Shown in pieces: positions 1-64,000 of a DNA stretch of 64,000 nucleotides; the stretch's first letter is position 1, and each line of letters starts with the position of its first letter. The position numbers were made by a program, and so were the translations under genes. The DNA comes from Catenulispora acidiphila DSM 44928 (GTDB lineage: Bacteria > Actinomycetota > Actinomycetes > Streptomycetales > Catenulisporaceae). A model generated the notes under the pieces. It did no database searches, was not told the DNA's origin, and saw only the letters and a program-made list of their open reading frames with translations. The DNA lies in contig NC_013131.1 of NCBI RefSeq assembly GCF_000024025.1, forward strand, positions 7,378,001-7,442,000, written 5' to 3'.

Positions 1-129
1 CAGCCACCGGGACGCGCGCCGCTACGGCGGGATGCGCCGCAGTAGGGACGAGCCAAAAAGGCCGACGCCGGCTCCACTGCCACAGCAGCAGAGCCGACGT
101 CAGCCGCACTCGTACCTACACCTACCTAC

Positions 130-636
130 CTATGCCTCGGCCCGCCGAGGCAGCTTCCAGTTCGGCCGCGGGTAGTGGCAGGTGTAGCCGTTCGGATACC
201 GCTGCAGGTAGTCCTGGTGCTCTGGCTCGGCCTCCCAGAAGTCGCCCGCAGGCGTGACCTCGGTAACGACCTTGCCCGGCCACAACCCCGAGGCCTCGAC
301 ATCCGCAATGGTGTCCTCAGCAACGCGCTTCTGCTCATCGTTCAGGTAGAAGATCGCCGACCGGTAGCTCCGCCCCCGGTCCTCGCCCTGCCGATCCCGC
401 GTCGTCGGGTCATGGATCTGAAAGAAGAACTCCAGCAGCGCCCGATAATCGGTCACCTCAGGGTCATACCCGATCTCAATCGACTCCGCATGGTCACCAT
501 GATTGCGGTACGTAGCATTCGGCGTATCCCCACCGGAGTACCCGACCCGCGTAGAAACAACACCAGGCTCACGCCGGAGGAGCTCCTCCATCCCCCAGAA
601 GCAGCCTCCGGCAAGAATCGCCCTCTCGGTGGCCAT
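130..636 (-). CDS. msrA: Peptide-methionine (S)-S-oxide reductase MsrA
   Basis: Reduces methionine-S-sulfoxide in oxidised proteins, using thioredoxin as electron source; a cytoplasmic repair enzyme. The 168-residue product has the MsrA signature GCFWG, with catalytic Cys12, early in the protein, the family blocks RVGYSGG and HGDHAE, and a C-terminal YTCHYPRP segment carrying a second cysteine that could resolve the disulfide. Length is normal for MsrA. I chose the ATG at 636 over the upstream in-frame ATG because GAGGAG lies about 7 nt before it and the [15 protein letters not shown] start matches the family. It is monocistronic, with no msrB beside it. Confidence 0.95.
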
Positions 637-680
637 CTCAACTCCTCTTCCTGTGCTGGTCACTACGAGCTTTCGCTAGC

Positions 681-703
681 CCTACCTGTAACAACAGGGT
701 AGG
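681..703. promoter_or_regulatory. Imperfect inverted repeat upstream of msrA
   Basis: CCTACCTGT and ACAGGGTAGG face each other across a few bases, with one bulged G. The repeat sits about 45 bp upstream of the msrA start, where an operator or 5' UTR hairpin could lie. No regulator is identified; this is only a structural observation. Confidence 0.3.
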
Positions 704-880
704 TGCAGATGCTTCCCGCGCATGGCGACGCAGCCCGTGGCGCCTCACACACGTCGGTGGAAGCCGGAACGCACCGACGTCTCGGAAACCGCCGTGATCC
801 CCGCCACGGTCCTCGCCGACGACGGCTGGGGCCTCCCGGCCAGCAGCCCTCCGGCGGCTGACCGCCGAGCTCATAGGAAC

Positions 881-910
881 GGGCTGCGCGCGGGTGTCCG
901 CGCGCAGCCC
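881..910 (-). terminator. Strong GC hairpin after the RHS gene
   Basis: GGGCTGCGCGCG and CGCGCGCAGCCC form a perfect 12-bp stem with a 6-nt loop (GGTGTC). It lies about 40 nt beyond the stop codon of the RHS gene, which is read leftwards. There is no T-tract, as is common for actinobacterial terminators. Confidence 0.7.
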
Positions 911-951
911 GGGACATGCCGGCGCAGGGCCGACTCGGCATCGAGCGTTGG

Positions 952-3900
952 TCAGGGAATCAGATGCCAAGCCAAGTGAACAACCGACTCACCGGCCTCT
1001 CCGACTACCTCCGGGATTCCGAATCTCTGCACGACTATCGCGATACCGCCCGCGGGGCCGCCTCCCACTCCGATCGCGAAGGATCCGAGCGCCTTGTTCG
1101 TCTCTTCGGGCTTGCCGGCGAGGGCGAAGGAGAGGGCTGCCATGCCCGCGGTCGCCGTCGACGCGTACGACGCGGCCGCTCCGATGCCCGCCGGTCCCAG
1201 GTCGCCCTCACCGGTTTCCACTCCGGCCATTGCCCCGGCATAGGCCACGACAGAGGTGAACCCGAACTTGGCGCTGACGCCCTCGAACCACTCGCCGTGT
1301 CCTTCCCACCCATCCCGGGAGAGGAACTCTTTTTTGAACCAGGCCCCGCTCCCTTCGAAGTCCCAATTCTGGTTCTCGCACGTGATGTGGCCGGCGCCGC
1401 TCGGACAGTCCGGGTTCAACACGTCCCGGGAAGCCGTCGAGACCGCCCCCGCACTCGCCCCAGCGACATCGCTGAGGCACGTGCCCCACGAGAACGGGTT
1501 CAGCCCGCAGTGGTGCTTGGCCTTCGCGGCGGCGGCGGCAGCCGCGGCGGCCGCTTGTTCGCGGGCGAGGTCGGCGGCCGCTTCGGCGCTGAGCATCGCG
1601 GCGCGGGCGGCGGACTCGGCTGCGGCATAGGAGGGGTTGACGTAGTCGAGGTAGCAGGACTGGTTGGAGCAGGAGCCCGGGTCTGACGCGCCGTCGCTCC
1701 CGCCGTTGGTGCTGCCTCCGTGGTCGGTGGTGGTCGTTCCGGGAGTGTGGGTGTCGGTCGAGGACTTCTGCATGCGGGGCATGCCGGCGATGCACTGTTG
1801 CACCGTCGCGGCGTCGCCGTTGCAGCCGGTGCCGGGGTCCTCGACCCGCTTGCCGGTGGGGTCCGAGTCGGTGACCGGGTTGTCGGCGGCGTAGCTGTAG
1901 CCGCCCATCTGGCTGGGATCGTTGGCCTCCAGGATGGGGTCGGTGGACAGGAAGCGGCCGGTGACCGGGTCGTACTGCCGGGCGCCGAGCGTCTCGATGC
2001 CGGTGGTCGGGTCCGGCGCGCCGCCGACGTAGCCGCGGTCGCCGCCGGGCCACGCGGCCGGAGCCGGACCGCGCCCGCCGCCGTACGGCGTGAACTCGCG
2101 GCGGGTGACGGCCTGGGTGACCGAGTCTAGGGCCAGAACATCAGTACCCTGCCGATCCGGCATCAGGTACTGGACGTCCTGGGTCGCGCCGCCCGCGGTC
2201 GCCGTACGAGCCGCCACCGTCTGCCCGCCGATGCTGTAGTAGCGCACCGCCTGGCTCACCGCGGTGGACGTGCCGGTGATCTGCTCGTCCCCCAGGAACA
2301 GCGTGCCGGTGCCCGGGTCGTGGCGGATCAGCAGGTTGCCGTCCGCGTCGTAGACATAGCCGCTGGTCCCGCCGGCGGTGGTGTCGGACTGGAGCTTGCC
2401 GGAGTCGGACCAGGCCAGCGTGTGGTCGCCGTGGACCGGGTCGGTGATGGAGACGGTGTCGCCGGCCTGGTCGTAGCCGAACTGCGCGCTCACCGAACCG
2501 GTCGGTCCGGTGGTCGTGGTGCTGCTCAGCGCGTTGGGCCGGGTCGCGCCGGCGCCGGCGGCCGGGTAGGCGTAGCCGGTGCTGACGTCCTCGGCGGTGA
2601 CACCGGCGGTGTTGTGGTCGACCTCTGAGACACGGTCGCCCAGCGCGTCGTAGCCGAACGTCTGCCAGTACGGGTTCGGCCCGCCGACCGTGGCGGAGCT
2701 GCCCGCCTTCGGAGTGGCGGCGCACCTGTCGGTCGCGGTCCACGCCGCGGTGAGGCGCTGCAGCCCGTCGTAGCCGAAGCACTGGGTGTCGGTCACCTGG
2801 ACCCCGGTCTCGTTCTGCAGGTCCGACACCGACGTGACATTGCCCGTCGCCTGGTTGTAGCCGTACGTGGTGTCGTCGACGGTACGGCTGGAGCTGTTGA
2901 TCGTCGCCACCGTGGCGGCGGTCGCCAGCCGGCCGGTCATCGGGTCGTAGGTGAGGTCGAGGTAGGCGCTGTTGGAACTCGCGCCGAAGGTGAAGATGGA
3001 CGGCTTGCCGAACTGGTCGGTCGTCAGGTCCGCCACGTAGGTGGTGTTGGTGCCGGTCAGGCTGTAGGGCTGGCCGAGCGCGTCGTACTGCGTGCTGATG
3101 GTTTCCGCCGGCAGCCCGCCGTCCGCGCTGTCCGTCGTGGTGGCGTTGCGGCCCGCGGCCGTATAAGTGAACTGCTGCACGTAGGTGCCCGCGAGCTTCC
3201 CTTCAGCCGCCGGAATGACCACGGCCGTCCCCTTGGACTGCCCCAAGGTGGTGTATCCGAGCACGGTGGAGATGTACGCGGAGCCGTTGTCATACGTGGT
3301 CGAAGACGTCGGGTAGCCCTTGGCGAGGGTGTCGTACGTCCAGGACGCGGTCTTGTTGCCGGCCGCAGGCGTGGCGCCTCCGGTCGTGTCGTACGTGGCG
3401 GTCTTGCGCCCGAGCGCGTCGTACGCCGTGGTGACCTGCTTGCCTCGGGCGTCGGTCGCGGTGATCTGCTGCCCGGCGGCGTCGTAGGTGAACGTGGAGC
3501 CGGCGGTGTCCGGGTCGCTCTGGCTGACCTGCTCGCCGAGCAGGTTGTAGCCGTAGGTCCAGGTGTCCCCGGAGGTGTCGGCGACCGACGCCGTCTTGCC
3601 GTCCCGGGTGTAGCCGTAGCTGGTCGTGGTGGCGACCGGGTCGGTCGAGCTGGAACCGTTGTACTGGACCACCTTCACGGTGTGGCCGAGCGCGTCGGTG
3701 TAGGTGGAGGCGGCGGTGTCCCCGCCGGCGCCGCCCGGCGGGGTGCTGGTGGTCTCGTCGACTCCGTTGTACGTGGTGTCGTTCTCCCACTTCTCGCTCG
3801 CCGCGTAGTAGGTGATGTCCTTGAGCTGGCGGTCCGCACCGTCGTACGCGAACCCGTTCTGGGTCAGGATCGTGCCCTGGGCCGCTTTCACGAGCGCCGG

Positions 3901-6900
3901 GCCGACGGCGCCGGTGGCGTAGTACCCGTCGGTCGTCAGCAGTTTGCGGCCGTGCGAGTCGTAGGTGGTGTCGGCGACGACGCGGTTCCCGTCCGGCGTC
4001 GGGGACTGGGTCTCGCGCTGGCGCATCAGCGAGTCGTAGAGCGTCTCAGAAGCCTGGTATCCGGTGCCCGCGTCGTTGAGCAGGGACGTCGTGACCACCG
4101 AAGGGGTCGTGCCGTTCGAGACCTGATACGTGAACTTGGCGTTCGGCAGGGTCGTGGTCGGCGTCGCGTTGGTCTGCGCCGCCCAGGACGCCGTGAGCCT
4201 GCCCAGCGGATCATAGGTTTGATACCCCTTGTGCCCGGCCGCGTCGGTGGCGGTCAGTTGCAGGCCGCGCGCCGGGTCGTAGGTCTTGGTCGTGGTGAAC
4301 GCCGAGGTCTGCCCGGCCGGGGTCGGCGCGGTCGTGGTGACCGAGGTCGGCGCCGCGCCGGTGGCCGGCGTGTAGGAGGTGGTGGTGACGCGGCCGAGCC
4401 CGTCGGTGGAGGAGGTGGGACGGCCGTACTCGTCGACGGTCGTCGTGGCCTGGGTCGCGTAGTGCGGCACGCCGGAGGCGGCGACCGTGTCAGCCTTCTG
4501 ACTGGTCGTGATGTCGCCGGACCCGTTCGCCGTGCCGACCGTGGCGGACAGGTCGTACAGGTTCTGCGTGTCGGTGACCAGGTTCGCCGGATACGACGGC
4601 GTGGCCGTGCACGCCACGTTCAGCGTGGACACCCGCGAGGGCAGGTCCAGCAGCCACCGGCTGGTGTCCTGCGCGTAGGCGGTCCGGGTGCAGCTGTCGT
4701 CGGCGCCGGTGGAGGTGTCCCCGAGGCTGCTGACGGCGGTGACCCGGCCGTAGCCGTCGTAGGTGTAGTCGGACTCGGTGGCGCGCGTGCCCCCGGTCGA
4801 GGTCGGGGCGTAGCCGCGGGTGGCGGCCATGGCCACCTGGTAGGCGACCACCGCGTCCAGACCCGTGCCGGGCCGGGACTGCGAGGCGGTCCGCTGCGCC
4901 CACATGTCGGTGATGTCGTCGGAGATCGCGGGCCCGTTGACGCCGTTGCGGACGATCTTCTCCCGCTGTTGCCCGACAAGCCAATCAGAGTCCGTGACGA
5001 CCTCGCCGCGCGAGTCCTTCACACTCGCCGAGGTCTTGCCTCCGGAGGAGTTCGGGTCCTGATCCATGCCCTGCATATAGCCGGCCACCGTCTCGGAGAT
5101 CGGGCTGGAGTCGGAGGCCTGCCCGGTGTCGGCGGTCACCGTGGCCGTCCCGCGCCACATGTCCCAGGTCCGGTACTTCGCCTGGGTCAGCGGGTTGTCG
5201 TCGAAGTGCCAGGCTCCGTTGCCGTAGGCGTACTGCACGTAGAGCGGCTGCGCGCCGCCGGCCGGGTCCGTGGTGGACACGTCGTGCACGACGTATTTGT
5301 TGAACCAGTCCAGGATCGGCGTGGACGCCAATGGCGGTGTCCAGTACTGCGGATAGCAAAGCGTCGTGTTGGCATCGACGGCCGGAGTGCCGCCGGTACA
5401 GGAAGCACCCTGATAGTCGACGCTGACCACCGCGCCGGATTCGCTGGTGACCCCGGTCATCCGGTACCGGGTGATCGGCTCGTATCCGTCGGTGACATGG
5501 ACCCGGTTCGCCAGCCGCAGCCCGGTGAAGACGGTGGGCGGCAGCGGCGGCGCGGTCGGCGTGGCTCCGCCGGGAAGCCCGCCGAGCGTGTCCTGCCCGG
5601 TGTGGGTGATCGAGGACAGCCACAGCGCGCGCGGCGTGCTGTCGCCGGTCGCCGGGAACGCGTACTCGGGCTGCCACAGGTCGACGTTCTGGTACCCGGT
5701 CCCGACCAGGATCTTCGTCTGCACCGAGGTCAGTTCGTTCTCGGTCCAGAACGTCGGGCTGATGGTCGAGCACGCCGTGTCGGACGCACACTGCTGGTCG
5801 AACGGGACGTCCGGCCAGTTCCCGGCGGTCGTCGAGCTCAGCGTGGAGGTGGCGCAGCCGGTCGCGGCGGTGTCGCAGCGCCCGTTCTCGCCGAACAGCA
5901 CTTCGGCGGCCGGCTGCGGGGAGGCGGAGTACACCTGGCCGTCGCGGAAGCCGTAGAGCGCCTTCGTCAGCGTCCCGGCGCGGGTGTACAGCGACCCGGC
6001 CGTCGCCTTGGATCCGTTGTCCGGCGAGTAGTGGTTCGTCTCCTGGTTGTAGAAGTACGCGATCGCGTCCTTGTGCGTGTCGACGACGTAGTCCAGGCTC
6101 CAGCGGTAGGCCAGCGTGCACCAGGAGCTGGAGAACGTGGCGTTGTAGCACGCGGCGTCCGGGTCCGAATCCGGCGGCGTCGAGGGGAAGTAGACCGGCT
6201 CGGTGAACGTCGAGGCGGTGGTCGCGTCGCTTCCGGCCCAGCCCTTGAGCCGGTTCTGCCCGAAGTAGTACTGGGTGCCGCTCGGCTCGGTGACCACCCA
6301 GTACTGGCCCGCGTGGTCGCCGTTGACGGCGCCGGTCAGCAGCTGGACGCGGTCGCCCGCGTCGTCCTGGCCGTGCCAGCCCTTCACCGGGTCGTCCACC
6401 AGCTGCGTGGACCGGCCGCCCAGCGACATCGTGTAGGTGTCGTTCGCCGACCAGCACGTGTCGCCGGTCTTGGTCGCGCCGGCGGGGTTGTCCGCGCAGC
6501 TGGCGAAGGAGCGCTCGATGAAGCCCGGCGAGTAGTCCCAGCCGTCGCCGGCCCAGGACGCCTGGCTGTTGGTGGCGGAGGTGCGGCCGTCAACGCTCTG
6601 CGAATCGTAGGACAGCGACACGGCGGGGCTCAGCCCGCCGGGCACGTTCGGCACCGCCATCGGGTAGGAGTAGTCGAACGCGCCGCTGGAGCCGCCGGCC
6701 GTCCAGCTGCCGGTCGTCTGGAGCGAGGTCGCGGTGTAGGTACCGCCCGAGTCCGAGGACGTCGACGTGAGCGCCAGCACCTGCGCGCCCGCCGCCAACG
6801 GCACCGAGGCCGTCACCCGGTGGGCCGCGGTGTCGTCGACCGACGCCAGCGGGGTCGTGGTGCGACAGGCGGGAAGCTGCGGCGTGGTCAGCGCGCAGTC

Positions 6901-7536
6901 CGGCATGGCGACCAGTTTCAAGCGGTTCGACCAGCCGCCGCCGTAGGCGTCGGCGAAGCCGGTGTAGTCGACCGCGACGCGTGCCGGCACAGTCGCCGTC
7001 GTCGCGGCTGCCGTCGTTTTCGCCGCGGCCGCGCCGTCGGATCGGGCCACCGACAACAGCAATCCGGGCACGCCGGCCGCCGTCGCCGCGTCCCGGGAGT
7101 ACAGCCGCACCTGCGCGTCGGGAGCCGCGCCGCCCGGTGCCGCCGACCCCACCCACACCGGAAGCGCGCCGGCCTGTGCCATCGGCGCCTCGGCGACGGC
7201 GAAGTGCGTATTCGCGTTCTGATTCCCGAACGCCGGCGCGGCGAGGCGGGCCTCGGCGCTCCCGGCGGCCGGCCACGCCGTCGCCGGCGCGGGAGCCTTC
7301 GCCATCGCCTTCGGCGCGACCGCGTGCGGGGTCACCAGCTGCACCGACGCCGGCTTGTCCCGGGTCGGCGCCGCGACGTTGACGCCGCCGTGCCCGCCGG
7401 AAGCAGCGGCCTGTGCCACCGCTCCCCCACCGCCCAGCGCCAGCTGTGCGACCAGCACGGCGGCGGTCAGCCCGGCCGCCCGGATCCGGTGCCGGACCCG
7501 CTTTTGAGCCCGCCCGGCGCGTTTCGTCCCGGCCAT
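952..7536 (-). CDS. Large secreted RHS/YD-repeat protein with variable C-terminus
   Basis: A 2194-residue protein. Residues 1-45 form an Arg-rich then hydrophobic signal peptide ending AQA. The next ~450 residues hold an N-terminal region with Ser/Thr/Gly-rich beta sequence and a GLSPAVSLSYDSQSVDGR block like SpvB/RHS openers. Dozens of YD repeats follow (YDGYGRVT, YDPLGRLT, YDALGRKT). Near residue 1850 is the RHS core (YDPVTGRFLSTDPI, then YSYAADNPVTDSDPTG). The last ~300 residues are unrelated: an Ala-rich helix, two Cys-containing segments and a Gly/Ala-rich end. In known RHS proteins the repeats form a shell around a C-terminal effector. I cannot assign a toxin fold here and see no immunity gene downstream. 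The ATG has AGGAC 6 nt upstream. It diverges from the gene at 7845. Confidence 0.9.
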   Translation of the reverse strand: MAGTKRAGRAQKRVRHRIRAAGLTAAVLVAQLALGGGGAVAQAAASGGHGGVNVAAPTRDKPASVQLVTPHAVAPKAMAKAPAPATAWPAAGSAEARLAAPAFGNQNANTHFAVAEAPMAQAGALPVWVGSAAPGGAAPDAQVRLYSRDAATAAGVPGLLLSVARSDGAAAAKTTAAATTATVPARVAVDYTGFADAYGGGWSNRLKLVAMPDCALTTPQLPACRTTTPLASVDDTAAHRVTASVPLAAGAQVLALTSTSSDSGGTYTATSLQTTGSWTAGGSSGAFDYSYPMAVPNVPGGLSPAVSLSYDSQSVDGRTSATNSQASWAGDGWDYSPGFIERSFASCADNPAGATKTGDTCWSANDTYTMSLGGRSTQLVDDPVKGWHGQDDAGDRVQLLTGAVNGDHAGQYWVVTEPSGTQYYFGQNRLKGWAGSDATTASTFTEPVYFPSTPPDSDPDAACYNATFSSSWCTLAYRWSLDYVVDTHKDAIAYFYNQETNHYSPDNGSKATAGSLYTRAGTLTKALYGFRDGQVYSASPQPAAEVLFGENGRCDTAATGCATSTLSSTTAGNWPDVPFDQQCASDTACSTISPTFWTENELTSVQTKILVGTGYQNVDLWQPEYAFPATGDSTPRALWLSSITHTGQDTLGGLPGGATPTAPPLPPTVFTGLRLANRVHVTDGYEPITRYRMTGVTSESGAVVSVDYQGASCTGGTPAVDANTTLCYPQYWTPPLASTPILDWFNKYVVHDVSTTDPAGGAQPLYVQYAYGNGAWHFDDNPLTQAKYRTWDMWRGTATVTADTGQASDSSPISETVAGYMQGMDQDPNSSGGKTSASVKDSRGEVVTDSDWLVGQQREKIVRNGVNGPAISDDITDMWAQRTASQSRPGTGLDAVVAYQVAMAATRGYAPTSTGGTRATESDYTYDGYGRVTAVSSLGDTSTGADDSCTRTAYAQDTSRWLLDLPSRVSTLNVACTATPSYPANLVTDTQNLYDLSATVGTANGSGDITTSQKADTVAASGVPHYATQATTTVDEYGRPTSSTDGLGRVTTTSYTPATGAAPTSVTTTAPTPAGQTSAFTTTKTYDPARGLQLTATDAAGHKGYQTYDPLGRLTASWAAQTNATPTTTLPNAKFTYQVSNGTTPSVVTTSLLNDAGTGYQASETLYDSLMRQRETQSPTPDGNRVVADTTYDSHGRKLLTTDGYYATGAVGPALVKAAQGTILTQNGFAYDGADRQLKDITYYAASEKWENDTTYNGVDETTSTPPGGAGGDTAASTYTDALGHTVKVVQYNGSSSTDPVATTTSYGYTRDGKTASVADTSGDTWTYGYNLLGEQVSQSDPDTAGSTFTYDAAGQQITATDARGKQVTTAYDALGRKTATYDTTGGATPAAGNKTASWTYDTLAKGYPTSSTTYDNGSAYISTVLGYTTLGQSKGTAVVIPAAEGKLAGTYVQQFTYTAAGRNATTTDSADGGLPAETISTQYDALGQPYSLTGTNTTYVADLTTDQFGKPSIFTFGASSNSAYLDLTYDPMTGRLATAATVATINSSSRTVDDTTYGYNQATGNVTSVSDLQNETGVQVTDTQCFGYDGLQRLTAAWTATDRCAATPKAGSSATVGGPNPYWQTFGYDALGDRVSEVDHNTAGVTAEDVSTGYAYPAAGAGATRPNALSSTTTTGPTGSVSAQFGYDQAGDTVSITDPVHGDHTLAWSDSGKLQSDTTAGGTSGYVYDADGNLLIRHDPGTGTLFLGDEQITGTSTAVSQAVRYYSIGGQTVAARTATAGGATQDVQYLMPDRQGTDVLALDSVTQAVTRREFTPYGGGRGPAPAAWPGGDRGYVGGAPDPTTGIETLGARQYDPVTGRFLSTDPILEANDPSQMGGYSYAADNPVTDSDPTGKRVEDPGTGCNGDAATVQQCIAGMPRMQKSSTDTHTPGTTTTDHGGSTNGGSDGASDPGSCSNQSCYLDYVNPSYAAAESAARAAMLSAEAAADLAREQAAAAAAAAAAKAKHHCGLNPFSWGTCLSDVAGASAGAVSTASRDVLNPDCPSGAGHITCENQNWDFEGSGAWFKKEFLSRDGWEGHGEWFEGVSAKFGFTSVVAYAGAMAGVETGEGDLGPAGIGAAASYASTATAGMAALSFALAGKPEETNKALGSFAIGVGGGPAGGIAIVVQRFGIPEVVGEAGESVVHLAWHLIP

Positions 7537-7844
7537 GTCGTCCTTTCGATTGCCTCAGAGCCCGGATACAGAGCGAGTCGGAAAGTAGCAACGGCCGGCG
7601 CGCGCCGGTACCCACCAAATCTCGGTGACCGAAGGACGACACGACCCTTGTCGCCCCGCTCGCGCCGCCGTTACGGTCGCCTCGTCAGCCACCGGAAAGC
7701 CAAGGTCCGGCGGCCTTCGAACCCTGCGTTCCCTCACGATCGGCGATTCGGTGCCATCCGGCCGCACCCCTGGCGGCCGGACGCTGTCCGGTGCCCGGCG
7801 AGCGAACCAGAGCCCTGATTCCCATCTGCCCCTGGAGGGACCCG
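7537..7844. other. Divergent intergenic region, RHS / SGNH-like protein
   Basis: About 308 bp separate the two divergent starts and must hold both promoters. I see no strong palindrome or obvious -10/-35 pair. Open frames here are weak and in different registers from either gene. Confidence 0.5.
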
Positions 7845-10800
7845 ATGCCGACCGGTGCGAACCGAAGGCGCTCCATCCGCCCGCTCCTGTTGGCCGCCGT
7901 CCTGGCGCTGGCCTGGGGTTCCGCGGCCGGCCCGCTGGCCCGGCCGGCGCACGCCGTGACCGCGCCGGACTCCAGCACCGACCCGGCCGCGGCCATCGAC
8001 CCGGTCAGCGATCAGGACCTGGTCGCCGACCAGGCGATGGCCGCCGCCTCCTCCCAGGCCGCCGCCTCCGGCACGCCGCAGGCGGTGACCGCCCTGTTCA
8101 GCCCGACCGAGCAGGTGTTCGCCAACCCCGGCGGCGACTACACGATGACCGCCTCGCAGCTGCCGACGCAGGTCCTGAAGGCCGGGAGCTGGGTGCCGAC
8201 CGATGCCACGCTGGCGCCGGACGGCAGCGGCGGGCTCGCGCCGAAGGCGTCCTACGACGCGCTGAGGCTGTCCGGCGGCGGCACGACCGCGCTGGCGGCG
8301 CTGACCGCCCAAGGCATGACCCTGACGATGGGCTGGCCCAGCGCCCTGCCGACGCCGGCGGTCTCCGGCGCCACCGCGACGTATCCGGACGTGCTGCCCG
8401 GCGTCGACCTGCAGGTCAGCGCCGACGAGCTCGGCGACGTCAGCGACGTGCTGGTGGTCAAGGACGCCGCGGCCGCCGCCGACCCCGGGCTGGCCTCGAT
8501 CGCGTTCCCGGTGACCGCGCCGGGCGGCACCGTCTCGGCCGACGCCGACGGCAACCTCACCGTGGCCCAGGCCGACGGCCAGGCGCGCTACTCCGCCGCG
8601 GCGCCACGGATGTGGGACTCCGCCACCGGAACCGATCCGATCGTCTCCAGTCCCGACGGTCCCGGTACCGCCGCGGCCACCGCCGCCGTGGGAGTCGCCG
8701 TCGGCGCGAACGGCACCCTCACCGTGACGCCGTCGCAATCGATGCTCACCTCGGCCGCCACCGCCTACCCGCTCTACGTCAGCGGGCCGCAATGGCACGC
8801 GCACTGGGCCAACGGTCCCGAGCAGGCCTTCGACGAGGTGCAGCAGGGTTGCCCGGGCACCTCGAACTTCGACTCGACCACCTACGACGGCGACGGTTTG
8901 GGTACCGGCGACAACACCTACTGGGACTGCACGGGCGTCGAGCGCGCCTACTACCGATTCGGTCTCCCCCTCTCGCAGCTCGCCGGGGCGCAGATCATCT
9001 CGGCGACCCTGAAGACGACGGTGAGCTTCGCAGCCTCCAAGGGCAGCAACAGCGACACCCTGAACGTCTACTCCAGCTGCGGGATCGACGGCAGCACGAC
9101 ATGGAAGCACCAGCCCTGCCGGGACACCACGGCCAACCCCAACAGCCCGAACCCGCTGGCCACCGCCTCCTTCACCACGACGAACCAGCACCCGGGGCTC
9201 GGGGTCGGCTTCAACGTCGCCTCCGGTCTGAACGCCGCGCTCGCGCACCACTGGGGCACCTGGACGCTCGGAGTCACCAACGCCGACGAGAGCGACGGCT
9301 CGGACTTCGTGCGCCTGGCCAAGAACCCGAACATCTCCATCGAGTACGACCACGCGCCGCGCCAGCCCTGGGGTCTGACCGCGATCGACGGATCGGCCAA
9401 CACCGCGTGCGTCACGACCGCGCCGTACCCGTGGATGGGCAAGACCGCCTCGGTCACCCCGCCGAAGCTCTCGGCCTACGTCGGCGACGTCGACGGCGAC
9501 CAGGTGCAGGCCGGCTTCCACTACTGGATCGAGGGCACCAGCACCGGCGGCACGGTGTACTCCACGGTCGCCAGCGGCCAGCTGGCCCAGGCGCCCGAAC
9601 CGCAGTCGTTCGTCTCGGCGCTGGCGACCGGCCAGACCGTCGACTGGCAGGTGCGCGCCTATGACGGCCACGCCTACGGCCCGTGGTCTCCGGTCTGCCA
9701 CTACAAGATCGACAAGACCGCGCCGGACGAGCCCGGCGTCACCTCGGCCTACTACCCGCAGCTCGTCTCCGGCCAGACGCCGGTCGCCGCCGGCACGCCC
9801 GGGACCTTCACCATCCAGGCCGGCGTCGGCGCGGCCACCTCGATGACGTTCGTCTACCGCCTGGACGCCGCACCGCCGGCGGTGAACGCGCCGAGCAACG
9901 AGAAGATCGCGGCCACCAAGGTCGCGGCCGGATCAGGGTTCGTCTACAGCGCCGCCATCACCATGGCCGCGCCGAGTCCCGGGCCGCACAACCTGTACGT
10001 GTACTCGGTGGACCAGGCAGGCAACGCCTCGGGCGAATACATCTATCAGTTCCTTGCGAACCCTGACGTCCACGTCACCTGCGCCGACCTCAGCTCGTGC
10101 TTCAACAACACCCTCACGAGCACGAACGCCAACCCGGCCGCGGGCAACGCCGACGGCGGCTCGGCCTCGATATCGGCCACCGATCTGGCGGCGGCCGGCT
10201 GGCCCACGGCCGGCGGCACGGTGACCGTGGACGGCGCGCCGATCAAAGTGCCCGCCTATGGCAACGGCGCCAAGGACAACGCGCTGGCCAAGGGCCAGAC
10301 GATCGACCTGCCGGCCGGGACCCGGGGCAGCGCCCTGGTGATCCTGGCCACCGGCACCGAAGCCAACGCCGTGACCCCGGACGTCGACACCGCATCGGTC
10401 CCGGCGAACGTGGCCGCGCCGATCCTGCCGGGCGGCGCCCCGATGGTCGCCCGGTACGACGCGACGCACCACGTGGCCGTCTACCCCTCGGGCACCGTCG
10501 CCTACGGGACCGGCCCGACCTCGGACTACAGCGTCAGCGTCCCGGACTGGGCCGCCGGCCCGGCCGCCGCGGCCGTGGTGACGCTGCCGCACACCAACAC
10601 GCCCTCAGGCCAGCTCGCCCGGCCGGTCAAGCTCTACGCGTTCGCGATCCCGCTGAGCCCGGACCGGACCCTCTCCTCGGTCAGCCTGCCCGACATCTCC
10701 GGCGCGGTGAACGAGAACGGGCAGCTCACCGACACCCCGGCGATCCACATCCTCGGCATCGGGGTTCGGCCGGTCCGCGGCGCGGGCCTGCCGACCGGCG

Positions 10801-11972
10801 CCGCTGTCGGCAGCGCGTGGACCACCGCGTGGAGTTCTCCGGACGAGGGCGTCTACAGCACCGCCGCCGGGCACTGGGCGGCGAAGCAGACGATCCGGAC
10901 GTCGCTGACCCCGGCGGTCTCCGGATCGGGAATCAGGGTCCGGCTTTCCAACGAGGGCAACACCACCGGGCTCTCGATCGCGGGCGCGACGCTGGCTCAG
11001 CAGGCCGCCGCGGGCAGTCCGACAAGCTCCGGCACGCCGGTCCCGCTGACGTTCGGCGGCGCGCGGGCCGTCCAGATCCCGGCCGGCGGCCAGGTCTGGT
11101 CCGACCCGCTCCCGGCGACCGTCACCGCCGGCCAGCCGGTGCTGCTCAGCGAAAGCATCGGCGCGACCGTCACCTCAGTCCCCGGTCACACCTGGAGCAG
11201 CGGGTCCACCACCACCTGGCTGACCGCGGCCGACGGCGTCGACCACAGCGGTGACACCGCGGCCGCGGCGTTCACCGCGACCGGCACGAAGACCGGGCAC
11301 TTCACGAACGTGCTGGCCGGTCTGGACGTGGTGACGGCGAGCGCCGTGCCGACCGTCGCGGTGCTCGGCGACAACGTCGTCAATCCCGGCGGCACCGGGA
11401 TGAAGCCGGTGTCGGGCAGCCCGCAGCTGGCCGACGCCATGCGGGCGGCAGCCGGCGGCGCGAGCGTCGTGGACGCGGGCCTGCCCGACAACCACGTGGT
11501 CGGCGACAGCACCGCGGCCGCGGGCGGTCCGGCGCTGCTCACCCGCATCGACCGGGACGTCCTGGACGAGACCGGCATCGGCACGGCGGTCCTCGACGAG
11601 GGATTGGTCGACGTCCTCGGCGGGGCGAGGAGCACGTCCACGACGAACGCCTACGGCGTCCTGCAGAACCTGCTGACCTCCTTCGGCGTCAGCGCGATCT
11701 ACGCCACTCCCACTCCGTGCGGCGGCTACAGCGCCTGCACCAGCACCGTGGAGGCGGAGCGCCAGAACCTGATCAGCTACATCGGCAACTCCACCTACTC
11801 GGTCGTCAGTCCCTACGAGGCGGATTTCTCCTCAGCGATCGGCGGCACCGCCAATCCGCAGGCTCTGTTGGCCGCCGACGACGCCGGAGACCACGTGAAC
11901 CTCACCCCGGCCGCGTACACGACGCTCGCCGCGACCGTCGACGCCGCATGGCTCAAGCCCAACTCCCGATGA
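7845..11972 (+). CDS. Secreted beta-rich protein with DNRLRE-like and degenerate SGNH-like domains
   Basis: 1375 residues. The start is the ATG at 7845, 7 nt after GGAGGG, followed by Arg-rich, hydrophobic and PAHA segments typical of a Sec signal peptide; an earlier in-frame ATG at 7791 lacks these features. Roughly residues 340-510 (YRFGLPLSQLAGAQIISATL onward) resemble DNRLRE beta-sandwich domains. Fibronectin-like segments follow (VDWQVRAYDGHAYGPWS). The last ~220 residues look like an SGNH hydrolase: block I is VAVLGDNVV, where GDS would be expected, and the end carries DAGDHVNLTPAAYTTLA, like the DxxH block. The nucleophile Ser is replaced by Asn near residue 1174, so it may bind rather than cleave. 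It is paired divergently with the RHS gene. Confidence 0.8.
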   Translation: MPTGANRRRSIRPLLLAAVLALAWGSAAGPLARPAHAVTAPDSSTDPAAAIDPVSDQDLVADQAMAAASSQAAASGTPQAVTALFSPTEQVFANPGGDYTMTASQLPTQVLKAGSWVPTDATLAPDGSGGLAPKASYDALRLSGGGTTALAALTAQGMTLTMGWPSALPTPAVSGATATYPDVLPGVDLQVSADELGDVSDVLVVKDAAAAADPGLASIAFPVTAPGGTVSADADGNLTVAQADGQARYSAAAPRMWDSATGTDPIVSSPDGPGTAAATAAVGVAVGANGTLTVTPSQSMLTSAATAYPLYVSGPQWHAHWANGPEQAFDEVQQGCPGTSNFDSTTYDGDGLGTGDNTYWDCTGVERAYYRFGLPLSQLAGAQIISATLKTTVSFAASKGSNSDTLNVYSSCGIDGSTTWKHQPCRDTTANPNSPNPLATASFTTTNQHPGLGVGFNVASGLNAALAHHWGTWTLGVTNADESDGSDFVRLAKNPNISIEYDHAPRQPWGLTAIDGSANTACVTTAPYPWMGKTASVTPPKLSAYVGDVDGDQVQAGFHYWIEGTSTGGTVYSTVASGQLAQAPEPQSFVSALATGQTVDWQVRAYDGHAYGPWSPVCHYKIDKTAPDEPGVTSAYYPQLVSGQTPVAAGTPGTFTIQAGVGAATSMTFVYRLDAAPPAVNAPSNEKIAATKVAAGSGFVYSAAITMAAPSPGPHNLYVYSVDQAGNASGEYIYQFLANPDVHVTCADLSSCFNNTLTSTNANPAAGNADGGSASISATDLAAAGWPTAGGTVTVDGAPIKVPAYGNGAKDNALAKGQTIDLPAGTRGSALVILATGTEANAVTPDVDTASVPANVAAPILPGGAPMVARYDATHHVAVYPSGTVAYGTGPTSDYSVSVPDWAAGPAAAAVVTLPHTNTPSGQLARPVKLYAFAIPLSPDRTLSSVSLPDISGAVNENGQLTDTPAIHILGIGVRPVRGAGLPTGAAVGSAWTTAWSSPDEGVYSTAAGHWAAKQTIRTSLTPAVSGSGIRVRLSNEGNTTGLSIAGATLAQQAAAGSPTSSGTPVPLTFGGARAVQIPAGGQVWSDPLPATVTAGQPVLLSESIGATVTSVPGHTWSSGSTTTWLTAADGVDHSGDTAAAAFTATGTKTGHFTNVLAGLDVVTASAVPTVAVLGDNVVNPGGTGMKPVSGSPQLADAMRAAAGGASVVDAGLPDNHVVGDSTAAAGGPALLTRIDRDVLDETGIGTAVLDEGLVDVLGGARSTSTTNAYGVLQNLLTSFGVSAIYATPTPCGGYSACTSTVEAERQNLISYIGNSTYSVVSPYEADFSSAIGGTANPQALLAADDAGDHVNLTPAAYTTLAATVDAAWLKPNSR

Positions 11973-12061
11973 GCAGCCACCGCCTCGCGGCGGACCGTCC
12001 CGCCCGCCGCGAGGCGGTCCCGCCACCGCATCCGACCACCGACGTATGTCAGGAGCCTCCT

Positions 12062-15000
12062 ATGCACGTTCGCCGACCCCGGTGGCGTCGCGCGGCCGGG
12101 ATCGCCGCCGCGATCGCCGTGTCCGCGACGGCGGTCCCGGCCGCCCAGGCAGCAGCCGGATCGGCGCCGCCGACGGCACCGGTCAGGATCGGCGCCGCGC
12201 CCCGTCTGCCGGCCCGCACCGTCCCCGCTGCGACGCCCGCCGACTCCCAGCCGCTGCACCTGCGGATCGGGCTGGCGCCGCGCGATCCGGCCGGACTGGC
12301 CGCTTTCGTGGCCGCGGTGAGCGACCCGAAGTCGCGCCAGTATAGGCACTACCTCGCGCCCGGCGAGTTCGGCAGCCGCTTCGGCGCGACACCGGCCGCC
12401 CTCGCCGCGGTCGGCGCCGAGCTGCGCTCGATCGGGCTCTCCCCCGGCGCGACCGACGGCAGCGGCGAATCCATCGCCGTGGACACCACCGTCGGCGCCG
12501 CGAAATCCATCCTGCACACCGGATTCTCCGGCTACACCACCGCGGACGGCCGCCACGCCTTCGCGAACACCGCCGCCCCGGCGCTGCCGCCGGCCCTCGC
12601 TTCGGCGATCACCGGCATCACCGGCCTGGACGATCTGACGGCGCCGCGTCCGCAGTTCGTCAGCTCGAACCTCGGGAGCCAAGCGGCGCTCACCCCGCAG
12701 GCGCCCTCACCGGATTTCGCGGCACCCGGGCTGTGTCCTCAGGAAACCAGCATCCTGGCAGGCCAGGGCAAGACCGACGGCCAGCAGTACTACGACCCCG
12801 CAGACCTCAACGCCATCTACGGCAACCGCGACCAGTACATCGTCGGCGACTACGGCGAGGGCGTCACCGTCGCGCTGCCGGAGTTCGAGGGCTTCACCCC
12901 GGCGGCGATCGCGCAGTACCAGAACTGCGTCACCCCGCAGAACACCAACGCCGGCACGCCCGGCGGGCTGACGACGATCGCCGTGGACGGCGGGCCCACC
13001 ACGGCGGCGCCGACCGCGGCGAACCAGGTCGGCATGGAGACCGCGCTGGACGTCGAGACGATCAACGGCACCGCGCCCGGCGCGGCCGTCCGGGATTATG
13101 AGGGCCCTGATACGGCCGTCGGCGCCCTGGACACCTACCAGCGGATCGTCACCGACGACCAGGCCCAGGTCATCGCGATCAGCTGGAGCGTCTGCGAGCT
13201 CGACGCCGCCCCGGCGACCCTCGCCGCCGAGAACACGATCTTCCAGCAGGCCGCCGCCCAGGGACAGTCGGTGCTGGCCGCGACCGGGGACAACGGCTCG
13301 ACGGCGTGCCCGGCGAGCAGTCCGCACGCCGCCACCCCGGCGGTGTCCGACCCCGCCTCGCAGCCCTCGGTCACCGCGGTCGGCGGCACCACGATGAGCG
13401 GTGGCGGCGGCGCCGGGCTGACCACCTGGAACACTTCCGGCGGCGCGACGGGCGGCGGCGTGTCCACCGTGTGGAAGCAGGATGCGATCGGCGCCGCGTA
13501 TCAGGCCGGCCACACCGGGCCCGGGTACGCCGACGCCTGCGGCGCGCCCGCCGGGACGACCTGCCGCCAGGTCCCCGACGTCGCCGCGCACGCCGGCGCC
13601 GACGGGCTGATCGTCGAGTACTACGCGACCGGCACGGCCGGGAGCTGGGCCATCGTCGGCGGCACGAGCCTGGCGACCCAGCTGTGGGCCGGTATCACAG
13701 CGCTCGCCGACAGCAGCGACGACTGCGCGGCCACCGGCCCGATCGGCCCGCTGAACCCCGCGCTCTACCACGCCGCGGCCGACGGCTCCGGATCGTTCAC
13801 CGACGTCACCACCGGCAGCAACGCCAGACCCGCATCCGGCTACACCGGCGCGCTTTACACCGCCGGTCCCGGCTATGACCTCACCACCGGACTCGGCGCC
13901 CCGCTGACCGACGGCCTCGTGCCGGACCTGTGCGGCTACCCCGCCCCGGCTGCCGGCAGCACGTATCACCCGGTGAGCCCGGCACGGATCCTGGACACCC
14001 GCAACGGCACCGGAGCCGGCGGCAGGATCGCGCAGGTCCCGGCCGGCGGAACCGTCACGCTGGCCGTCACCGGCGCGCACGGCGTGCCGGCGAGCGGGGT
14101 CACCGGCACGGCGCTGAACCTCACCGCGGTCAGCAGCTTGGGCGGGTACCTTTCGGTCTCCGCGCACGGCACCGCGCGTCCGCTGTCCTCCACCGTCAAC
14201 TACGGGGCGAACCGGCCGGCCTCCAACTTCGTCACCGTCGCGGTCCCCGCCGGCGGCCAGATCGACATCACCAACCACGGGACCGCCGGCGCCGACGTCA
14301 TCGCCGACCTGTCGGGGTACTACTCCGCGACCCTGGCCGGCGGTTCCACCTACACCGCGGTCAACCCGTTCCGGATCCTCGACACGCGCGTGCCGAACGG
14401 TGTCCCGGCCAAGGCTCCGGTGGCGGCACACGGGACGCTGGCGTTGCAGATCAGCGGCACGCACGGCATACCGGCGACCGGCGTCACCGCGGTGGCGCTG
14501 AACATCCAGGTCGCCGACGACGCCTCGGGCGGCGACCTGATCGCCTACGCCGACGGGACGACGCAGCCGTTGGCCTCGAACGACAACTGGGCCGCGGGTC
14601 AGACCGTGTCGGACTTCGCCCTTGTACCGGTCGGCGCCGACGGCAAGATCGACCTCTACAACAGCAGCCCCGGCTCGGCCAACGTCATCGCCGACTTCGC
14701 GGGCTACTCCACGACCGCGGCCACCGGACTGAAGTTCCATCCCATCCGGGCGGCCCGGCTGCTCGACACCCGTGACGGCACCGGCGTCAACAGCACCGCC
14801 GGGCAGCCCTACCAGATCCCGGCGGGCGGCAGCTTCACCGTGAACCTGGACCCGGTCGCGCTTCTGCTGGGCGGCAATCCGCACAACGCCGTCGCGACCG
14901 CTCCGGCCGTCGCCCTGAACCTCACCGTCGCCTCACCGAGCAGCGGCGGCTACATCACGGTCTATCCCGACGGCCAGAGCCTGCCCGCCGTGGTCCCGGC

Positions 15001-15145
15001 CGCCGTCGACTTCACCGCCGGCCAGACCACCGCCGACGCCGCGATACTCCCGGTCGGCGCCGACGGCGGACTGACTGTCACCAACCACAGCGGCGGAACG
15101 ATCCAATTGGTCATCGATCTCATCGGCTACTACGGCACGACCTGA
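12062..15145 (+). CDS. Secreted S53 (sedolisin/kumamolisin-like) peptidase with three C-terminal repeats
   Basis: 1027 residues. The ATG at 12062 follows an AGGAG site and opens a clear signal peptide (RRPRWRR, hydrophobic run, AQA). Residues ~60-190 match a pro-kumamolisin activation domain (SDPKSRQYRHYLAPGEF). The catalytic domain shows the E/D pair in VGMETALDVETIN near residue 324, the ATGDNGSTACP block near 407, and the nucleophile Ser in GGTSLATQLW near 534. Three ~125-residue repeats follow, each opening with a RILDTR or RLLDTR motif (about 13970, 14350 and 14740), a beta-rich module seen on secreted actinobacterial proteins. S53 enzymes are acid serine-carboxyl peptidases. The 3' end overlaps the convergent regulator gene by 16 bp. 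Confidence 0.92.
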   Translation: MHVRRPRWRRAAGIAAAIAVSATAVPAAQAAAGSAPPTAPVRIGAAPRLPARTVPAATPADSQPLHLRIGLAPRDPAGLAAFVAAVSDPKSRQYRHYLAPGEFGSRFGATPAALAAVGAELRSIGLSPGATDGSGESIAVDTTVGAAKSILHTGFSGYTTADGRHAFANTAAPALPPALASAITGITGLDDLTAPRPQFVSSNLGSQAALTPQAPSPDFAAPGLCPQETSILAGQGKTDGQQYYDPADLNAIYGNRDQYIVGDYGEGVTVALPEFEGFTPAAIAQYQNCVTPQNTNAGTPGGLTTIAVDGGPTTAAPTAANQVGMETALDVETINGTAPGAAVRDYEGPDTAVGALDTYQRIVTDDQAQVIAISWSVCELDAAPATLAAENTIFQQAAAQGQSVLAATGDNGSTACPASSPHAATPAVSDPASQPSVTAVGGTTMSGGGGAGLTTWNTSGGATGGGVSTVWKQDAIGAAYQAGHTGPGYADACGAPAGTTCRQVPDVAAHAGADGLIVEYYATGTAGSWAIVGGTSLATQLWAGITALADSSDDCAATGPIGPLNPALYHAAADGSGSFTDVTTGSNARPASGYTGALYTAGPGYDLTTGLGAPLTDGLVPDLCGYPAPAAGSTYHPVSPARILDTRNGTGAGGRIAQVPAGGTVTLAVTGAHGVPASGVTGTALNLTAVSSLGGYLSVSAHGTARPLSSTVNYGANRPASNFVTVAVPAGGQIDITNHGTAGADVIADLSGYYSATLAGGSTYTAVNPFRILDTRVPNGVPAKAPVAAHGTLALQISGTHGIPATGVTAVALNIQVADDASGGDLIAYADGTTQPLASNDNWAAGQTVSDFALVPVGADGKIDLYNSSPGSANVIADFAGYSTTAATGLKFHPIRAARLLDTRDGTGVNSTAGQPYQIPAGGSFTVNLDPVALLLGGNPHNAVATAPAVALNLTVASPSSGGYITVYPDGQSLPAVVPAAVDFTAGQTTADAAILPVGADGGLTVTNHSGGTIQLVIDLIGYYGTT

Positions 15146-18042
15146 CCGCGTTCGCGCAGCCGGTCACGCAGCCCGCCCCGGATGCCGTCCGCGTCGGAGC
15201 TGTCCAGCTGGTCGACCGCCTCCAGGGCTTCGCGCCACGCCGACAGCGCGGAGCCCTGGTCGCCGTCCTTGTCCAAGACGTCGCCGAGCTGAGTCAGGGC
15301 TTTGGCGACGTAGTGGCGCGCGCCGTGCCCGGCGAAGACCTCGGCGGCCCGGCGGCAGAGCTCGGCGGCCCGCGGGTAGTCGCCGCCGGCGACCTCGATG
15401 TCCGCCAGGCTGAGAAAGGTGTTGCCGGCGCTGATCGGCGAGCCGAACTCCCGGTACAGGGCCAGCGAGCGCTCGCCGGCGGCGCGGGCCGCGTCGAGGT
15501 CGCCGAGGGCGACGTGGCAGGAGACCAGCGACCCGAGCGCGGTCGCCTGGCCCAGTCCGGATCCGGCGCGGGTGACGTGGTTCAAGCACTTCTCGCTGTG
15601 CTCGAGAGCCTCCGCGTAGCGGCCGCGCCGATAGGCGGATTGGCCCATGCTCAAGTGGACGTGCGCATGGCCCAAGGGCTCGTCCAGTTTGACCAGCAGG
15701 ACGTGAGCCCGCCCCAGGTAGGCTTGCGCTTCGTCCTCCCGGCCGAGCTTGTCGGACACTCCGCCGAGCGGACGCAGCACGAGTCCTTGGGCGTATTCGT
15801 CGCCCAGCCGCTCGGCGGCGTCCAGACCGATCACCAGCGTCTCCAGCATGTCGTTCCAATACCGGTGCACGTTGAAGAACACGTAGCCGGCCCACGCGGT
15901 CTGCCAGGCGTGGACGTCGAAGCCGGTATCGGCCGCCCGAGCGATGACGGCGGGGAGCGCCAGGTGCTCGGCGGTGAACCACGCCGTGGCCGCAGCCTTG
16001 TCGGGGAAATCCTCCACCGCCACGCCAGGCTGCGGATCACCGACCTCGACCGGGTCCCGATGCGACGCCAGGACCATCGACGCCCGATAGGCGGAGTGCA
16101 GGTAGTGGTCGAGCATCCGCGCGAACGCCGCCGATCGCAGCTCCCGCTCCGCCGGGGCGTCGGCGAGTTCGGCGGCGTAGGCGCGCAGCAGGTCGTGACA
16201 GGCGAACCGGTCCGGCGCGGGCTCGGTGATCAGGTTCGCGGCGGTCAGCTCCGCCAACGCCGCCCTGGCCTCCGCGGCTTCCAGGCCGGCCAGGCTCGCG
16301 GCCGCCGCCAGGGAGACGTCCGGACCGGGGTACAGGCTCACCAGCCGGAACATCCGCGCCGCGGCCGGTGCCAGCTGCTGGTAGGACCACGAGAACACGG
16401 CCCGCAGATCGGTGGTGATATCCCCGCCGTTCAGCACGGTGAGCCGGCTCCGCGTGGTGCGCAGGCTGGCCAGGAATGCCGAGACCGGCAGCAGCGGGTT
16501 CATCGCCAGCCGCGCCCCGGCCACGCTCAGCGCCAGCGGAAGCCGGGCGGTGAGCTCGACCAGTTCGGCGATCGCCTCCGGCTGCTCGGCGACCACATCA
16601 GAGCCCAGCCGCCGCGCCAGCAGCTCCCGCGCCTGCGGCGGGTCCGGCAGGTCGAGCGGGATCCAGTGCGCGCCCTCGGCCGTCACCAGCCCGGTGAGCC
16701 GGTTGCGACTGGTCACCAGCACCAGGCACGCCGGGGTGCCCGGCAGCAGGGGACGGACCTGCTCGACGTCGCGCGCGTTGTCGAGAAGAATCAGGACCCT
16801 GCGATCGGCGACCAGGCTCCGGTAGAGCCCGGCCCGCGCCTGCGCGGTGGTCGGAATCCGCGCCGGCGGTATGCCGAACGCCTCCAGGAACACGCGAATC
16901 GCGTGGTCGGGGGCGACCGGGGCGCCGCCGGGATCGAAGCCGCGCAGGTTGATGTAGAGCTGACCGTCCGAGAAGCGGGAGGCGGCTCGGTGGGCCCACT
17001 GGACGGCCAGCGTCGTTTTGCCGATGCCGGCCATGCCCGCGATGACGGCGATGGCCGCGCCGTCGCGGTCGGCGGCGTCCAAGGTGGCGGCGTCGTGGGC
17101 AGCCTCGTCGGAGACGACCTCGTCGGCCAGCGCCGTCAACGCCGCCAGACTCTGCGCCCGCCCGCTGAAATACCGGGTCGCGGCGGGCAGCTGCCGGGGC
17201 ACCACCGCCTGCGCACCACTGATCGAGGTGACGGCGCGCGCCGGACTCGTGCCCGCGGACCGCCCGTCGGCGGCCAACAGATTCAGCACCGTGCCGTGGC
17301 TCGCACCGGCCAGAATCCCTTGCTGCAGCGCCTGAAGCCGCGGCGTCGGATCGACCCCCAGCTCCGCGCTCAGCGTCCGGCGCGCCTGCTGAAACGCCTC
17401 CAGCGCATCGGCGCGTCGCCCCGAGCCGTAGAGCGCGACCACGAGAAGCTCATACAGGCGCTCGTTCAGCGAATGGTCGCGCAGCAACTCGGTGAGATCA
17501 GCGGCGGCTTGCTCGTACTCGCCGAGGTGCACCGCGGCATCGGCAGCGAGTTCCCGCAGCCGCAGCCGGAGTGCGGCCAGTGCCGGAAGATGGTCGCGCT
17601 GCAGCCGGGTCGCGGGCAGATCCTGCAACGGCTCACCGCGCCACAGAGCCAGGGCCCGCCCCGCCGCCGTCGCGACCGCGGACCAGTCCCCGACCCGCGA
17701 CCGGTCCAGAGCCCGCCGCTCCAGCCCGGAAGCCTCCAGACTGTCCAGCTCGGCGTCACCCGCGAGCCTCACCAGATAGCCGGCAGGACTGGTCTGTAAT
17801 CGCGCGGCCACATCCGGACCCACCGACCGCCGCAACCGAGCGACATAGTTGACCGCGGTCATCCGCGAACTCGCCGGCGCCCGACCGTCCCACAGAACGT
17901 CGATCAAGCTGTCCAGCGTCAGCGGCCGCCCCTGATGCAACAGCAGCGCCGCCAATACGGCCCGCTGCATAGGAGCGGCCACACTGACCGGCATGTCATC
18001 CTCGACGCGCACGTCGAGCGGACCCAAAAGCCCGAAACGCAT
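15130..18042 (-). CDS. AfsR/SARP-type transcriptional regulator with NTPase and TPR domains
   Basis: 970 residues. Order: winged-helix OmpR-like DNA-binding domain (RFGLLGPLDVRV, about 1-95), bacterial transcriptional activation domain (about 96-245), a linker, an NB-ARC/STAND NTPase with P-loop GMAGIGKTT near residue 335 and LILLDNARD as Walker B, then TPR helices from about 700 to the end. AfsR-like proteins activate secondary-metabolism or morphology genes after nucleotide- or phosphorylation-dependent switching; the targets here are unknown. The ATG at 18042 has GGGGAGG upstream; the longer frame adds 43 residues with no family match. It is convergent with the S53 peptidase gene, the two stops overlapping. 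Confidence 0.9.
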   Translation of the reverse strand: MRFGLLGPLDVRVEDDMPVSVAAPMQRAVLAALLLHQGRPLTLDSLIDVLWDGRAPASSRMTAVNYVARLRRSVGPDVAARLQTSPAGYLVRLAGDAELDSLEASGLERRALDRSRVGDWSAVATAAGRALALWRGEPLQDLPATRLQRDHLPALAALRLRLRELAADAAVHLGEYEQAAADLTELLRDHSLNERLYELLVVALYGSGRRADALEAFQQARRTLSAELGVDPTPRLQALQQGILAGASHGTVLNLLAADGRSAGTSPARAVTSISGAQAVVPRQLPAATRYFSGRAQSLAALTALADEVVSDEAAHDAATLDAADRDGAAIAVIAGMAGIGKTTLAVQWAHRAASRFSDGQLYINLRGFDPGGAPVAPDHAIRVFLEAFGIPPARIPTTAQARAGLYRSLVADRRVLILLDNARDVEQVRPLLPGTPACLVLVTSRNRLTGLVTAEGAHWIPLDLPDPPQARELLARRLGSDVVAEQPEAIAELVELTARLPLALSVAGARLAMNPLLPVSAFLASLRTTRSRLTVLNGGDITTDLRAVFSWSYQQLAPAAARMFRLVSLYPGPDVSLAAAASLAGLEAAEARAALAELTAANLITEPAPDRFACHDLLRAYAAELADAPAERELRSAAFARMLDHYLHSAYRASMVLASHRDPVEVGDPQPGVAVEDFPDKAAATAWFTAEHLALPAVIARAADTGFDVHAWQTAWAGYVFFNVHRYWNDMLETLVIGLDAAERLGDEYAQGLVLRPLGGVSDKLGREDEAQAYLGRAHVLLVKLDEPLGHAHVHLSMGQSAYRRGRYAEALEHSEKCLNHVTRAGSGLGQATALGSLVSCHVALGDLDAARAAGERSLALYREFGSPISAGNTFLSLADIEVAGGDYPRAAELCRRAAEVFAGHGARHYVAKALTQLGDVLDKDGDQGSALSAWREALEAVDQLDSSDADGIRGGLRDRLRERGQVVP

Positions 18043-18237
18043 GCCAGCCTCCCCGCCCCGCCGCACAGGCCTGCTCGACCCCTGCGACAGGATGGTAAGG
18101 CCCTCAGCTAGCAGCGGACCCGACGACCGCCAAGTGTTCGAAGAACGAGACACCACAGCGCGACTCCGCACCAGGCCGACACCGTCACCAACGCGACAAT
18201 CCGCACCAGGCCCTCGCGCGCCACCCGCGCGAACCCG

Positions 18238-18537
18238 TCACGCCGGCAGCATCGTCCCCTCCTCAGCAGCCGCAACCGCACGCAACCGCACCACCAACTC
18301 ATCCAACTCCGTCGACAACCCCGAGCCGTAAGCCACCAGCTCACGCCCAGCCGCCGTCAACGTGACCCCCCGCGGACTCCGCGACAACAGCTCGACCCCC
18401 AGCACCCTCTCCAACCGCTGAATCTGCGCCGAAAGCGTCTGCTGCGACACATACAACCGAGCCGCCGCCCGCGTAATACTCTGCTCCTCCGCCACCGCAA
18501 GAAGCGCCCACACCAACCGCAAATCGAGAGGTTCCAC
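18238..18537 (-). CDS. LysR-type HTH domain protein, no effector domain
   Basis: About 99 residues from a GTG at 18537, which has GGGAGG 7 nt upstream. The sequence is an almost complete LysR N-terminal winged helix (LVWALLAVAEEQSITRAAAR, LSAQIQRLERVLGVELLSR, GVTLTAAGRELV) plus the linker helix, then it stops. A normal LysR regulator is ~300 residues, with a periplasmic-binding-like effector domain. Downstream sequence in all frames shows no such domain, so this is either a truncated gene or a stand-alone DNA-binding protein. The nearest gene, the SARP regulator, starts about 195 bp downstream on the same strand. Confidence 0.7.
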   Translation of the reverse strand: MEPLDLRLVWALLAVAEEQSITRAAARLYVSQQTLSAQIQRLERVLGVELLSRSPRGVTLTAAGRELVAYGSGLSTELDELVVRLRAVAAAEEGTMLPA

Positions 18538-18839
18538 CGCCACGCCTCCCACCCGTCGACCGATCAAATCCCCGCAGATCCGCTTCAACCCTCTCCGGAT
18601 CCTGATACGCGCCAGCGTATGGAGGCGCGATAGCCGCGTGATAGCGCGACCGTGCCTGCGGCTTTGAGGAGCGCGGCGGTATCAGGCTGCTCGATCACGC
18701 CCCATCGGCATCGACCACCGCGGGCTCCGCCACACAGCAATTGATCGTATTGACTCAACTCCCGCGCGACCTGTAGGAATTGGCGAACTATACGACGTCA
18801 CCGCCGGTCAGTCGGCGTGTTCCATGAACAGGACAAGCC
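18538..18839. other. Intergenic region between divergent genes
   Basis: About 300 bp with short A/T-richer patches (caattgatcgtattgactcaa around 18738-18758) that could carry promoters for the LysR fragment or the secreted protein at 18840. No gene is supported. Confidence 0.4.
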
Positions 18840-21800
18840 GTGTCGAAGCGCCGATCCCGAATAACCGCGCTGGGTGTTTCCGCCGCCGTCGTCGCGACGG
18901 GTCTCACTCAGCCGCAGTTGGCCAAGGCCGATGACACCACGGTGTCCGTCGACAATGCTCGGACCGGGTGGGATCGGAGCGAGCCCGGGCTCAGTCCGGC
19001 CGATGTCTCGGATCCCACCTTCGGGCAGATCTTCTCCACCACGGTCGACGGGCAGGTCTTCGCCCAGCCCGTGGTGGCCGGCGGGATGCTCGTCGTCGCC
19101 ACGGAGAACAACAAGGTCTATGGGCTCAATCCGCAGTCCGGGGCGATCGAGTGGACGCGGGGCGACCTGGGGCCGGCGTGGCCGTCCTCGTCGATCGATC
19201 CGCCGACCGGGTGCGGTGATCTGGGTCCCACGATCGGCGTCACGGCCACGCCGGTCTTCGACGCGGCCAGCAACACGGTCTACTTCACGTCGAAGACCTA
19301 CGCCGGCAACGATCCGACCGCGGCAAGTTGGCTGATGCACGCGATCGACCCGGGCACCGGCGTCGAGCGCTCGGGGTGGCCGGTCAAGATCCAGGGCTCG
19401 CCGAGCAACGACCCCTCGACGCCGTTCGACGCCTTCCACGAGATGCAGCGCCCCGGCCTGCTGCTCATGGACGGCGTGGTCTACGCCGCGTTCGGCGCGC
19501 ACTGCGACTTCACGCCGTGGCACGGCTACGTCGTCGGCGTCGACGCCGCCTCCGGGCAGCAGACCGCGATGTGGACCTCGGAAACCAACGACGCCGGCAG
19601 CGGCGCCGGCATCTGGCAGTCCGGCGGCGGTCTGATGTCCGACGGCGACGGACGCATCATCCTGGCCACCGGCAACGGCATCAGCCCGAAGGCAGGGCCC
19701 GGCACCAGTCCCAGCGGCCACCTCGCCGAATCAGTGGTGCGCCTCCAGGTGGGCTCGGACCGGTCGCTGTCGGCAGTGGACTTCTTCAGCCCGTCCGACA
19801 ACGCGACGCTGGACCTGAACGACACCGACTTCGGCTCCGGCGGGCCGACCGCGCTTCCGGACAGCTTCGGCACCGCCAAGGTGCCGCACGTGCTCTTCCA
19901 GGAGGGCAAGGACGGCCGGATCTTCCTGCTCAACCGCGACAACCTCGGCGGGATGGGGCAGGGACCCGGCGGCAAGGACAACGCCGTGCAGACCATCGGC
20001 CCGCTCCCCGGCGGCCTGTGGGGACACCCGGCGGTGTGGGGCGGCGACGGCGGCTACGTCTACCAGGTCGGCAACCAGCAACCACTGGTCGCGCTGCAGG
20101 CCGGGGCGACTGCGGCCGGCATGCCCACCCTGACCCAGGCCGGAACCAGTACCGACTCCTTCGGCTTCACCAGCGGATCGCCGATCGTCACCTCCACCGG
20201 CGCGAACTCCGGCAGCGCCGTCGTCTGGGTGGTGGACTGCCCGAGCGGATCCTGGGGCAGCGGCGTGACCGGCGAGAACGCGACGCTGAACGCGTACTCC
20301 GCGATCCCGGACTCCCACGGCACCCTCGACAAGCTGTTCTCCGCGCCGATCGGCCGGGCGGCCAAGTACTCGGTCGTGGCCACCGACTCCAACCGCGTCT
20401 ACGTCGGCACCCGCGAGACCGACCTGGTGGGCAAGGTCATCGGCTTCGGCAAGCCCGCGAAGACACCTTTGACCACGGCTCCGGTGGCGTTCGGACCGGT
20501 CCAGGTCGGCGCCAGCGTCAAGAAGCAGGTGACGCTGACCGCCACACAGCAGGTCACGGTCACCGGCGCCACGATGAACGACTCGCCGTACGCCGTCGAC
20601 CCCAAGCAGCTGGCCACGCCGGTGACGCTGAACACCGGCGACCAGCTGACGCTCACCGTCACCTTCGCCCCGACCGCGGTCGGCGCGGCGAACGGGATCA
20701 TGACGGTCGCGACCAGCGCCGGCAGCGTCGGGGTGTCCCTGAACGGCAGCGGCCTGACGAACGGCCTCGGCGCGTCGCCGAGCCCGGTCCAGTTCCAGGA
20801 GGACCAGCCGACCGGCACACAGCAGACGATGGCGATCCGGATCTGGAACACGGGCTCGGTCGATGAGACCATCCAGAGCGTCACCCTGCCGAGCGCGCCG
20901 TTCACCGTCCAAGGACTGTCGCAGGGCACGACCATCGCCGTCGGCCAGTCGGTCTCGGCGTCGATCACCTACGCCCCGACCGCGGCCGGCCCGGCCGCCG
21001 ACCACCTGACCGTCGTGTCGACCAGCGGCACCCTGAACGTCCCGCTCACCGGCGCCGCGGTATCAGGCTTCGGACACCTGCAGATCTCGCCGTCCTCCTT
21101 GAACTTCGGCAACGTCACCGTCGGCTCCACCGCGAAGGTGGGCTTCGACATCACGAACACCGGAACGGCTCCGCTGACGATCTCGAAGGCGAAGGCGCCG
21201 ACCGGCGTGTTCACCACCGCCCTGCCGATCTCGGAGGGCCAGGTCCTCGGACCGACTCAGAGCATCCACGTCGACATGGCCTTCACCCCGACCGCGGCCG
21301 GTCCGCAACAGGCCCAGTACGAGGTCACCCCGGCCGACGGCCAAGGGGCGATGTTCGTCCAGATGAGCGGCAGCGGAGTCGCCCCGGGCAGCCCCACGGG
21401 CAACCCCGGCGGCAATCCCCCTCCCCCGGTCGCCACGGGAAACCCGACCGTCACCCGGCTGTCCGGCGACAACCGCTACCTCACCGGCGTCGCCGTGTCG
21501 CAGTCGCGATGGGCCAACGCCGGCGGTGACTCCTCCGGCCGCGCGACCGCGCACGTCGTCGTGCTCGCCCGCGGCGACCAGTTCGCCGACGCCCTGGCCG
21601 GCGTGCCGCTGGCCGCCAAGGAGAAGGGCCCGCTGCTTCTCACGGACCCCAACTCGCTGACGCCCGAGTCCCTGGCCGAGATCAAGCGAGTCCTCGGGAC
21701 CAGCGGCGGGCAGATCAACGTTCTCGGCGGCACCAAGGCGATCTCCCCCGCCATCGTCAGCCAGCTGACTCACCTGGGGTACAGCGTCACCCGCTTCGCC

Positions 21801-22418
21801 GGTCCCGACCGCGACCACACCGCCTTGGACATCGCCGAGCACGGCCTCGGCAGCCCGCAGCACGTGGTCCTGGCCACCGGGCTGGACTACGCCGACGCGC
21901 TCGCCGCCGGCCCGTTCGCCACCGGACCCGCGGCGACCGCGGCCGGACCGGCGGCGGTGATCCTCACCGACGGCAAGACCCTGGCGCCGGACGTGCGGGC
22001 GTTCATCGCCAGCCGCGTCGCGCAGTCGTCCCAGGGCGCGACCGGAGCGTGGGCGATCGGCGGCCAGGCCGTGACGGCGGCGGCGGGTCTGCCCGGCTAT
22101 GTCAGGCCTCTGGCAGGCAGCACCCGCTACGACACCGACGTCAAGGTGGTGCAGGCCGCCATGGCCGCCGGCGGCGTCCAGCAGATCGGTGTGGCGACCG
22201 GCGGCGGCTTCGCCGACGCCCTGACCGGCGGCGCGCTGACCGCGGCCACCGGCGGCGAGCTGGTGCTGGTGCCCTCGACGCTGCCCGCGGAGACGGCGAA
22301 CCTGCTCAGTGCGCTGCGACCGCAGCTGACGGCGGTGGAACTGTTCGGCGGGACCGCCGTCATCAGTCCGGCGCTGGCCGGCCAGGTGACCTCGGCGGTG
22401 AACGGCCGGGCTCGCTAG
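18840..22418 (+). CDS. Secreted PQQ-like propeller / ASH-like / cell-wall-binding repeat 2 protein
   Basis: 1192 residues from a GTG start preceded by AGGAC. A signal peptide (SKRRSRITALGVSAAVVAT) precedes a beta-propeller of roughly 500 residues (VVATENNKVYGLNPQSGAIEW, VLFQEGKDGRIFLLNRDNLG). Three ASH/'choice-of-anchor D'-like domains follow at about 530-840 (FGPVQVGASVKKQVTL; LNFGNVTVGSTAKVGFDITN). After a PPPP linker come three cell-wall-binding repeat 2 modules (TRLSGDNRYLTGVAVS, TRFAGPDRDHTALDIA, RPLAGSTRYDTDVKVV), each with a GxxFADAL-like segment. The last modules anchor proteins to the Gram-positive wall. The propeller may bind a ligand or be catalytic; I see no proof of a PQQ-dependent enzyme. 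Confidence 0.88.
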   Translation: MSKRRSRITALGVSAAVVATGLTQPQLAKADDTTVSVDNARTGWDRSEPGLSPADVSDPTFGQIFSTTVDGQVFAQPVVAGGMLVVATENNKVYGLNPQSGAIEWTRGDLGPAWPSSSIDPPTGCGDLGPTIGVTATPVFDAASNTVYFTSKTYAGNDPTAASWLMHAIDPGTGVERSGWPVKIQGSPSNDPSTPFDAFHEMQRPGLLLMDGVVYAAFGAHCDFTPWHGYVVGVDAASGQQTAMWTSETNDAGSGAGIWQSGGGLMSDGDGRIILATGNGISPKAGPGTSPSGHLAESVVRLQVGSDRSLSAVDFFSPSDNATLDLNDTDFGSGGPTALPDSFGTAKVPHVLFQEGKDGRIFLLNRDNLGGMGQGPGGKDNAVQTIGPLPGGLWGHPAVWGGDGGYVYQVGNQQPLVALQAGATAAGMPTLTQAGTSTDSFGFTSGSPIVTSTGANSGSAVVWVVDCPSGSWGSGVTGENATLNAYSAIPDSHGTLDKLFSAPIGRAAKYSVVATDSNRVYVGTRETDLVGKVIGFGKPAKTPLTTAPVAFGPVQVGASVKKQVTLTATQQVTVTGATMNDSPYAVDPKQLATPVTLNTGDQLTLTVTFAPTAVGAANGIMTVATSAGSVGVSLNGSGLTNGLGASPSPVQFQEDQPTGTQQTMAIRIWNTGSVDETIQSVTLPSAPFTVQGLSQGTTIAVGQSVSASITYAPTAAGPAADHLTVVSTSGTLNVPLTGAAVSGFGHLQISPSSLNFGNVTVGSTAKVGFDITNTGTAPLTISKAKAPTGVFTTALPISEGQVLGPTQSIHVDMAFTPTAAGPQQAQYEVTPADGQGAMFVQMSGSGVAPGSPTGNPGGNPPPPVATGNPTVTRLSGDNRYLTGVAVSQSRWANAGGDSSGRATAHVVVLARGDQFADALAGVPLAAKEKGPLLLTDPNSLTPESLAEIKRVLGTSGGQINVLGGTKAISPAIVSQLTHLGYSVTRFAGPDRDHTALDIAEHGLGSPQHVVLATGLDYADALAAGPFATGPAATAAGPAAVILTDGKTLAPDVRAFIASRVAQSSQGATGAWAIGGQAVTAAAGLPGYVRPLAGSTRYDTDVKVVQAAMAAGGVQQIGVATGGGFADALTGGALTAATGGELVLVPSTLPAETANLLSALRPQLTAVELFGGTAVISPALAGQVTSAVNGRAR

Positions 22419-22419
22419 C

Positions 22420-22465
22420 CCTGGAATCGGTGGGCCTGGAATCGGTGGCTCGGGAATTGGTGGGC
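22420..22465. repeat. Short degenerate tandem repeat, three units
   Basis: Three ~15-16 bp units (CCTGGAATCGGTGGG, CCTGGAATCGGTGGCT, CGGGAATTGGTGGGC) follow the stop of the gene ending at 22418, between two convergent genes. No stem structure or coding is obvious. Confidence 0.6.
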
Positions 22466-22488
22466 CGAAAAGCTGCGACCCGGGAAAC

Positions 22489-23256
22489 TCACCTAGTCCC
22501 GCCCTCGCCCCCGAACCGCCCCTCCAACCACCGATAAACCCCCGGCGCCACCCCCTGCACCACCACCGGCACGCGCAACCAGCGGGGCACGTACACCTCC
22601 GCCGTGCCCCGCTCCACGCACCGCATCACCGCCTCGGCGGCGGCCTCCGTCGGGATCGGTTTCGGCCAGCGGCGGGCGTAGGGGGTGCCGCGGCGGTCGA
22701 AGAAGGGTGTCGCGATCACGCCTGCCACCACCACGCCGATTCGTATTCCGGTCTCGCGCAGTTCGCCGCGCAGGCTGTCCGCGAAGCAGTCGAGGCCTGC
22801 TTTGCTCGCCGCGTACACCGCTTCGCCGCCGACGCCGAGGCGGCCGGCGATGGAGCTGACGAACACCACGCGGCCCGCGTTGTGCTCGCGCATCGCCGGG
22901 AGCAGTGCGCGGGTCAGGGCGATCGGGGCGGCGAGGTTCACGGCGAGGAGGCGGTCGGCGGTGCCTTTGGGCATCGTGCGGAAGTCGCCGTGCCAGCCGA
23001 AGCCCGCGTTGTTCACCAGGACCTCGATGCGGCCGTCGCCGACTTCCAGGGCACGGGTGGCGAGGCGTTCGGCTTCGCCGGCGTGCGCAAGGTCGGCGCA
23101 GACGGGGACGCCGTTCACGGCCATCGCGACGCCGGCGGTGGCACGTTCGTCGCGGCCGTGGACCACGACGCGGTAGCCGCGGCGGGCCAGCGCGGCGGCG
23201 GTCACCGCCCCGATGCCCGACGAGGCGCCGGTCACCAGGGCGACGCCCCGGCTCAT
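22489..23256 (-). CDS. Short-chain dehydrogenase/reductase (SDR)
   Basis: 255 residues, classical SDR. The Rossmann motif TGASSGIG is at residues ~10-17, NNAG at ~87, catalytic Ser in VSSIAG and the YAASK pair (Tyr, Lys) near residue 150. It is an NAD(P)-dependent oxidoreductase of unknown substrate. The ATG overlaps the ispG stop (ATGA), so it is translationally coupled as the third gene of a dxs-ispG-SDR unit. This suggests, but does not prove, a role on an isoprenoid-derived alcohol or ketone. The C-terminus is basic and aromatic ([21 protein letters not shown]), as in membrane-associated SDRs. Confidence 0.92.
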
Positions 23257-24368
23257 GACCCCTCGGACAGGGCCAGCGCCTCCTCCACGAGCGCTTCGAC
23301 GATCTGCGCCTCGGGGACCGTGCGGACGACCTCGCCGCGCACGAAGATCTGACCCTTGCCGTTGCCGGAGGAGACGCCGATGTCGGCCTCCCGCGCCTCG
23401 CCGGGACCGTTCACCACGCAGCCCATCACCGCGACGCGCAGCGGGTGCGGGAAGCCGTCGAACGCCGCCTGCACGCGCTCGGCCAACTTGTACACGTCCA
23501 CCTGCGCGCGCCCGCACGACGGACACGACACGATCTCCAGATGCCGCCGCCGCAGCCCGAGCGATTCCAGGATGCTGATCCCGACCTTGACCTCCTCCAC
23601 CGGCGGCGCCGACAGCGAGACCCGGATCGTGTCCCCGATGCCCTCCGACAGCAGGATGCCGAACGCCACTGCCGACTTCACCGTGCCCTGCATCAGCGGC
23701 CCGGCCTCGGTGACGCCCAGGTGCAGCGGGTAGTCGCACTGCTCCGACAGCAGCCGGTACGCCGCCACCATCACCAGCGGGTCGTGGTGTTTCACCGAGA
23801 TCTTGATGTCCCGGAACCCGTGTTCCTCGAACAGCGAGCACTCCCACAGCGCCGATTCGACCAGGGCTTCGGGCGTCGCCTTGCCGTACTTCTCGTACAG
23901 CCGCTTGTCCAGGGAGCCCGCGTTCACCCCGATCCGGATCGGGATCCCGGCGTCCTCGGCGGCGCGCGCGATCTCGCCGACCTTGTCGTCGAAAGCCTTG
24001 ATGTTGCCGGGATTGACGCGCACGGCCGCGCAGCCGGCGTCGATGGCGGCGAAGACGTATTTCGGCTGGAAATGGATGTCGGCGATGACAGGGATCTGCG
24101 ACTTCTTCGCGATCGCGGGAAGGGCGTCGGCGTCGTCCTGCGAGGGCACCGCGACCCGGACGATCTGGCAGCCGGCGGCGGTGAGCTGCGCGATCTGTTG
24201 CAGGGTGGCGTTGACGTCCGCGGTCAGCGTGGTCGTCATCGACTGCACGGACACCGGCGCGCCCCCGCCCACCGGCACGCCGCCGACGTCGAGCTGCCGG
24301 CTGATCCTTCGTCGCTCGCGCGCCTCCGCGGCCGGGAAGGTCGGCAGTCCGATGTCGATGGCGTTCAC
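23253..24368 (-). CDS. ispG: 4-hydroxy-3-methylbut-2-enyl diphosphate synthase (flavodoxin)
   Basis: 371 residues; the normal bacterial length. IspG (GcpE) converts MEcPP to HMBPP in the MEP isoprenoid pathway using a [4Fe-4S] cluster. Visible are the N-terminal SVQSMTTT and ADIHF TIM-barrel motifs, and the C-terminal cluster ligands in CPSCGR and in [11 protein letters not shown], the latter followed by the family's DIGVSSG. The start is a GTG with AGGAG 7 nt upstream. It lies 35 bp after dxs and overlaps the SDR gene by 4 bp, so dxs, ispG and the SDR gene form an operon covering the first and penultimate MEP steps. Confidence 0.97.
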
Positions 24369-24403
24369 AGTGTTCTCCTGTCTGGGGAAGGGGCGTCCGG
24401 CGG

Positions 24404-26461
24404 TCAGTGTCGGGGGCTCGACCGGGCCTGCCTCGCCTCGCCGTTCGTGGTGCGGACGGTGGTGATGAGCTGTGTTGTCTCAGGGAGCTGCGTTGTCGTT
24501 CCAGGGGGCTGCGTTACATCGGAAATCGGTGCTGTGCCAGGGATCTGTGCTGTCTCAGCGACCTGCGATACCTCAGGGATCTCCAACAACTCCGGAACAG
24601 CCTCCAAAGCGATCCGAGGCCCAGCCTGCAACCCGTCCACCACTGTCGCGACGACGTCCCCCACCCCCATCCCCGCGCCTTCCAAAATTTCTTCGCGACC
24701 ACCCGCGGCCAAGAACTCCTGTGGCAGTCCCATCACCCGCACCGGCGTTGTCGACTCCGCATCGGCGCAGGCTTGCGCCAACGCCGTCCCCATCCCGGCG
24801 CTGCGCACGCTGTCCTCGACGGTCACCACCAACCGGTGCCGGTCCGCCAAGTGCGTCAGATGCGGATTGACCGGCAGGATCCAGCGCGGGTCGACCACCG
24901 TCGTGCCGATCCCCAGCCGGTCCAGCTCCTCGGCGGCGGCCAGGCATGTGCTCGCCGTCACGCCGGCGGCCACGATCAACACGTCCAGCGGCCGTCCCGC
25001 AGCCCGATACAAGATGTCGACGCCGTTCATCCGCGTGTGCGCCTCGATGTCGGGCCCGGCCACGGCCTTCGGGAAGCGGATCACGGTCGGCGCGTCGTCC
25101 ACCGCCACCGCCTCTCGCAGCAGCTCCGCCAGCCGCGCCGGGTCCCGGGGCGCCGCCAGACGCAAGCCCGGCACGACGCTGAGGATCGCGCTGTCCCACA
25201 TCCCGTGGTGCGAGGCGCCGTCGGGTCCGGTGACGCCGGCGCGGTCCAAGACGAACGTGACGCCCGCCTTGTGCAGCGCCACGTCCATGACCACCTGGTC
25301 GAACGCCCGGTTCAGGAACGTCGAGTAGACGCACACCACCGGGTGCAGCCCTCCGGCGGCCAACCCCGCCGACGAACACACCGCGTGCTGCTCGGCGATG
25401 CCGACGTCGAACACGCGCTCCGGGAACCGCCGCGCGAACTCGCCGAGCCCGACCGGCAGCACCATCGCCGCGCTGACGCACACCACGTCGGACCGCTCCG
25501 CGCCGATCGCGCTCATCTGCTCGCCGAAGACCTCGGTCCAGCTCTTCTTCGGCGGCTTGATCGGCGCGCCGGTGTGCGGGTCCACGACCCCGACCGCGTG
25601 CATCCGGTCCGCCTCGTCGCACTCGGCGGGTTCGAAGCCGCGGCCCTTCGTGGTGAGGACGTGCACCAGCGCCGGCTTGCCGAGCGCCGCCGCCGCGCGC
25701 AGCGCCTGCTCGGTCGCAGCGATGTCGTGGCCGTCGACCGGGCCGACGTAGGCCAGCCCGAGATCGGTGAACAGGTGCTGAGCCCGAGGCTCGGCGCGCA
25801 GTCCGCCGAGGTGCGTGGCGATGCCGCCGATCGTCGGGGCGTAGGCGCGACCGTTGTCGTTGAGCACGATCACGACCGGACGGTCGGCGGCACCGGCGAG
25901 GTTGTTGAGCCCTTCCCAGGCGAGGCCGCCAGTCATGGCGCCGTCGCCGATCACCGGCACGATGTGCCGCCGCGCCGGGTCGCCGGAGCCGTCGGACAGC
26001 TCGCCGCGCAGCTGGAACGCCTTGGCCAGGCCGTCGGCGTAGCTCAGCGCGGTCGAGGCGTGCGAGTTCTCGATCCAGTCGTGTGCGGATTCCGAGCGTG
26101 AGGGATAGCCGGACAGTCCGCCGTTCCGGCGCAGCACGTCGAAGCCCGCGCCGCGTCCGGTGAGGATCTTGTGCACGTAACTCTGATGGCCGGTGTCGAA
26201 CAGCAGCACGTCGTGGGGTGAGCGGAAAGCCCGGTGCAGCGCGATGGTCAGCTCCACCACGCCGAGGTTGACGCCCAGGTGTCCGCCGACCGCGCACACC
26301 TTCTCGATGAGGAAGCCGCGGATCTCCGCGGCCAGTGCGGTCAGCTCGGCGGTATCGAGCCCCGCCAAGTCCTCCGGACCCTTCACTCGCTCCAGCACCG
26401 GATCGGCGGGCTGCCGCCGGGGTGCCGAAGACGACGACGAAGACTTGGCGGTCGTCCGCAT
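24404..26461 (-). CDS. dxs: 1-deoxy-D-xylulose-5-phosphate synthase
   Basis: 685 residues. Dxs condenses pyruvate and glyceraldehyde-3-phosphate with thiamine diphosphate, the first MEP step. Visible: [21 protein letters not shown], the ThDP motif GDGAMTGG with the following NDNG, the transketolase-like pyrimidine domain with [10 protein letters not shown], and GPDGASHHG. Start chosen at the ATG with AGGAG 5-6 nt upstream; a second in-frame ATG lies 5 codons earlier. The enzyme is normally ~620-645 residues. Here about 50 extra C-terminal residues form a low-complexity Thr/Pro/Gln tail (motifs like [12 protein letters not shown]), coded by degenerate DNA repeats. First gene of the dxs-ispG-SDR unit. 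Confidence 0.96.
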
Positions 26462-26869
26462 AGGGACTCCTAACACTCGCCTACCATCGCGGCGCGGGAA
26501 GCAACTTGTGTGACTCCCACCGCACCAGGGTGGTCGCCTTCGGCGGTGCGCGCGTGCCCGGCGGGACGGACGCGAAAGCCGGGAAGCAGGTTCCGTGCCT
26601 GGTCAGCTCTCTGTGACCGGCGCCGTCGGGCTTCTTCCCAGGCTCGTCTGTTCGGGCGATCCGCAGGTTCGTAAACCTCCTTCCACCATCGCAGAAGGTG
26701 GTGGCATCGCTACGCAGAGCAGGAGATTCGGGCCGACGACTGGCAAAAGAGTAAGAATCACATGATCAATGCGGGAATCGGCGTCCATGTGTTACACACT
26801 GGGAATCCACGCGCAGTCCACCTATGTCGGACAGCGAAGGCGACTGGCCGATCCGGCAAGGCAGGGAAC
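26462..26869. other. Divergent intergenic region, dxs / ABC transporter
   Basis: About 400 bp between divergent starts. It contains a weak CCACC/GGTGG inverted repeat near 26686-26704 and an A-rich stretch (ggcaaaagagtaagaatcac) at 26741-26760 that may be promoter DNA. An in-frame upstream extension of the ABC gene to 26762 exists but lacks a good ribosome-binding site. Confidence 0.4.
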
Positions 26870-28978
26870 ATGCAGGTTGAGCTCGAAGACCGCCGCGAGG
26901 CGGGCAGCATCACCGGCACGATCGCGACCCCGGTTCCGATCCTGGGCGAGGCCGCCCCGGTGGTTCCGATGGCTCCGGCTCCGGCGGTGGCTTCGGCTCC
27001 AGCTCCAGCAGCGATTCCCGCGGCAGTTCCAGCTTCAACGCTCACCTCGGCTTCGACGTCTGCTTCGACCTCGGCTTCAACTCCGGTGGCCGCTCCGACC
27101 CCCGCCCTCCGCCCCCTCGCCACGATCACCCCCGAATCCCCGGCCGCCCTGTCGACCCGCGGCCTGACCGTCACCGTCAAGCACCGCGGCGTGGTCAAGA
27201 CCCTCCTGGACGACGTCGGCTTCGACGTCCCCGAGCAGTCCCTGGTCGCCGTCATCGGACCCTCCGGCTCCGGCAAGTCGACTCTGCTGCGCGCCCTGAC
27301 CGGCTCGCGCCCCGCCGACTCCGGCGAGGTCCGCTACGCCGGCCGCGAACTGTGCGCCGAGTACTCCCTGCTCCGCCACCGCATCGGCCTGGTCCCGCAG
27401 GACGACGTCCTGCACGCCCAGCTCACGGTCAAGGCCGCCCTCCGCTACGCCGCCGCCCTCCGCTTCCCGCAGGGCACCACCGCCGAGCAGCGCGAACGCC
27501 GCATCGACGAGGTCCTGACCGACCTGCGCCTGACCGAGTTCGAGGGCAACAAGGTCGCCACGCTGTCCGGCGGCCAGCGCAAGCGCGTCTCCGTCGCCCT
27601 GGAGCTGCTGACCAAGCCCACGGTGCTGTTCCTGGACGAGCCGACCTCCGGCCTCGACCCGGGCATGGACCGCGACGTCATGCGCATGCTGCGCTGTCTG
27701 ACCGACGAGGGACGCACCGTTCTGGTCGTCACGCACTCGGTCGCCGAGCTGCAGGCGTGCGACTTGCTGCTGGTGATGGCGCCCGGCGGCGGGGTGGCGT
27801 ACTACGGACCACCGCAGGAGGCGCTGCCGTTCTTCGAGTGCGAGACCTGGGCAGACGTGTTCCTGGCCTTCTCGTGCCGGCGCGGCTATGACTGGGCCGG
27901 GGCGTACCGCTCGTCCGTCTATCACGACACATACAGCGCGACCTCGGCTGTGGAGTCCTCCGGCGCCACCACGCTTCCTTCGCCGCGGTCTTCGAGCGAG
28001 GACTTTGGTCCCGGAGCGTCCCGCGAGCGTAACGCTGCGTCAGCAACGGTCCTGCCGATTCCCGCGACTGCTGCCGCTGGTCCGCCCAAGACTTCCGCTC
28101 CCACCTCCTGCTACTCGACGCCTCGCGCGGCGCAGGGCTGGGGTTCCCAGCTCCGCACGCTCATCCGCCGCTACCTCGCGGTCATCGCCGCCGACCGCGG
28201 CCACCTGTGGCTGCTGGCCGCACTCCCGATGATCATGGGCCTGCTGAGCCTGGCCATCCCGGCCTCCTCCGGCCTGGCCGCGGCCTCCGGCGGCGACACG
28301 AACACCGACGCCCCGACCGTGCTTCTGGTCCTCGCGGTCGGCGCGTGCCTGACCGGCGCCGCCAATGCGGTCCGTGAGCTGATCAAGGAACGCGGCATCT
28401 ACGACCGAGAACGCGCGGCGGGACTGTCGCGCTCGGCGTATGTGATGTCCAAGGCGATCGTCCTGGGCGTGATCACCGCGACGCAGACGATCGTGCTGTC
28501 GGCGATCTGCCTCCTGCCACGCCGCCTCCCGGCCCACGGTCTGCTGATCTCCGGCAGCGCCGTCCCGGAGCTGATGCTCGCGGCGGTCCTGCTCGGCGTC
28601 ACCTCGATGCTGCTCGGCTTGGTCGTCTCCGCGGTCGTCCGCACCACCGAGAAGACCATGCCCCTGCTGGTCCTGATCACGATCGTCGAGGTCGTGTTCT
28701 GCGGCTCCCTGTTCCCCTTGTTCCACAGCCCGGCGCTGGAGCAGCTCGCCTGGCTCTCCCCGTCGCGCTGGGCGGTCGCCGCCGAAGCCGCGACGATCAA
28801 CCTGCCGACCATCATGGGCCCACCCCAGGGCCGCACCACCACCGATCCGCTCTGGCAGCACTCGATCCTGCAGTGGGGCGCGGACATCGGGATGCTGGTC
28901 GTGCTGGGCACGGCGTGCGTGGCACTTGTGCTGCGGCTGCTGCGGCGGCACGAGTCATCGCTGCTGCGCGGCTGCTGA
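26870..28978 (+). CDS. Fused ABC exporter, ATP-binding plus ABC-2 type permease (ABCG-like half transporter)
   Basis: About 702 residues. After a ~95-residue Pro/Ala/Ser/Thr-rich N-terminus comes one nucleotide-binding domain: Walker A GPSGSGKST, Q-loop LVPQDD, signature LSGGQRKRVS, Walker B VLFLDEPTSGLD, H-switch VVTHS. A second low-complexity linker leads to an ABC-2 permease with about six hydrophobic helices (LWLLAALPMIMGLLSLAIPA, then NAVRELIKERGIYDRERAAGLS, a conserved ABC-2/ABCG loop). The domain order is that of ABCG/White-type and mycobacterial Rv1747-like exporters, but there is no FHA domain. The substrate is unknown. The start is uncertain: ATG 26870 or upstream ATG 26762. The next gene lies 31 bp downstream on the same strand. 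Confidence 0.9.
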   Translation: MQVELEDRREAGSITGTIATPVPILGEAAPVVPMAPAPAVASAPAPAAIPAAVPASTLTSASTSASTSASTPVAAPTPALRPLATITPESPAALSTRGLTVTVKHRGVVKTLLDDVGFDVPEQSLVAVIGPSGSGKSTLLRALTGSRPADSGEVRYAGRELCAEYSLLRHRIGLVPQDDVLHAQLTVKAALRYAAALRFPQGTTAEQRERRIDEVLTDLRLTEFEGNKVATLSGGQRKRVSVALELLTKPTVLFLDEPTSGLDPGMDRDVMRMLRCLTDEGRTVLVVTHSVAELQACDLLLVMAPGGGVAYYGPPQEALPFFECETWADVFLAFSCRRGYDWAGAYRSSVYHDTYSATSAVESSGATTLPSPRSSSEDFGPGASRERNAASATVLPIPATAAAGPPKTSAPTSCYSTPRAAQGWGSQLRTLIRRYLAVIAADRGHLWLLAALPMIMGLLSLAIPASSGLAAASGGDTNTDAPTVLLVLAVGACLTGAANAVRELIKERGIYDRERAAGLSRSAYVMSKAIVLGVITATQTIVLSAICLLPRRLPAHGLLISGSAVPELMLAAVLLGVTSMLLGLVVSAVVRTTEKTMPLLVLITIVEVVFCGSLFPLFHSPALEQLAWLSPSRWAVAAEAATINLPTIMGPPQGRTTTDPLWQHSILQWGADIGMLVVLGTACVALVLRLLRRHESSLLRGC

Positions 28979-29009
28979 GGTTGCCGGAGGCGCGACTGGC
29001 AGTGGAATA

Positions 29010-30167
29010 GTGACAGCCGTGAACCCTCTGGCGTCGCTGTCCCTCCACTGCCCCGCCTGCGACAACCGCTACGCCCTCCACGACCTGGCCTGGCGCTGCA
29101 CCGACTGCCACGGCGTCCTGGAACTGTCCGGCTTCGCCCCCACGTTCCCCTCACCGGCCGACCTATCCCACCGCCCGCCGACCCTGTGGCGCTACGCCGA
29201 GGCCCTCCCACTCGCCGAGCCCACCGCCATCACCCTCGGCGAGGGCATGACGCCGCTGGTCACGGCACCGGGCCGCTCGGACGTCCGCCTCAAGGTCGAC
29301 TACCTGATGCCGACCGGCTCGTTCAAGGACCGCGGCGCCGTCCTGCTCGCCGCCCTCGCCGACAAGCTGTCCGCCGGCCGCATGGTCGCCGACAGCAGCG
29401 GCAACGCCGGCACGGCCATCGCCGCCTACGCCGCTCGCGCCGGCATCCCCTGCGAGGTCTACGTCCCGCAATCCACCTCAGCCGGCAAGGTCGCCCAACT
29501 CCGCGCCTACGGCGCCGCCGTCCACCAGATCCCCGGCTCCCGCGAGGACACCGCCGACGCCGCAGCCGAGGCGGCGGACGTCCCCGGCACCCTCTACGCC
29601 AGCCACGTCTACAACCCCTTCTTCTTCCACGGCACCAAGACCTATGTCTTCGAGCTCTGGGAACAACTAGGCGGACGCCTCCCGCACACCCTGGTCCTCC
29701 CGGTCGGCAACGGCACCCTCGTCCTCGGCGCCCACCTCGGAAGCCGCGAACTCCTCGCCGCAGGCCTGATCGACCGCCTGCCCCGCATCGTCGCCGTCCA
29801 AGCCGCCACCTGCGCACCCCTGGCCACAGCCTTCCAAGCCGGCCACGCCGAACCCGCGCAGATCACCCCCGAACCAACCCTCGCCGAAGGCATCGCCATC
29901 GCCCGCCCAGCCCGCGGCGCCCAAATCCTCGCCGCGATCCGCGCCACCGGCGGCGTCATCACCACGGTCACCGACGCGCAGGTCAGCGCGTCGCACGCAG
30001 CGCTAGCCCGCGCCGGCTTGTACGTAGAACCGACCGGCGCAGCCTGTTGGGCAGCTCTCAGTGCAGGACTCGTCGCGGAGCCCGAAACGCCACGAGACCC
30101 GGCTGTGCCATTCGCAGTAGCCCCCCTGTGTGGCAGCGGCCTGAAATCAAAGCCCCCACACTCCTGA
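29010..30167 (+). CDS. Threonine-synthase-like PLP-dependent enzyme with N-terminal zinc ribbon
   Basis: About 385 residues. The first 25 contain CPAC and CTDC pairs (zinc ribbon), as in class II-like threonine synthases. The PLP lysine is in MPTGSFKDRG and a phosphate-binding SSGNAG loop follows. The family catalyses beta/gamma-elimination or replacement on amino acids. Candidates are threonine synthase (O-phosphohomoserine to threonine) or a diaminopropionate/cysteate-synthase-like relative; no hom or thrB gene is nearby, so I do not assign thrC. Start uncertain: GTG at 29010 or 29019, both with weak ribosome-binding sites. It follows the ABC exporter closely and may be co-transcribed. Confidence 0.8.
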   Translation: MTAVNPLASLSLHCPACDNRYALHDLAWRCTDCHGVLELSGFAPTFPSPADLSHRPPTLWRYAEALPLAEPTAITLGEGMTPLVTAPGRSDVRLKVDYLMPTGSFKDRGAVLLAALADKLSAGRMVADSSGNAGTAIAAYAARAGIPCEVYVPQSTSAGKVAQLRAYGAAVHQIPGSREDTADAAAEAADVPGTLYASHVYNPFFFHGTKTYVFELWEQLGGRLPHTLVLPVGNGTLVLGAHLGSRELLAAGLIDRLPRIVAVQAATCAPLATAFQAGHAEPAQITPEPTLAEGIAIARPARGAQILAAIRATGGVITTVTDAQVSASHAALARAGLYVEPTGAACWAALSAGLVAEPETPRDPAVPFAVAPLCGSGLKSKPPHS

Positions 30168-30200
30168 CCCACACCTTCGACGCCACACCAATGCTCATCC

Positions 30201-30264
30201 CTTGATCGCATCAACGCTTATTCGCATCAACGCCTATTCGCATCAACCCTTGATCGCATCAACC
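30201..30264. repeat. Four 16-bp tandem repeats at the 3' end of the GDT1 gene
   Basis: Units of the form (C)TTGATCGCATCAAC or (C)TATTCGCATCAAC repeat four times without gaps. The last unit and a half lie inside the coding end of the convergent GDT1 gene (codons for VDAIKG), so the array probably arose by duplication of that 3' end. Confidence 0.75.
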
Positions 30265-30839
30265 AGGCTGATAATCGCCAACACCCCCATGATCGCCGCA
30301 GCAATCCGGGTGATCACCGTGATCGGCACCAGCTTCAACAACCCTCTCCCGCCAACGATCGCCAACCCGGCCACCGCCCACAGCCCCAGCGTCGCGCCGA
30401 TACCGACCGAAATCGGGTCGTGATACTTCGCCGCGAGGTTGGCCGTCACGATCTGCGTCAGGTCGCCGAACTCCGCGACCAGGATCACCCCGAAGCTCAT
30501 CCCCGCGACCCGCCGAAACGTCGCCGGCTTGTTCCCCTTGAGCTCCAGGTCCTCCTCTACTTCCTCGTCATCGCCGCCGTGCCCGCGCAGCATCAAAATC
30601 GCGCCGAGCAGGAACAACGCACCAACCACCGCATGCAAAAGCCGCCCAGGCAGCAACGTCAGCAGACTGCCAGCGGCGATAGCAAGCACCACATGCACCA
30701 GGAAGCCGGAAGCGGTGCCAATGAAGACGTGCAGCGGGCGATAACGCGTCCCGAGCATCAGGGAGGCCAGGGCAGTCTTGTCCGGCAATTCGGCAAGGAA
30801 GACGATCCCGAACACAGTCAGGATGACAAGCAAATCCAC
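30243..30839 (-). CDS. TMEM165/GDT1-family (UPF0016) cation exporter
   Basis: 198 residues, GTG start with AAGGA upstream. Membrane protein with two homologous halves, each with about three helices and the family acidic motif: ELPDKT (residues ~17-22) and AEFGDLT (~121). An acidic cytosolic loop (GDDEEVEEDLELKG) joins the halves. Bacterial members such as MneA export Mn2+; eukaryotic ones transport Mn2+/Ca2+ in the Golgi. The yybP-ykoY riboswitch in its leader strongly supports manganese export as its job. Convergent with the PLP-enzyme gene. Confidence 0.93.
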   Translation of the reverse strand: MDLLVILTVFGIVFLAELPDKTALASLMLGTRYRPLHVFIGTASGFLVHVVLAIAAGSLLTLLPGRLLHAVVGALFLLGAILMLRGHGGDDEEVEEDLELKGNKPATFRRVAGMSFGVILVAEFGDLTQIVTANLAAKYHDPISVGIGATLGLWAVAGLAIVGGRGLLKLVPITVITRIAAAIMGVLAIISLVDAIKG

Positions 30840-30920
30840 GGCGGGCTAAGTCCTTCAAGTCGGGCCGCACCCGACGCCCGATTTCAGGAAGGCCTCGGCG
30901 CGGCAGCAACAGCTGCGAGC

Positions 30921-31018
30921 CGAAGGTCTTGCTCAACACCCTCACAGGCATCCCGGGGGCCGGGCCCAACCAGCAGGCCAGTATGTCGACGTCCCGGCGT
31001 AGGAGCTACTCCCCTTCG
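30921..31018 (-). promoter_or_regulatory. yybP-ykoY (Mn2+-sensing) riboswitch
   Basis: Read on the minus strand, the leader holds the two hallmark loops of this class: GGGGAGTAG (31014-31006) and TGAGCAAGACC (30935-30925). P1 is closed by CGAAGG (31018-31013) pairing with CCTTCG (30926-30921). A possible expression platform, GTCGGG...CCCGAC, lies between the aptamer and the GTG start of the GDT1 gene, about 80 nt downstream. Known members bind Mn2+ and switch on exporters of the UPF0016 and P-type ATPase families, which fits the gene it precedes. Confidence 0.9.
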
Positions 31019-31093
31019 CGGTGATCCAAGAATACCAGCAGCCCACCACCCCCCTCCGCCCACACCCACCCACACTTGCCTTCCGCAAGTAAC

Positions 31094-31114
31094 CGATATA
31101 TCGTTAACGTATCG
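31094..31114. promoter_or_regulatory. Nested palindromic operator candidate
   Basis: CGATATATCG (31094-31103) is a perfect 10-bp palindrome, nested in CGATA-N11-TATCG ending at 31114, with GTTAAC in the middle. It is one of few A/T-rich spots here, about 75 bp before the His/Arg-rich gene and behind the divergent riboswitch leader, so it could control either side. The regulator is unknown. Confidence 0.5.
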
Positions 31115-31188
31115 ACAGCAACCAAAGACTGTCGCACACCACCCAAAGACAGATCGGAGACGATCGTCACCCCCGAAACGAGGACCCC

Positions 31189-32079
31189 ATGAACACCCCC
31201 AACCCCACCCCCCACTCCGCCTCGCGCAACTTCGGCCCGCGCCACGGTTTCGATCGCCGCGGCTTCGAGCGCTCCGGCTTCGAGCGCCGCAGCTTGGGCC
31301 GCCACGACTTCGACCGCCCCGGCTTCGAGCGCCACGTCGGCTTCGGTCGACACGACGTCGACTCGCCCGACCCCCACACCCCCTGCCACCACCACCGCGC
31401 CGACCCCCGCACCACGCGCCGCGAAGCCCGCCGCGAGCAGCACCACACCGAGCCCCGCAACCAGCGCCGCGCCCCTCTCCGCGAGCAGCACCACACCGAG
31501 TTCCGCGACCAGCGTCGTGCTCCGCGCCACGAGCATCACCGCGCCGACTTCCACAACCGACGCCGCGAGGCATACCTTGACCAGCGCCGCGCCCCTCACC
31601 ACGAGCATCACCGCGCTGACTCCCGCGACCAGCGCCCGGTCGACTCCCGTGCCCAGCGCTACACGGCCGACCGCGACCAACGCCGCGCCGACATCCGGTC
31701 CCAGCACCACACCACCGACCGCGACCAGCACCGCAAGTCCTATTGCAAGTCCCGCCGCAAGTCCCACCACGAGGCCCACCACGAGCACCCCCGCTCCGCC
31801 CGCCACGAAGCCCGCCGCGCAGCCCGAGCCGCCCAAGCCTCCCCCTGGCCCACCGCCGACCAGCGCACCGAAATCCGCGCCAAAATCCGCGCCAATATCC
31901 GCACCGACCTCCACACCACCCGCAACGCCCTGAGCGGCGCCGACCGAGCCCTCCGCAAGCTCACCACCGCCTACACCGCAGCGGTGAACACCCCCAACCC
32001 CACCCGCCGTGACCAAGCCCGCGCCATCCTCGCGAACGCCCGCCGCGACCTGCACGCCATCCTCACCCCCGAAGCCTGA
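31189..32079 (+). CDS. His/Arg-rich repeat protein of unknown function
   Basis: 296 residues, ATG preceded by ACGAGGAC. Residues ~15-60 repeat FxRxGFER-like units. Residues ~70-195 are built of ~18-residue repeats around DQRRAPxHEHHRAD, extremely rich in His and Arg, mirrored in direct DNA repeats (about 31435-31650). The last ~75 residues (RTEIRAKIRANIRTDLHTTR onward) are amphipathic helix and look like normal protein. The basic, His-rich body could bind metal or nucleic acid, but I recognise no family. The opposite strand is also open, but that frame reads through the tRNA and gives a known false-translation motif, so I prefer this strand. It lies beside the manganese-switch locus; a metal link is only a guess. 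Confidence 0.5.
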   Translation: MNTPNPTPHSASRNFGPRHGFDRRGFERSGFERRSLGRHDFDRPGFERHVGFGRHDVDSPDPHTPCHHHRADPRTTRREARREQHHTEPRNQRRAPLREQHHTEFRDQRRAPRHEHHRADFHNRRREAYLDQRRAPHHEHHRADSRDQRPVDSRAQRYTADRDQRRADIRSQHHTTDRDQHRKSYCKSRRKSHHEAHHEHPRSARHEARRAARAAQASPWPTADQRTEIRAKIRANIRTDLHTTRNALSGADRALRKLTTAYTAAVNTPNPTRRDQARAILANARRDLHAILTPEA

Positions 32080-32181
32080 CCGACCAGCGGCCCCGCCCAC
32101 CGCCGGGGCCGCCCCACCCACCGCAAACGTCAGGCTGGAACCCACCCCCGACCCGCTAAGATGAGCCCGCGCCGAAGCCAG

Positions 32182-32254
32182 GCCCTCGTAGCTCAGTGGA
32201 TAGAGCACCGGACTTCTAATCCGATGGTCGCAGGTTCGAATCCTGCCGGGGGCA
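32182..32254 (+). tRNA. tRNA-Arg (anticodon UCU)
   Basis: 73 nt. Acceptor GCCCTCG pairs with CGGGGGC (one T-G pair). The anticodon arm CCGGA-cttctaa-TCCG gives anticodon TCT, and the T-arm is GCAGG-ttcgaat-CCTGC. CCA is not encoded. A terminator follows directly and an island-like region begins behind it. Confidence 0.97.
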
Positions 32255-32263
32255 CCGAAGTTG

Positions 32264-32293
32264 AACCCCAGGATCACCCGCTGACCTGGGGTT
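32264..32293 (+). terminator. Terminator after tRNA-Arg
   Basis: AACCCCAGG and CCTGGGGTT form a perfect 9-bp stem with a 12-nt loop, 9 nt after the tRNA and followed by TCACGTTTTCT. Fits an intrinsic terminator. Confidence 0.85.
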
Positions 32294-32861
32294 TCACGTT
32301 TTCTCCACTCGAGCACTCGACTCGACTCGAGCCATAAAGTCGTCGAAACAGCCCCGTGTGATGACGATGTGATGACGGCCGTACGAAGTCCGTATGGTGA
32401 CGGCCTGTTTTTTGCCGTGCCGCCGTATCGCTTCCACCCCGGAATCGAGGCTGCCCGCCACCCGTTCGAGTCACTTCAAACGCCGGGCCTTCTGACTTTG
32501 GCCCACGAACTCACACCTTTGGCGCACTCGAGCCGTGGGTTCAGAGAGTCAGCCAGTAAGAGAGGAGCGGCTGCCGAGCAGATCCCTGAAAAGCGCTGCT
32601 GCAGGCACTCGAAGTACCGCCGGTCCCCGTCGGCACGGCGGGGACCGGCGGGTTGCATCATGTCCCGCGTACGCATGAGCGCCTCGAACCCGCGTTGAAG
32701 GCGTCAATGGCCAGGATCAGACACGGGCGATCTTCAAGGAAGCTGTCGACTTTCGTCTCGGTACAGCTTGGATCATTGAGTACCCACTGCCACTTCAACG
32801 ATGTCGGCGTACTCGTCCCAGCTCGTTGCGCTCGGATGGTCGTTGCTCCCGACGGCTACCG
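32294..32861. other. Gene-free stretch behind tRNA-Arg
   Basis: About 570 bp with no supported gene. It starts with CTCGAGCACTCGACTCGACTCGAG-like short repeats (32308-32331) and a repeated GTGATGACG. Short frames here look non-coding. It is the left edge of the island-like segment; I could not find a second copy of the tRNA 3' end to mark an attachment site. Confidence 0.4.
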
Positions 32862-33221
32862 CTATGCCTGTCGCTCAATCGCCTCAAAAACCTCACAATT
32901 AGTCTCCCGCTGCCACTCCGGCTGTTCGCTCCAGTCGGTGACGTAGCTCGGCTTCGGGTCCGGGATGTGCTGGTAGATCTGGGCGATCCAGCACAACGAC
33001 ACAAACCTGCCTTTCTGCTCGCGGGTGAGCCTGGAGGCGGAGCCACCGCTCACCGTCAGGAAGTCGGTCACCTGGCCATAGACCGCGCTGGCAGCCTCGC
33101 GCTCCCATTCCGGTGTGTCCTCCCATGGCGAGATGTAGCCAGGCTTCGGCTCGCCGGGGTAGTGCGCCTTGACACCCGCAATCCAGGCTTCGCGGAAGAT
33201 GCGGCCGTGTTCCTCGTTCAA
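32862..33221 (-). CDS. Small protein with two similar Trp-rich halves
   Basis: 119 residues from a TTG with AAGGGA 6 nt upstream, starting 10 nt after the stop of the regulator pseudogene. Two similar stretches, GEPKPGYISPWEDTPEWERE and IPDPKPSYVTDWSEQPEWQR, suggest an internal duplication. Both end in acidic helices. I do not know its function. The spacing suggests it was co-transcribed with the upstream XRE-type regulator. Confidence 0.6.
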   Translation of the reverse strand: MNEEHGRIFREAWIAGVKAHYPGEPKPGYISPWEDTPEWEREAASAVYGQVTDFLTVSGGSASRLTREQKGRFVSLCWIAQIYQHIPDPKPSYVTDWSEQPEWQRETNCEVFEAIERQA

Positions 33222-33231
33222 GGTGGTCCCT

Positions 33232-33882
33232 TCATGCGCCGACGGTTGTCGAGGACGCCGAGATGGCGTCGCTGAGATCACGGATACGGTCGTCAGTCGC
33301 AAGGGGCGCGAGCTTGGTGTTGAGCCCCTGGAGCTTCCGGCCGATGTAGCCCGAGTTCGTCTCCTCAGCCAGCGCCAGCGCCGTGCTCCCGTACTGGAGG
33401 ACTTGGTCCGGGTCATGTTGTTGGACGCCGAGGGTCGCGAGATCGGTGAGGACGCTGCCCCGCCTGCGGGATGAGAGCTTGCGGCGCAGCACATCGGTAA
33501 GCGCTGCTTCGGCCAAGTCCGGGCGGCTGAGCGAGACATAGCAGGCTCCCCGCTCTTCGGCGAGCCGCTCACCGTCGAAGCGCAGCCAGCCACCGTTGTG
33601 GACGCTACCGCTCATGCCGGTGACGGCCTGGGCTTCATCGAGCGCTCGGCTGCAACCGTCGAAGTCACCGAGCCCGGCAAGCGCGTGCAGCTATGTCAGC
33701 ATCAACGCAATGAACACCGGGCTGCCTTTGCCCGTGTCGAGAGAACCGGTGCGTCTCCGCGCCGAGTCCGTCCACGTTCGGACCAACTCCGCTCGCGCGG
33801 ACAGAGCCAGATGGCGACCCGGCCGACGCCCGCCGCACTTATAGCGTCGGCATTCCAGGCCTCCGCAGCTCGACATCGCCAT
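33232..33882 (-). pseudogene. Decayed XRE-type regulator (C-terminal TPR part)
   Basis: The open part reads as the C-terminal TPR-like half of an actinobacterial helix-turn-helix regulator (LADLG-type helices: SVLTDLATLGVQQHDPDQVL, then GYIGRKLQGLNTKL). Reading upstream, HALAGLGDFDGCSRALDEAQ continues in frame across the annotated Met, then meets an in-frame TAG; family-like sequence continues beyond it (SPVFIALMLT). No DNA-binding domain is recognisable further upstream. It is therefore a 5'-broken remnant. The small gene at 32862 follows it. Confidence 0.6.
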
Positions 33883-34111
33883 TGTCGTAGCCGTTCCGAA
33901 ACGCCAAGCACGGAGACTGACACTGTTCGCGTCGGCGTTTTGTACGGGGCGCTACCCGACTGCAATCGGCGAGGCAGGGCGACAACTGATCGGCACCGAG
34001 TTGGTCGGGGCGAAGGATGCCTTAGAGCAACACCCGCGGCGCTGCCGGAAATTAGGCCTGTACTGCGGCGCCCGTCCCCGTGAGAGGTACGGGCGCGCAG
34101 TGCGCACCAGG

Positions 34112-35311
34112 TCAGGCCGTGGGCGACAGGTGGTCTATGGCGGCCTGGAGCCACGGCCGGTGAGCCTCATACAGGCCGCCGCGTACGTCCAGCTCGGCGG
34201 CGAGCTGCTCCGCTGTGTCCACGCGGAACCAGCCCACCTCGATGGTGTCGCCGCCGGCGGCCACCGGGACCTGCCTGGGGACGACGAACAGGCTCAGGAC
34301 CGAACACGCCCAGGCATTGTCGGTGGCCCGCGCGTCTTCCCTATAGCCGCGGTGCAGAATCTTCGGGTCCACACCGGACACGTCGACGCCGGTCTTTTCC
34401 CGCAGCACCCGCCGCATTGCCTCCACCCGGTCCTCACCCGGCTCGATCATTCCTCCGGGAAACGCCCACAGAGCGAGGTCATCGCAACGGGTCATCAATA
34501 CGTAGCCGTCGTTGGATCGCACGATGCAGTTCGCCGCGGCGTTCTCGCCCCAGTGGCGCAGGCGCCGGCCGGTCCAGCCGGTGCGGCCGGCCGGGTTCAG
34601 TGGCCATCCACGGTCATCCAGGTCGAATGGGACCAGGGCGGCGGCCGAACGGCGCAACCACTCCGCCGCCGCCACGCCGTCAGGGGTCTGCAGCGCCTCG
34701 GCCGAGCCTTCCACGCCGTCGACGAGACACCTCGCCCGCGTTTCCGGCGGGAAGACGTCCACTGGGATATAGCCGGGCCAGGCTATAGACCAGGGCCGCA
34801 TCACAGCGGGCATAGAAGCCTTCCGGTGGCGAACACCCCCATACGCTCCGGCAGCCCACAGCTCAGCAGGAGATGGCGCCTGCAATGCGTTCCGACGACT
34901 TTGGGCCGTCGCCTTTGACACACCCATGGCATAACCAGCCCGCCTGATGGAGCCGTGGTGCCCGGCGTGCCTGCGCAAGGTTGCATCCCGAACCCCGTCG
35001 AGCATCGACAACAACGCCGAGACCTCCTGCAATACCCGTTCGTCCCACTGCACGCCCTGAAATATCGGGCGGTCCTTGGCGGTGACCTCGCTCACGACCT
35101 GTTGCGCCGGCACTGCGGGGATGACCCGGGCCTCGGGCAGAACCGGTTCGGCATGTGTCCTGATGGCGGCAATCTGCACCATCACCGTGTCCAGGTAGTC
35201 CACGAGGCGGTGGGCATCGGCGCCCAGTGCGTCGGCCTGGTCGGCCGTCAACGAAATCGTCAGGTCCAGCCCACCGCGATGGGCCGCGACACCCTGCCGA
35301 GTCGTGATCAT
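34112..35311 (-). CDS. HTH + Nudix-like protein with degenerate Nudix box
   Basis: 399 residues, ATG at 35311 with GGGGGA 6 nt upstream. The N-terminal ~140 residues (ISLTADQADALGADAHRLVD...) end in a helix-turn-helix-like stretch (GYAMGVSKATAQSRRNAL). The C-terminal ~150 form a Nudix domain, but the box G-x5-E-x7-REUxEExGU reads GMIEPGEDRVEAMRRVLREKTGV: the RE glutamate is Val and the second E of EE is Lys. These are metal/catalytic positions, so it is likely a ligand sensor rather than an efficient hydrolase, similar in idea to NrtR repressors. A perfect 8-bp inverted repeat just upstream suggests autoregulation. Confidence 0.75.
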   Translation of the reverse strand: MITTRQGVAAHRGGLDLTISLTADQADALGADAHRLVDYLDTVMVQIAAIRTHAEPVLPEARVIPAVPAQQVVSEVTAKDRPIFQGVQWDERVLQEVSALLSMLDGVRDATLRRHAGHHGSIRRAGYAMGVSKATAQSRRNALQAPSPAELWAAGAYGGVRHRKASMPAVMRPWSIAWPGYIPVDVFPPETRARCLVDGVEGSAEALQTPDGVAAAEWLRRSAAALVPFDLDDRGWPLNPAGRTGWTGRRLRHWGENAAANCIVRSNDGYVLMTRCDDLALWAFPGGMIEPGEDRVEAMRRVLREKTGVDVSGVDPKILHRGYREDARATDNAWACSVLSLFVVPRQVPVAAGGDTIEVGWFRVDTAEQLAAELDVRGGLYEAHRPWLQAAIDHLSPTA

Positions 35312-35333
35312 CAGAATCCCCCGAGTATTGAAA

Positions 35334-35354
35334 TACATACGATATCCGTATGTA
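35334..35354. promoter_or_regulatory. Inverted repeat TACATACG-N5-CGTATGTA upstream of the Nudix-like gene
   Basis: Perfect 8-bp arms with ATATC spacer, 23-43 bp before the chosen start, in an A/T-rich spot where the promoter must lie. A good operator candidate, plausibly for the HTH-Nudix protein itself. Confidence 0.6.
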
Positions 35355-35445
35355 AGAACGTACCCAGAGAGTCAAGAGTCTGCAAGCTCTCAGATCGGAC
35401 GGCATCGTCGCGCCTGCCACGGCGGCCTGTCTGTAGCGGTTTGAA

Positions 35446-35562
35446 GTGGCCCAGTCGTCCGGCCTGCCGCCGCTGGCGTCCTTCGCCCGCGGCCTGCTCG
35501 ACGACCTCAACGGCGGGGCCTGTGATGTGCCGCTGGACCTGATGGAGAACAACCCGCGCTGA
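35446..35562 (+). pseudogene. ISL3-family transposase remnant
   Basis: A 38-codon frame contains SGLPPLASFARGLLDDL, resembling the stretch before the active-site glutamate of ISL3-type DDE transposases; after it the sequence diverges and stops. Too short to function. It marks insertion-sequence activity in the island. Confidence 0.45.
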
Positions 35563-35652
35563 GTGGGCTGAGCGCGTCGGGCTGGCTGGTCAGGGAACGC
35601 AAAATGCTGCTCTGCATCGAGGACCGCGCCGAACAGCCGGCCGGGCAGGACG

Positions 35653-36291
35653 TCACCGATCTGCTTGCTGTCCTTCGATCCCCAGTGACGTCAGCGCCTG
35701 TGTGAACAGCTCGATGACGTCACTGGGGACGGCCGGACTCAGGAACCCGGCATCCGACTCCGGCCGCTGCACGTCTACTTCGACCCCGTACAACTGCCGA
35801 GACGAAACCCCCGTCGGCCTGATCGCCGACTCACCGAACTGAACCAGGCACCACACCGGGCGCTCGCCGCGCCAGAGACAAATCAGGTTGGCGAACAACA
35901 GCGGCTTCTCCCCACCAATCACCGATGCGAAGAGTTCAGCAACCAGTAGCACTGGGCTCTCCCAATCCGGCGGGTTGTCGTCGGTAATCACGCGCAGCCA
36001 GGCGTCACCGGCGGTCATCAGGTACGCCGCCTCGTGCAGGACGCTGCCTTCGATCTCGGGATCGGCTTCCTGTGCGTAGCCGACCAGGTCGCTCCGCAGC
36101 GCGTTCAAGGCCACGCGGGCTCGGGTGCGCCGCTCGTACCGCTGTACGCCCAAAGCATTCAGAGACTCATTCCGGCGCTGACGCTGCGCCGCCGACGCGG
36201 TGAACCGTTGCAGTGTCTTCTGGCCGGGTGCGAGTCCTTCGGACGGAGCCAACAGCTCGATGACACGCCGGGCTGTAGTGGTCGAAAACAC
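35653..36291 (-). CDS. Hypothetical protein, possibly 5'-truncated
   Basis: 212 residues from a GTG with no good ribosome-binding site. Protein-like composition with mixed helices and strands (RVALNALRSDLVGYAQEADP; PVLLVAELFASVIGGEKPLL; VWCLVQFGESAIRP). I recognise no domain. The transposase remnant begins 24 bp upstream, so the true N-terminus may have been lost to insertion. Confidence 0.55.
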   Translation of the reverse strand: MFSTTTARRVIELLAPSEGLAPGQKTLQRFTASAAQRQRRNESLNALGVQRYERRTRARVALNALRSDLVGYAQEADPEIEGSVLHEAAYLMTAGDAWLRVITDDNPPDWESPVLLVAELFASVIGGEKPLLFANLICLWRGERPVWCLVQFGESAIRPTGVSSRQLYGVEVDVQRPESDAGFLSPAVPSDVIELFTQALTSLGIEGQQADR

Positions 36292-36314
36292 GGCCGCTGG
36301 CTGTGAGCTGGCCT

Positions 36315-37183
<869 letters not shown>

Positions 37184-37213
37184 CGCCGCCGCCGCTTCGA
37201 TGTACCCGAACGG

Positions 37214-37738
37214 TCAGGACTCGAGCAGGCTCAACATGTCGTCGGCGTGCTCCTCCTCCTTGGCGAGGATGTCCTCGAGGACCCGGCGGGTGGTGGGGTC
37301 GGCGGTGCCGACCCAGTTGATCATCTCGGTGTAGGACGCGACGGCGATCCGTTCGGCGACCAGGTTCTCCTTGACCATCTCTTGCAGGTCCGAGGCCGGC
37401 TTGTACTCCGAGTGCGCTCGGGCCTCGAGCCCGGCGGGGTCCATCTTCGGGGTGCCGCCGAGCTGGACGATGCGGGCGGCCAGCCGGTCGGCGTGGTCCT
37501 GTTCCTCGACGGAGTGGGTCAGGAACTCGGCGGCCACCGGCTCGGAGTTCAGTCCGGTCGCGGTGAAGTGGTGCTGCCGATAGCGCAACACGCAGACGAT
37601 CTCGGTCGCCAGCGCGACGTTCAGGAGGTCGACGACCTTGGTGACGTCTGTTCCGTAGGACGCGGTGACCGGGCCTTTCATGATGTCTTGGCGGGCTTTG
37701 TCGCGAAGGGACTTCACGTCGGTCAGAAAGTCGGTCAC
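37214..37738 (-). CDS. Ferritin-like (bacterioferritin-type) diiron protein
   Basis: 174 residues from a GTG with GGAG 7 nt upstream. Four-helix bundle with carboxylate/His ligands spaced as in ferritin-like proteins: LATEIVCVLRYRQHHF (~45), HSVEEQDHADRLAARI (~85), AERIAVASYTEMI (~128) and AKEEEHADDMLSLL (~160). Likely stores or detoxifies iron and consumes peroxide. Resembles bacterioferritin/DUF892-style stress proteins; I see no heme-binding Met. Divergent from the dnaK operon, so the two may share stress control. Confidence 0.85.
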   Translation of the reverse strand: MTDFLTDVKSLRDKARQDIMKGPVTASYGTDVTKVVDLLNVALATEIVCVLRYRQHHFTATGLNSEPVAAEFLTHSVEEQDHADRLAARIVQLGGTPKMDPAGLEARAHSEYKPASDLQEMVKENLVAERIAVASYTEMINWVGTADPTTRRVLEDILAKEEEHADDMLSLLES

Positions 37739-38052
37739 CGTCGTGCTCCATTCCTGGGGTTGCGGGTGCGGCTCTTCGCGCCGGAGCTCAAGCCGTGCCT
37801 TTCGAGGCGTCTTGGACGACCCTTCAACCCAACCCGGGTCCGGCCGGAGCCGCAAGTCCATGACAACAGGCTCATCTGTTCGGAGCCGGGCCGTCCGAGC
37901 ACTCCGATCGCGACCGTCCAGCCCCGGTGGTAGGAAGGAAAAGGGGGGTTTCGCACGTCTGGCGCCGATGAATCCGAATCGTGCAGACCCGGGGCTGGTC
38001 AACAGGTCGCCGAGCCCGTGCCGGACCATCCGATCCGATCAAGGAGCAGCTC
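37739..38052. other. Divergent intergenic region, ferritin-like gene / dnaK operon
   Basis: About 314 bp. I searched by eye for HspR (HAIR, CTTGAGT-N7-ACTCAAG) and CIRCE (GCACTC-N9-GAGTGC) elements and found neither. AAGGAG just before dnaK is the ribosome-binding site. Confidence 0.5.
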
Positions 38053-39963
38053 ATGGCGAAGGCGGTAGGCATCGACCTGGGAACCACCAACTCGGTCATC
38101 GCGGTCTGGGAGGGCGGCGAGGCACGGGTCATACCGAACACCGAGGGTTCGCGGACCACCCCCTCCGTCGTCGGCTTCACCGAGGACGGCGAGCGCCTGG
38201 TCGGCCAGCTCGCCCGGCGTCAGGCGATCCTCAACCCCAAGGGCACCATCTACTCCGCCAAGCGCTTCATCGGGCGGCACTTCGACGAGATCTCCGCCGA
38301 GGCCAAGGCGGTGGCGTTCGACGTCGTCGAAGGGCCCGGCGGCGCGGCCCGCTTCGACGTGCGCGGCAAGCTCTACGCCCCCGAGGAGATCAGTGCCCTG
38401 GTACTGCGCAAGCTGGCCGAGGACGCCTCCAAGTCCCTCGGCGAGAAGGTCACCGAGGCGGTGATCACGGTCCCGGCCTACTTCAACGACGCCCAGCGCA
38501 CCGCCACCAAGGACGCCGGGAAGATCGCCGGCCTGGAGGTCCTGCGCATCATCAACGAGCCCACCGCCGCGGCCCTGGCCTACGGCCTGGACAAGAAGGG
38601 GCACGAGACGGTCCTGGTCTTCGACCTCGGCGGCGGCACGTTCGACGTCAGCATCCTCGACGTCGGCGACGGCGTCGTGGAGGTCCGCTCCACGGCCGGC
38701 GACACCCACCTCGGCGGCGATGACTTCGACCGCCGTCTGGTCGACCACATCGCCGATGAGTTCCAGAAGGGGAACGGCATCGATCTGCGCGAGGACCCCC
38801 AGGCCCTGCAGCGTCTGTTCGAGGCCGCAGAGAAGGCCAAGACCGAGCTGAGCTCGGTCACCCAGACGCAGATCAACCTCCCCTTCATCACCGCCGACGC
38901 CTCCGGCCCCAAGCACGTGACCCAGACCATCCGCCGCTCCACCTTCGAGGAGATCACCGCCGACCTGGTGGAGCGCTGCCTCGGGCCGGTCAAGCAGGCG
39001 ATGGCCGACGCCAAGGTCACCGCGAACGACATCGACGAGGTGATCCTGGTCGGCGGCTCCACCCGGATCCCGGCGGTCCAGGCGCTGGTCCGCAAGCTGA
39101 CCGGCGGCAAGGACCCCAACATGACCGTCAACCCCGACGAGGTGGTGGCGCTCGGCGCCGCCGTCCAGGCCGGGGTGCTCAAGGGCGAGGTCAAGGACGT
39201 CCTGCTGCTCGACGTCACACCGCTGTCCCTCGGCGTCGAGACCCAGGGCGGCGTCATGACGAAGATCATCGAGCGGAACACCACCATCCCGGTGCGCCGC
39301 TCGGAGACCTTCTCCACCGCCGAGGACAACCAGTCCGCCGTGGACGTCGTCGTCCTGCAGGGCGAGCGCGAGATGGCGGCCGACAACCGCGTCCTCGGGC
39401 GCTTCCGCCTGGAGAACGTCCGTCCCGGGCCACGCGGCGAGCCCAAGGTCGAGGTCACCTTCGACATCGACGCGAACGGCATCCTCAACGTCAGCGCGAA
39501 GGACAAGGACACCGGGGCGGAGCAGGGCATCACCATCAGCGAGAGTTCGAACCTGGACCGCTCCGAGGTCGACCGCATGGTCTCCGAGGCCGAGCGGCAC
39601 CGGGCCGAGGACCAGAGCCTGCGCCAGGTCGTCGATGCCCGCAACGACCTGGACACCGTCGCCTACCAGGTCCAGCGCCGGCTCTCCGAGCTCGGCGACG
39701 CCGTCCCGCAGCACGAGCGAGCCCGCGCCGAACTCCTCGTCGGCGAAGCCCGGGACGCGATCAAGCCGGAGGCGCCCGCGCCGCTGGACCGCCTGCATGA
39801 ACTCACCTCCGAGCTGCGGCAGATCTCCTCGGCTCTGGCCGCCCGCGAAGCCGGAGGCGCGCCGAGCGGCGAGGCTGCGCAGAGCTCCGCGCCGGGCGGT
39901 GGTCCCGAGGGTTCGACGGGCCCCGACGACGACGTCATCGACGCCGAGTTCGACAAGAGCTGA
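38053..39963 (+). CDS. dnaK: Hsp70 chaperone DnaK
   Basis: 636 residues; ATG preceded by AAGGAG; an in-frame extension to 37981 has no support. ATP-driven folding chaperone. Visible: IDLGTTNS phosphate-1 motif, [43 protein letters not shown], the linker [13 protein letters not shown], and a substrate-binding domain. The acidic tail ends [12 protein letters not shown], close to the usual DVVDAEFEE-type end. It heads the grpE-cbpA-cbpM-clpB-trx unit. The presence of CbpA rather than DnaJ suggests a second, stress-specialised dnaK locus. Confidence 0.97.
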
Positions 39964-39973
39964 GGCGCACGAC

Positions 39974-40564
39974 ATGGCCGACGAAAACGGCGCCCTGGGG
40001 CGCGATGCCCCGCCGACCGGGGCTGAGACGCGGGCCGAAGCCCCCGCCGACAGTGCGAGCACCCCTGAAAATCTCACCGAACGGGCCCCAAGGGAATCCA
40101 CCGAGAGGCCTTCCGGTCCTGACGCGCCCGCGACCGCAGAGCTCGAAGACCGTTGGCGGCGCGCGCTCGCCGATCTCGACAACGCCCGCAAGCGGCACGC
40201 CCGGGAACTGAGCCAGGCGGCCGCGGCCGAGCGCCGCCGTGTCTGCCTGGCCTGGCTCCCGGTGGTCGACCACCTCGAACTCGCGCTCGACCACGCCGAC
40301 GGCGACTCGCCGTTCGTCGCCGGTGTGCGGGCGGTCCGTGACCAGGCGGTCGGCGTGCTCGCCTCGCTCGGCTTCGCCCGCGACGACCAGACCGGCGTGC
40401 CGTTCGACCCCCAGCGGCACGAGGCGACCGGCGTGGTCGAGGACCCCGGCAGCCCGCCGGGGACGGTCGTCAGGGTCCTGCGCCCGGGTTACGGCCGGCC
40501 GCCGGAGTCGCAACTGCGCCCGGCCGCCGTACTGGTCAGCGCCAAGAGCGCCGGGCAGGGGTGA
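39974..40564 (+). CDS. grpE: Nucleotide exchange factor GrpE
   Basis: 196 residues, 10 bp after dnaK. Releases ADP from DnaK. An acidic, disordered N-terminus (~55 residues) leads to the coiled coil (LEDRWRRALADLDNARKRHA) and a beta-domain ending PFDPQRHEATG, then VVRVLRPGY, which match the GrpE family. The ATG follows gaggcgcacgac. The C-terminal domain is slightly shorter than in typical GrpE. Confidence 0.93.
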   Translation: MADENGALGRDAPPTGAETRAEAPADSASTPENLTERAPRESTERPSGPDAPATAELEDRWRRALADLDNARKRHARELSQAAAAERRRVCLAWLPVVDHLELALDHADGDSPFVAGVRAVRDQAVGVLASLGFARDDQTGVPFDPQRHEATGVVEDPGSPPGTVVRVLRPGYGRPPESQLRPAAVLVSAKSAGQG

Positions 40565-40570
40565 GCCGGT

Positions 40571-41545
40571 ATGGCTCGCGACTACTACGAGGTGCTGGGC
40601 GTGCCGAAGACGGCGGACGCCGAGCAGATCCAGCAGGCCTTCCGCAAGCTGGCCCGCCGCCACCACCCCGACGTGAACAAGGACCCGGCGGCCGAGGAGC
40701 GCTTCAAGGAGATCAACGAGGCCTACCAGGTCCTGTCCGACCCGAAGACCCGGGCCCGCTACGACCGGTTCGGCCCGGACTTCCGCCAGATCCCCGAGGA
40801 CTACGACGAGCAGGTGGCGGCCGGCCGCGCCGCGCGCGCCGGCGGTTTCCGCGGCGGCGGACCGGAGGGCGGCGAGTACGTCGACTTCGGCGGCGCCGGG
40901 GTCCGGTTCGAGGATTTGTTCGGCGACATCTTCGGCGGGCAGGGCGGGCCGGCCGGCCGGGGCGGCCAGGGTGGTCGGGGCAGTCGGGGCGGGCGCGGCG
41001 GGGTGCGGATGGCCGGCGCGGACCAGACCGCGGAGCTGGAGCTCTCCGTGGAAGAGGCCTATCGCGGTGGCAAACGGAAGATCACGATCGGCGGCGCCGG
41101 AGGGCGCGACTACGACGTCACGATCCCCGCCGGCGTCGTCGACGGCCAGCGGATCCGGCTGGCCGGGCAGGGCGGCCGCGGCTACGGCGACGCCCCGGCG
41201 GGCGACCTCTACCTCCAGATCCGGATCGCCCCGCACCCGCGCTTCCGGCTGTCCGGCCGGGACATCACCGTCGACCTGCCGGTCAGCCCGTGGGAGGCGG
41301 CGCTCGGCGCGACGGTCCCGGTCCCCACTCCCGGCGGCACGGCCAAGGTCGTCGTCCCGGCGGGCTCCTCGACCGGGCGCAAGCTGCGGCTGCGCGGCGA
41401 GGGCATGCCCAACCCCAAGGGCCCGCCCGGCGACCTGTACGCCGAGGTCAGGATCATGGTGCCGGCCACGCCGACCGACCGGGAGCGCGAGCTGTTCGAA
41501 CAGCTCGCCGCAGCCTCGTCCTTCGACCCCAGGAGGCGGTCATGA
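40571..41545 (+). CDS. cbpA: CbpA-type DnaJ co-chaperone (no zinc finger)
   Basis: 324 residues. J domain with HPD ([20 protein letters not shown]) at ~33-35, Gly/Phe-rich segment with [11 protein letters not shown], then two beta client-binding domains. The four CxxCxGxG zinc motifs of DnaJ are absent, so it belongs to the CbpA/class B group. Stimulates DnaK ATPase and delivers clients. Starts 7 bp after grpE and overlaps cbpM by 4 bp (ATGA). Confidence 0.93.
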
Positions 41546-41900
41546 CCCCCGCGAACGACATCGGGCAGCCCGGTGGCGGCCGTCGCTATCCGCTCGTCGT
41601 GGTGCGCCGCGCGTCCCAGGGCCGGCTGACCCTCGAGGACGTGGCCGGCCGCTCGGGCGTCACCTCCCAGCTGATCCGCCGGTTCGTCGCGCTCAGCGTG
41701 CTCGACGCCCAGCGCGACGACGCCGGACAGCTCTGGTTCGACGCGCGCGCCCCGGCGACGGTCGCCCGGGCACTGCGCCTGCACGCCGGCCTCGGCCTCA
41801 ACTACGCCTCCCTCGGCCTCGTCCTGGACCTGCTCGACCGCATCGACCAGCTGGAATCAGCGCTGCGCCGCAGCGGGCGCCCGGCGAAGGAGTTCCCACC

Positions 41901-41910
<10 letters not shown>
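41542..41910 (+). CDS. cbpM: Chaperone modulator CbpM / MerR-like protein
   Basis: 122 residues, ATG with AGGAGG about 7 nt upstream, overlapping the cbpA stop. The N-terminal half resembles a MerR winged helix ([26 protein letters not shown]), the rest a helical region with [20 protein letters not shown]. CbpM inhibits CbpA by binding its J domain. Some actinobacterial relatives may instead act as HspR-like repressors, though the helix pattern and place after cbpA favour CbpM. Overlaps clpB by 10 bp. Confidence 0.85.
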
Positions 41911-44557
<2,647 letters not shown>

Positions 44558-44561
<4 letters not shown>

Positions 44562-45040
44562 GCGTGGAGCCGAAGACAGTCCGCTGCCCGCACTGCGGCA
44601 AGAACAACCGCGTGCCCGCGGCTGCCGAGGGACACCCCAGGTGCGGCAACTGCCACCAGAGCCTGCCGTGGATCGTGGATGCCGAGGACAGCACCTTCAC
44701 CCAGGTGGTCGACAAGGCGAGCATCCCGGTGGTTGTCGACCTGTGGGCGACCTGGTGCGGGCCGTGCCGCATGGTCAGCCCGGCACTGGAGCAGGTCGCC
44801 GCCGATCTCGCCGGGAAGATCAAGCTGGCCAAGGTCGACGTCGACGCCTCGCCGCAGCTCTCCCAGCGCTTCGAGGTGCGGGCCGTGCCCACGCTGCTGG
44901 TCATCGACCGGGGCCGGGTGCTGGCCCGGCAGGCCGGCGCCCGCCCCGCGGCGGAGCTGCGCGCCTGGGTCGAGGAGGCGCTCGCGGGCGGCTCGGCGGC
45001 GGAGTCTTCGGCTGCGACCGGGTCAGCGGGCGCGCCATGA
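44558..45040 (+). CDS. trxC: Thioredoxin-2-type protein with N-terminal zinc ribbon
   Basis: 160 residues, GTG start overlapping the clpB stop (GTGA). N-terminal zinc ribbon CPHC...CGNC (residues ~10-32) then a thioredoxin fold with active site [10 protein letters not shown] and cis-Pro RAVPTL. This layout is thioredoxin 2 (TrxC). Reduces disulfides in the cytosol under oxidative stress. Being last-but-one in a chaperone operon fits a role in redox rescue, and the next gene encodes a TrxR-like flavoprotein. Confidence 0.95.
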
Positions 45041-45096
45041 CCCCGCGGTGGCGCTGCGGGGACGAGGTACGTGGCTGGGACGAGGCACACGCGTGA
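45037..45096 (+). CDS. 19-codon coupling mini-ORF
   Basis: ATG at 45037 overlaps the thioredoxin stop (ATGA), runs 19 codons and its TGA overlaps the GTG of the next gene (GTGA). It carries no recognisable domain. It could carry ribosomes across the 52-bp gap, or be chance. Confidence 0.35.
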   Translation: MTPRWRCGDEVRGWDEAHA

Positions 45097-46778
45097 CCGG
45101 GCCGGTCGAGAGCCCGGATCCCGACGGTGCCTTTCCGCGGCTGACCGATGAGCAGATCGCGGTTTTCGCCGAGTGCGGCGAGCGGCGCCGCGTCGAGCCC
45201 GGAGACCTGCTGTTCCGCGAGGGCGAGCCGAACGACACCTTCTACATCGTGCTCAGCGGCCTGATCAAGATCGTCGACGGGTACGGCGCGGACGGGCGTG
45301 TCGTGCGGGTGCACGGCCCGGGACGCTTCCTCGGCGAACTGGGACTGCTGGAGGGGCAGGTCGCGTACGTGACCGCGGTCGTGGACGCCCCCGGCGAGGT
45401 CCTCGCGGTACCGGTCTCGGAGCTGAGCACCGCGCTGGCGCGCGAGCCGGAGCTGGGCAACCTGATCCTGCGCGCCTACCTCAACCGGCGCGAGTTGCTG
45501 CTCGGGCAGGGCACCGGGTTCCGCATCATCGGCTCCCGGTACTCCCCCGACACCCGCCGCCTGCTGTCCTTCGCCGCACGCAACCGGCTGCCGCACCGCT
45601 GGATCGACCCGGACCGTGAGCCCGACGCCGAGGCACTGCTGCGCAGCCTCGGCGTCACCGCCGCGCAGACCCCGGTCGTGGTCTGGGGCGGTCGCAAAGT
45701 CCTGCGCAACCCCGGCAACGCCGTCCTCGCCGAGACGGTCGGGCTGCGCGTGCCACCCGGCGACACCGGGTGCGACCTGCTTATCGTCGGCGCGGGCCCG
45801 GCCGGCCTCGGCGCCGCGGTCTACGGTTCCTCCGAAGGGCTCAGGACGGTGGTGCTGGACAGGAGCGCCGCCGGCGGCCAGGCCGGCACCTCCTCGCGCA
45901 TCGAGAACTACCTTGGCTTCCCGGCCGGGATCTCCGGCTCGGAACTCGCCGAGCGGGCGGTGATCCAGGCGACCAGGTTCGGCGCCCGGATCACCGTCCC
46001 GGCGACCGCGGCCGCGCTGGAGCAGCGCGAGGACGGCCGCTACGTGGTCCGGCTGGACGACGGCGAGGAGATCGCCGCGCACGCGGTCGTCATCGCCACC
46101 GGCGCGCAGTACCGGCGCCTGGACGTGCCGGGCTGCCGAGAGCTCGAAGGGCTCGGCGTCCACTACGCGGCGACCATATGGGAGGCGCGGCAGTGCGAGG
46201 TGAACCAGGTGGCCGTGGTCGGCGGCGGGAACTCGGCCGGACAGGCCGCGGTCTTCCTGGCGCGCACGGCGTCCCGGGTCCACCTGGTGGTCCGCGGCGG
46301 CGACCTGGAAGCCGACATGTCGCGATACCTCGTGGAGCGCATCAAGGCCGAACCACGGATCGAGGTGCTGCCGCACACCGAGGTACGCGAGGTCCTGGGA
46401 AGCAGGCGGGTCGAGGCAGTCGTCCTCGAGGACACCGCCACCGGACAGCGGCGACGGCTGACGGTGGCGGCCCTGTTCGTGTTCATCGGCGCGCGCCCCG
46501 GCACCGGCTGGGTGGCCGATGCGCTGGCGCTGGACAAGCGCGGCGCCATCCTCACCGGCCGCGACGTCGACAGCAGCGGATCCGACGCGCAAGCGGCGCA
46601 CTGGAACCACCTCTCGCGCCGGCCGTATCTGCTCGAGACAAGCCGACCCGGGGTGTTCGCGGCCGGCGACGTCCGCAGCGGCTCCATCAACCGCGTCGCT
46701 TCGGCAGTCGGCGAGGGCGCGATGTCGGTACGCCTCGTCCACGCTTATCTGCGCGAGGTCGGGGCCGCCGGCATGTGA
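45093..46778 (+). CDS. cNMP-binding / glutaredoxin-like / TrxR-like fused oxidoreductase
   Basis: 561 residues from a GTG with GAGG upstream. (1) About 20-135: cyclic-nucleotide-binding fold (VEPGDLLFREGEPNDTFYIV, GPGRFLGELGLL). (2) About 145-225: a glutaredoxin-like segment (SRYSPDTRRLLSFAARNRLP, TPVVVWGGRKVLRNP) whose expected Cys-x-x positions are Ser/Tyr. (3) About 228-561: TrxR-type FAD/NADPH domains (GAGPAGLGAAVYGSSEG, GGQAGTSSRIENYLGF, VVGGGNSAGQAA, GVFAAGDV). The canonical CATC active site reads AATI, so it cannot pass electrons through the usual disulfide. It may be a cNMP- or redox-regulated flavoprotein partner of the upstream thioredoxin. Last gene of the operon. Confidence 0.88.
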   Translation: MTGPVESPDPDGAFPRLTDEQIAVFAECGERRRVEPGDLLFREGEPNDTFYIVLSGLIKIVDGYGADGRVVRVHGPGRFLGELGLLEGQVAYVTAVVDAPGEVLAVPVSELSTALAREPELGNLILRAYLNRRELLLGQGTGFRIIGSRYSPDTRRLLSFAARNRLPHRWIDPDREPDAEALLRSLGVTAAQTPVVVWGGRKVLRNPGNAVLAETVGLRVPPGDTGCDLLIVGAGPAGLGAAVYGSSEGLRTVVLDRSAAGGQAGTSSRIENYLGFPAGISGSELAERAVIQATRFGARITVPATAAALEQREDGRYVVRLDDGEEIAAHAVVIATGAQYRRLDVPGCRELEGLGVHYAATIWEARQCEVNQVAVVGGGNSAGQAAVFLARTASRVHLVVRGGDLEADMSRYLVERIKAEPRIEVLPHTEVREVLGSRRVEAVVLEDTATGQRRRLTVAALFVFIGARPGTGWVADALALDKRGAILTGRDVDSSGSDAQAAHWNHLSRRPYLLETSRPGVFAAGDVRSGSINRVASAVGEGAMSVRLVHAYLREVGAAGM

Positions 46779-47158
46779 CCGCGGCCGGCGCGGGGTGGAG
46801 ATCAATCTTCTGCGACATGCTTCAGGCGGCCGGTGGAGCACGCCGGGTTCCAGCCACGATGGAATCAAATACGTCGAGCACCGGCATGATGCACTCTCAG
46901 CCCATCTATCGAGTCCAGTCGCAGGCACGATAGTAAAGGCACAGTCAGCGTGCCTTTGCTATCCGCATTGGCGTATTTCGCAGCTGGCCGAGCCGTCCAT
47001 GTCCCCCGTGCGCCCTGTAGCCCCGTGGCCAAGTTGGCATCGCGCGGCGTGCCTGATGGGCCAGGGACGGCAGCGCCGATTGAGGGGACGCCGACTGCCG
47101 CCATGCGCTTCCCGTGTGGTCGGATCCGTGCCAGTCGCCGTGCGGTGCCCGGTGGAGA
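46779..47158. other. Convergent intergenic region
   Basis: About 380 bp between the oxidoreductase and the ClC gene, which face each other. No supported gene and no clear terminator hairpin seen. Confidence 0.5.
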
Positions 47159-48952
47159 TCAGGCTGGACCTCGATGGACTGCCGCCAGCACGGCCTGATG
47201 GGTGATCCATCCGGACAGGCAGGTGCCGGTCTCGTCGAGGACCGGCAGACCCGAGGGGGTTGCCCCAACCAGTTCGGCCAGGGCGCCGGCCAGGTCGTTG
47301 TCGGCGTGTACCGGCTTGGGGACGAAGAGGACTTCGCCGACCGGTTCGGTGTCGTGTCCGCCTTCGGACAGGACTTCGGCGACCGCGCGGGCCGTGGCGA
47401 CGCCGAGGAAGGAGCCGTCGGCGTCGGTGACGGGCAGCGCGCCGTGCCGGGAGACGGCCAGCGCGTCCGCGGCCTGCGACAGGGAGGTGGTCGCCGTGAG
47501 CGCGGCGGGGACCGGCTCCATCACCTCGGCGACGGTGATCCCGGCGAACGGCGAGGCCGGTGCCGGAGCGGACAGGTCTACGCCGCGGCGGCGCAGCTTG
47601 AGGGTGTAGATGGTGTCGCCGGTGATGGCTTTGCTGGTCAAGGTGGCCAGCACGATCGCGGCCATCAGCGGCAGGATGATGGAGTACTCGCCGGTCAGCT
47701 CGAACAGGATGACCACCGCGGTGATCGGTGCGCGGGCCGCCCCGGCGAACACCGCTCCCATTCCGACCAGCGCGTAGGAACCGACCGGGCCGGCGCCCGT
47801 CCCGAAGAGGTCCTGGGCGGCCAGTCCGAACGCCGAGCCGGCCATCGCCCCCATGAACAAGCTGGGGGCGAACACTCCGCCGGATCCGCCGATCCCGATG
47901 GTCAAGCTGGTGGCCACGACCTTCCCGATCAGCAGCACCAGCAGGAATCCGATCGCGTATTTGCCGGCGACCGCGTTCTCCAGGACCGGGTATCCGACCC
48001 CGTACATCTGCGGCAGCACCAGCAGCACGACGCCCAGCAACAGACCGCCGACGGCCGGGCGGGCCCACTCCGGCCAGCGCCATGCCCAGTCGCAGGCGTC
48101 CTCGATCGCATAGAGGATCTTCGAGAAGGCGACGCCTACGATACCCGCGCCGATGCCGAGTACCGCGAACAGCGCGAGCTGGGACACGTGTGCGGCGTGG
48201 AATGGCGGCAGGGTCAGGAACGGCGCGTTGCCGAAGGCCGCCCGACCGATCACCGAGGCGGTGACCGAGGACAGCACGATCATCCCGAAGCCCTCGGCGG
48301 CAAAGGAGGTGAGGATCAGCTCCATCGCGAAGAACACTCCGGCCAGCGGCGCGTTGAAGGTGGCCGCGATCCCTCCGGCCGCGCCGCAGGCCACCAGCAG
48401 CCGCATCCGGTCCTCCCCGGCGCCGACGACCCGGCCCAGGGTCGAGCCGAGGGCCGACCCGATCTGGACGATCGGTCCCTCACGGCCCACCGATCCGCCC
48501 GAGCCGATACACAACGCCGACGCCAAGGACTTCACCACGGCGACCTGCGGGGCGATCCGGCCGCTGTTGCGCGCGACCGCGTACATCACCTCCGGCACGC
48601 CGTGCCCGCGAGCCTCCGGCGCGAACTTGTACACCAGCGGGCCGTAGATCAGCCCGGCGACCACCGGCGTGAGCAGCACGAACCAGATCCCCAGCGCCGA
48701 AAGGTGCGGATTGGCGGCGTGCCCGGCGTCGGAGTAGTCGGCATGCCCGGAGAACAGGTGCGTGAAGGAGGTGATGAGCCAACGGAACACGATCGCCCCG
48801 CCCCCGGCGCCGGCTCCGATCGCCAACGCCAGCACCACCAAACCGCTCCGCCCGGACGCCAAGGCGTCCACGAGGCGGCGCAGGACTCCACGGGTCGGCA
48901 CCGGCAACACAGGAGAGGAGGTCCGACGCGCCGCGCCGCTGAGGGAGGACAT
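47159..48952 (-). CDS. ClC-family chloride channel/transporter with two CBS domains
   Basis: 597 residues with about ten hydrophobic segments. Filter motifs: GSGGSVGREGP, which holds the gating Glu, and GIGGSGGVFAPSLFMG. A C-terminal pair of CBS domains (VAEVMEPVPAALTATTSLSQ; VGEVLFVPKPVHADND) probably senses nucleotides. At the position of the E. coli proton glutamate (E203 in IEEM) this protein has Leu (AMELIL), which is more channel-like. The start is uncertain: ATG 48952 or 48961, the latter inside the palindrome; neither has a ribosome-binding site, so it may be leaderless. Divergent from marR. Confidence 0.92.
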   Translation of the reverse strand: MSSLSGAARRTSSPVLPVPTRGVLRRLVDALASGRSGLVVLALAIGAGAGGGAIVFRWLITSFTHLFSGHADYSDAGHAANPHLSALGIWFVLLTPVVAGLIYGPLVYKFAPEARGHGVPEVMYAVARNSGRIAPQVAVVKSLASALCIGSGGSVGREGPIVQIGSALGSTLGRVVGAGEDRMRLLVACGAAGGIAATFNAPLAGVFFAMELILTSFAAEGFGMIVLSSVTASVIGRAAFGNAPFLTLPPFHAAHVSQLALFAVLGIGAGIVGVAFSKILYAIEDACDWAWRWPEWARPAVGGLLLGVVLLVLPQMYGVGYPVLENAVAGKYAIGFLLVLLIGKVVATSLTIGIGGSGGVFAPSLFMGAMAGSAFGLAAQDLFGTGAGPVGSYALVGMGAVFAGAARAPITAVVILFELTGEYSIILPLMAAIVLATLTSKAITGDTIYTLKLRRRGVDLSAPAPASPFAGITVAEVMEPVPAALTATTSLSQAADALAVSRHGALPVTDADGSFLGVATARAVAEVLSEGGHDTEPVGEVLFVPKPVHADNDLAGALAELVGATPSGLPVLDETGTCLSGWITHQAVLAAVHRGPA

Positions 48953-48954
48953 GA

Positions 48955-48969
48955 TTTGCATTATGCAAA
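48955..48969. promoter_or_regulatory. Perfect palindrome TTTGCAT-T-ATGCAAA, MarR-type operator candidate
   Basis: A 7-bp perfect inverted repeat overlapping or abutting the ClC start and 71 bp upstream of the divergent marR gene. MarR proteins typically bind such 15-17 bp palindromes at their own divergent promoters. It would block ClC expression sterically. Confidence 0.7.
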
Positions 48970-49039
48970 CAAGATGGCCGTCCGCGTCAAGCCGCCCGCA
49001 TGTCCGACACGGCCCACCACGGCGCGGTAGAACTGTGAC

Positions 49040-49576
49040 ATGAGTCCGCGAACCGCCGACCACGACAACGCCGAGCCCTCGACCGCGGCCCATCCCGCCC
49101 GCGCCGTCGCCGGCACTGTCGACCGGGTCACCGATGCCCTGCTGACCGCCTCCCGGCTGCTGGTCGCCGTCTCAGCACGCTCGCTGAACGAGGTCGAGGA
49201 CAGCCTGACCCTGCCGCAGTTCCGCGCATTGGTCGTCCTGTCCTCTCGCGGACCGCTGCGGCTGACGCACCTGGCCGAGCACTTGGCGGTCAACCCCTCG
49301 ACGGCGATGCGCATGGCCGAGCGTCTGGCCGCCGCCGGAATGATCGACCGCTCGCCGAATCCCGAAAACCGCCGCGAGTCCATCGCCACCCTGACCGCCG
49401 CCGGCCGCGAAGTGGTCGAACAGGTCACCAGCCGACGCCGCGAGGAGATCACCACCATCGTCGAGCGAATGCCCCCCGACCACCTCGACCGGCTGGTAGA
49501 GGCCCTGGAATCCTTCAGCGCCGCCGGCGGCGAACCCTCAGCCGGATACGACCCGATCCCCCTGGGCTGGCAGTAA
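49040..49576 (+). CDS. MarR-family transcriptional regulator
   Basis: 178 residues, ATG with a weak leader. Winged helix: LPQFRALVVLSSRGPLRLTHLAEHL, NPSTAMRMAERLAAAGMIDR, wing NPENRRESIATLTAAG, and dimer helices at both ends. Likely represses the divergent ClC gene through the palindrome at 48955. The ligand is unknown. Confidence 0.9.
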   Translation: MSPRTADHDNAEPSTAAHPARAVAGTVDRVTDALLTASRLLVAVSARSLNEVEDSLTLPQFRALVVLSSRGPLRLTHLAEHLAVNPSTAMRMAERLAAAGMIDRSPNPENRRESIATLTAAGREVVEQVTSRRREEITTIVERMPPDHLDRLVEALESFSAAGGEPSAGYDPIPLGWQ

Positions 49577-49959
49577 CGCCAGCGCGAACAGGACACGGAT
49601 CGCCGCGCGGGGTGATGAACGACGATCGTCCTCCGGCAGCAGGCCGCGTTTCGCCTTGAAATGCGCTGAGACGCAAAGGCCGCGGCGACTGCTCTGTGAA
49701 GGGCAGTGGCCGAGACCTCGAGATGTGCCGCGCGGCGCGGCCAGCGGATCAGGCTACTGGAGCCAACCAGTCGAACTCGGCGGCGCCGTAGCCGTCGGCA
49801 CCGACGCCAGGACTACCGCGTCCCCGCTGTTCAGCTCCGACGATCGATCGATCATGGAGATCATTCGCGAGCTGTGACGCGAGGTCCGCTACCGCGCCGG
49901 GTGCGGACATTGACCGGAAGCCAAGCCAAAAGCCGTGACGTGGCGCGCGTTCCCGGTCC
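49577..49959. other. Convergent intergenic region between two marR genes
   Basis: About 380 bp. A 73-codon frame at 49656-49877 is not supported (no ribosome-binding site, no family). No clear hairpin noted. Confidence 0.4.
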
Positions 49960-50421
49960 TCACGCCACCACTTGCCCGGCCCGGGCCGAGCCTGGGTCCA
50001 GCACCCGGGCCAAGTGGTCCAGCAGGGCTTCGAGTTCCTCTCCTGTGCCGATCGGTCTGAGAACCTCGGATTGCATCCGGGCGAGCGATGGCGCGAGGCG
50101 GGCGTGCAACTCGCGGCCGCGCTGCGCGGCGTGGACGAGAACTCGTCGCCGGTCGGCTGGATCGGGATGGCGGTAGACCAGGTTGTCCGTGACGAGGCGG
50201 TCGATGAGCTTGGTCGCGGTCGGGGCGGGAAGCAGGGCGTATTCCGCGACCTCGGTCATGGTGTGGCCCAAGCCGTCGGCGAGCAGGTTGAGCACTCGCC
50301 ACTGCTCGATCGAGCAGCCTTCGGCCTCGGCCTCCAGCAGGGCCGATTGGCGGCGTACCGCGCGGTGCTCAGCCATGCTCAGGAGGTGCACGAGATCACG
50401 CTGTGGTTCGGCCGCGGTCAT
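49960..50421 (-). CDS. MarR-family transcriptional regulator
   Basis: 153 residues. Helix-turn-helix region SIEQWRVLNLLADGLGHTMT, LPAPTATKLIDRLVTDNLVY with wing DPADRRRVLVHAAQRG and a long C-terminal dimer helix. It is divergent from the AmiC-like gene at 50594, so the 170-bp gap between them is the likely target. This puts it as a candidate regulator of the nitrogen-scavenging block. Confidence 0.88.
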   Translation of the reverse strand: MTAAEPQRDLVHLLSMAEHRAVRRQSALLEAEAEGCSIEQWRVLNLLADGLGHTMTEVAEYALLPAPTATKLIDRLVTDNLVYRHPDPADRRRVLVHAAQRGRELHARLAPSLARMQSEVLRPIGTGEELEALLDHLARVLDPGSARAGQVVA

Positions 50422-50593
50422 CGACTCGCTCTTTCTCTTCGGCTCGTGGCGTGCTCTGGGCTGGACGGACGGGCCTGCTGCCGGTCAGGATGACTGCGCC
50501 TGGAGCTCAGCGCCGAGCCGTAGCTCGTCAGCTCTCTGCGCCGCCGCACTATTACCGTTATCCGCATCCTCGTACCCGTCCCGAGGTGGTCGC

Positions 50594-51697
50594 GTGTTCG
50601 CCGAGACGCCGCAGTCGCAGCCGGCGCCTGCGCCGTTGCGCGGCACTGCGGATGAGGAGTTGACCGTGGCGCTCGTGATTCCATTGTCCGGGCCCGCCGG
50701 GGTCTTCGGACCCTCCTGCGAGCTGTCGGCGCGGCTGGCGGCCGCCGAGCTCAACGATGCCGGCGGGGTGCTGGGGCGGCGGGTGCGGTTGGTACCGGTG
50801 GACGGCGGAGGCGCGCCGGAGCGGGTGGCCGCCGAGGTGGCGGCACTGGTGGACGTCGGTGCGGTGGACGCGGTCGTGGGCTGGCACATCTCGGCGGTGC
50901 GACGTGTGCTGGCGCCGCGGATCGCCGGTCGGGTGCCCTACATCTATACCGCGCAGTATGAGGGTGGCGAGCGGACGCCCGGTGTCTTCGTGACCGGGGA
51001 GACCCCTGCGCGTCAACTGCTTCCGGCGATGCGGCTGCTGGCCGAGTCCCATGGTGTACGGCGCTGGTTCGTGGTGGGCAACGACTATGTGTGGCCACGT
51101 GTGACTGCGCGGGCGGCGCTGCGGTACGCGCGGGCCTGCGGGGGCCGCGTCTGCGGTCAGGAATTCGTCGCGCTGGGCACGCACGAGTACGGCGGGGTGG
51201 TGCGCGCCATCGAGCGGAGCGCCGCGGACATCGTTTTGATGCTGTTGATCGGCGCGGACGCGGTGCATTTCAACCGGGCTTACGCCTCGCACGGCCTGCA
51301 CCAAAGCGTTCTGCGGCTGAGCACGCACATGGACGAGAACATGCTGATGGCCACCGGCGCGGAGGCCACCGAGAACCTTTGGGCGGCCGCGGGCTACTTC
51401 GAGACACTCGCCACCGCGGAGAGCTTGGAGTTCAACGGGCGGTACGCGGCGCGGTTCGGGACGCAGGCGCCGGTGCTCAGCAGCCTGGGAGAGTCCTGCT
51501 ATGAGGGCGTCCGGCTGTTGGCGGCGCTGGCGTCGCGGGCTCACAGCCTGAACGTACGCACCCTGCTTCGCGCGGGAAGCGCCGCGGCTTATGAGGGGCC
51601 GCGTGGCGCGGTCCGGCTGCACGGCAACCACGTGGAGCACCCCATCTACTTGGCGAGGGCCGACGCCTTCGACTTCGACATCGTCGCGCAACTCTAG
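50594..51697 (+). CDS. Cytosolic AmiC/FmdD-like amide or urea ligand-binding protein
   Basis: 367 residues from a GTG with GAGGTGG upstream. Type I periplasmic-binding fold of the AmiC/urea-ABC family: ELTVALVIPLSGPAGVFGPS, LNDAGGVLGRRVRLVPVDGG, VDAVVGWHISAVRR, VFVTGETPARQLLPA, NLWAAAGYFETL. There is no signal peptide or lipobox, so it should stay in the cytosol, as AmiC of Pseudomonas does when it senses amides for AmiR. No ABC transporter or AmiR homologue is adjacent. It heads the block of NCS1 permease and urease genes, so it may sense urea, an amide or a related ureide. Confidence 0.85.
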   Translation: MFAETPQSQPAPAPLRGTADEELTVALVIPLSGPAGVFGPSCELSARLAAAELNDAGGVLGRRVRLVPVDGGGAPERVAAEVAALVDVGAVDAVVGWHISAVRRVLAPRIAGRVPYIYTAQYEGGERTPGVFVTGETPARQLLPAMRLLAESHGVRRWFVVGNDYVWPRVTARAALRYARACGGRVCGQEFVALGTHEYGGVVRAIERSAADIVLMLLIGADAVHFNRAYASHGLHQSVLRLSTHMDENMLMATGAEATENLWAAAGYFETLATAESLEFNGRYAARFGTQAPVLSSLGESCYEGVRLLAALASRAHSLNVRTLLRAGSAAAYEGPRGAVRLHGNHVEHPIYLARADAFDFDIVAQL

Positions 51698-51757
51698 ACC
51701 CCGTCATCAGAGTACGAGCCCAGGAATACCCCGTCGCAGAAATAATTTCTCGGTGAA

Positions 51758-51772
51758 GTAACACTGCGTAAC
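51758..51772 (+). promoter_or_regulatory. GTAAC-N5-GTAAC, GlnR-box-like direct repeat
   Basis: Two GTAAC half sites about 88 bp before the NCS1 permease start. The actinobacterial nitrogen regulator GlnR binds GTnAC-N6-GAAAC-like repeats; here the gap is one base short, so the match is imperfect. A perfect-spacing version lies before the GntR gene at 62182. Confidence 0.4.
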
Positions 51773-51859
51773 ACACTCTCAACACCCGCACACCAGTCTC
51801 AACGGCAATCCCGGCGCTCCCGCCGGAGCCAGACCGTGACCGCGACAGGGAGGCAGAGT

Positions 51860-53581
51860 GTGACCGACACCGACAGCTCGGCCAGAACAGGGCAGGCCTC
51901 GACCGGCACCACCGCGACGACATCGACCGGTGCCAAGCGTGCCTATCACCGGTGGGCGAAGAACGACACGCTCGAGGACTACTCGCTGCGCTACGCACCC
52001 AAGTCCTTCCGGCGCTGGAGCCCCTACGTCGTCGCCACGACCGCGCTCGGCGGCATCGCCTACCTCGCCGATTTCGCCATCGGCGGCTCGATCGCCATCT
52101 CCTATGGATTCAGCAGCGCCGCCGTCGCGATTCTGATCGCCGCGGTCGTCATCTTCGCCACCGGCATCCCGATCGCCTACTACTCGGCGAAGTACTCCGT
52201 GGACATGGACCTGCTGACCCGCGGCGCGGGATTCGGCTACCTCGGCTCGACGCTGACCTCGATCATCTACGCCAGCTTCACCTTCATCTTCTTCGCCCTC
52301 GAAGGCTCGATCATGGCGCAGGCCTTCCAACTCGGCCTGCACATACCCCTGGCGGTCAGCTATCTGATCGCCTCGCTGCTCGTCATCCCCCTGGTGATCT
52401 ACGGCATGACCGCGCTGTCGAAGATGCAGGTGTGGACCCAGCCGATCTGGCTGATCATGATGGTCGCGCCGTTCCTCGCCATCGCGGTCAAGGATCCCGG
52501 CGAGTTCGCCCGGTTCACGCACTTCGGCGGCGACTCGCCGACCGGCGCCGGGTTCAGCTTTCTCAGCGCCGGGGCGGGCGCCGGCGTAGCGCTCTCGCTC
52601 ATCGCGCAGATCGGCGAGCAGGTCGACTACCTGCGCTTCATGCCGGACAAGACGGAGGAGAACAAGAAGCAGTGGTGGGGCGCGGTTCTCTCGGCGGGTC
52701 CGGGGTGGGTCGTGCTCGGCGCGCTCAAGCAACTCGGCGGGGCGTTCCTGGCGTTCTACGTCACCGAGAAGATCGGCAAGTCCGTTGCCGACGAGCCGAT
52801 CCAGCAGTACCTGCTGGGCTTGAAGACCTTCGCCGCGCCCGTCGCGCTGGGCCTGGCCACTTTCTTCGTGGTGCTCTCGCAAGTCAAGATCAATTCAACG
52901 AACGCCTATTCCGGATCGCTGTCCTGGTCCAACTTCTTCTCCCGGGTCCTGCACAAGCACCCCGGACGCGTCGTGTGGATCTTTCTGAATGTCGGCATCT
53001 CGCTGGCGCTGATGGAGGGCGGGGTCTTCGGCTTCCTGAACAACGTCCTCGGCTTCTACTCCAACGTCGCGATCGCTTGGATCGGCGCCGTCACCGCCGA
53101 CCTGGTGATCAACAAGCCGCTCAAACTCAGCCCGTCCTACATCGAGTTCAAGCGCGCGCACCTGTACAACTTCAACCCGGTCGGCTTCGGCTCCATGCTG
53201 ATCGCCTCCGCGGTCTCGATCGTCGCGTACTTCAACGCCTTCGGTGCGTACGCCAAGGCCTTCTCTCCCCTGATCGCCCTCGGCATCGGCCTGGCCCTCT
53301 CGCCGATCCTGGCGTACACGACGAAGGGCAAGTACTACATCGCCCGCGTGGACGGCCTCGACGAGCCGCTGGTCGTGGACGGCCTGCTGTCCTCCGTCGA
53401 GCTCACCTGCACGGTCTGCACGGACGCCTTCGAGCGGCCGGACATGGCATCCTGCCCGTTCCACAGCGGTCCGATCTGCTCGCTGTGCTGCAGCCTGGAG
53501 GCCGCGTGCCACGACGCGTGCAAGAAGACCGGGTCCGGGGCGGTCGACCTCGGTATGCCCGTCACCGCGACCCCGGTGTGA
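51860..53581 (+). CDS. NCS1 (purine-cytosine permease-like) transporter with Cys-rich C-terminal domain
   Basis: 573 residues from a GTG with GGGAGG upstream; a GTG 24 bp earlier is in frame but weaker. About 12 transmembrane helices ([53 protein letters not shown], an NCS1-like N-x-Y-S-G-S motif). The last ~75 residues are cytosolic and Cys-rich: CTVC, SCPFH, CSLCC, ACHDAC, a pattern suited to one or two zinc sites. NCS1 permeases import nucleobases, allantoin or hydantoins. Directly upstream of urease, so the substrate is probably a urea-yielding compound. Confidence 0.9.
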
Positions 53582-53603
53582 TCGGCGAAAGGCCCACGAC
53601 ATC

Positions 53604-53906
53604 ATGCTTCTGTCCCCCCACGAGCAGGAACGCCTGCTCATCCACGTCGCCGCCGGGCTCGCCCGGGAGCGGCGAGCCCGCGGGCTGCGCCTGAACTACC
53701 CGGAGGCGATCGCCGTGCTCACCTCGTTCCTGCTCGAACGCGCCCGGGACGGCCACCGTGTCAGCGAACTGATGGACGCCGGACGTCATGTGCTGACCCG
53801 CGAGGATGTGCTGGAGGGGGTGCCGGAGATGATCGACGAGGTGCAGATCGAGGCCACCTTTCCGGACGGCACGAAGCTCCTCACCGTGCACCGGCCGATC
53901 GGATGA
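53604..53906 (+). CDS. ureA: Urease subunit gamma
   Basis: 100 residues, standard length. [20 protein letters not shown], the [21 protein letters not shown] core and the [21 protein letters not shown] end match UreA. Structural subunit of nickel urease, which hydrolyses urea to ammonia and carbamate. 22 bp after the permease; overlaps ureB by 4 bp (ATGA). Confidence 0.97.
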
Positions 53907-54271
53907 GGGGCTCGGTGGATCACTCACAGCAGCTTCAGACCGGGGGTGTGGCCCCCGGCGAGGTCCGGCTCGTCGCCGAGCCGATCGAACTCAACGCCGG
54001 GGCGCCGCGTACGACGCTCACCGTGCTCAACACCGGCGACCGGCCCGTACAGGTCGGCTCGCACTACCACCTGGCCGAGGCCAACCCGGCCCTGGAATTC
54101 GACCGCGGCGCCGCCTGGGGCCGGCGTCTGGACATCCCGGCGGGCACCGCGGTGCGCTTCGAACCAGGCCTGGCCCGCGAGGTCGCGCTGGTTCCGATCG
54201 CCGGGCGGCGGGTCGTGACCGGACTGCGCGGGATCAGCGGCGCGCGCGGGGAGGGCAGGCTCGATGGCTGA
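53903..54271 (+). CDS. ureB: Urease subunit beta
   Basis: 122 residues. [20 protein letters not shown], then [18 protein letters not shown] and [12 protein letters not shown] are UreB hallmarks. Structural subunit around the active site. Starts inside the ureA stop and its end overlaps ureC by 8 bp, so translation of the three structural genes is coupled. Confidence 0.96.
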
Positions 54272-55997
54272 AATGTCCCGGCAGCGTTACGCGGCGCTGT
54301 ACGGCCCGACCGTGGGCGACAGCGTCCGGCTCGCCGACACGAACCTTTTCATCGAGGTCGAGCGGGATCTGTGCGCGCACGCCGGATATGGCGAGGAAGC
54401 GGTGTTCGGCGGCGGGAAGGTGATCCGCGAGTCGATGGGCATGGCCCACCTCGCCCGCACCGGGCGCGGCGACGTTCCCGGCAGCCCGGACACCGTGATC
54501 ACCGGCGCCGTCGTGCTGGACCACTGGGGTGTCGTGAAGGCCGACGTCGGGATCCGGGACGGCCGGATCGTCGCGCTGGGCAAGGCCGGGAATCCGGACA
54601 CGATGCACGGCGTGCACCCGGCACTGGTGATCGGCCCGTCCACAGAGGTGATCTCCGGCAACGGCCGGATCCTCACCGCCGGCGGCATCGACGGACACGT
54701 GCACTTCATCTGCCCCCAAGCGATCACCGAAGCGCTGGGGGCGGGCATCACGACCCTGATCGGCGGCGGCACCGGACCGGCTGAGGGCAGCAAGGCCACG
54801 ACCGTCACTCCGGGCGCCTGGCATCTGGCCCGGATGTTCGAGGCCCTGGACCCGTGGCCGGTCAACTTCGCGCTTCTGGGCAAGGGGAACTCGACCAACG
54901 AGGAAGCCCTGTGGGAGCAGCTGCGCGCGGGCGCGGCCGGATTCAAGATCCACGAGGACTGGGGCGCGACGCCTGCCGCGATCGACGTCTGCCTGCGGGT
55001 CGCGGACGCCTCGGGCGCCCAGGTGTCCATCCACACCGACACGCTCAACGAGGCCGGGTTCGTCGAGAGCACGGTGGCTGCGATCGCCGGGCGCACGATC
55101 GAGGCCTACCACGTGGAGGGAGCCGGCGGTGGCCACGCACCGGATATCATCACCGTCGCCGGCCTGCCGAACTTCCTTCCGGCCTCGACGAATCCGACCA
55201 GGCCGCACACCGTCAACACCATCGACGAGCACCTGGACATGCTGATGGTGTGCCACCATCTGTCGCCGGCGATCCCGGAGGACCTGGCGTTCGCCGAATC
55301 CCGCATCCGGCCGACCACGATCGCGGCCGAGGACGTCCTGCACGACCTCGGCGCGATCTCGATGATCGGCTCGGACTCCCAAGCGATGGGCCGGATCGGC
55401 GAGACCGTCATCCGCACCTGGCAGACCGCGCACGCCATGAAGGCCCGGCGTGGCGCGCTGCCCGGCGACGGTGCCGCCGACAACCATCGCGCCCGCAGGT
55501 ACGTCGCCAAGTACACGATCGGCCCGGCCGTCGCTCACGGTATGGACGCCGAGATCGGATCCGTCGAACCGGGCAAGCTCGCCGACCTCGTGCTCTGGGA
55601 CCCGCGTTTCTTCGCGGTACGTCCTCATCTGGTGATCAAGGGCGGTGCGATCGCGTGGGCCGCGATGGGGGATGCCAACGCCTCCATCCCGACGCCGCAG
55701 CCGGTGCTGCCCCGGCCGATGTTCGGGGCGTACGGTCACGCCCCCGCTGCCACCAGCCTTGCCTTCGTCGCACCGGCCGCGATCGGCGACGGGCTCGCCG
55801 AACGGCTCGGCGTTCGGCGCGAGCTGGTCGCGCAGAAGGATGTACGGCGGCTGACGAAGGCGGACCTGCCGGAGAACACCGCACTACCGCGGATCGAGGT
55901 CGACCCGGATACCTTCACCGTGCGCATCGACGGCGAGACCGTGGAGCCTGCTCCGGCCGAGATCCTGCCGCTGGCTCAGCGCTACTTCCTGTTCTGA
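54264..55997 (+). CDS. ureC: Urease subunit alpha (catalytic)
   Basis: 577 residues. All active-site features are present: nickel-binding His pair in [12 protein letters not shown], the carbamylated Lys in [19 protein letters not shown], the flap MVCHHL with the mobile Cys/His, and the Asp ligand in GSDSQAMGR. Full length and intact, so functional urease is expected once the accessory proteins load nickel. Confidence 0.98.
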
Positions 55998-56008
55998 GGC
56001 CGGCATCT

Positions 56009-56689
56009 GTGAACCTGGCCTCGCTGCTCATGCTGACCGACAGCCGCCTGCCCGCGGGCACGCACGCGCACTCGGGCGGGCTGGAGGCCGCCGTCGCCGC
56101 CGGGCGGGTCCTCGAGCCGGGCGACCTCCACGCCTTCCTGCTCGGCCGGCTCACCACCACCGGCCTGACCGGAGCCGCCTTCTCGGCGGCGGCGCTCGAA
56201 GCGGCTCGCGGACCGGACGACGCGCTGCTCGCCGAGCTCGACGCCGAGTACGAGGCGCGTACCCCCTCGCCCGCGCAACGCCGCGCGTCCCGAACGCTGG
56301 GCCGGCAACTCCTGCGCGCGGTCCGCGCGGGCTGGCCGGGCCCGGCTCTGGCCGCGGCTTCCGCCGTGCACCCGGACGGCCCCCACCAGCCGATCGCCTT
56401 CGGCGCGGCGGGTGTGACCGCCGGTCTCAGCGCGCACGACGCCGCGCTCGCCTGCGCACTCGGCGCCGTCAGCGGTCCGGCGAACGCCGCCACCCGGCTC
56501 CTCGGCGTCGACCCCGACGCGGTCACCCGGGTGCTCGCCGTGCTCGAACCCCACATCCAGGACACCGCTGACGCGGCGCTGAAAGCCGCGCTCGGCCCGA
56601 TCAGCGAACTGCCATCGTTCAGCGCACCCCGTCTGGACATCTCGGCAGAACATCACAGCACATGGGAGGTGCGTCTCTTTGCATCGTAA
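56009..56689 (+). CDS. ureF: Urease accessory protein UreF
   Basis: 226 residues from a GTG with GAGG upstream. [20 protein letters not shown], an all-helical body and [15 protein letters not shown] fit UreF. With UreD and UreG it forms the complex that delivers nickel and CO2 to the alpha subunit. No ureE is present, as in many actinobacteria. Confidence 0.92.
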
Positions 56690-57401
56690 ATATCCTGACG
56701 AAGGCGCGGCCGGAGCCGGCATGAGCTTCGCCCTGGGGGCCGCGCGTACCGGCGGACCGCTCCGCATCGGCATCGGCGGTCCCGTCGGCTCGGGCAAGAC
56801 CGCCCTCGTGGCAGCCCTGTGTCGTGCACTGCGCGACGATTACGCCCTGGCCGTGGTGACCAACGACATCTACACCCGTGAGGATGCCGAGATCCTGCTG
56901 CGCCAAGGCGTGCTCGAACCGGAACGGATCTCCGCGGTGGAGACCGGCTGTTGTCCGCACACCGCGATCCGCGACGACATCTCGGCCAACCTCGAAGCCG
57001 TCGAAGCCCTCGAACGGCGCTTCGCCCCCCTGGACCTGGTGCTCGTCGAAAGCGGCGGAGACAACCTCACCGCGACCTTCAGCAAGGGCCTGATCGACCG
57101 GCAGATCTTCGTGATCGACGTCGCCGGCGGAGACAAAGTCCCTCGCAAGGGCGGCCCCGGCATCATCTCCTCCGATCTGCTGGTGATCAACAAGACGGAC
57201 CTCGCAGAGCTGGTCCACGCGGACCTCGACGTGATGCGCCGCGACGCCAAGCGCCAGCGCACCGACGCGCACGGAACCGAACGCCCCACGGTGCTCATGT
57301 CGCTCGCCGCCGACCCGCTCGCCGCCGACGTCGCGGCGTGGACCACCGCTCTGATCGCCCAGCGCCGCGCCGGCGCGAGCACTGTCCGGTCCCCGGCATG
57401 A
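56679..57401 (+). CDS. ureG: Urease accessory GTPase UreG
   Basis: 240 residues. G-domain motifs: P-loop [21 protein letters not shown], the nickel CPH in [20 protein letters not shown], and INKTDLAE (NKxD). Hydrolyses GTP to drive nickel insertion. The start is probably the TTG at 56679, which has GGGAGGT 8 nt upstream and overlaps ureF; an ATG at 56721 would also keep the G domain. Overlaps ureD by 4 bp. Confidence 0.95.
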
Positions 57402-58210
57402 AGGCGACGGCGCGCCTGGTCGCCGAGGCACGTTCTGACGGCACGACCCGTCTGGCCACCCTCGCCGGGCAAGCCCCCTTATTGCTGCGCCAGACCATGG
57501 GGGACGGCACGACGGACGCCGCCCAGGTCCACCTCGTCGCTGGCGCCGCCGGACCCATCGGCGGCGACGAACTGCACCTCGGTGTCCACCTCGGCCCGGG
57601 AGCCCGCGTGCGGATCCGCAGCGTCGCCGCCTCCCTCGCCCTGCCCGCAACCCAGCCGTGTGAGTCGACCCTCGATATCAGGATACGTATCGAGAGCGGC
57701 GCCGCGCTCGACTGGAGCGCCCAGCCGCTCATCGCCGCGCGCGGCGCCCGCCACCGCACGACCGTGAGCATCGAGATGACCGACGACGCCCACCTGATCT
57801 GGCAGGAACAGACGCTGCTCGGCCGGCACGGTGAGGAGCCCGGATCGGTGGTCACTCGTCTGCGTGTCCGCCGCGGCGGCCGCCCTCTGCTCGACCACAC
57901 GCTCGCTGTCGGCCCGGCCCATCCCGGTTCGCTCGGACCCGCCGTCGTCGGAGCCGATCGTGCCGGCTCCACGACCGTGATCGTTGATCCGGCCTGGACC
58001 AGAGTGCCACCCGCCAAGCGGCTCACCATCGAACCCCGCGACGACGACCACGGCGCTCTCGCGGTGTTCCCGCTCGGTGGACCCGCAGCCGTCATCAGTG
58101 CCTTGGCACCGGACGCCCTCAGTCTGCAACGGCTCCTCAGCCGGAACGCAGCCCTTCGCCTTCCTGCGCTTGCGGCGTATCCCGCGCAGGCCGTCGCAGG
58201 ATCAGGTTGA
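57398..58210 (+). CDS. ureD: Urease accessory protein UreD (UreH)
   Basis: 270 residues, ATGA-coupled to ureG. Weakly conserved family: [62 protein letters not shown]. Tunnel protein through which nickel passes with UreF/UreG. Last gene of the urease operon; the downstream gene is convergent. Confidence 0.93.
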
Positions 58211-58231
58211 TGACCAGTGCGGCTTCATCGC

Positions 58232-58567
58232 TCATGACTCACATCCCCTTGGCGGTACCGACCTGCGGGAACCGGGAGTCGGCGACATCGGCAGGTTTGA
58301 GCGCCGAACAAGCGCCACCGGGCGATCCGCCCTCGAACGGTGACTCACTGGCTTCGGCATACCGAAGCGGTGAAGGCCGAGCCGAACCGGACGGGTGATG
58401 TCGGTGACGTCGGTGATCGTGACCTCGCCGTCCGCTGCCACGGCCGAGAAAGTGCGGCCCATGCACTTGACGACGGTTCCGGCTCCGGACACCTCGTCGA
58501 TCTCGAATACCTTGTCCACCTGCTTGTCAGAGGCCTGCACCGGGCCTCGTCCCTCGCTCGCGGGCAC
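58232..58567 (-). CDS. Hypothetical 111-residue protein
   Basis: GTG at 58567 with GAGGAGG about 10 nt upstream. The N-terminal 60 residues look protein-like (VDKVFEIDEVSGAGTVVKCM, FSAVAADGEVTITDVTDI), then the C-terminus turns Arg/Ser/Pro-rich and may be non-native. No family recognised. Convergent with ureD, 21 bp apart. Confidence 0.4.
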   Translation of the reverse strand: MPASEGRGPVQASDKQVDKVFEIDEVSGAGTVVKCMGRTFSAVAADGEVTITDVTDITRPVRLGLHRFGMPKPVSHRSRADRPVALVRRSNLPMSPTPGSRRSVPPRGCES

Positions 58568-58878
58568 GTTGAGCGCCCTCCTCGCGTCGCCGTTTCACCA
58601 GAACCCTGATTCGTGGCGACTCAGTGTAGGCGCCGACGCGAACCGGCGGCCGTCGTGCCCGTAGAGGGGTTCCACCACTGGCATCGCGAACCGGCGATTC
58701 CGGAAGTGCCCGCCCCCGCCCCGATCATGGATCCCGTTCCGGATACACCATGGGATACCTCAGTAATCAGTTCTTCACGACGGCGACTCGCATCGGCAAA
58801 CACCTTGTCCGACAGTCATCGCAACACCGCGCACCGGCCGACCCGGCGGTGCCGCCGACTCCCCGTCAGGAGGACCCG
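58568..58878. other. Intergenic region before the first cysteine hydrolase
   Basis: About 310 bp. A 60-codon GTG frame on the minus strand (58621-58803; Gly/Ser-rich with CQWWNPSTG near its end) is possible but has a weak ribosome-binding site. The promoter of the hydrolase at 58902 should lie here; A/T-richer DNA occurs at 58740-58790. Confidence 0.35.
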
Positions 58879-58905
58879 ATGTCCCAGGCGACGACCTCGT
58901 CATGA
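58879..58905 (+). CDS. 8-codon leader/coupling ORF (MSQATTSS)
   Basis: ATG with a perfect AGGAGG upstream opens eight codons whose TGA overlaps the ATG of the hydrolase (ATGA). The strong ribosome-binding site belongs to this ATG, not to the hydrolase ATG, so translation of the enzyme may be coupled to this peptide. A frameshift that cut off a longer N-terminus is the alternative. Confidence 0.45.
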   Translation: MSQATTSS

Positions 58906-59612
58906 CCGCTCGGACCGTCTCGGTTCCGGCCAGCCCGGCGCCGTTCGCGCTCGACCCCGGGTCGGCCGCGCTCATCCTCATCGACATGCAGCGTGACTTC
59001 CTCGAGCCCGGCGGGTTCGGGGAGTCGCTCGGCAACGACGTCTCTCTGCTGCGCAAGACCATCGCTCCGCTGCAAGCTGTGCTCGCCGCCGCCCGTGCGT
59101 CCGGTATGCCGGTGATCCATACGCGGGAGGGGCATCTGCCCGATCTGTCCGACTGCCCGCCGAGCAAGCTCAACCGCGGCGCGCCGTCGATGCGGATCGG
59201 TGATCAGGGGCCGAAGGGGCGCATTCTCATCCGTGGCGAGTATGGCCACGACATCGTTGACGAGTTGGCTCCCGCACCCGGTGAGCCAGTCGTCGACAAG
59301 CCCGGCAAGGGGGCGTTCTACGCGACCGCGTTCGGGGAGATCCTTGGCGGGCTCGGGGTCACCCAGCTGATCGTCACCGGCGTGACCACCGAGGTGTGCG
59401 TCCATACGACGGTCCGTGAGGCGAACGATCGCGGCTTCGAGTGCCTGGTGCTCTCCGACTGCGTCGGCTCGTATTTCGCCGACTTCCAGGAGGCCGCGCT
59501 GGCCATGATCGCGGCCCAGGGCGGCATCTTCGGGTGGACGGCGACTTCCGCCGATTATCTGGCCGCCCTCGAATCCGCGGCCGGCGCGGACGCCATCACG
59601 ACAGCTTCCTGA
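58902..59612 (+). CDS. Isochorismatase-fold cysteine hydrolase (ureide/biuret-type)
   Basis: 236 residues. Catalytic triad of the cysteine-hydrolase group: Asp in ALILIDMQRDF, Lys in [13 protein letters not shown], Cys in VTTEVCVHTTVREANDRG, with the HTREGHLPDLSDCP substrate loop shared with biuret-hydrolase-like enzymes. It should cleave a ureide C-N bond, releasing ammonia. Paralogous to the enzyme at 62956 but with a different N-terminus and C-terminal tail; in known triuret/biuret clusters two such paralogues act in sequence (TrtA, BiuH), which this arrangement resembles. Substrate is an inference; ureidoacrylate, N-carbamoylsarcosine or nicotinamide-type substrates are alternatives. Co-oriented with the next permease. 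Confidence 0.88.
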   Translation: MTARTVSVPASPAPFALDPGSAALILIDMQRDFLEPGGFGESLGNDVSLLRKTIAPLQAVLAAARASGMPVIHTREGHLPDLSDCPPSKLNRGAPSMRIGDQGPKGRILIRGEYGHDIVDELAPAPGEPVVDKPGKGAFYATAFGEILGGLGVTQLIVTGVTTEVCVHTTVREANDRGFECLVLSDCVGSYFADFQEAALAMIAAQGGIFGWTATSADYLAALESAAGADAITTAS

Positions 59613-59775
59613 AATTGCCGCCGTCGAACGTCCAGTGCCAGGCACGGCAAGGCACCACGAGCGACGCGGGACAGCACAAGCACGCCCCGTCTGGCACCGC
59701 GCACCGCGCAGCACCGCATCTCGGCGCGACACCGCGCCGCACGCCCGGTCATCCAACCCCAGCCACGGAGCCGCC

Positions 59776-61423
59776 ATGTCCACGGTCACCCCAGCCCCGG
59801 CCGCCACCACGGAGGCCGGCCCGCCCGCTCGTGCTCCCCTGGTGGGTGCCCGGCGACACCAACGCGTTCTTCGGCCTCGGATTCAACGTCCTGGTCAACG
59901 TGCTCGTCCTCACCGGACTCGTCATCGGCGTCGTGGGCATCTCCAGCCACGACACGTTCCACACGATCCTGCCGGCGCTCGGCGTCGAGCTGCTGATCGG
60001 CAACGTGTACTACACCTACCTCGCTCGGCGCCTGGCACGCCGGGAGAACCGGAACGACGTCGCCGCGATGCCGTACGGGCCGTCGGTGCCGCACATGTTC
60101 ATCGTGACCTTCGTCATCATGCTTCCCACCTACCTGGCGACGAATGACCCGGTGCGGGCCTGGGAGGCCGGTCTGGCCTGGGCGTTCGTCATCGGTGTCA
60201 TCGTCCTGATCGGCGCGTTCGTCGGGCCGTACATCCGGCGCTGGACGCCCCGGGCGGCGCTGCTCGGCACGCTGGCCGGCATCTCGGTGGCCTTCATCTC
60301 GATGCGGCCGGCCGGCCAGATGTGGGAGCAGGCCTGGATCGCGCTGCCGGTCCTCATGATCATCCTGATCGGCTTCTTCACCAACCTGCGCCTGCCCGGC
60401 AACATCCCCGTCGGCCTGGCGGCCCTGCTCGTCGGCACGGCCATCGGCTGGGCCGGCGGGTTCATGTCCGCCCCGGACGTCTCGGCCGCCGCCAAGGACA
60501 TCGCGATCGGGTTGCCGACCTTCCAGTTCCACCTGCTGTTCACGGGCATCAGCCACATCGGGCCGCTGCTGTCCACGGCCATCCCGCTGGGCATCTACAA
60601 CTTCACCGAGGGCATGACCAACGTGGAGAGCGCCTCGGTCGCAGGCGACGACTACAACCTGCGATCCGTCCTGCTCGCGGACGGCACCGGGGCCATCGTC
60701 GGCGCCGCCCTGGGCAGCCCCTTCCCCCCGGCCGTCTACATCGGCCACCCCGGCTGGAAGGAGGCCGGCGGTCGCACGAGCTACTCCATGGCCTCCGGCA
60801 TCGTCGTGGCGATCCTGTGCTTCACCGGCATGTTCGGCCTCCTCGGCGCGCTACTCCCGCTCCCGGCGATCGTTCCGATCCTGCTCTACATCGGCCTGCT
60901 CATCGGCGCCCAGGCCTTCCAGGCGGTCCCCCGCGCCCACGCCGCGGCCGTCATGATCGCCATCATCCCCAACGTCGCCTCCTGGGCCCAGGGCCAGATG
61001 GCGGACGTCCTGTCCGCCGTCGGCTACCAGAACGTCGACTTCGCCTCGGGCGCCAAGCTCATCCCCCCGACCGCCACCACGCCGGGCACCGTCCCAGAGA
61101 GCTCCCTGGTCAGCGCGGGCGTGATCTACAAAGGCCTGATGTACCTCGGCGACGGGGCCGTGCTCGCGGGCCTCATCCTCGGGGCCATCGTCGTCTTCCT
61201 GATCGACCGGGCGTTCCTCAAAGCCGCGATCTACTGCGCGGCCGGCGCCGTCCTGGCCTTCGTCGGACTGATCCACGGCGCGAAGGTCGGCTGGGATGTC
61301 AACGGCGAGGTGGCGCTCGGCTACGCGTTCGCCGCCCTCGTCTGCACCCTGTTCCATTTCCGCAAGGTGCCTGCACGCGTCCCCGCGCCCGACGAGGCGC
61401 TGCCAGCCCCCGAACCAGCCTGA
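59776..61423 (+). CDS. NCS2-like xanthine/uracil-type permease, probable 5' frameshift
   Basis: About 530-550 residues with roughly 12 membrane helices (FNVLVNVLVLTGLVIGVVGI; PVLMIILIGFFTNL; LYIGLLIGAQAFQ) and the loop FTEGMTNVESASVAGDDYN. The family is solute carrier 23/NCS2-like; the substrate is probably a nucleobase- or ureide-like compound. An ATG at 59776 with GGAG upstream starts a natural N-terminus (MSTVTPAPAATTEAGPPARA), but this frame then leaves the permease frame around 59818-59832. The permease frame itself has a GTG at 59831 without a good ribosome-binding site. Either a single-base indel (real or sequencing error) or a start at 59831 must be assumed. Confidence 0.85.
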
Positions 61424-61427
61424 CAGT

Positions 61428-61440
61428 GCCCCGACGGGGC
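61428..61440. terminator. Short hairpin between convergent genes
   Basis: GCCCC-GAC-GGGGC directly follows the permease stop and sits 7 bp before the end of the convergent hydrolase gene; may stop both transcripts. No T-tract. Confidence 0.5.
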
Positions 61441-61446
61441 CGGAGC

Positions 61447-62115
61447 TCAACCCGCCTCGGCCCCCACAGCCCGCCCGATGACGGCCGCGAACAGCAGCGG
61501 TCGCTCCAGATGCACCGCATGCCCGCACCCCTCCAGCACCTGGAATGGCAGGCCCGTGAAGGTGCTCAAGGCGCGCGCCGCTTCGTGCCGGGCCGGTGGC
61601 GACAGCTCGCCGACCGTCGTCGACGTCCGGCCGAGGGCTGGGACGGTCGCCGGTACCGCCGGTTCGAAGGCGCGGAACATGGCGAAGTCGCGTCCCACCG
61701 CCTCGGGATCGGCCGGGGCCATCGAGGCGTCCCAGGCCGGCCCGTACAACGCCGCGCCGAACCCCGGCACGCCGCGCGCCTGGTACCCGGCCGCGACGTG
61801 CGCGAGGAGGCCGGGGACGAGGCTCCCGACCGCGGGTTCGTGCAGGACCGCGCCGGCCAGCGGCACGCCCGACGCCATCAGGGCCAGGCCCAGGGTCGCC
61901 CCGCCGCTCACGCCGATCACCACCGCGCCCGCCGCCGTCTCGGCCAGGGCCGCCAGCTCCAGGTCCAGATCACCGCTGTAAGCCCGCTGCGGAGCCGCGA
62001 CCCTGATGTCGGGCCGAGTCCGCGACAGGGCTTCGCGCACTGGATTCCAGACCGCCGCAGTCGTCGCGGCGCCGTGGATGAGGACCACTCGCGGCGCGGG
62101 CACGCCGATCAGCAT
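61447..62115 (-). CDS. Alpha/beta-hydrolase
   Basis: 222 residues. VVLIHGAATTAAVWNPV (oxyanion HG), nucleophile in VIGVSGGATLGL (GxSGG), and the catalytic His in EGCGHAVHLERP. Substrate unknown; esterase, lactonase or amidase are possible. The ATG at 62115 has no ribosome-binding site, so it may be leaderless or start at a nearby GTG. It lies between the permease and the GntR gene and diverges from the latter; GntR could control it. Confidence 0.85.
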   Translation of the reverse strand: MLIGVPAPRVVLIHGAATTAAVWNPVREALSRTRPDIRVAAPQRAYSGDLDLELAALAETAAGAVVIGVSGGATLGLALMASGVPLAGAVLHEPAVGSLVPGLLAHVAAGYQARGVPGFGAALYGPAWDASMAPADPEAVGRDFAMFRAFEPAVPATVPALGRTSTTVGELSPPARHEAARALSTFTGLPFQVLEGCGHAVHLERPLLFAAVIGRAVGAEAG

Positions 62116-62181
62116 AGAGTGCGCGGCGGCAGGCCGCGGCGTGTGTCAGGGCCCTGTCGGACGGCGGGGATTGATGCCGAA

Positions 62182-62197
62182 GTAACACCTGGGTAAC
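62182..62197 (+). promoter_or_regulatory. GTAAC-N6-GTAAC, GlnR-box-like site
   Basis: Two GTAAC half sites with the canonical 6-bp gap, about 34 bp before the GntR start and 67 bp from the divergent hydrolase. Matches the general GTnAC-N6-(G)nAAC pattern bound by GlnR. Supports nitrogen control, by motif only. Confidence 0.5.
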
Positions 62198-62230
62198 GGC
62201 CGTGACATGCCGTCTGTGGAGGATCGCGGC

Positions 62231-62941
62231 ATGGATTCCGCCGTGGATACGCTTCAGGATCCCGCTCCGTCGAACATGTCGCCCAGCGAGTCCGCCTACC
62301 GGCAGCTGCGCGACCGGCTGCTGATCGGCGGGTTCCCGCTGACCCGGCAGCTGGCGGAGAAGCGGCTCGCGGCGATGTTCGGGGTGTCGCGGACGCCGGT
62401 CCGGCACGCGCTGATCCGCCTGCACGGCGAAGGGCTCGTCAGCCAGCACGCGCAGGGCGGCTACCGTCCCGCGGTTCCCGATCCGAACGACATCGCCTGC
62501 CTCTACGAGGCGCGCCGAGCACTGGAGATCGGCGCGCTCTGGCGACCCGAGGAGGCCGGTACGTCGCACGACCGCGGGAAGTTGGACGCGCTGCGCGAGG
62601 ACTGGGAGGCGCTGCGCCGCGATCCGCCTCCGGCCGACGCCGAGTTCGTCACCACCGACGAGGACTTCCACATCCGGCTCGCTCAGGCCGCCGGGAACGA
62701 GGTCGTCGCCGACCTGCTGCGGTCGGTCAACGCGCGGATCCGAGTGATCCGGATTCACGACTTCCTCAGCGACGACCGCATCGAGGTGACCATCGGCGAG
62801 CATCTCGGGATCCTCCAAGCCGTCGCCGCCGACGATCCGGCCGGCGCCGAGAAGCTCTTCCGCGCGCACCTCGCGAAATCCAAGGAGATCGCCGAGGAGC
62901 GGGCCCTGCGTGCCATCGCCCGGATGGCCACCCTCGACTGA
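62231..62941 (+). CDS. GntR-family regulator, FadR/FCD subgroup
   Basis: 236 residues; ATG 62231 has GGAGGAT 7 nt upstream and is preferred to ATG 62207. Winged helix ([40 protein letters not shown]) followed by an FCD ligand domain with metal-type His/Asp residues ([40 protein letters not shown]). FCD regulators bind small carboxylates, often the substrate of neighbouring enzymes. It is 14 bp upstream of the biuret-hydrolase-like gene, so it likely controls that gene and itself. Confidence 0.92.
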
Positions 62942-62955
62942 AGAGAGGCACACCG

Positions 62956-63681
62956 ATGACCGAGGCTCAGGCGGCGCCCCAGACGGCGCCTCGGACCTAT
63001 GGCACCGTCGCGGCCGAACCGTACGCGTGGCCCTACGACGGTGTCCTGAACCCGGCGGCCACCGCGCTCGTCTGCATCGACTGGCAGACGGACTTCTGCG
63101 GCCCCGGCGGCTACGTCGACACCATGGGCTACGACCTCGCCCTGACCAGAGCCCCGCTCATCCCGACCGCGCGCGTCCTGGCCGCGGCTCGCGCCCTCGG
63201 CTTCACCGTGATCCACACGCGGGAGGGCCACCGCGCCGACCTCGCCGACTGCCCGCCCAACAAGCTATGGCGCTCGCGGCAGATCGGCGCGGGCATCGGC
63301 GATTCAGGGCCCTGCGGCCGCATCCTGGTGCGGGGCGAGCCCGGCTGGCAGATCGTCCCGGAGGCCGCGCCGCTGGAAGGCGAGCTGATCGTCGACAAGC
63401 CCGGAAAGGGCGCCTTCTACGCCACCGACCTCGACCTGCTGCTGCGCACACGCGGGATCACCCACATCGTCCTGACCGGCATCACGACGGACGTCTGCGT
63501 TCACACGACGATGCGCGAGGCCAACGACCGAGGCTATGAGTGCCTGCTCCTGACCGACTGCACCGGAGCCACCGATCCGGCCAACCACGAGGCCGCGGTG
63601 CGCATGGTGACGATGCAGGGCGGCGTGTTCGGAGCCGTCGCGTCCTCGGAGGCGCTCCTGAAGACGCTCGACATGGGCTGA
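62956..63681 (+). CDS. biuH: Biuret-hydrolase-like cysteine hydrolase (isochorismatase fold)
   Basis: 241 residues, GAGAGG before the ATG. Triad: Asp in [12 protein letters not shown], Lys in [14 protein letters not shown], Cys in [18 protein letters not shown]. Long shared blocks with biuret hydrolase as I remember that family: [78 protein letters not shown]. BiuH splits biuret to allophanate and ammonia. Allophanate hydrolase is not seen in the window; allophanate can decarboxylate to urea, for which urease is encoded upstream. Symbol given for family resemblance, substrate not proven. Confidence 0.82.
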
Positions 63682-64000
63682 TCCCGGGGAGAGCGCAGAA
63701 GACGGGGCAGCGGTAAAAGCGGCTGCGCCCAGCTCACGAGTCGGGCCCGGCCTCGGGGACAGTCAGGCCGGCGTGTGAACCCCGGCCAGGTGAAGCGCCC
63801 CGGGTTCAGACCATGGCGACGGCTTTGACTGCCAGGTCAGAGGGCCGCTGACGTGGCAGTCAAACGGAAAAGTGTGGCACGAACCCGGTGCGGTTCACAG
63901 GCGTCATTCAGGCCACGGTGAACAACTTCGCACAGACTTCGTTCTGACCAGAGCGTTAGGCCTTACGAACCAGCGGCTTAAACGGCTGGGCGACGATCCA
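63682..64000. other. Right-end region without a supported gene
   Basis: About 320 bp at the window edge. It contains the long hairpin described separately. No reading frame has a ribosome-binding site and family match, though a gene could begin beyond the edge. Confidence 0.4.
63824..63864. repeat. 41-bp near-perfect inverted repeat
   Basis: TTTGACTGCCA-g-GTCAG and CTGAC-g-TGGCAGTCAAA pair over 17 positions with a single G/G mismatch around a 7-nt loop. It is 142 bp after the biuH-like stop. Could act as a bidirectional terminator (TTTG...CAAA ends), a protein-binding site, or a mobile-element end. Confidence 0.75.

Follow-up and report, generated by a model that had tools for sequence, protein, structure and literature searches.

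Why does a permease encoded directly upstream of urease genes end in a cytosolic tail crowded with cysteines? The question is raised by a protein of 581 residues encoded at 51836-53581 (plus strand) of the window, the whole stretch of 64,000 nucleotides from Catenulispora acidiphila that was analysed here. Its open reading frame, its AlphaFold2 model and its homologues delimit an NCS1-fold permease with a C-terminal eight-cysteine module. The best overall explanation, to which we assign a probability of roughly 0.55, is that an NCS1-fold permease for urea or amides carries a metal-binding coupling module and that a kinase was later fused to this unit, giving rise to a transceptor.

The permease and its gene neighbourhood

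The source genome consists of one 10.47-Mb contig, and the nearest relatives of the permease gene reside in Catenulispora species. Because close homologues start with MTDTDS..., the GTG at 51860 is more likely to be the true start. Directly downstream, ureA, ureB, ureC, ureF, ureG and ureD follow in that order (53604-58210, plus strand), recognized by the Pfam families Urease_gamma, Urease_beta, Urease_alpha, UreF, cobW/UreG and UreD. The permease is preceded on its 5' side by an orphan gene for a UrtA/AmiC-like protein of the periplasmic-binding fold (50549-51697, plus strand, start uncertain), the product of which matches Peripla_BP_6 in Pfam (E 1e-85) and, in the PDB, urea-binding proteins and AmiC. 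Binding-protein gene, permease and ureABCFGD run in one direction in the window. The upstream position of the orphan gene is kept in many Streptomyces without the remaining parts of an ABC transporter, and its product is a candidate for an exported or, like AmiC, a cytosolic protein. Divergently upstream of the whole set lies a gene for a MarR-family protein (49960-50421, minus strand), a candidate regulator of the operon.

The assignment to the NCS1 family made in the initial annotation is borne out by the fold. Structure prediction with AlphaFold2, suggested there as a check, performed well for the membrane part (many segments above 85 pLDDT) and poorly for the tail, which stayed at pLDDT of about 30-60 in models of the whole protein and of the module alone. 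Foldseek and VIA-align both returned Mhp1 and CodB, two NCS1 transporters, as top PDB matches of the permease model. Structure comparison placed its LeuT-type fold nearest to these two, with Z scores of 29.1 for CodB and 26.1 for Mhp1 and at most 21.5 for the other LeuT-fold families listed. The permease itself has no Pfam match, PF02133 included, and a Klebsiella relative with 53% identity reaches a PF02133 score of 37.7 at a cut-off of 23.5. Since the modelled fold matches NCS1 and the profile misses the window protein but accepts its relative, the permease is, on the strength of the model, a divergent NCS1 branch. About 80 positions are invariant across three subgroups of the permease. The permease part thus shares the fold of CodB and Mhp1 (PF02133; PDB 7qoa, 2jln/2x79) at only about 15-19% identity, and it differs from them in the added cysteine tail of about 80 residues and in a family gene context of urea and amide rather than nucleobase genes.

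Collection of homologues with the same tail, also proposed in the initial annotation, revealed that the family mostly adjoins urease, formamidase, amidase or UrtABCDE genes and that it occurs elsewhere in kinase fusions. Because of this neighbourhood, the substrate is likely urea or a short amide. That a small non-cyclic nitrogen-rich substrate is possible for NCS1 transporters is exemplified by MetT, which transports metformin (PMC13390362); the terms urea, cysteine and urease are absent from that paper. The Streptomyces loci, in which the module is intact, have no urease gene within 8 kb, so these members might carry another compound. A search for UT-type urea transporters gave no match in the Catenulispora genome, nor in any control genome.

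The eight-cysteine tail

Residues 1-524 of the permease are free of cysteine and the last 57 residues contain eight, at positions 525, 528, 540, 548, 551, 552, 558 and 562 (codons 53408-53521). With the 0.97% cysteine content of the neighbouring genes as background, at least eight cysteines would occur in a given stretch of 38 residues with a probability of about 3e-9, and anywhere in the protein with one of about 2e-6. A chance origin of the cluster is excluded. The initial annotation had described a cytosolic tail with eight or more cysteines in CxxC, CxxCC and CxxxC patterns plus histidine, and this description was confirmed: the patterns correspond to CTVC, CSLCC and CHDAC, and one histidine is found in CPFH and another in CHD. 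Some 80 residues extend beyond the last membrane helix. They begin with a variable linker (53351-53401, plus strand, residues 506-522) that leads from YYIAR after the last helix to the module and differs in length among homologues. The module itself (53402-53527, plus strand, residues 523-564) has the spacing C-x2-C-x11-C-x7-C-x2-CC-x5-C-x3-C and was delimited by cysteine conservation, alignments and codon differences; the C-terminal end behind it is short and drifting.

Across several phyla, 89 distinct homologous modules (50 in free-standing permeases and 39 in kinase fusions) retain the complete set of eight cysteines, while the flanks of the module drift in sequence. Raw codon differences, uncorrected for rates, among nine relatives amount to 63 non-synonymous against 69 synonymous in the module, compared to 2.6 non-synonymous per synonymous difference in the linker and 2.1 in the C-terminal end. 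A frameshift artefact and absence of the tail from all orthologues, the two outcomes that the initial annotation had named as fatal to its proposal, are excluded: the reading frame of the permease continues through the tail, over 50 homologues share it, and its eight cysteines are complete in all 89 modules. The histidine of CPFH is unlikely to be a ligand, since it is replaced by Q, I or Y in other homologues. In a separate case, a stop or frameshift interrupts the permease gene of Streptomyces humi (L028:7998-9761) and leaves two open frames.

The module could not be identified with any described zinc-finger family, as only chance-level matches were obtained: Pfam gave none at E 10, NCBIfam rad18 alone (E 0.95), and the PDB sequence search weak zinc-finger matches with a best E of 0.027. 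The module, with its eight invariant cysteines, is very probably a metal binder.

Free-standing and kinase-fused forms

Full-tail homologues are present in Catenulispora, Actinospica, many Streptomyces, other Actinomycetota, Alicyclobacillus and Methylovirgula. A search with a tail profile detected the module in 52 of 398 Pseudomonadota genomes, at 57 places and always in an open reading frame of at least 894 codons; three weaker matches (E 0.008-0.01) were left out of this count. In none of the 398 genomes was the module detected in a smaller protein, and all fusion-size frames examined encode permease-kinase fusions. Among 249 Bacillota genomes, the sole convincing match is the Alicyclobacillus genome used as centre, and no second module-bearing protein was found in the Catenulispora genome. 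One Bacillota frame of 113 residues between miaA-like and SpoVK-like genes (L122:1420-1758) has module-like spacing, CPIIEGYLCRICCSYELCND; its match (E 0.0012, in 1 of 249 genomes) may be due to chance. A module-like stretch in a frame without permease at a urease/formamidase locus (L073/L169, genome G237) is apparently a frameshifted or broken permease copy.

In the Pseudomonadota fusions, the permease is followed by YY.AR and the eight-cysteine module; next come two segments of strong hydrophobicity, then HisKA and HATPase_c and, in most cases, a receiver. HisKA and HATPase_c behind the transporter were confirmed in two loci (L084 and L149), and two proteins (L149 and L153) are plain kinases without a receiver. 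Urt, FmdA/FmdB, AmiE or urease genes lie within about 9 kb in 22 of 23 sampled fusion loci, the exception being a 4.8-kb contig, and each of the 21 hybrid-kinase loci has a LuxR-type regulator gene adjoining that of the kinase. The same arrangement occurs in annotated plasmids of Burkholderia, Chelatococcus, Novosphingobium and Sinorhizobium, and in Methylovirgula a free-standing and a fused form share a cluster with formamidase and amidase genes. The full module is retained in each of the 39 sampled fused kinases, a reduced tail in none. The linker between transporter and kinase has no Pfam match; a STAC linker is defined as a four-helix bundle at this place, where the model of the Cys module is of low confidence. 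Behind the Cys module the window protein has only its short C-terminal end and no kinase, and it is therefore not a transceptor.

UrtC was detected in 0 of 12 genomes with the free-standing form versus 20 of 20 with the fused form. In the Catenulispora genome the best UrtC score was 106 bits at a cut-off of 296, with positive controls at 430-450. As UrtC is rare in Actinomycetota anyway (18 of 296 genomes, 6%), its absence from all 12 means little, and the idea that the free-standing permease replaces a missing UrtC is consistent with the data but is given little weight.

Origin of the fusion and reduced tails

A tree of the permease part with the tail excluded, obtained by a fast search with a single measure of support, groups the fused permeases in one clade (SH-aLRT 100); its root is unsure on account of a very long outgroup branch. 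Free-standing permeases with eight cysteines are scattered on several branches outside this clade, so the full tail is probably older than the kinase fusion, which apparently arose once. CxxC...CxxC also closes the sequence of a distant relative (L065, 25% identity), and a four-cysteine tail may thus be older still.

Proteins with a reduced tail form one nested branch that includes Klebsiella, Acinetobacter, Moraxella, Tsukamurella, a Streptomyces 'allantoin permease' and others. Half-tails of four cysteines occur in Klebsiella, Acinetobacter and Moraxella, cysteine-poor tails in Tsukamurella and genome G288, and nearly all tail cysteines are gone in L063 and L175. In all 12 reduced tails that keep the core, C1, C2, C4 and C5 are present and C6, C7 and C8 are jointly lost (CCCCCx-- in nine, CCxCCx-- in three). 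Because C6, C7 and C8 go together while the other four stay, the pattern points to two separate sites. The simplest reading of these sequences would pair C1, C2, C4 and C5 as one Cys4 site and C3, C6, C7 and C8 as the other, but C3 is not strictly tied to C6-C8, as it is kept in the nine reduced tails of the first type and lost in the three of the second. In a Klebsiella record (L086), an IS110-like element sits between ureB and ureE of the urease cluster, with no annotated ureC there.

Possible function of the module

In the mechanism favoured here, the permease would bring urea, or a small amide, into the cell for the product of the urease genes that follow it. The module in its cytosolic tail would bind two metal ions, probably zinc, through the eight invariant cysteines. 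Placed shortly after the last helix, it could serve as a coupling unit that tracks the alternating conformations of the permease and relays them to the cytosolic side; a tail that regulates or couples the transporter is plausible from its sequence and position. In the free-standing form, the module might control the inner gate of the permease that carries it or touch a soluble partner. In Pseudomonadota, the addition of two helices and a histidine kinase to permease and module would yield a transceptor responsive to urea or amides, which would act through the LuxR-type regulator on UrtABCDE, formamidase and urease genes. The kinase fusions and the gene context suggest such a signalling role of the module. 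A tentative extension, which goes beyond what we would defend firmly, considers the module a hitherto undescribed relay, stabilized by metal, which senses the conformational state of an NCS1-type urea/amide permease, predates the kinase and made the permease 'kinase-ready'; the free-standing permeases of urease operons would then also signal their transport state to a cytosolic partner.

The alternative that survives best, although doubtful, regards the module as a purely structural element, a zinc-stapled C-terminal cap for folding or membrane insertion, to which a kinase was fused by accident and through which no signal passes. Half-tail and cysteine-poor members retain intact permeases in urease/formamidase loci, and hence some members can do without the full module. 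A generic cap would however hardly need eight cysteines that stay unchanged across phyla in free-standing and fused forms alike and are complete in every sampled fused kinase. It is improbable that the module senses redox state (thiol-disulfide) or metal level (Zn or Ni) and switches the permease or kinase in response to cytosolic redox conditions or metal supply. The CxxC, CxxCC and CxxxC patterns would suit such a role, and urease requires nickel, but the module is also fully conserved at FmdA and Urt loci with no urease in reach, so that a nickel link is not general, and no redox partner genes were noticed adjoining the family. Docking of a urease maturation factor, as put forward in the initial annotation, agrees with the position directly upstream of ureABCFGD and with urease genes next to the permease in Alicyclobacillus and in some further Actinomycetota, but is very improbable, because many kinase fusions at UrtABCDE/formamidase loci and the Streptomyces members carry a full module with no urease nearby and because the module is reduced or lost in permeases of urease clusters (Klebsiella L086, Acinetobacter L174, G288/L165).

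Relation to known systems

Transporters serve as kinase input in CbrA/CrbS, where an SLC5 transporter is coupled through a STAC linker (PMC13022988, PMC9100948), and in Amt5, an ammonium transporter (PMC5764959). The fused relatives of the window protein follow a similar logic, in that transporter, linker and histidine kinase are encoded beside genes for the presumed nutrient. They differ in using an NCS1-type transporter rather than SLC5 or Amt and in a linker that holds the eight-cysteine module, unlike STAC as described; the window protein differs from both systems in lacking the kinase. The cytosolic ends of the fungal NCS1 transporter FurE affect gating and specificity, its C-tail being characterized by acidic and lysine motifs in contrast to the cysteine clusters found here, and the review concerned finds no conserved motif common to all NCS1 C-tails (PMC6597760). 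In the literature searched, which covered subscription journals only in small part, no description of an NCS1-kinase fusion or an eight-cysteine tail was found, and no dedicated sensor of this type for external urea or short amides is described there.

If the favoured mechanism holds, NCS1 permeases would be the third type of transporter to act as kinase input after SLC5 and Amt, and a small metal-binding module would provide the coupling. Since this module exists with and without a kinase, the effect of such a linker on the transporter alone can be directly addressed. Generic labels such as 'ATP-binding protein', 'hybrid sensor histidine kinase', 'allantoin permease' and 'hypothetical protein' conceal the family. 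A genome paper from 2026 reports a hybrid kinase and a LuxR regulator beside urtABCDE in Ectopseudomonas and leaves the permease part unmentioned (PMC13296017). Two records named 'Acinetobacter phage MD-2021a' also match the module, at a gene annotated as arcB (histidine kinase).
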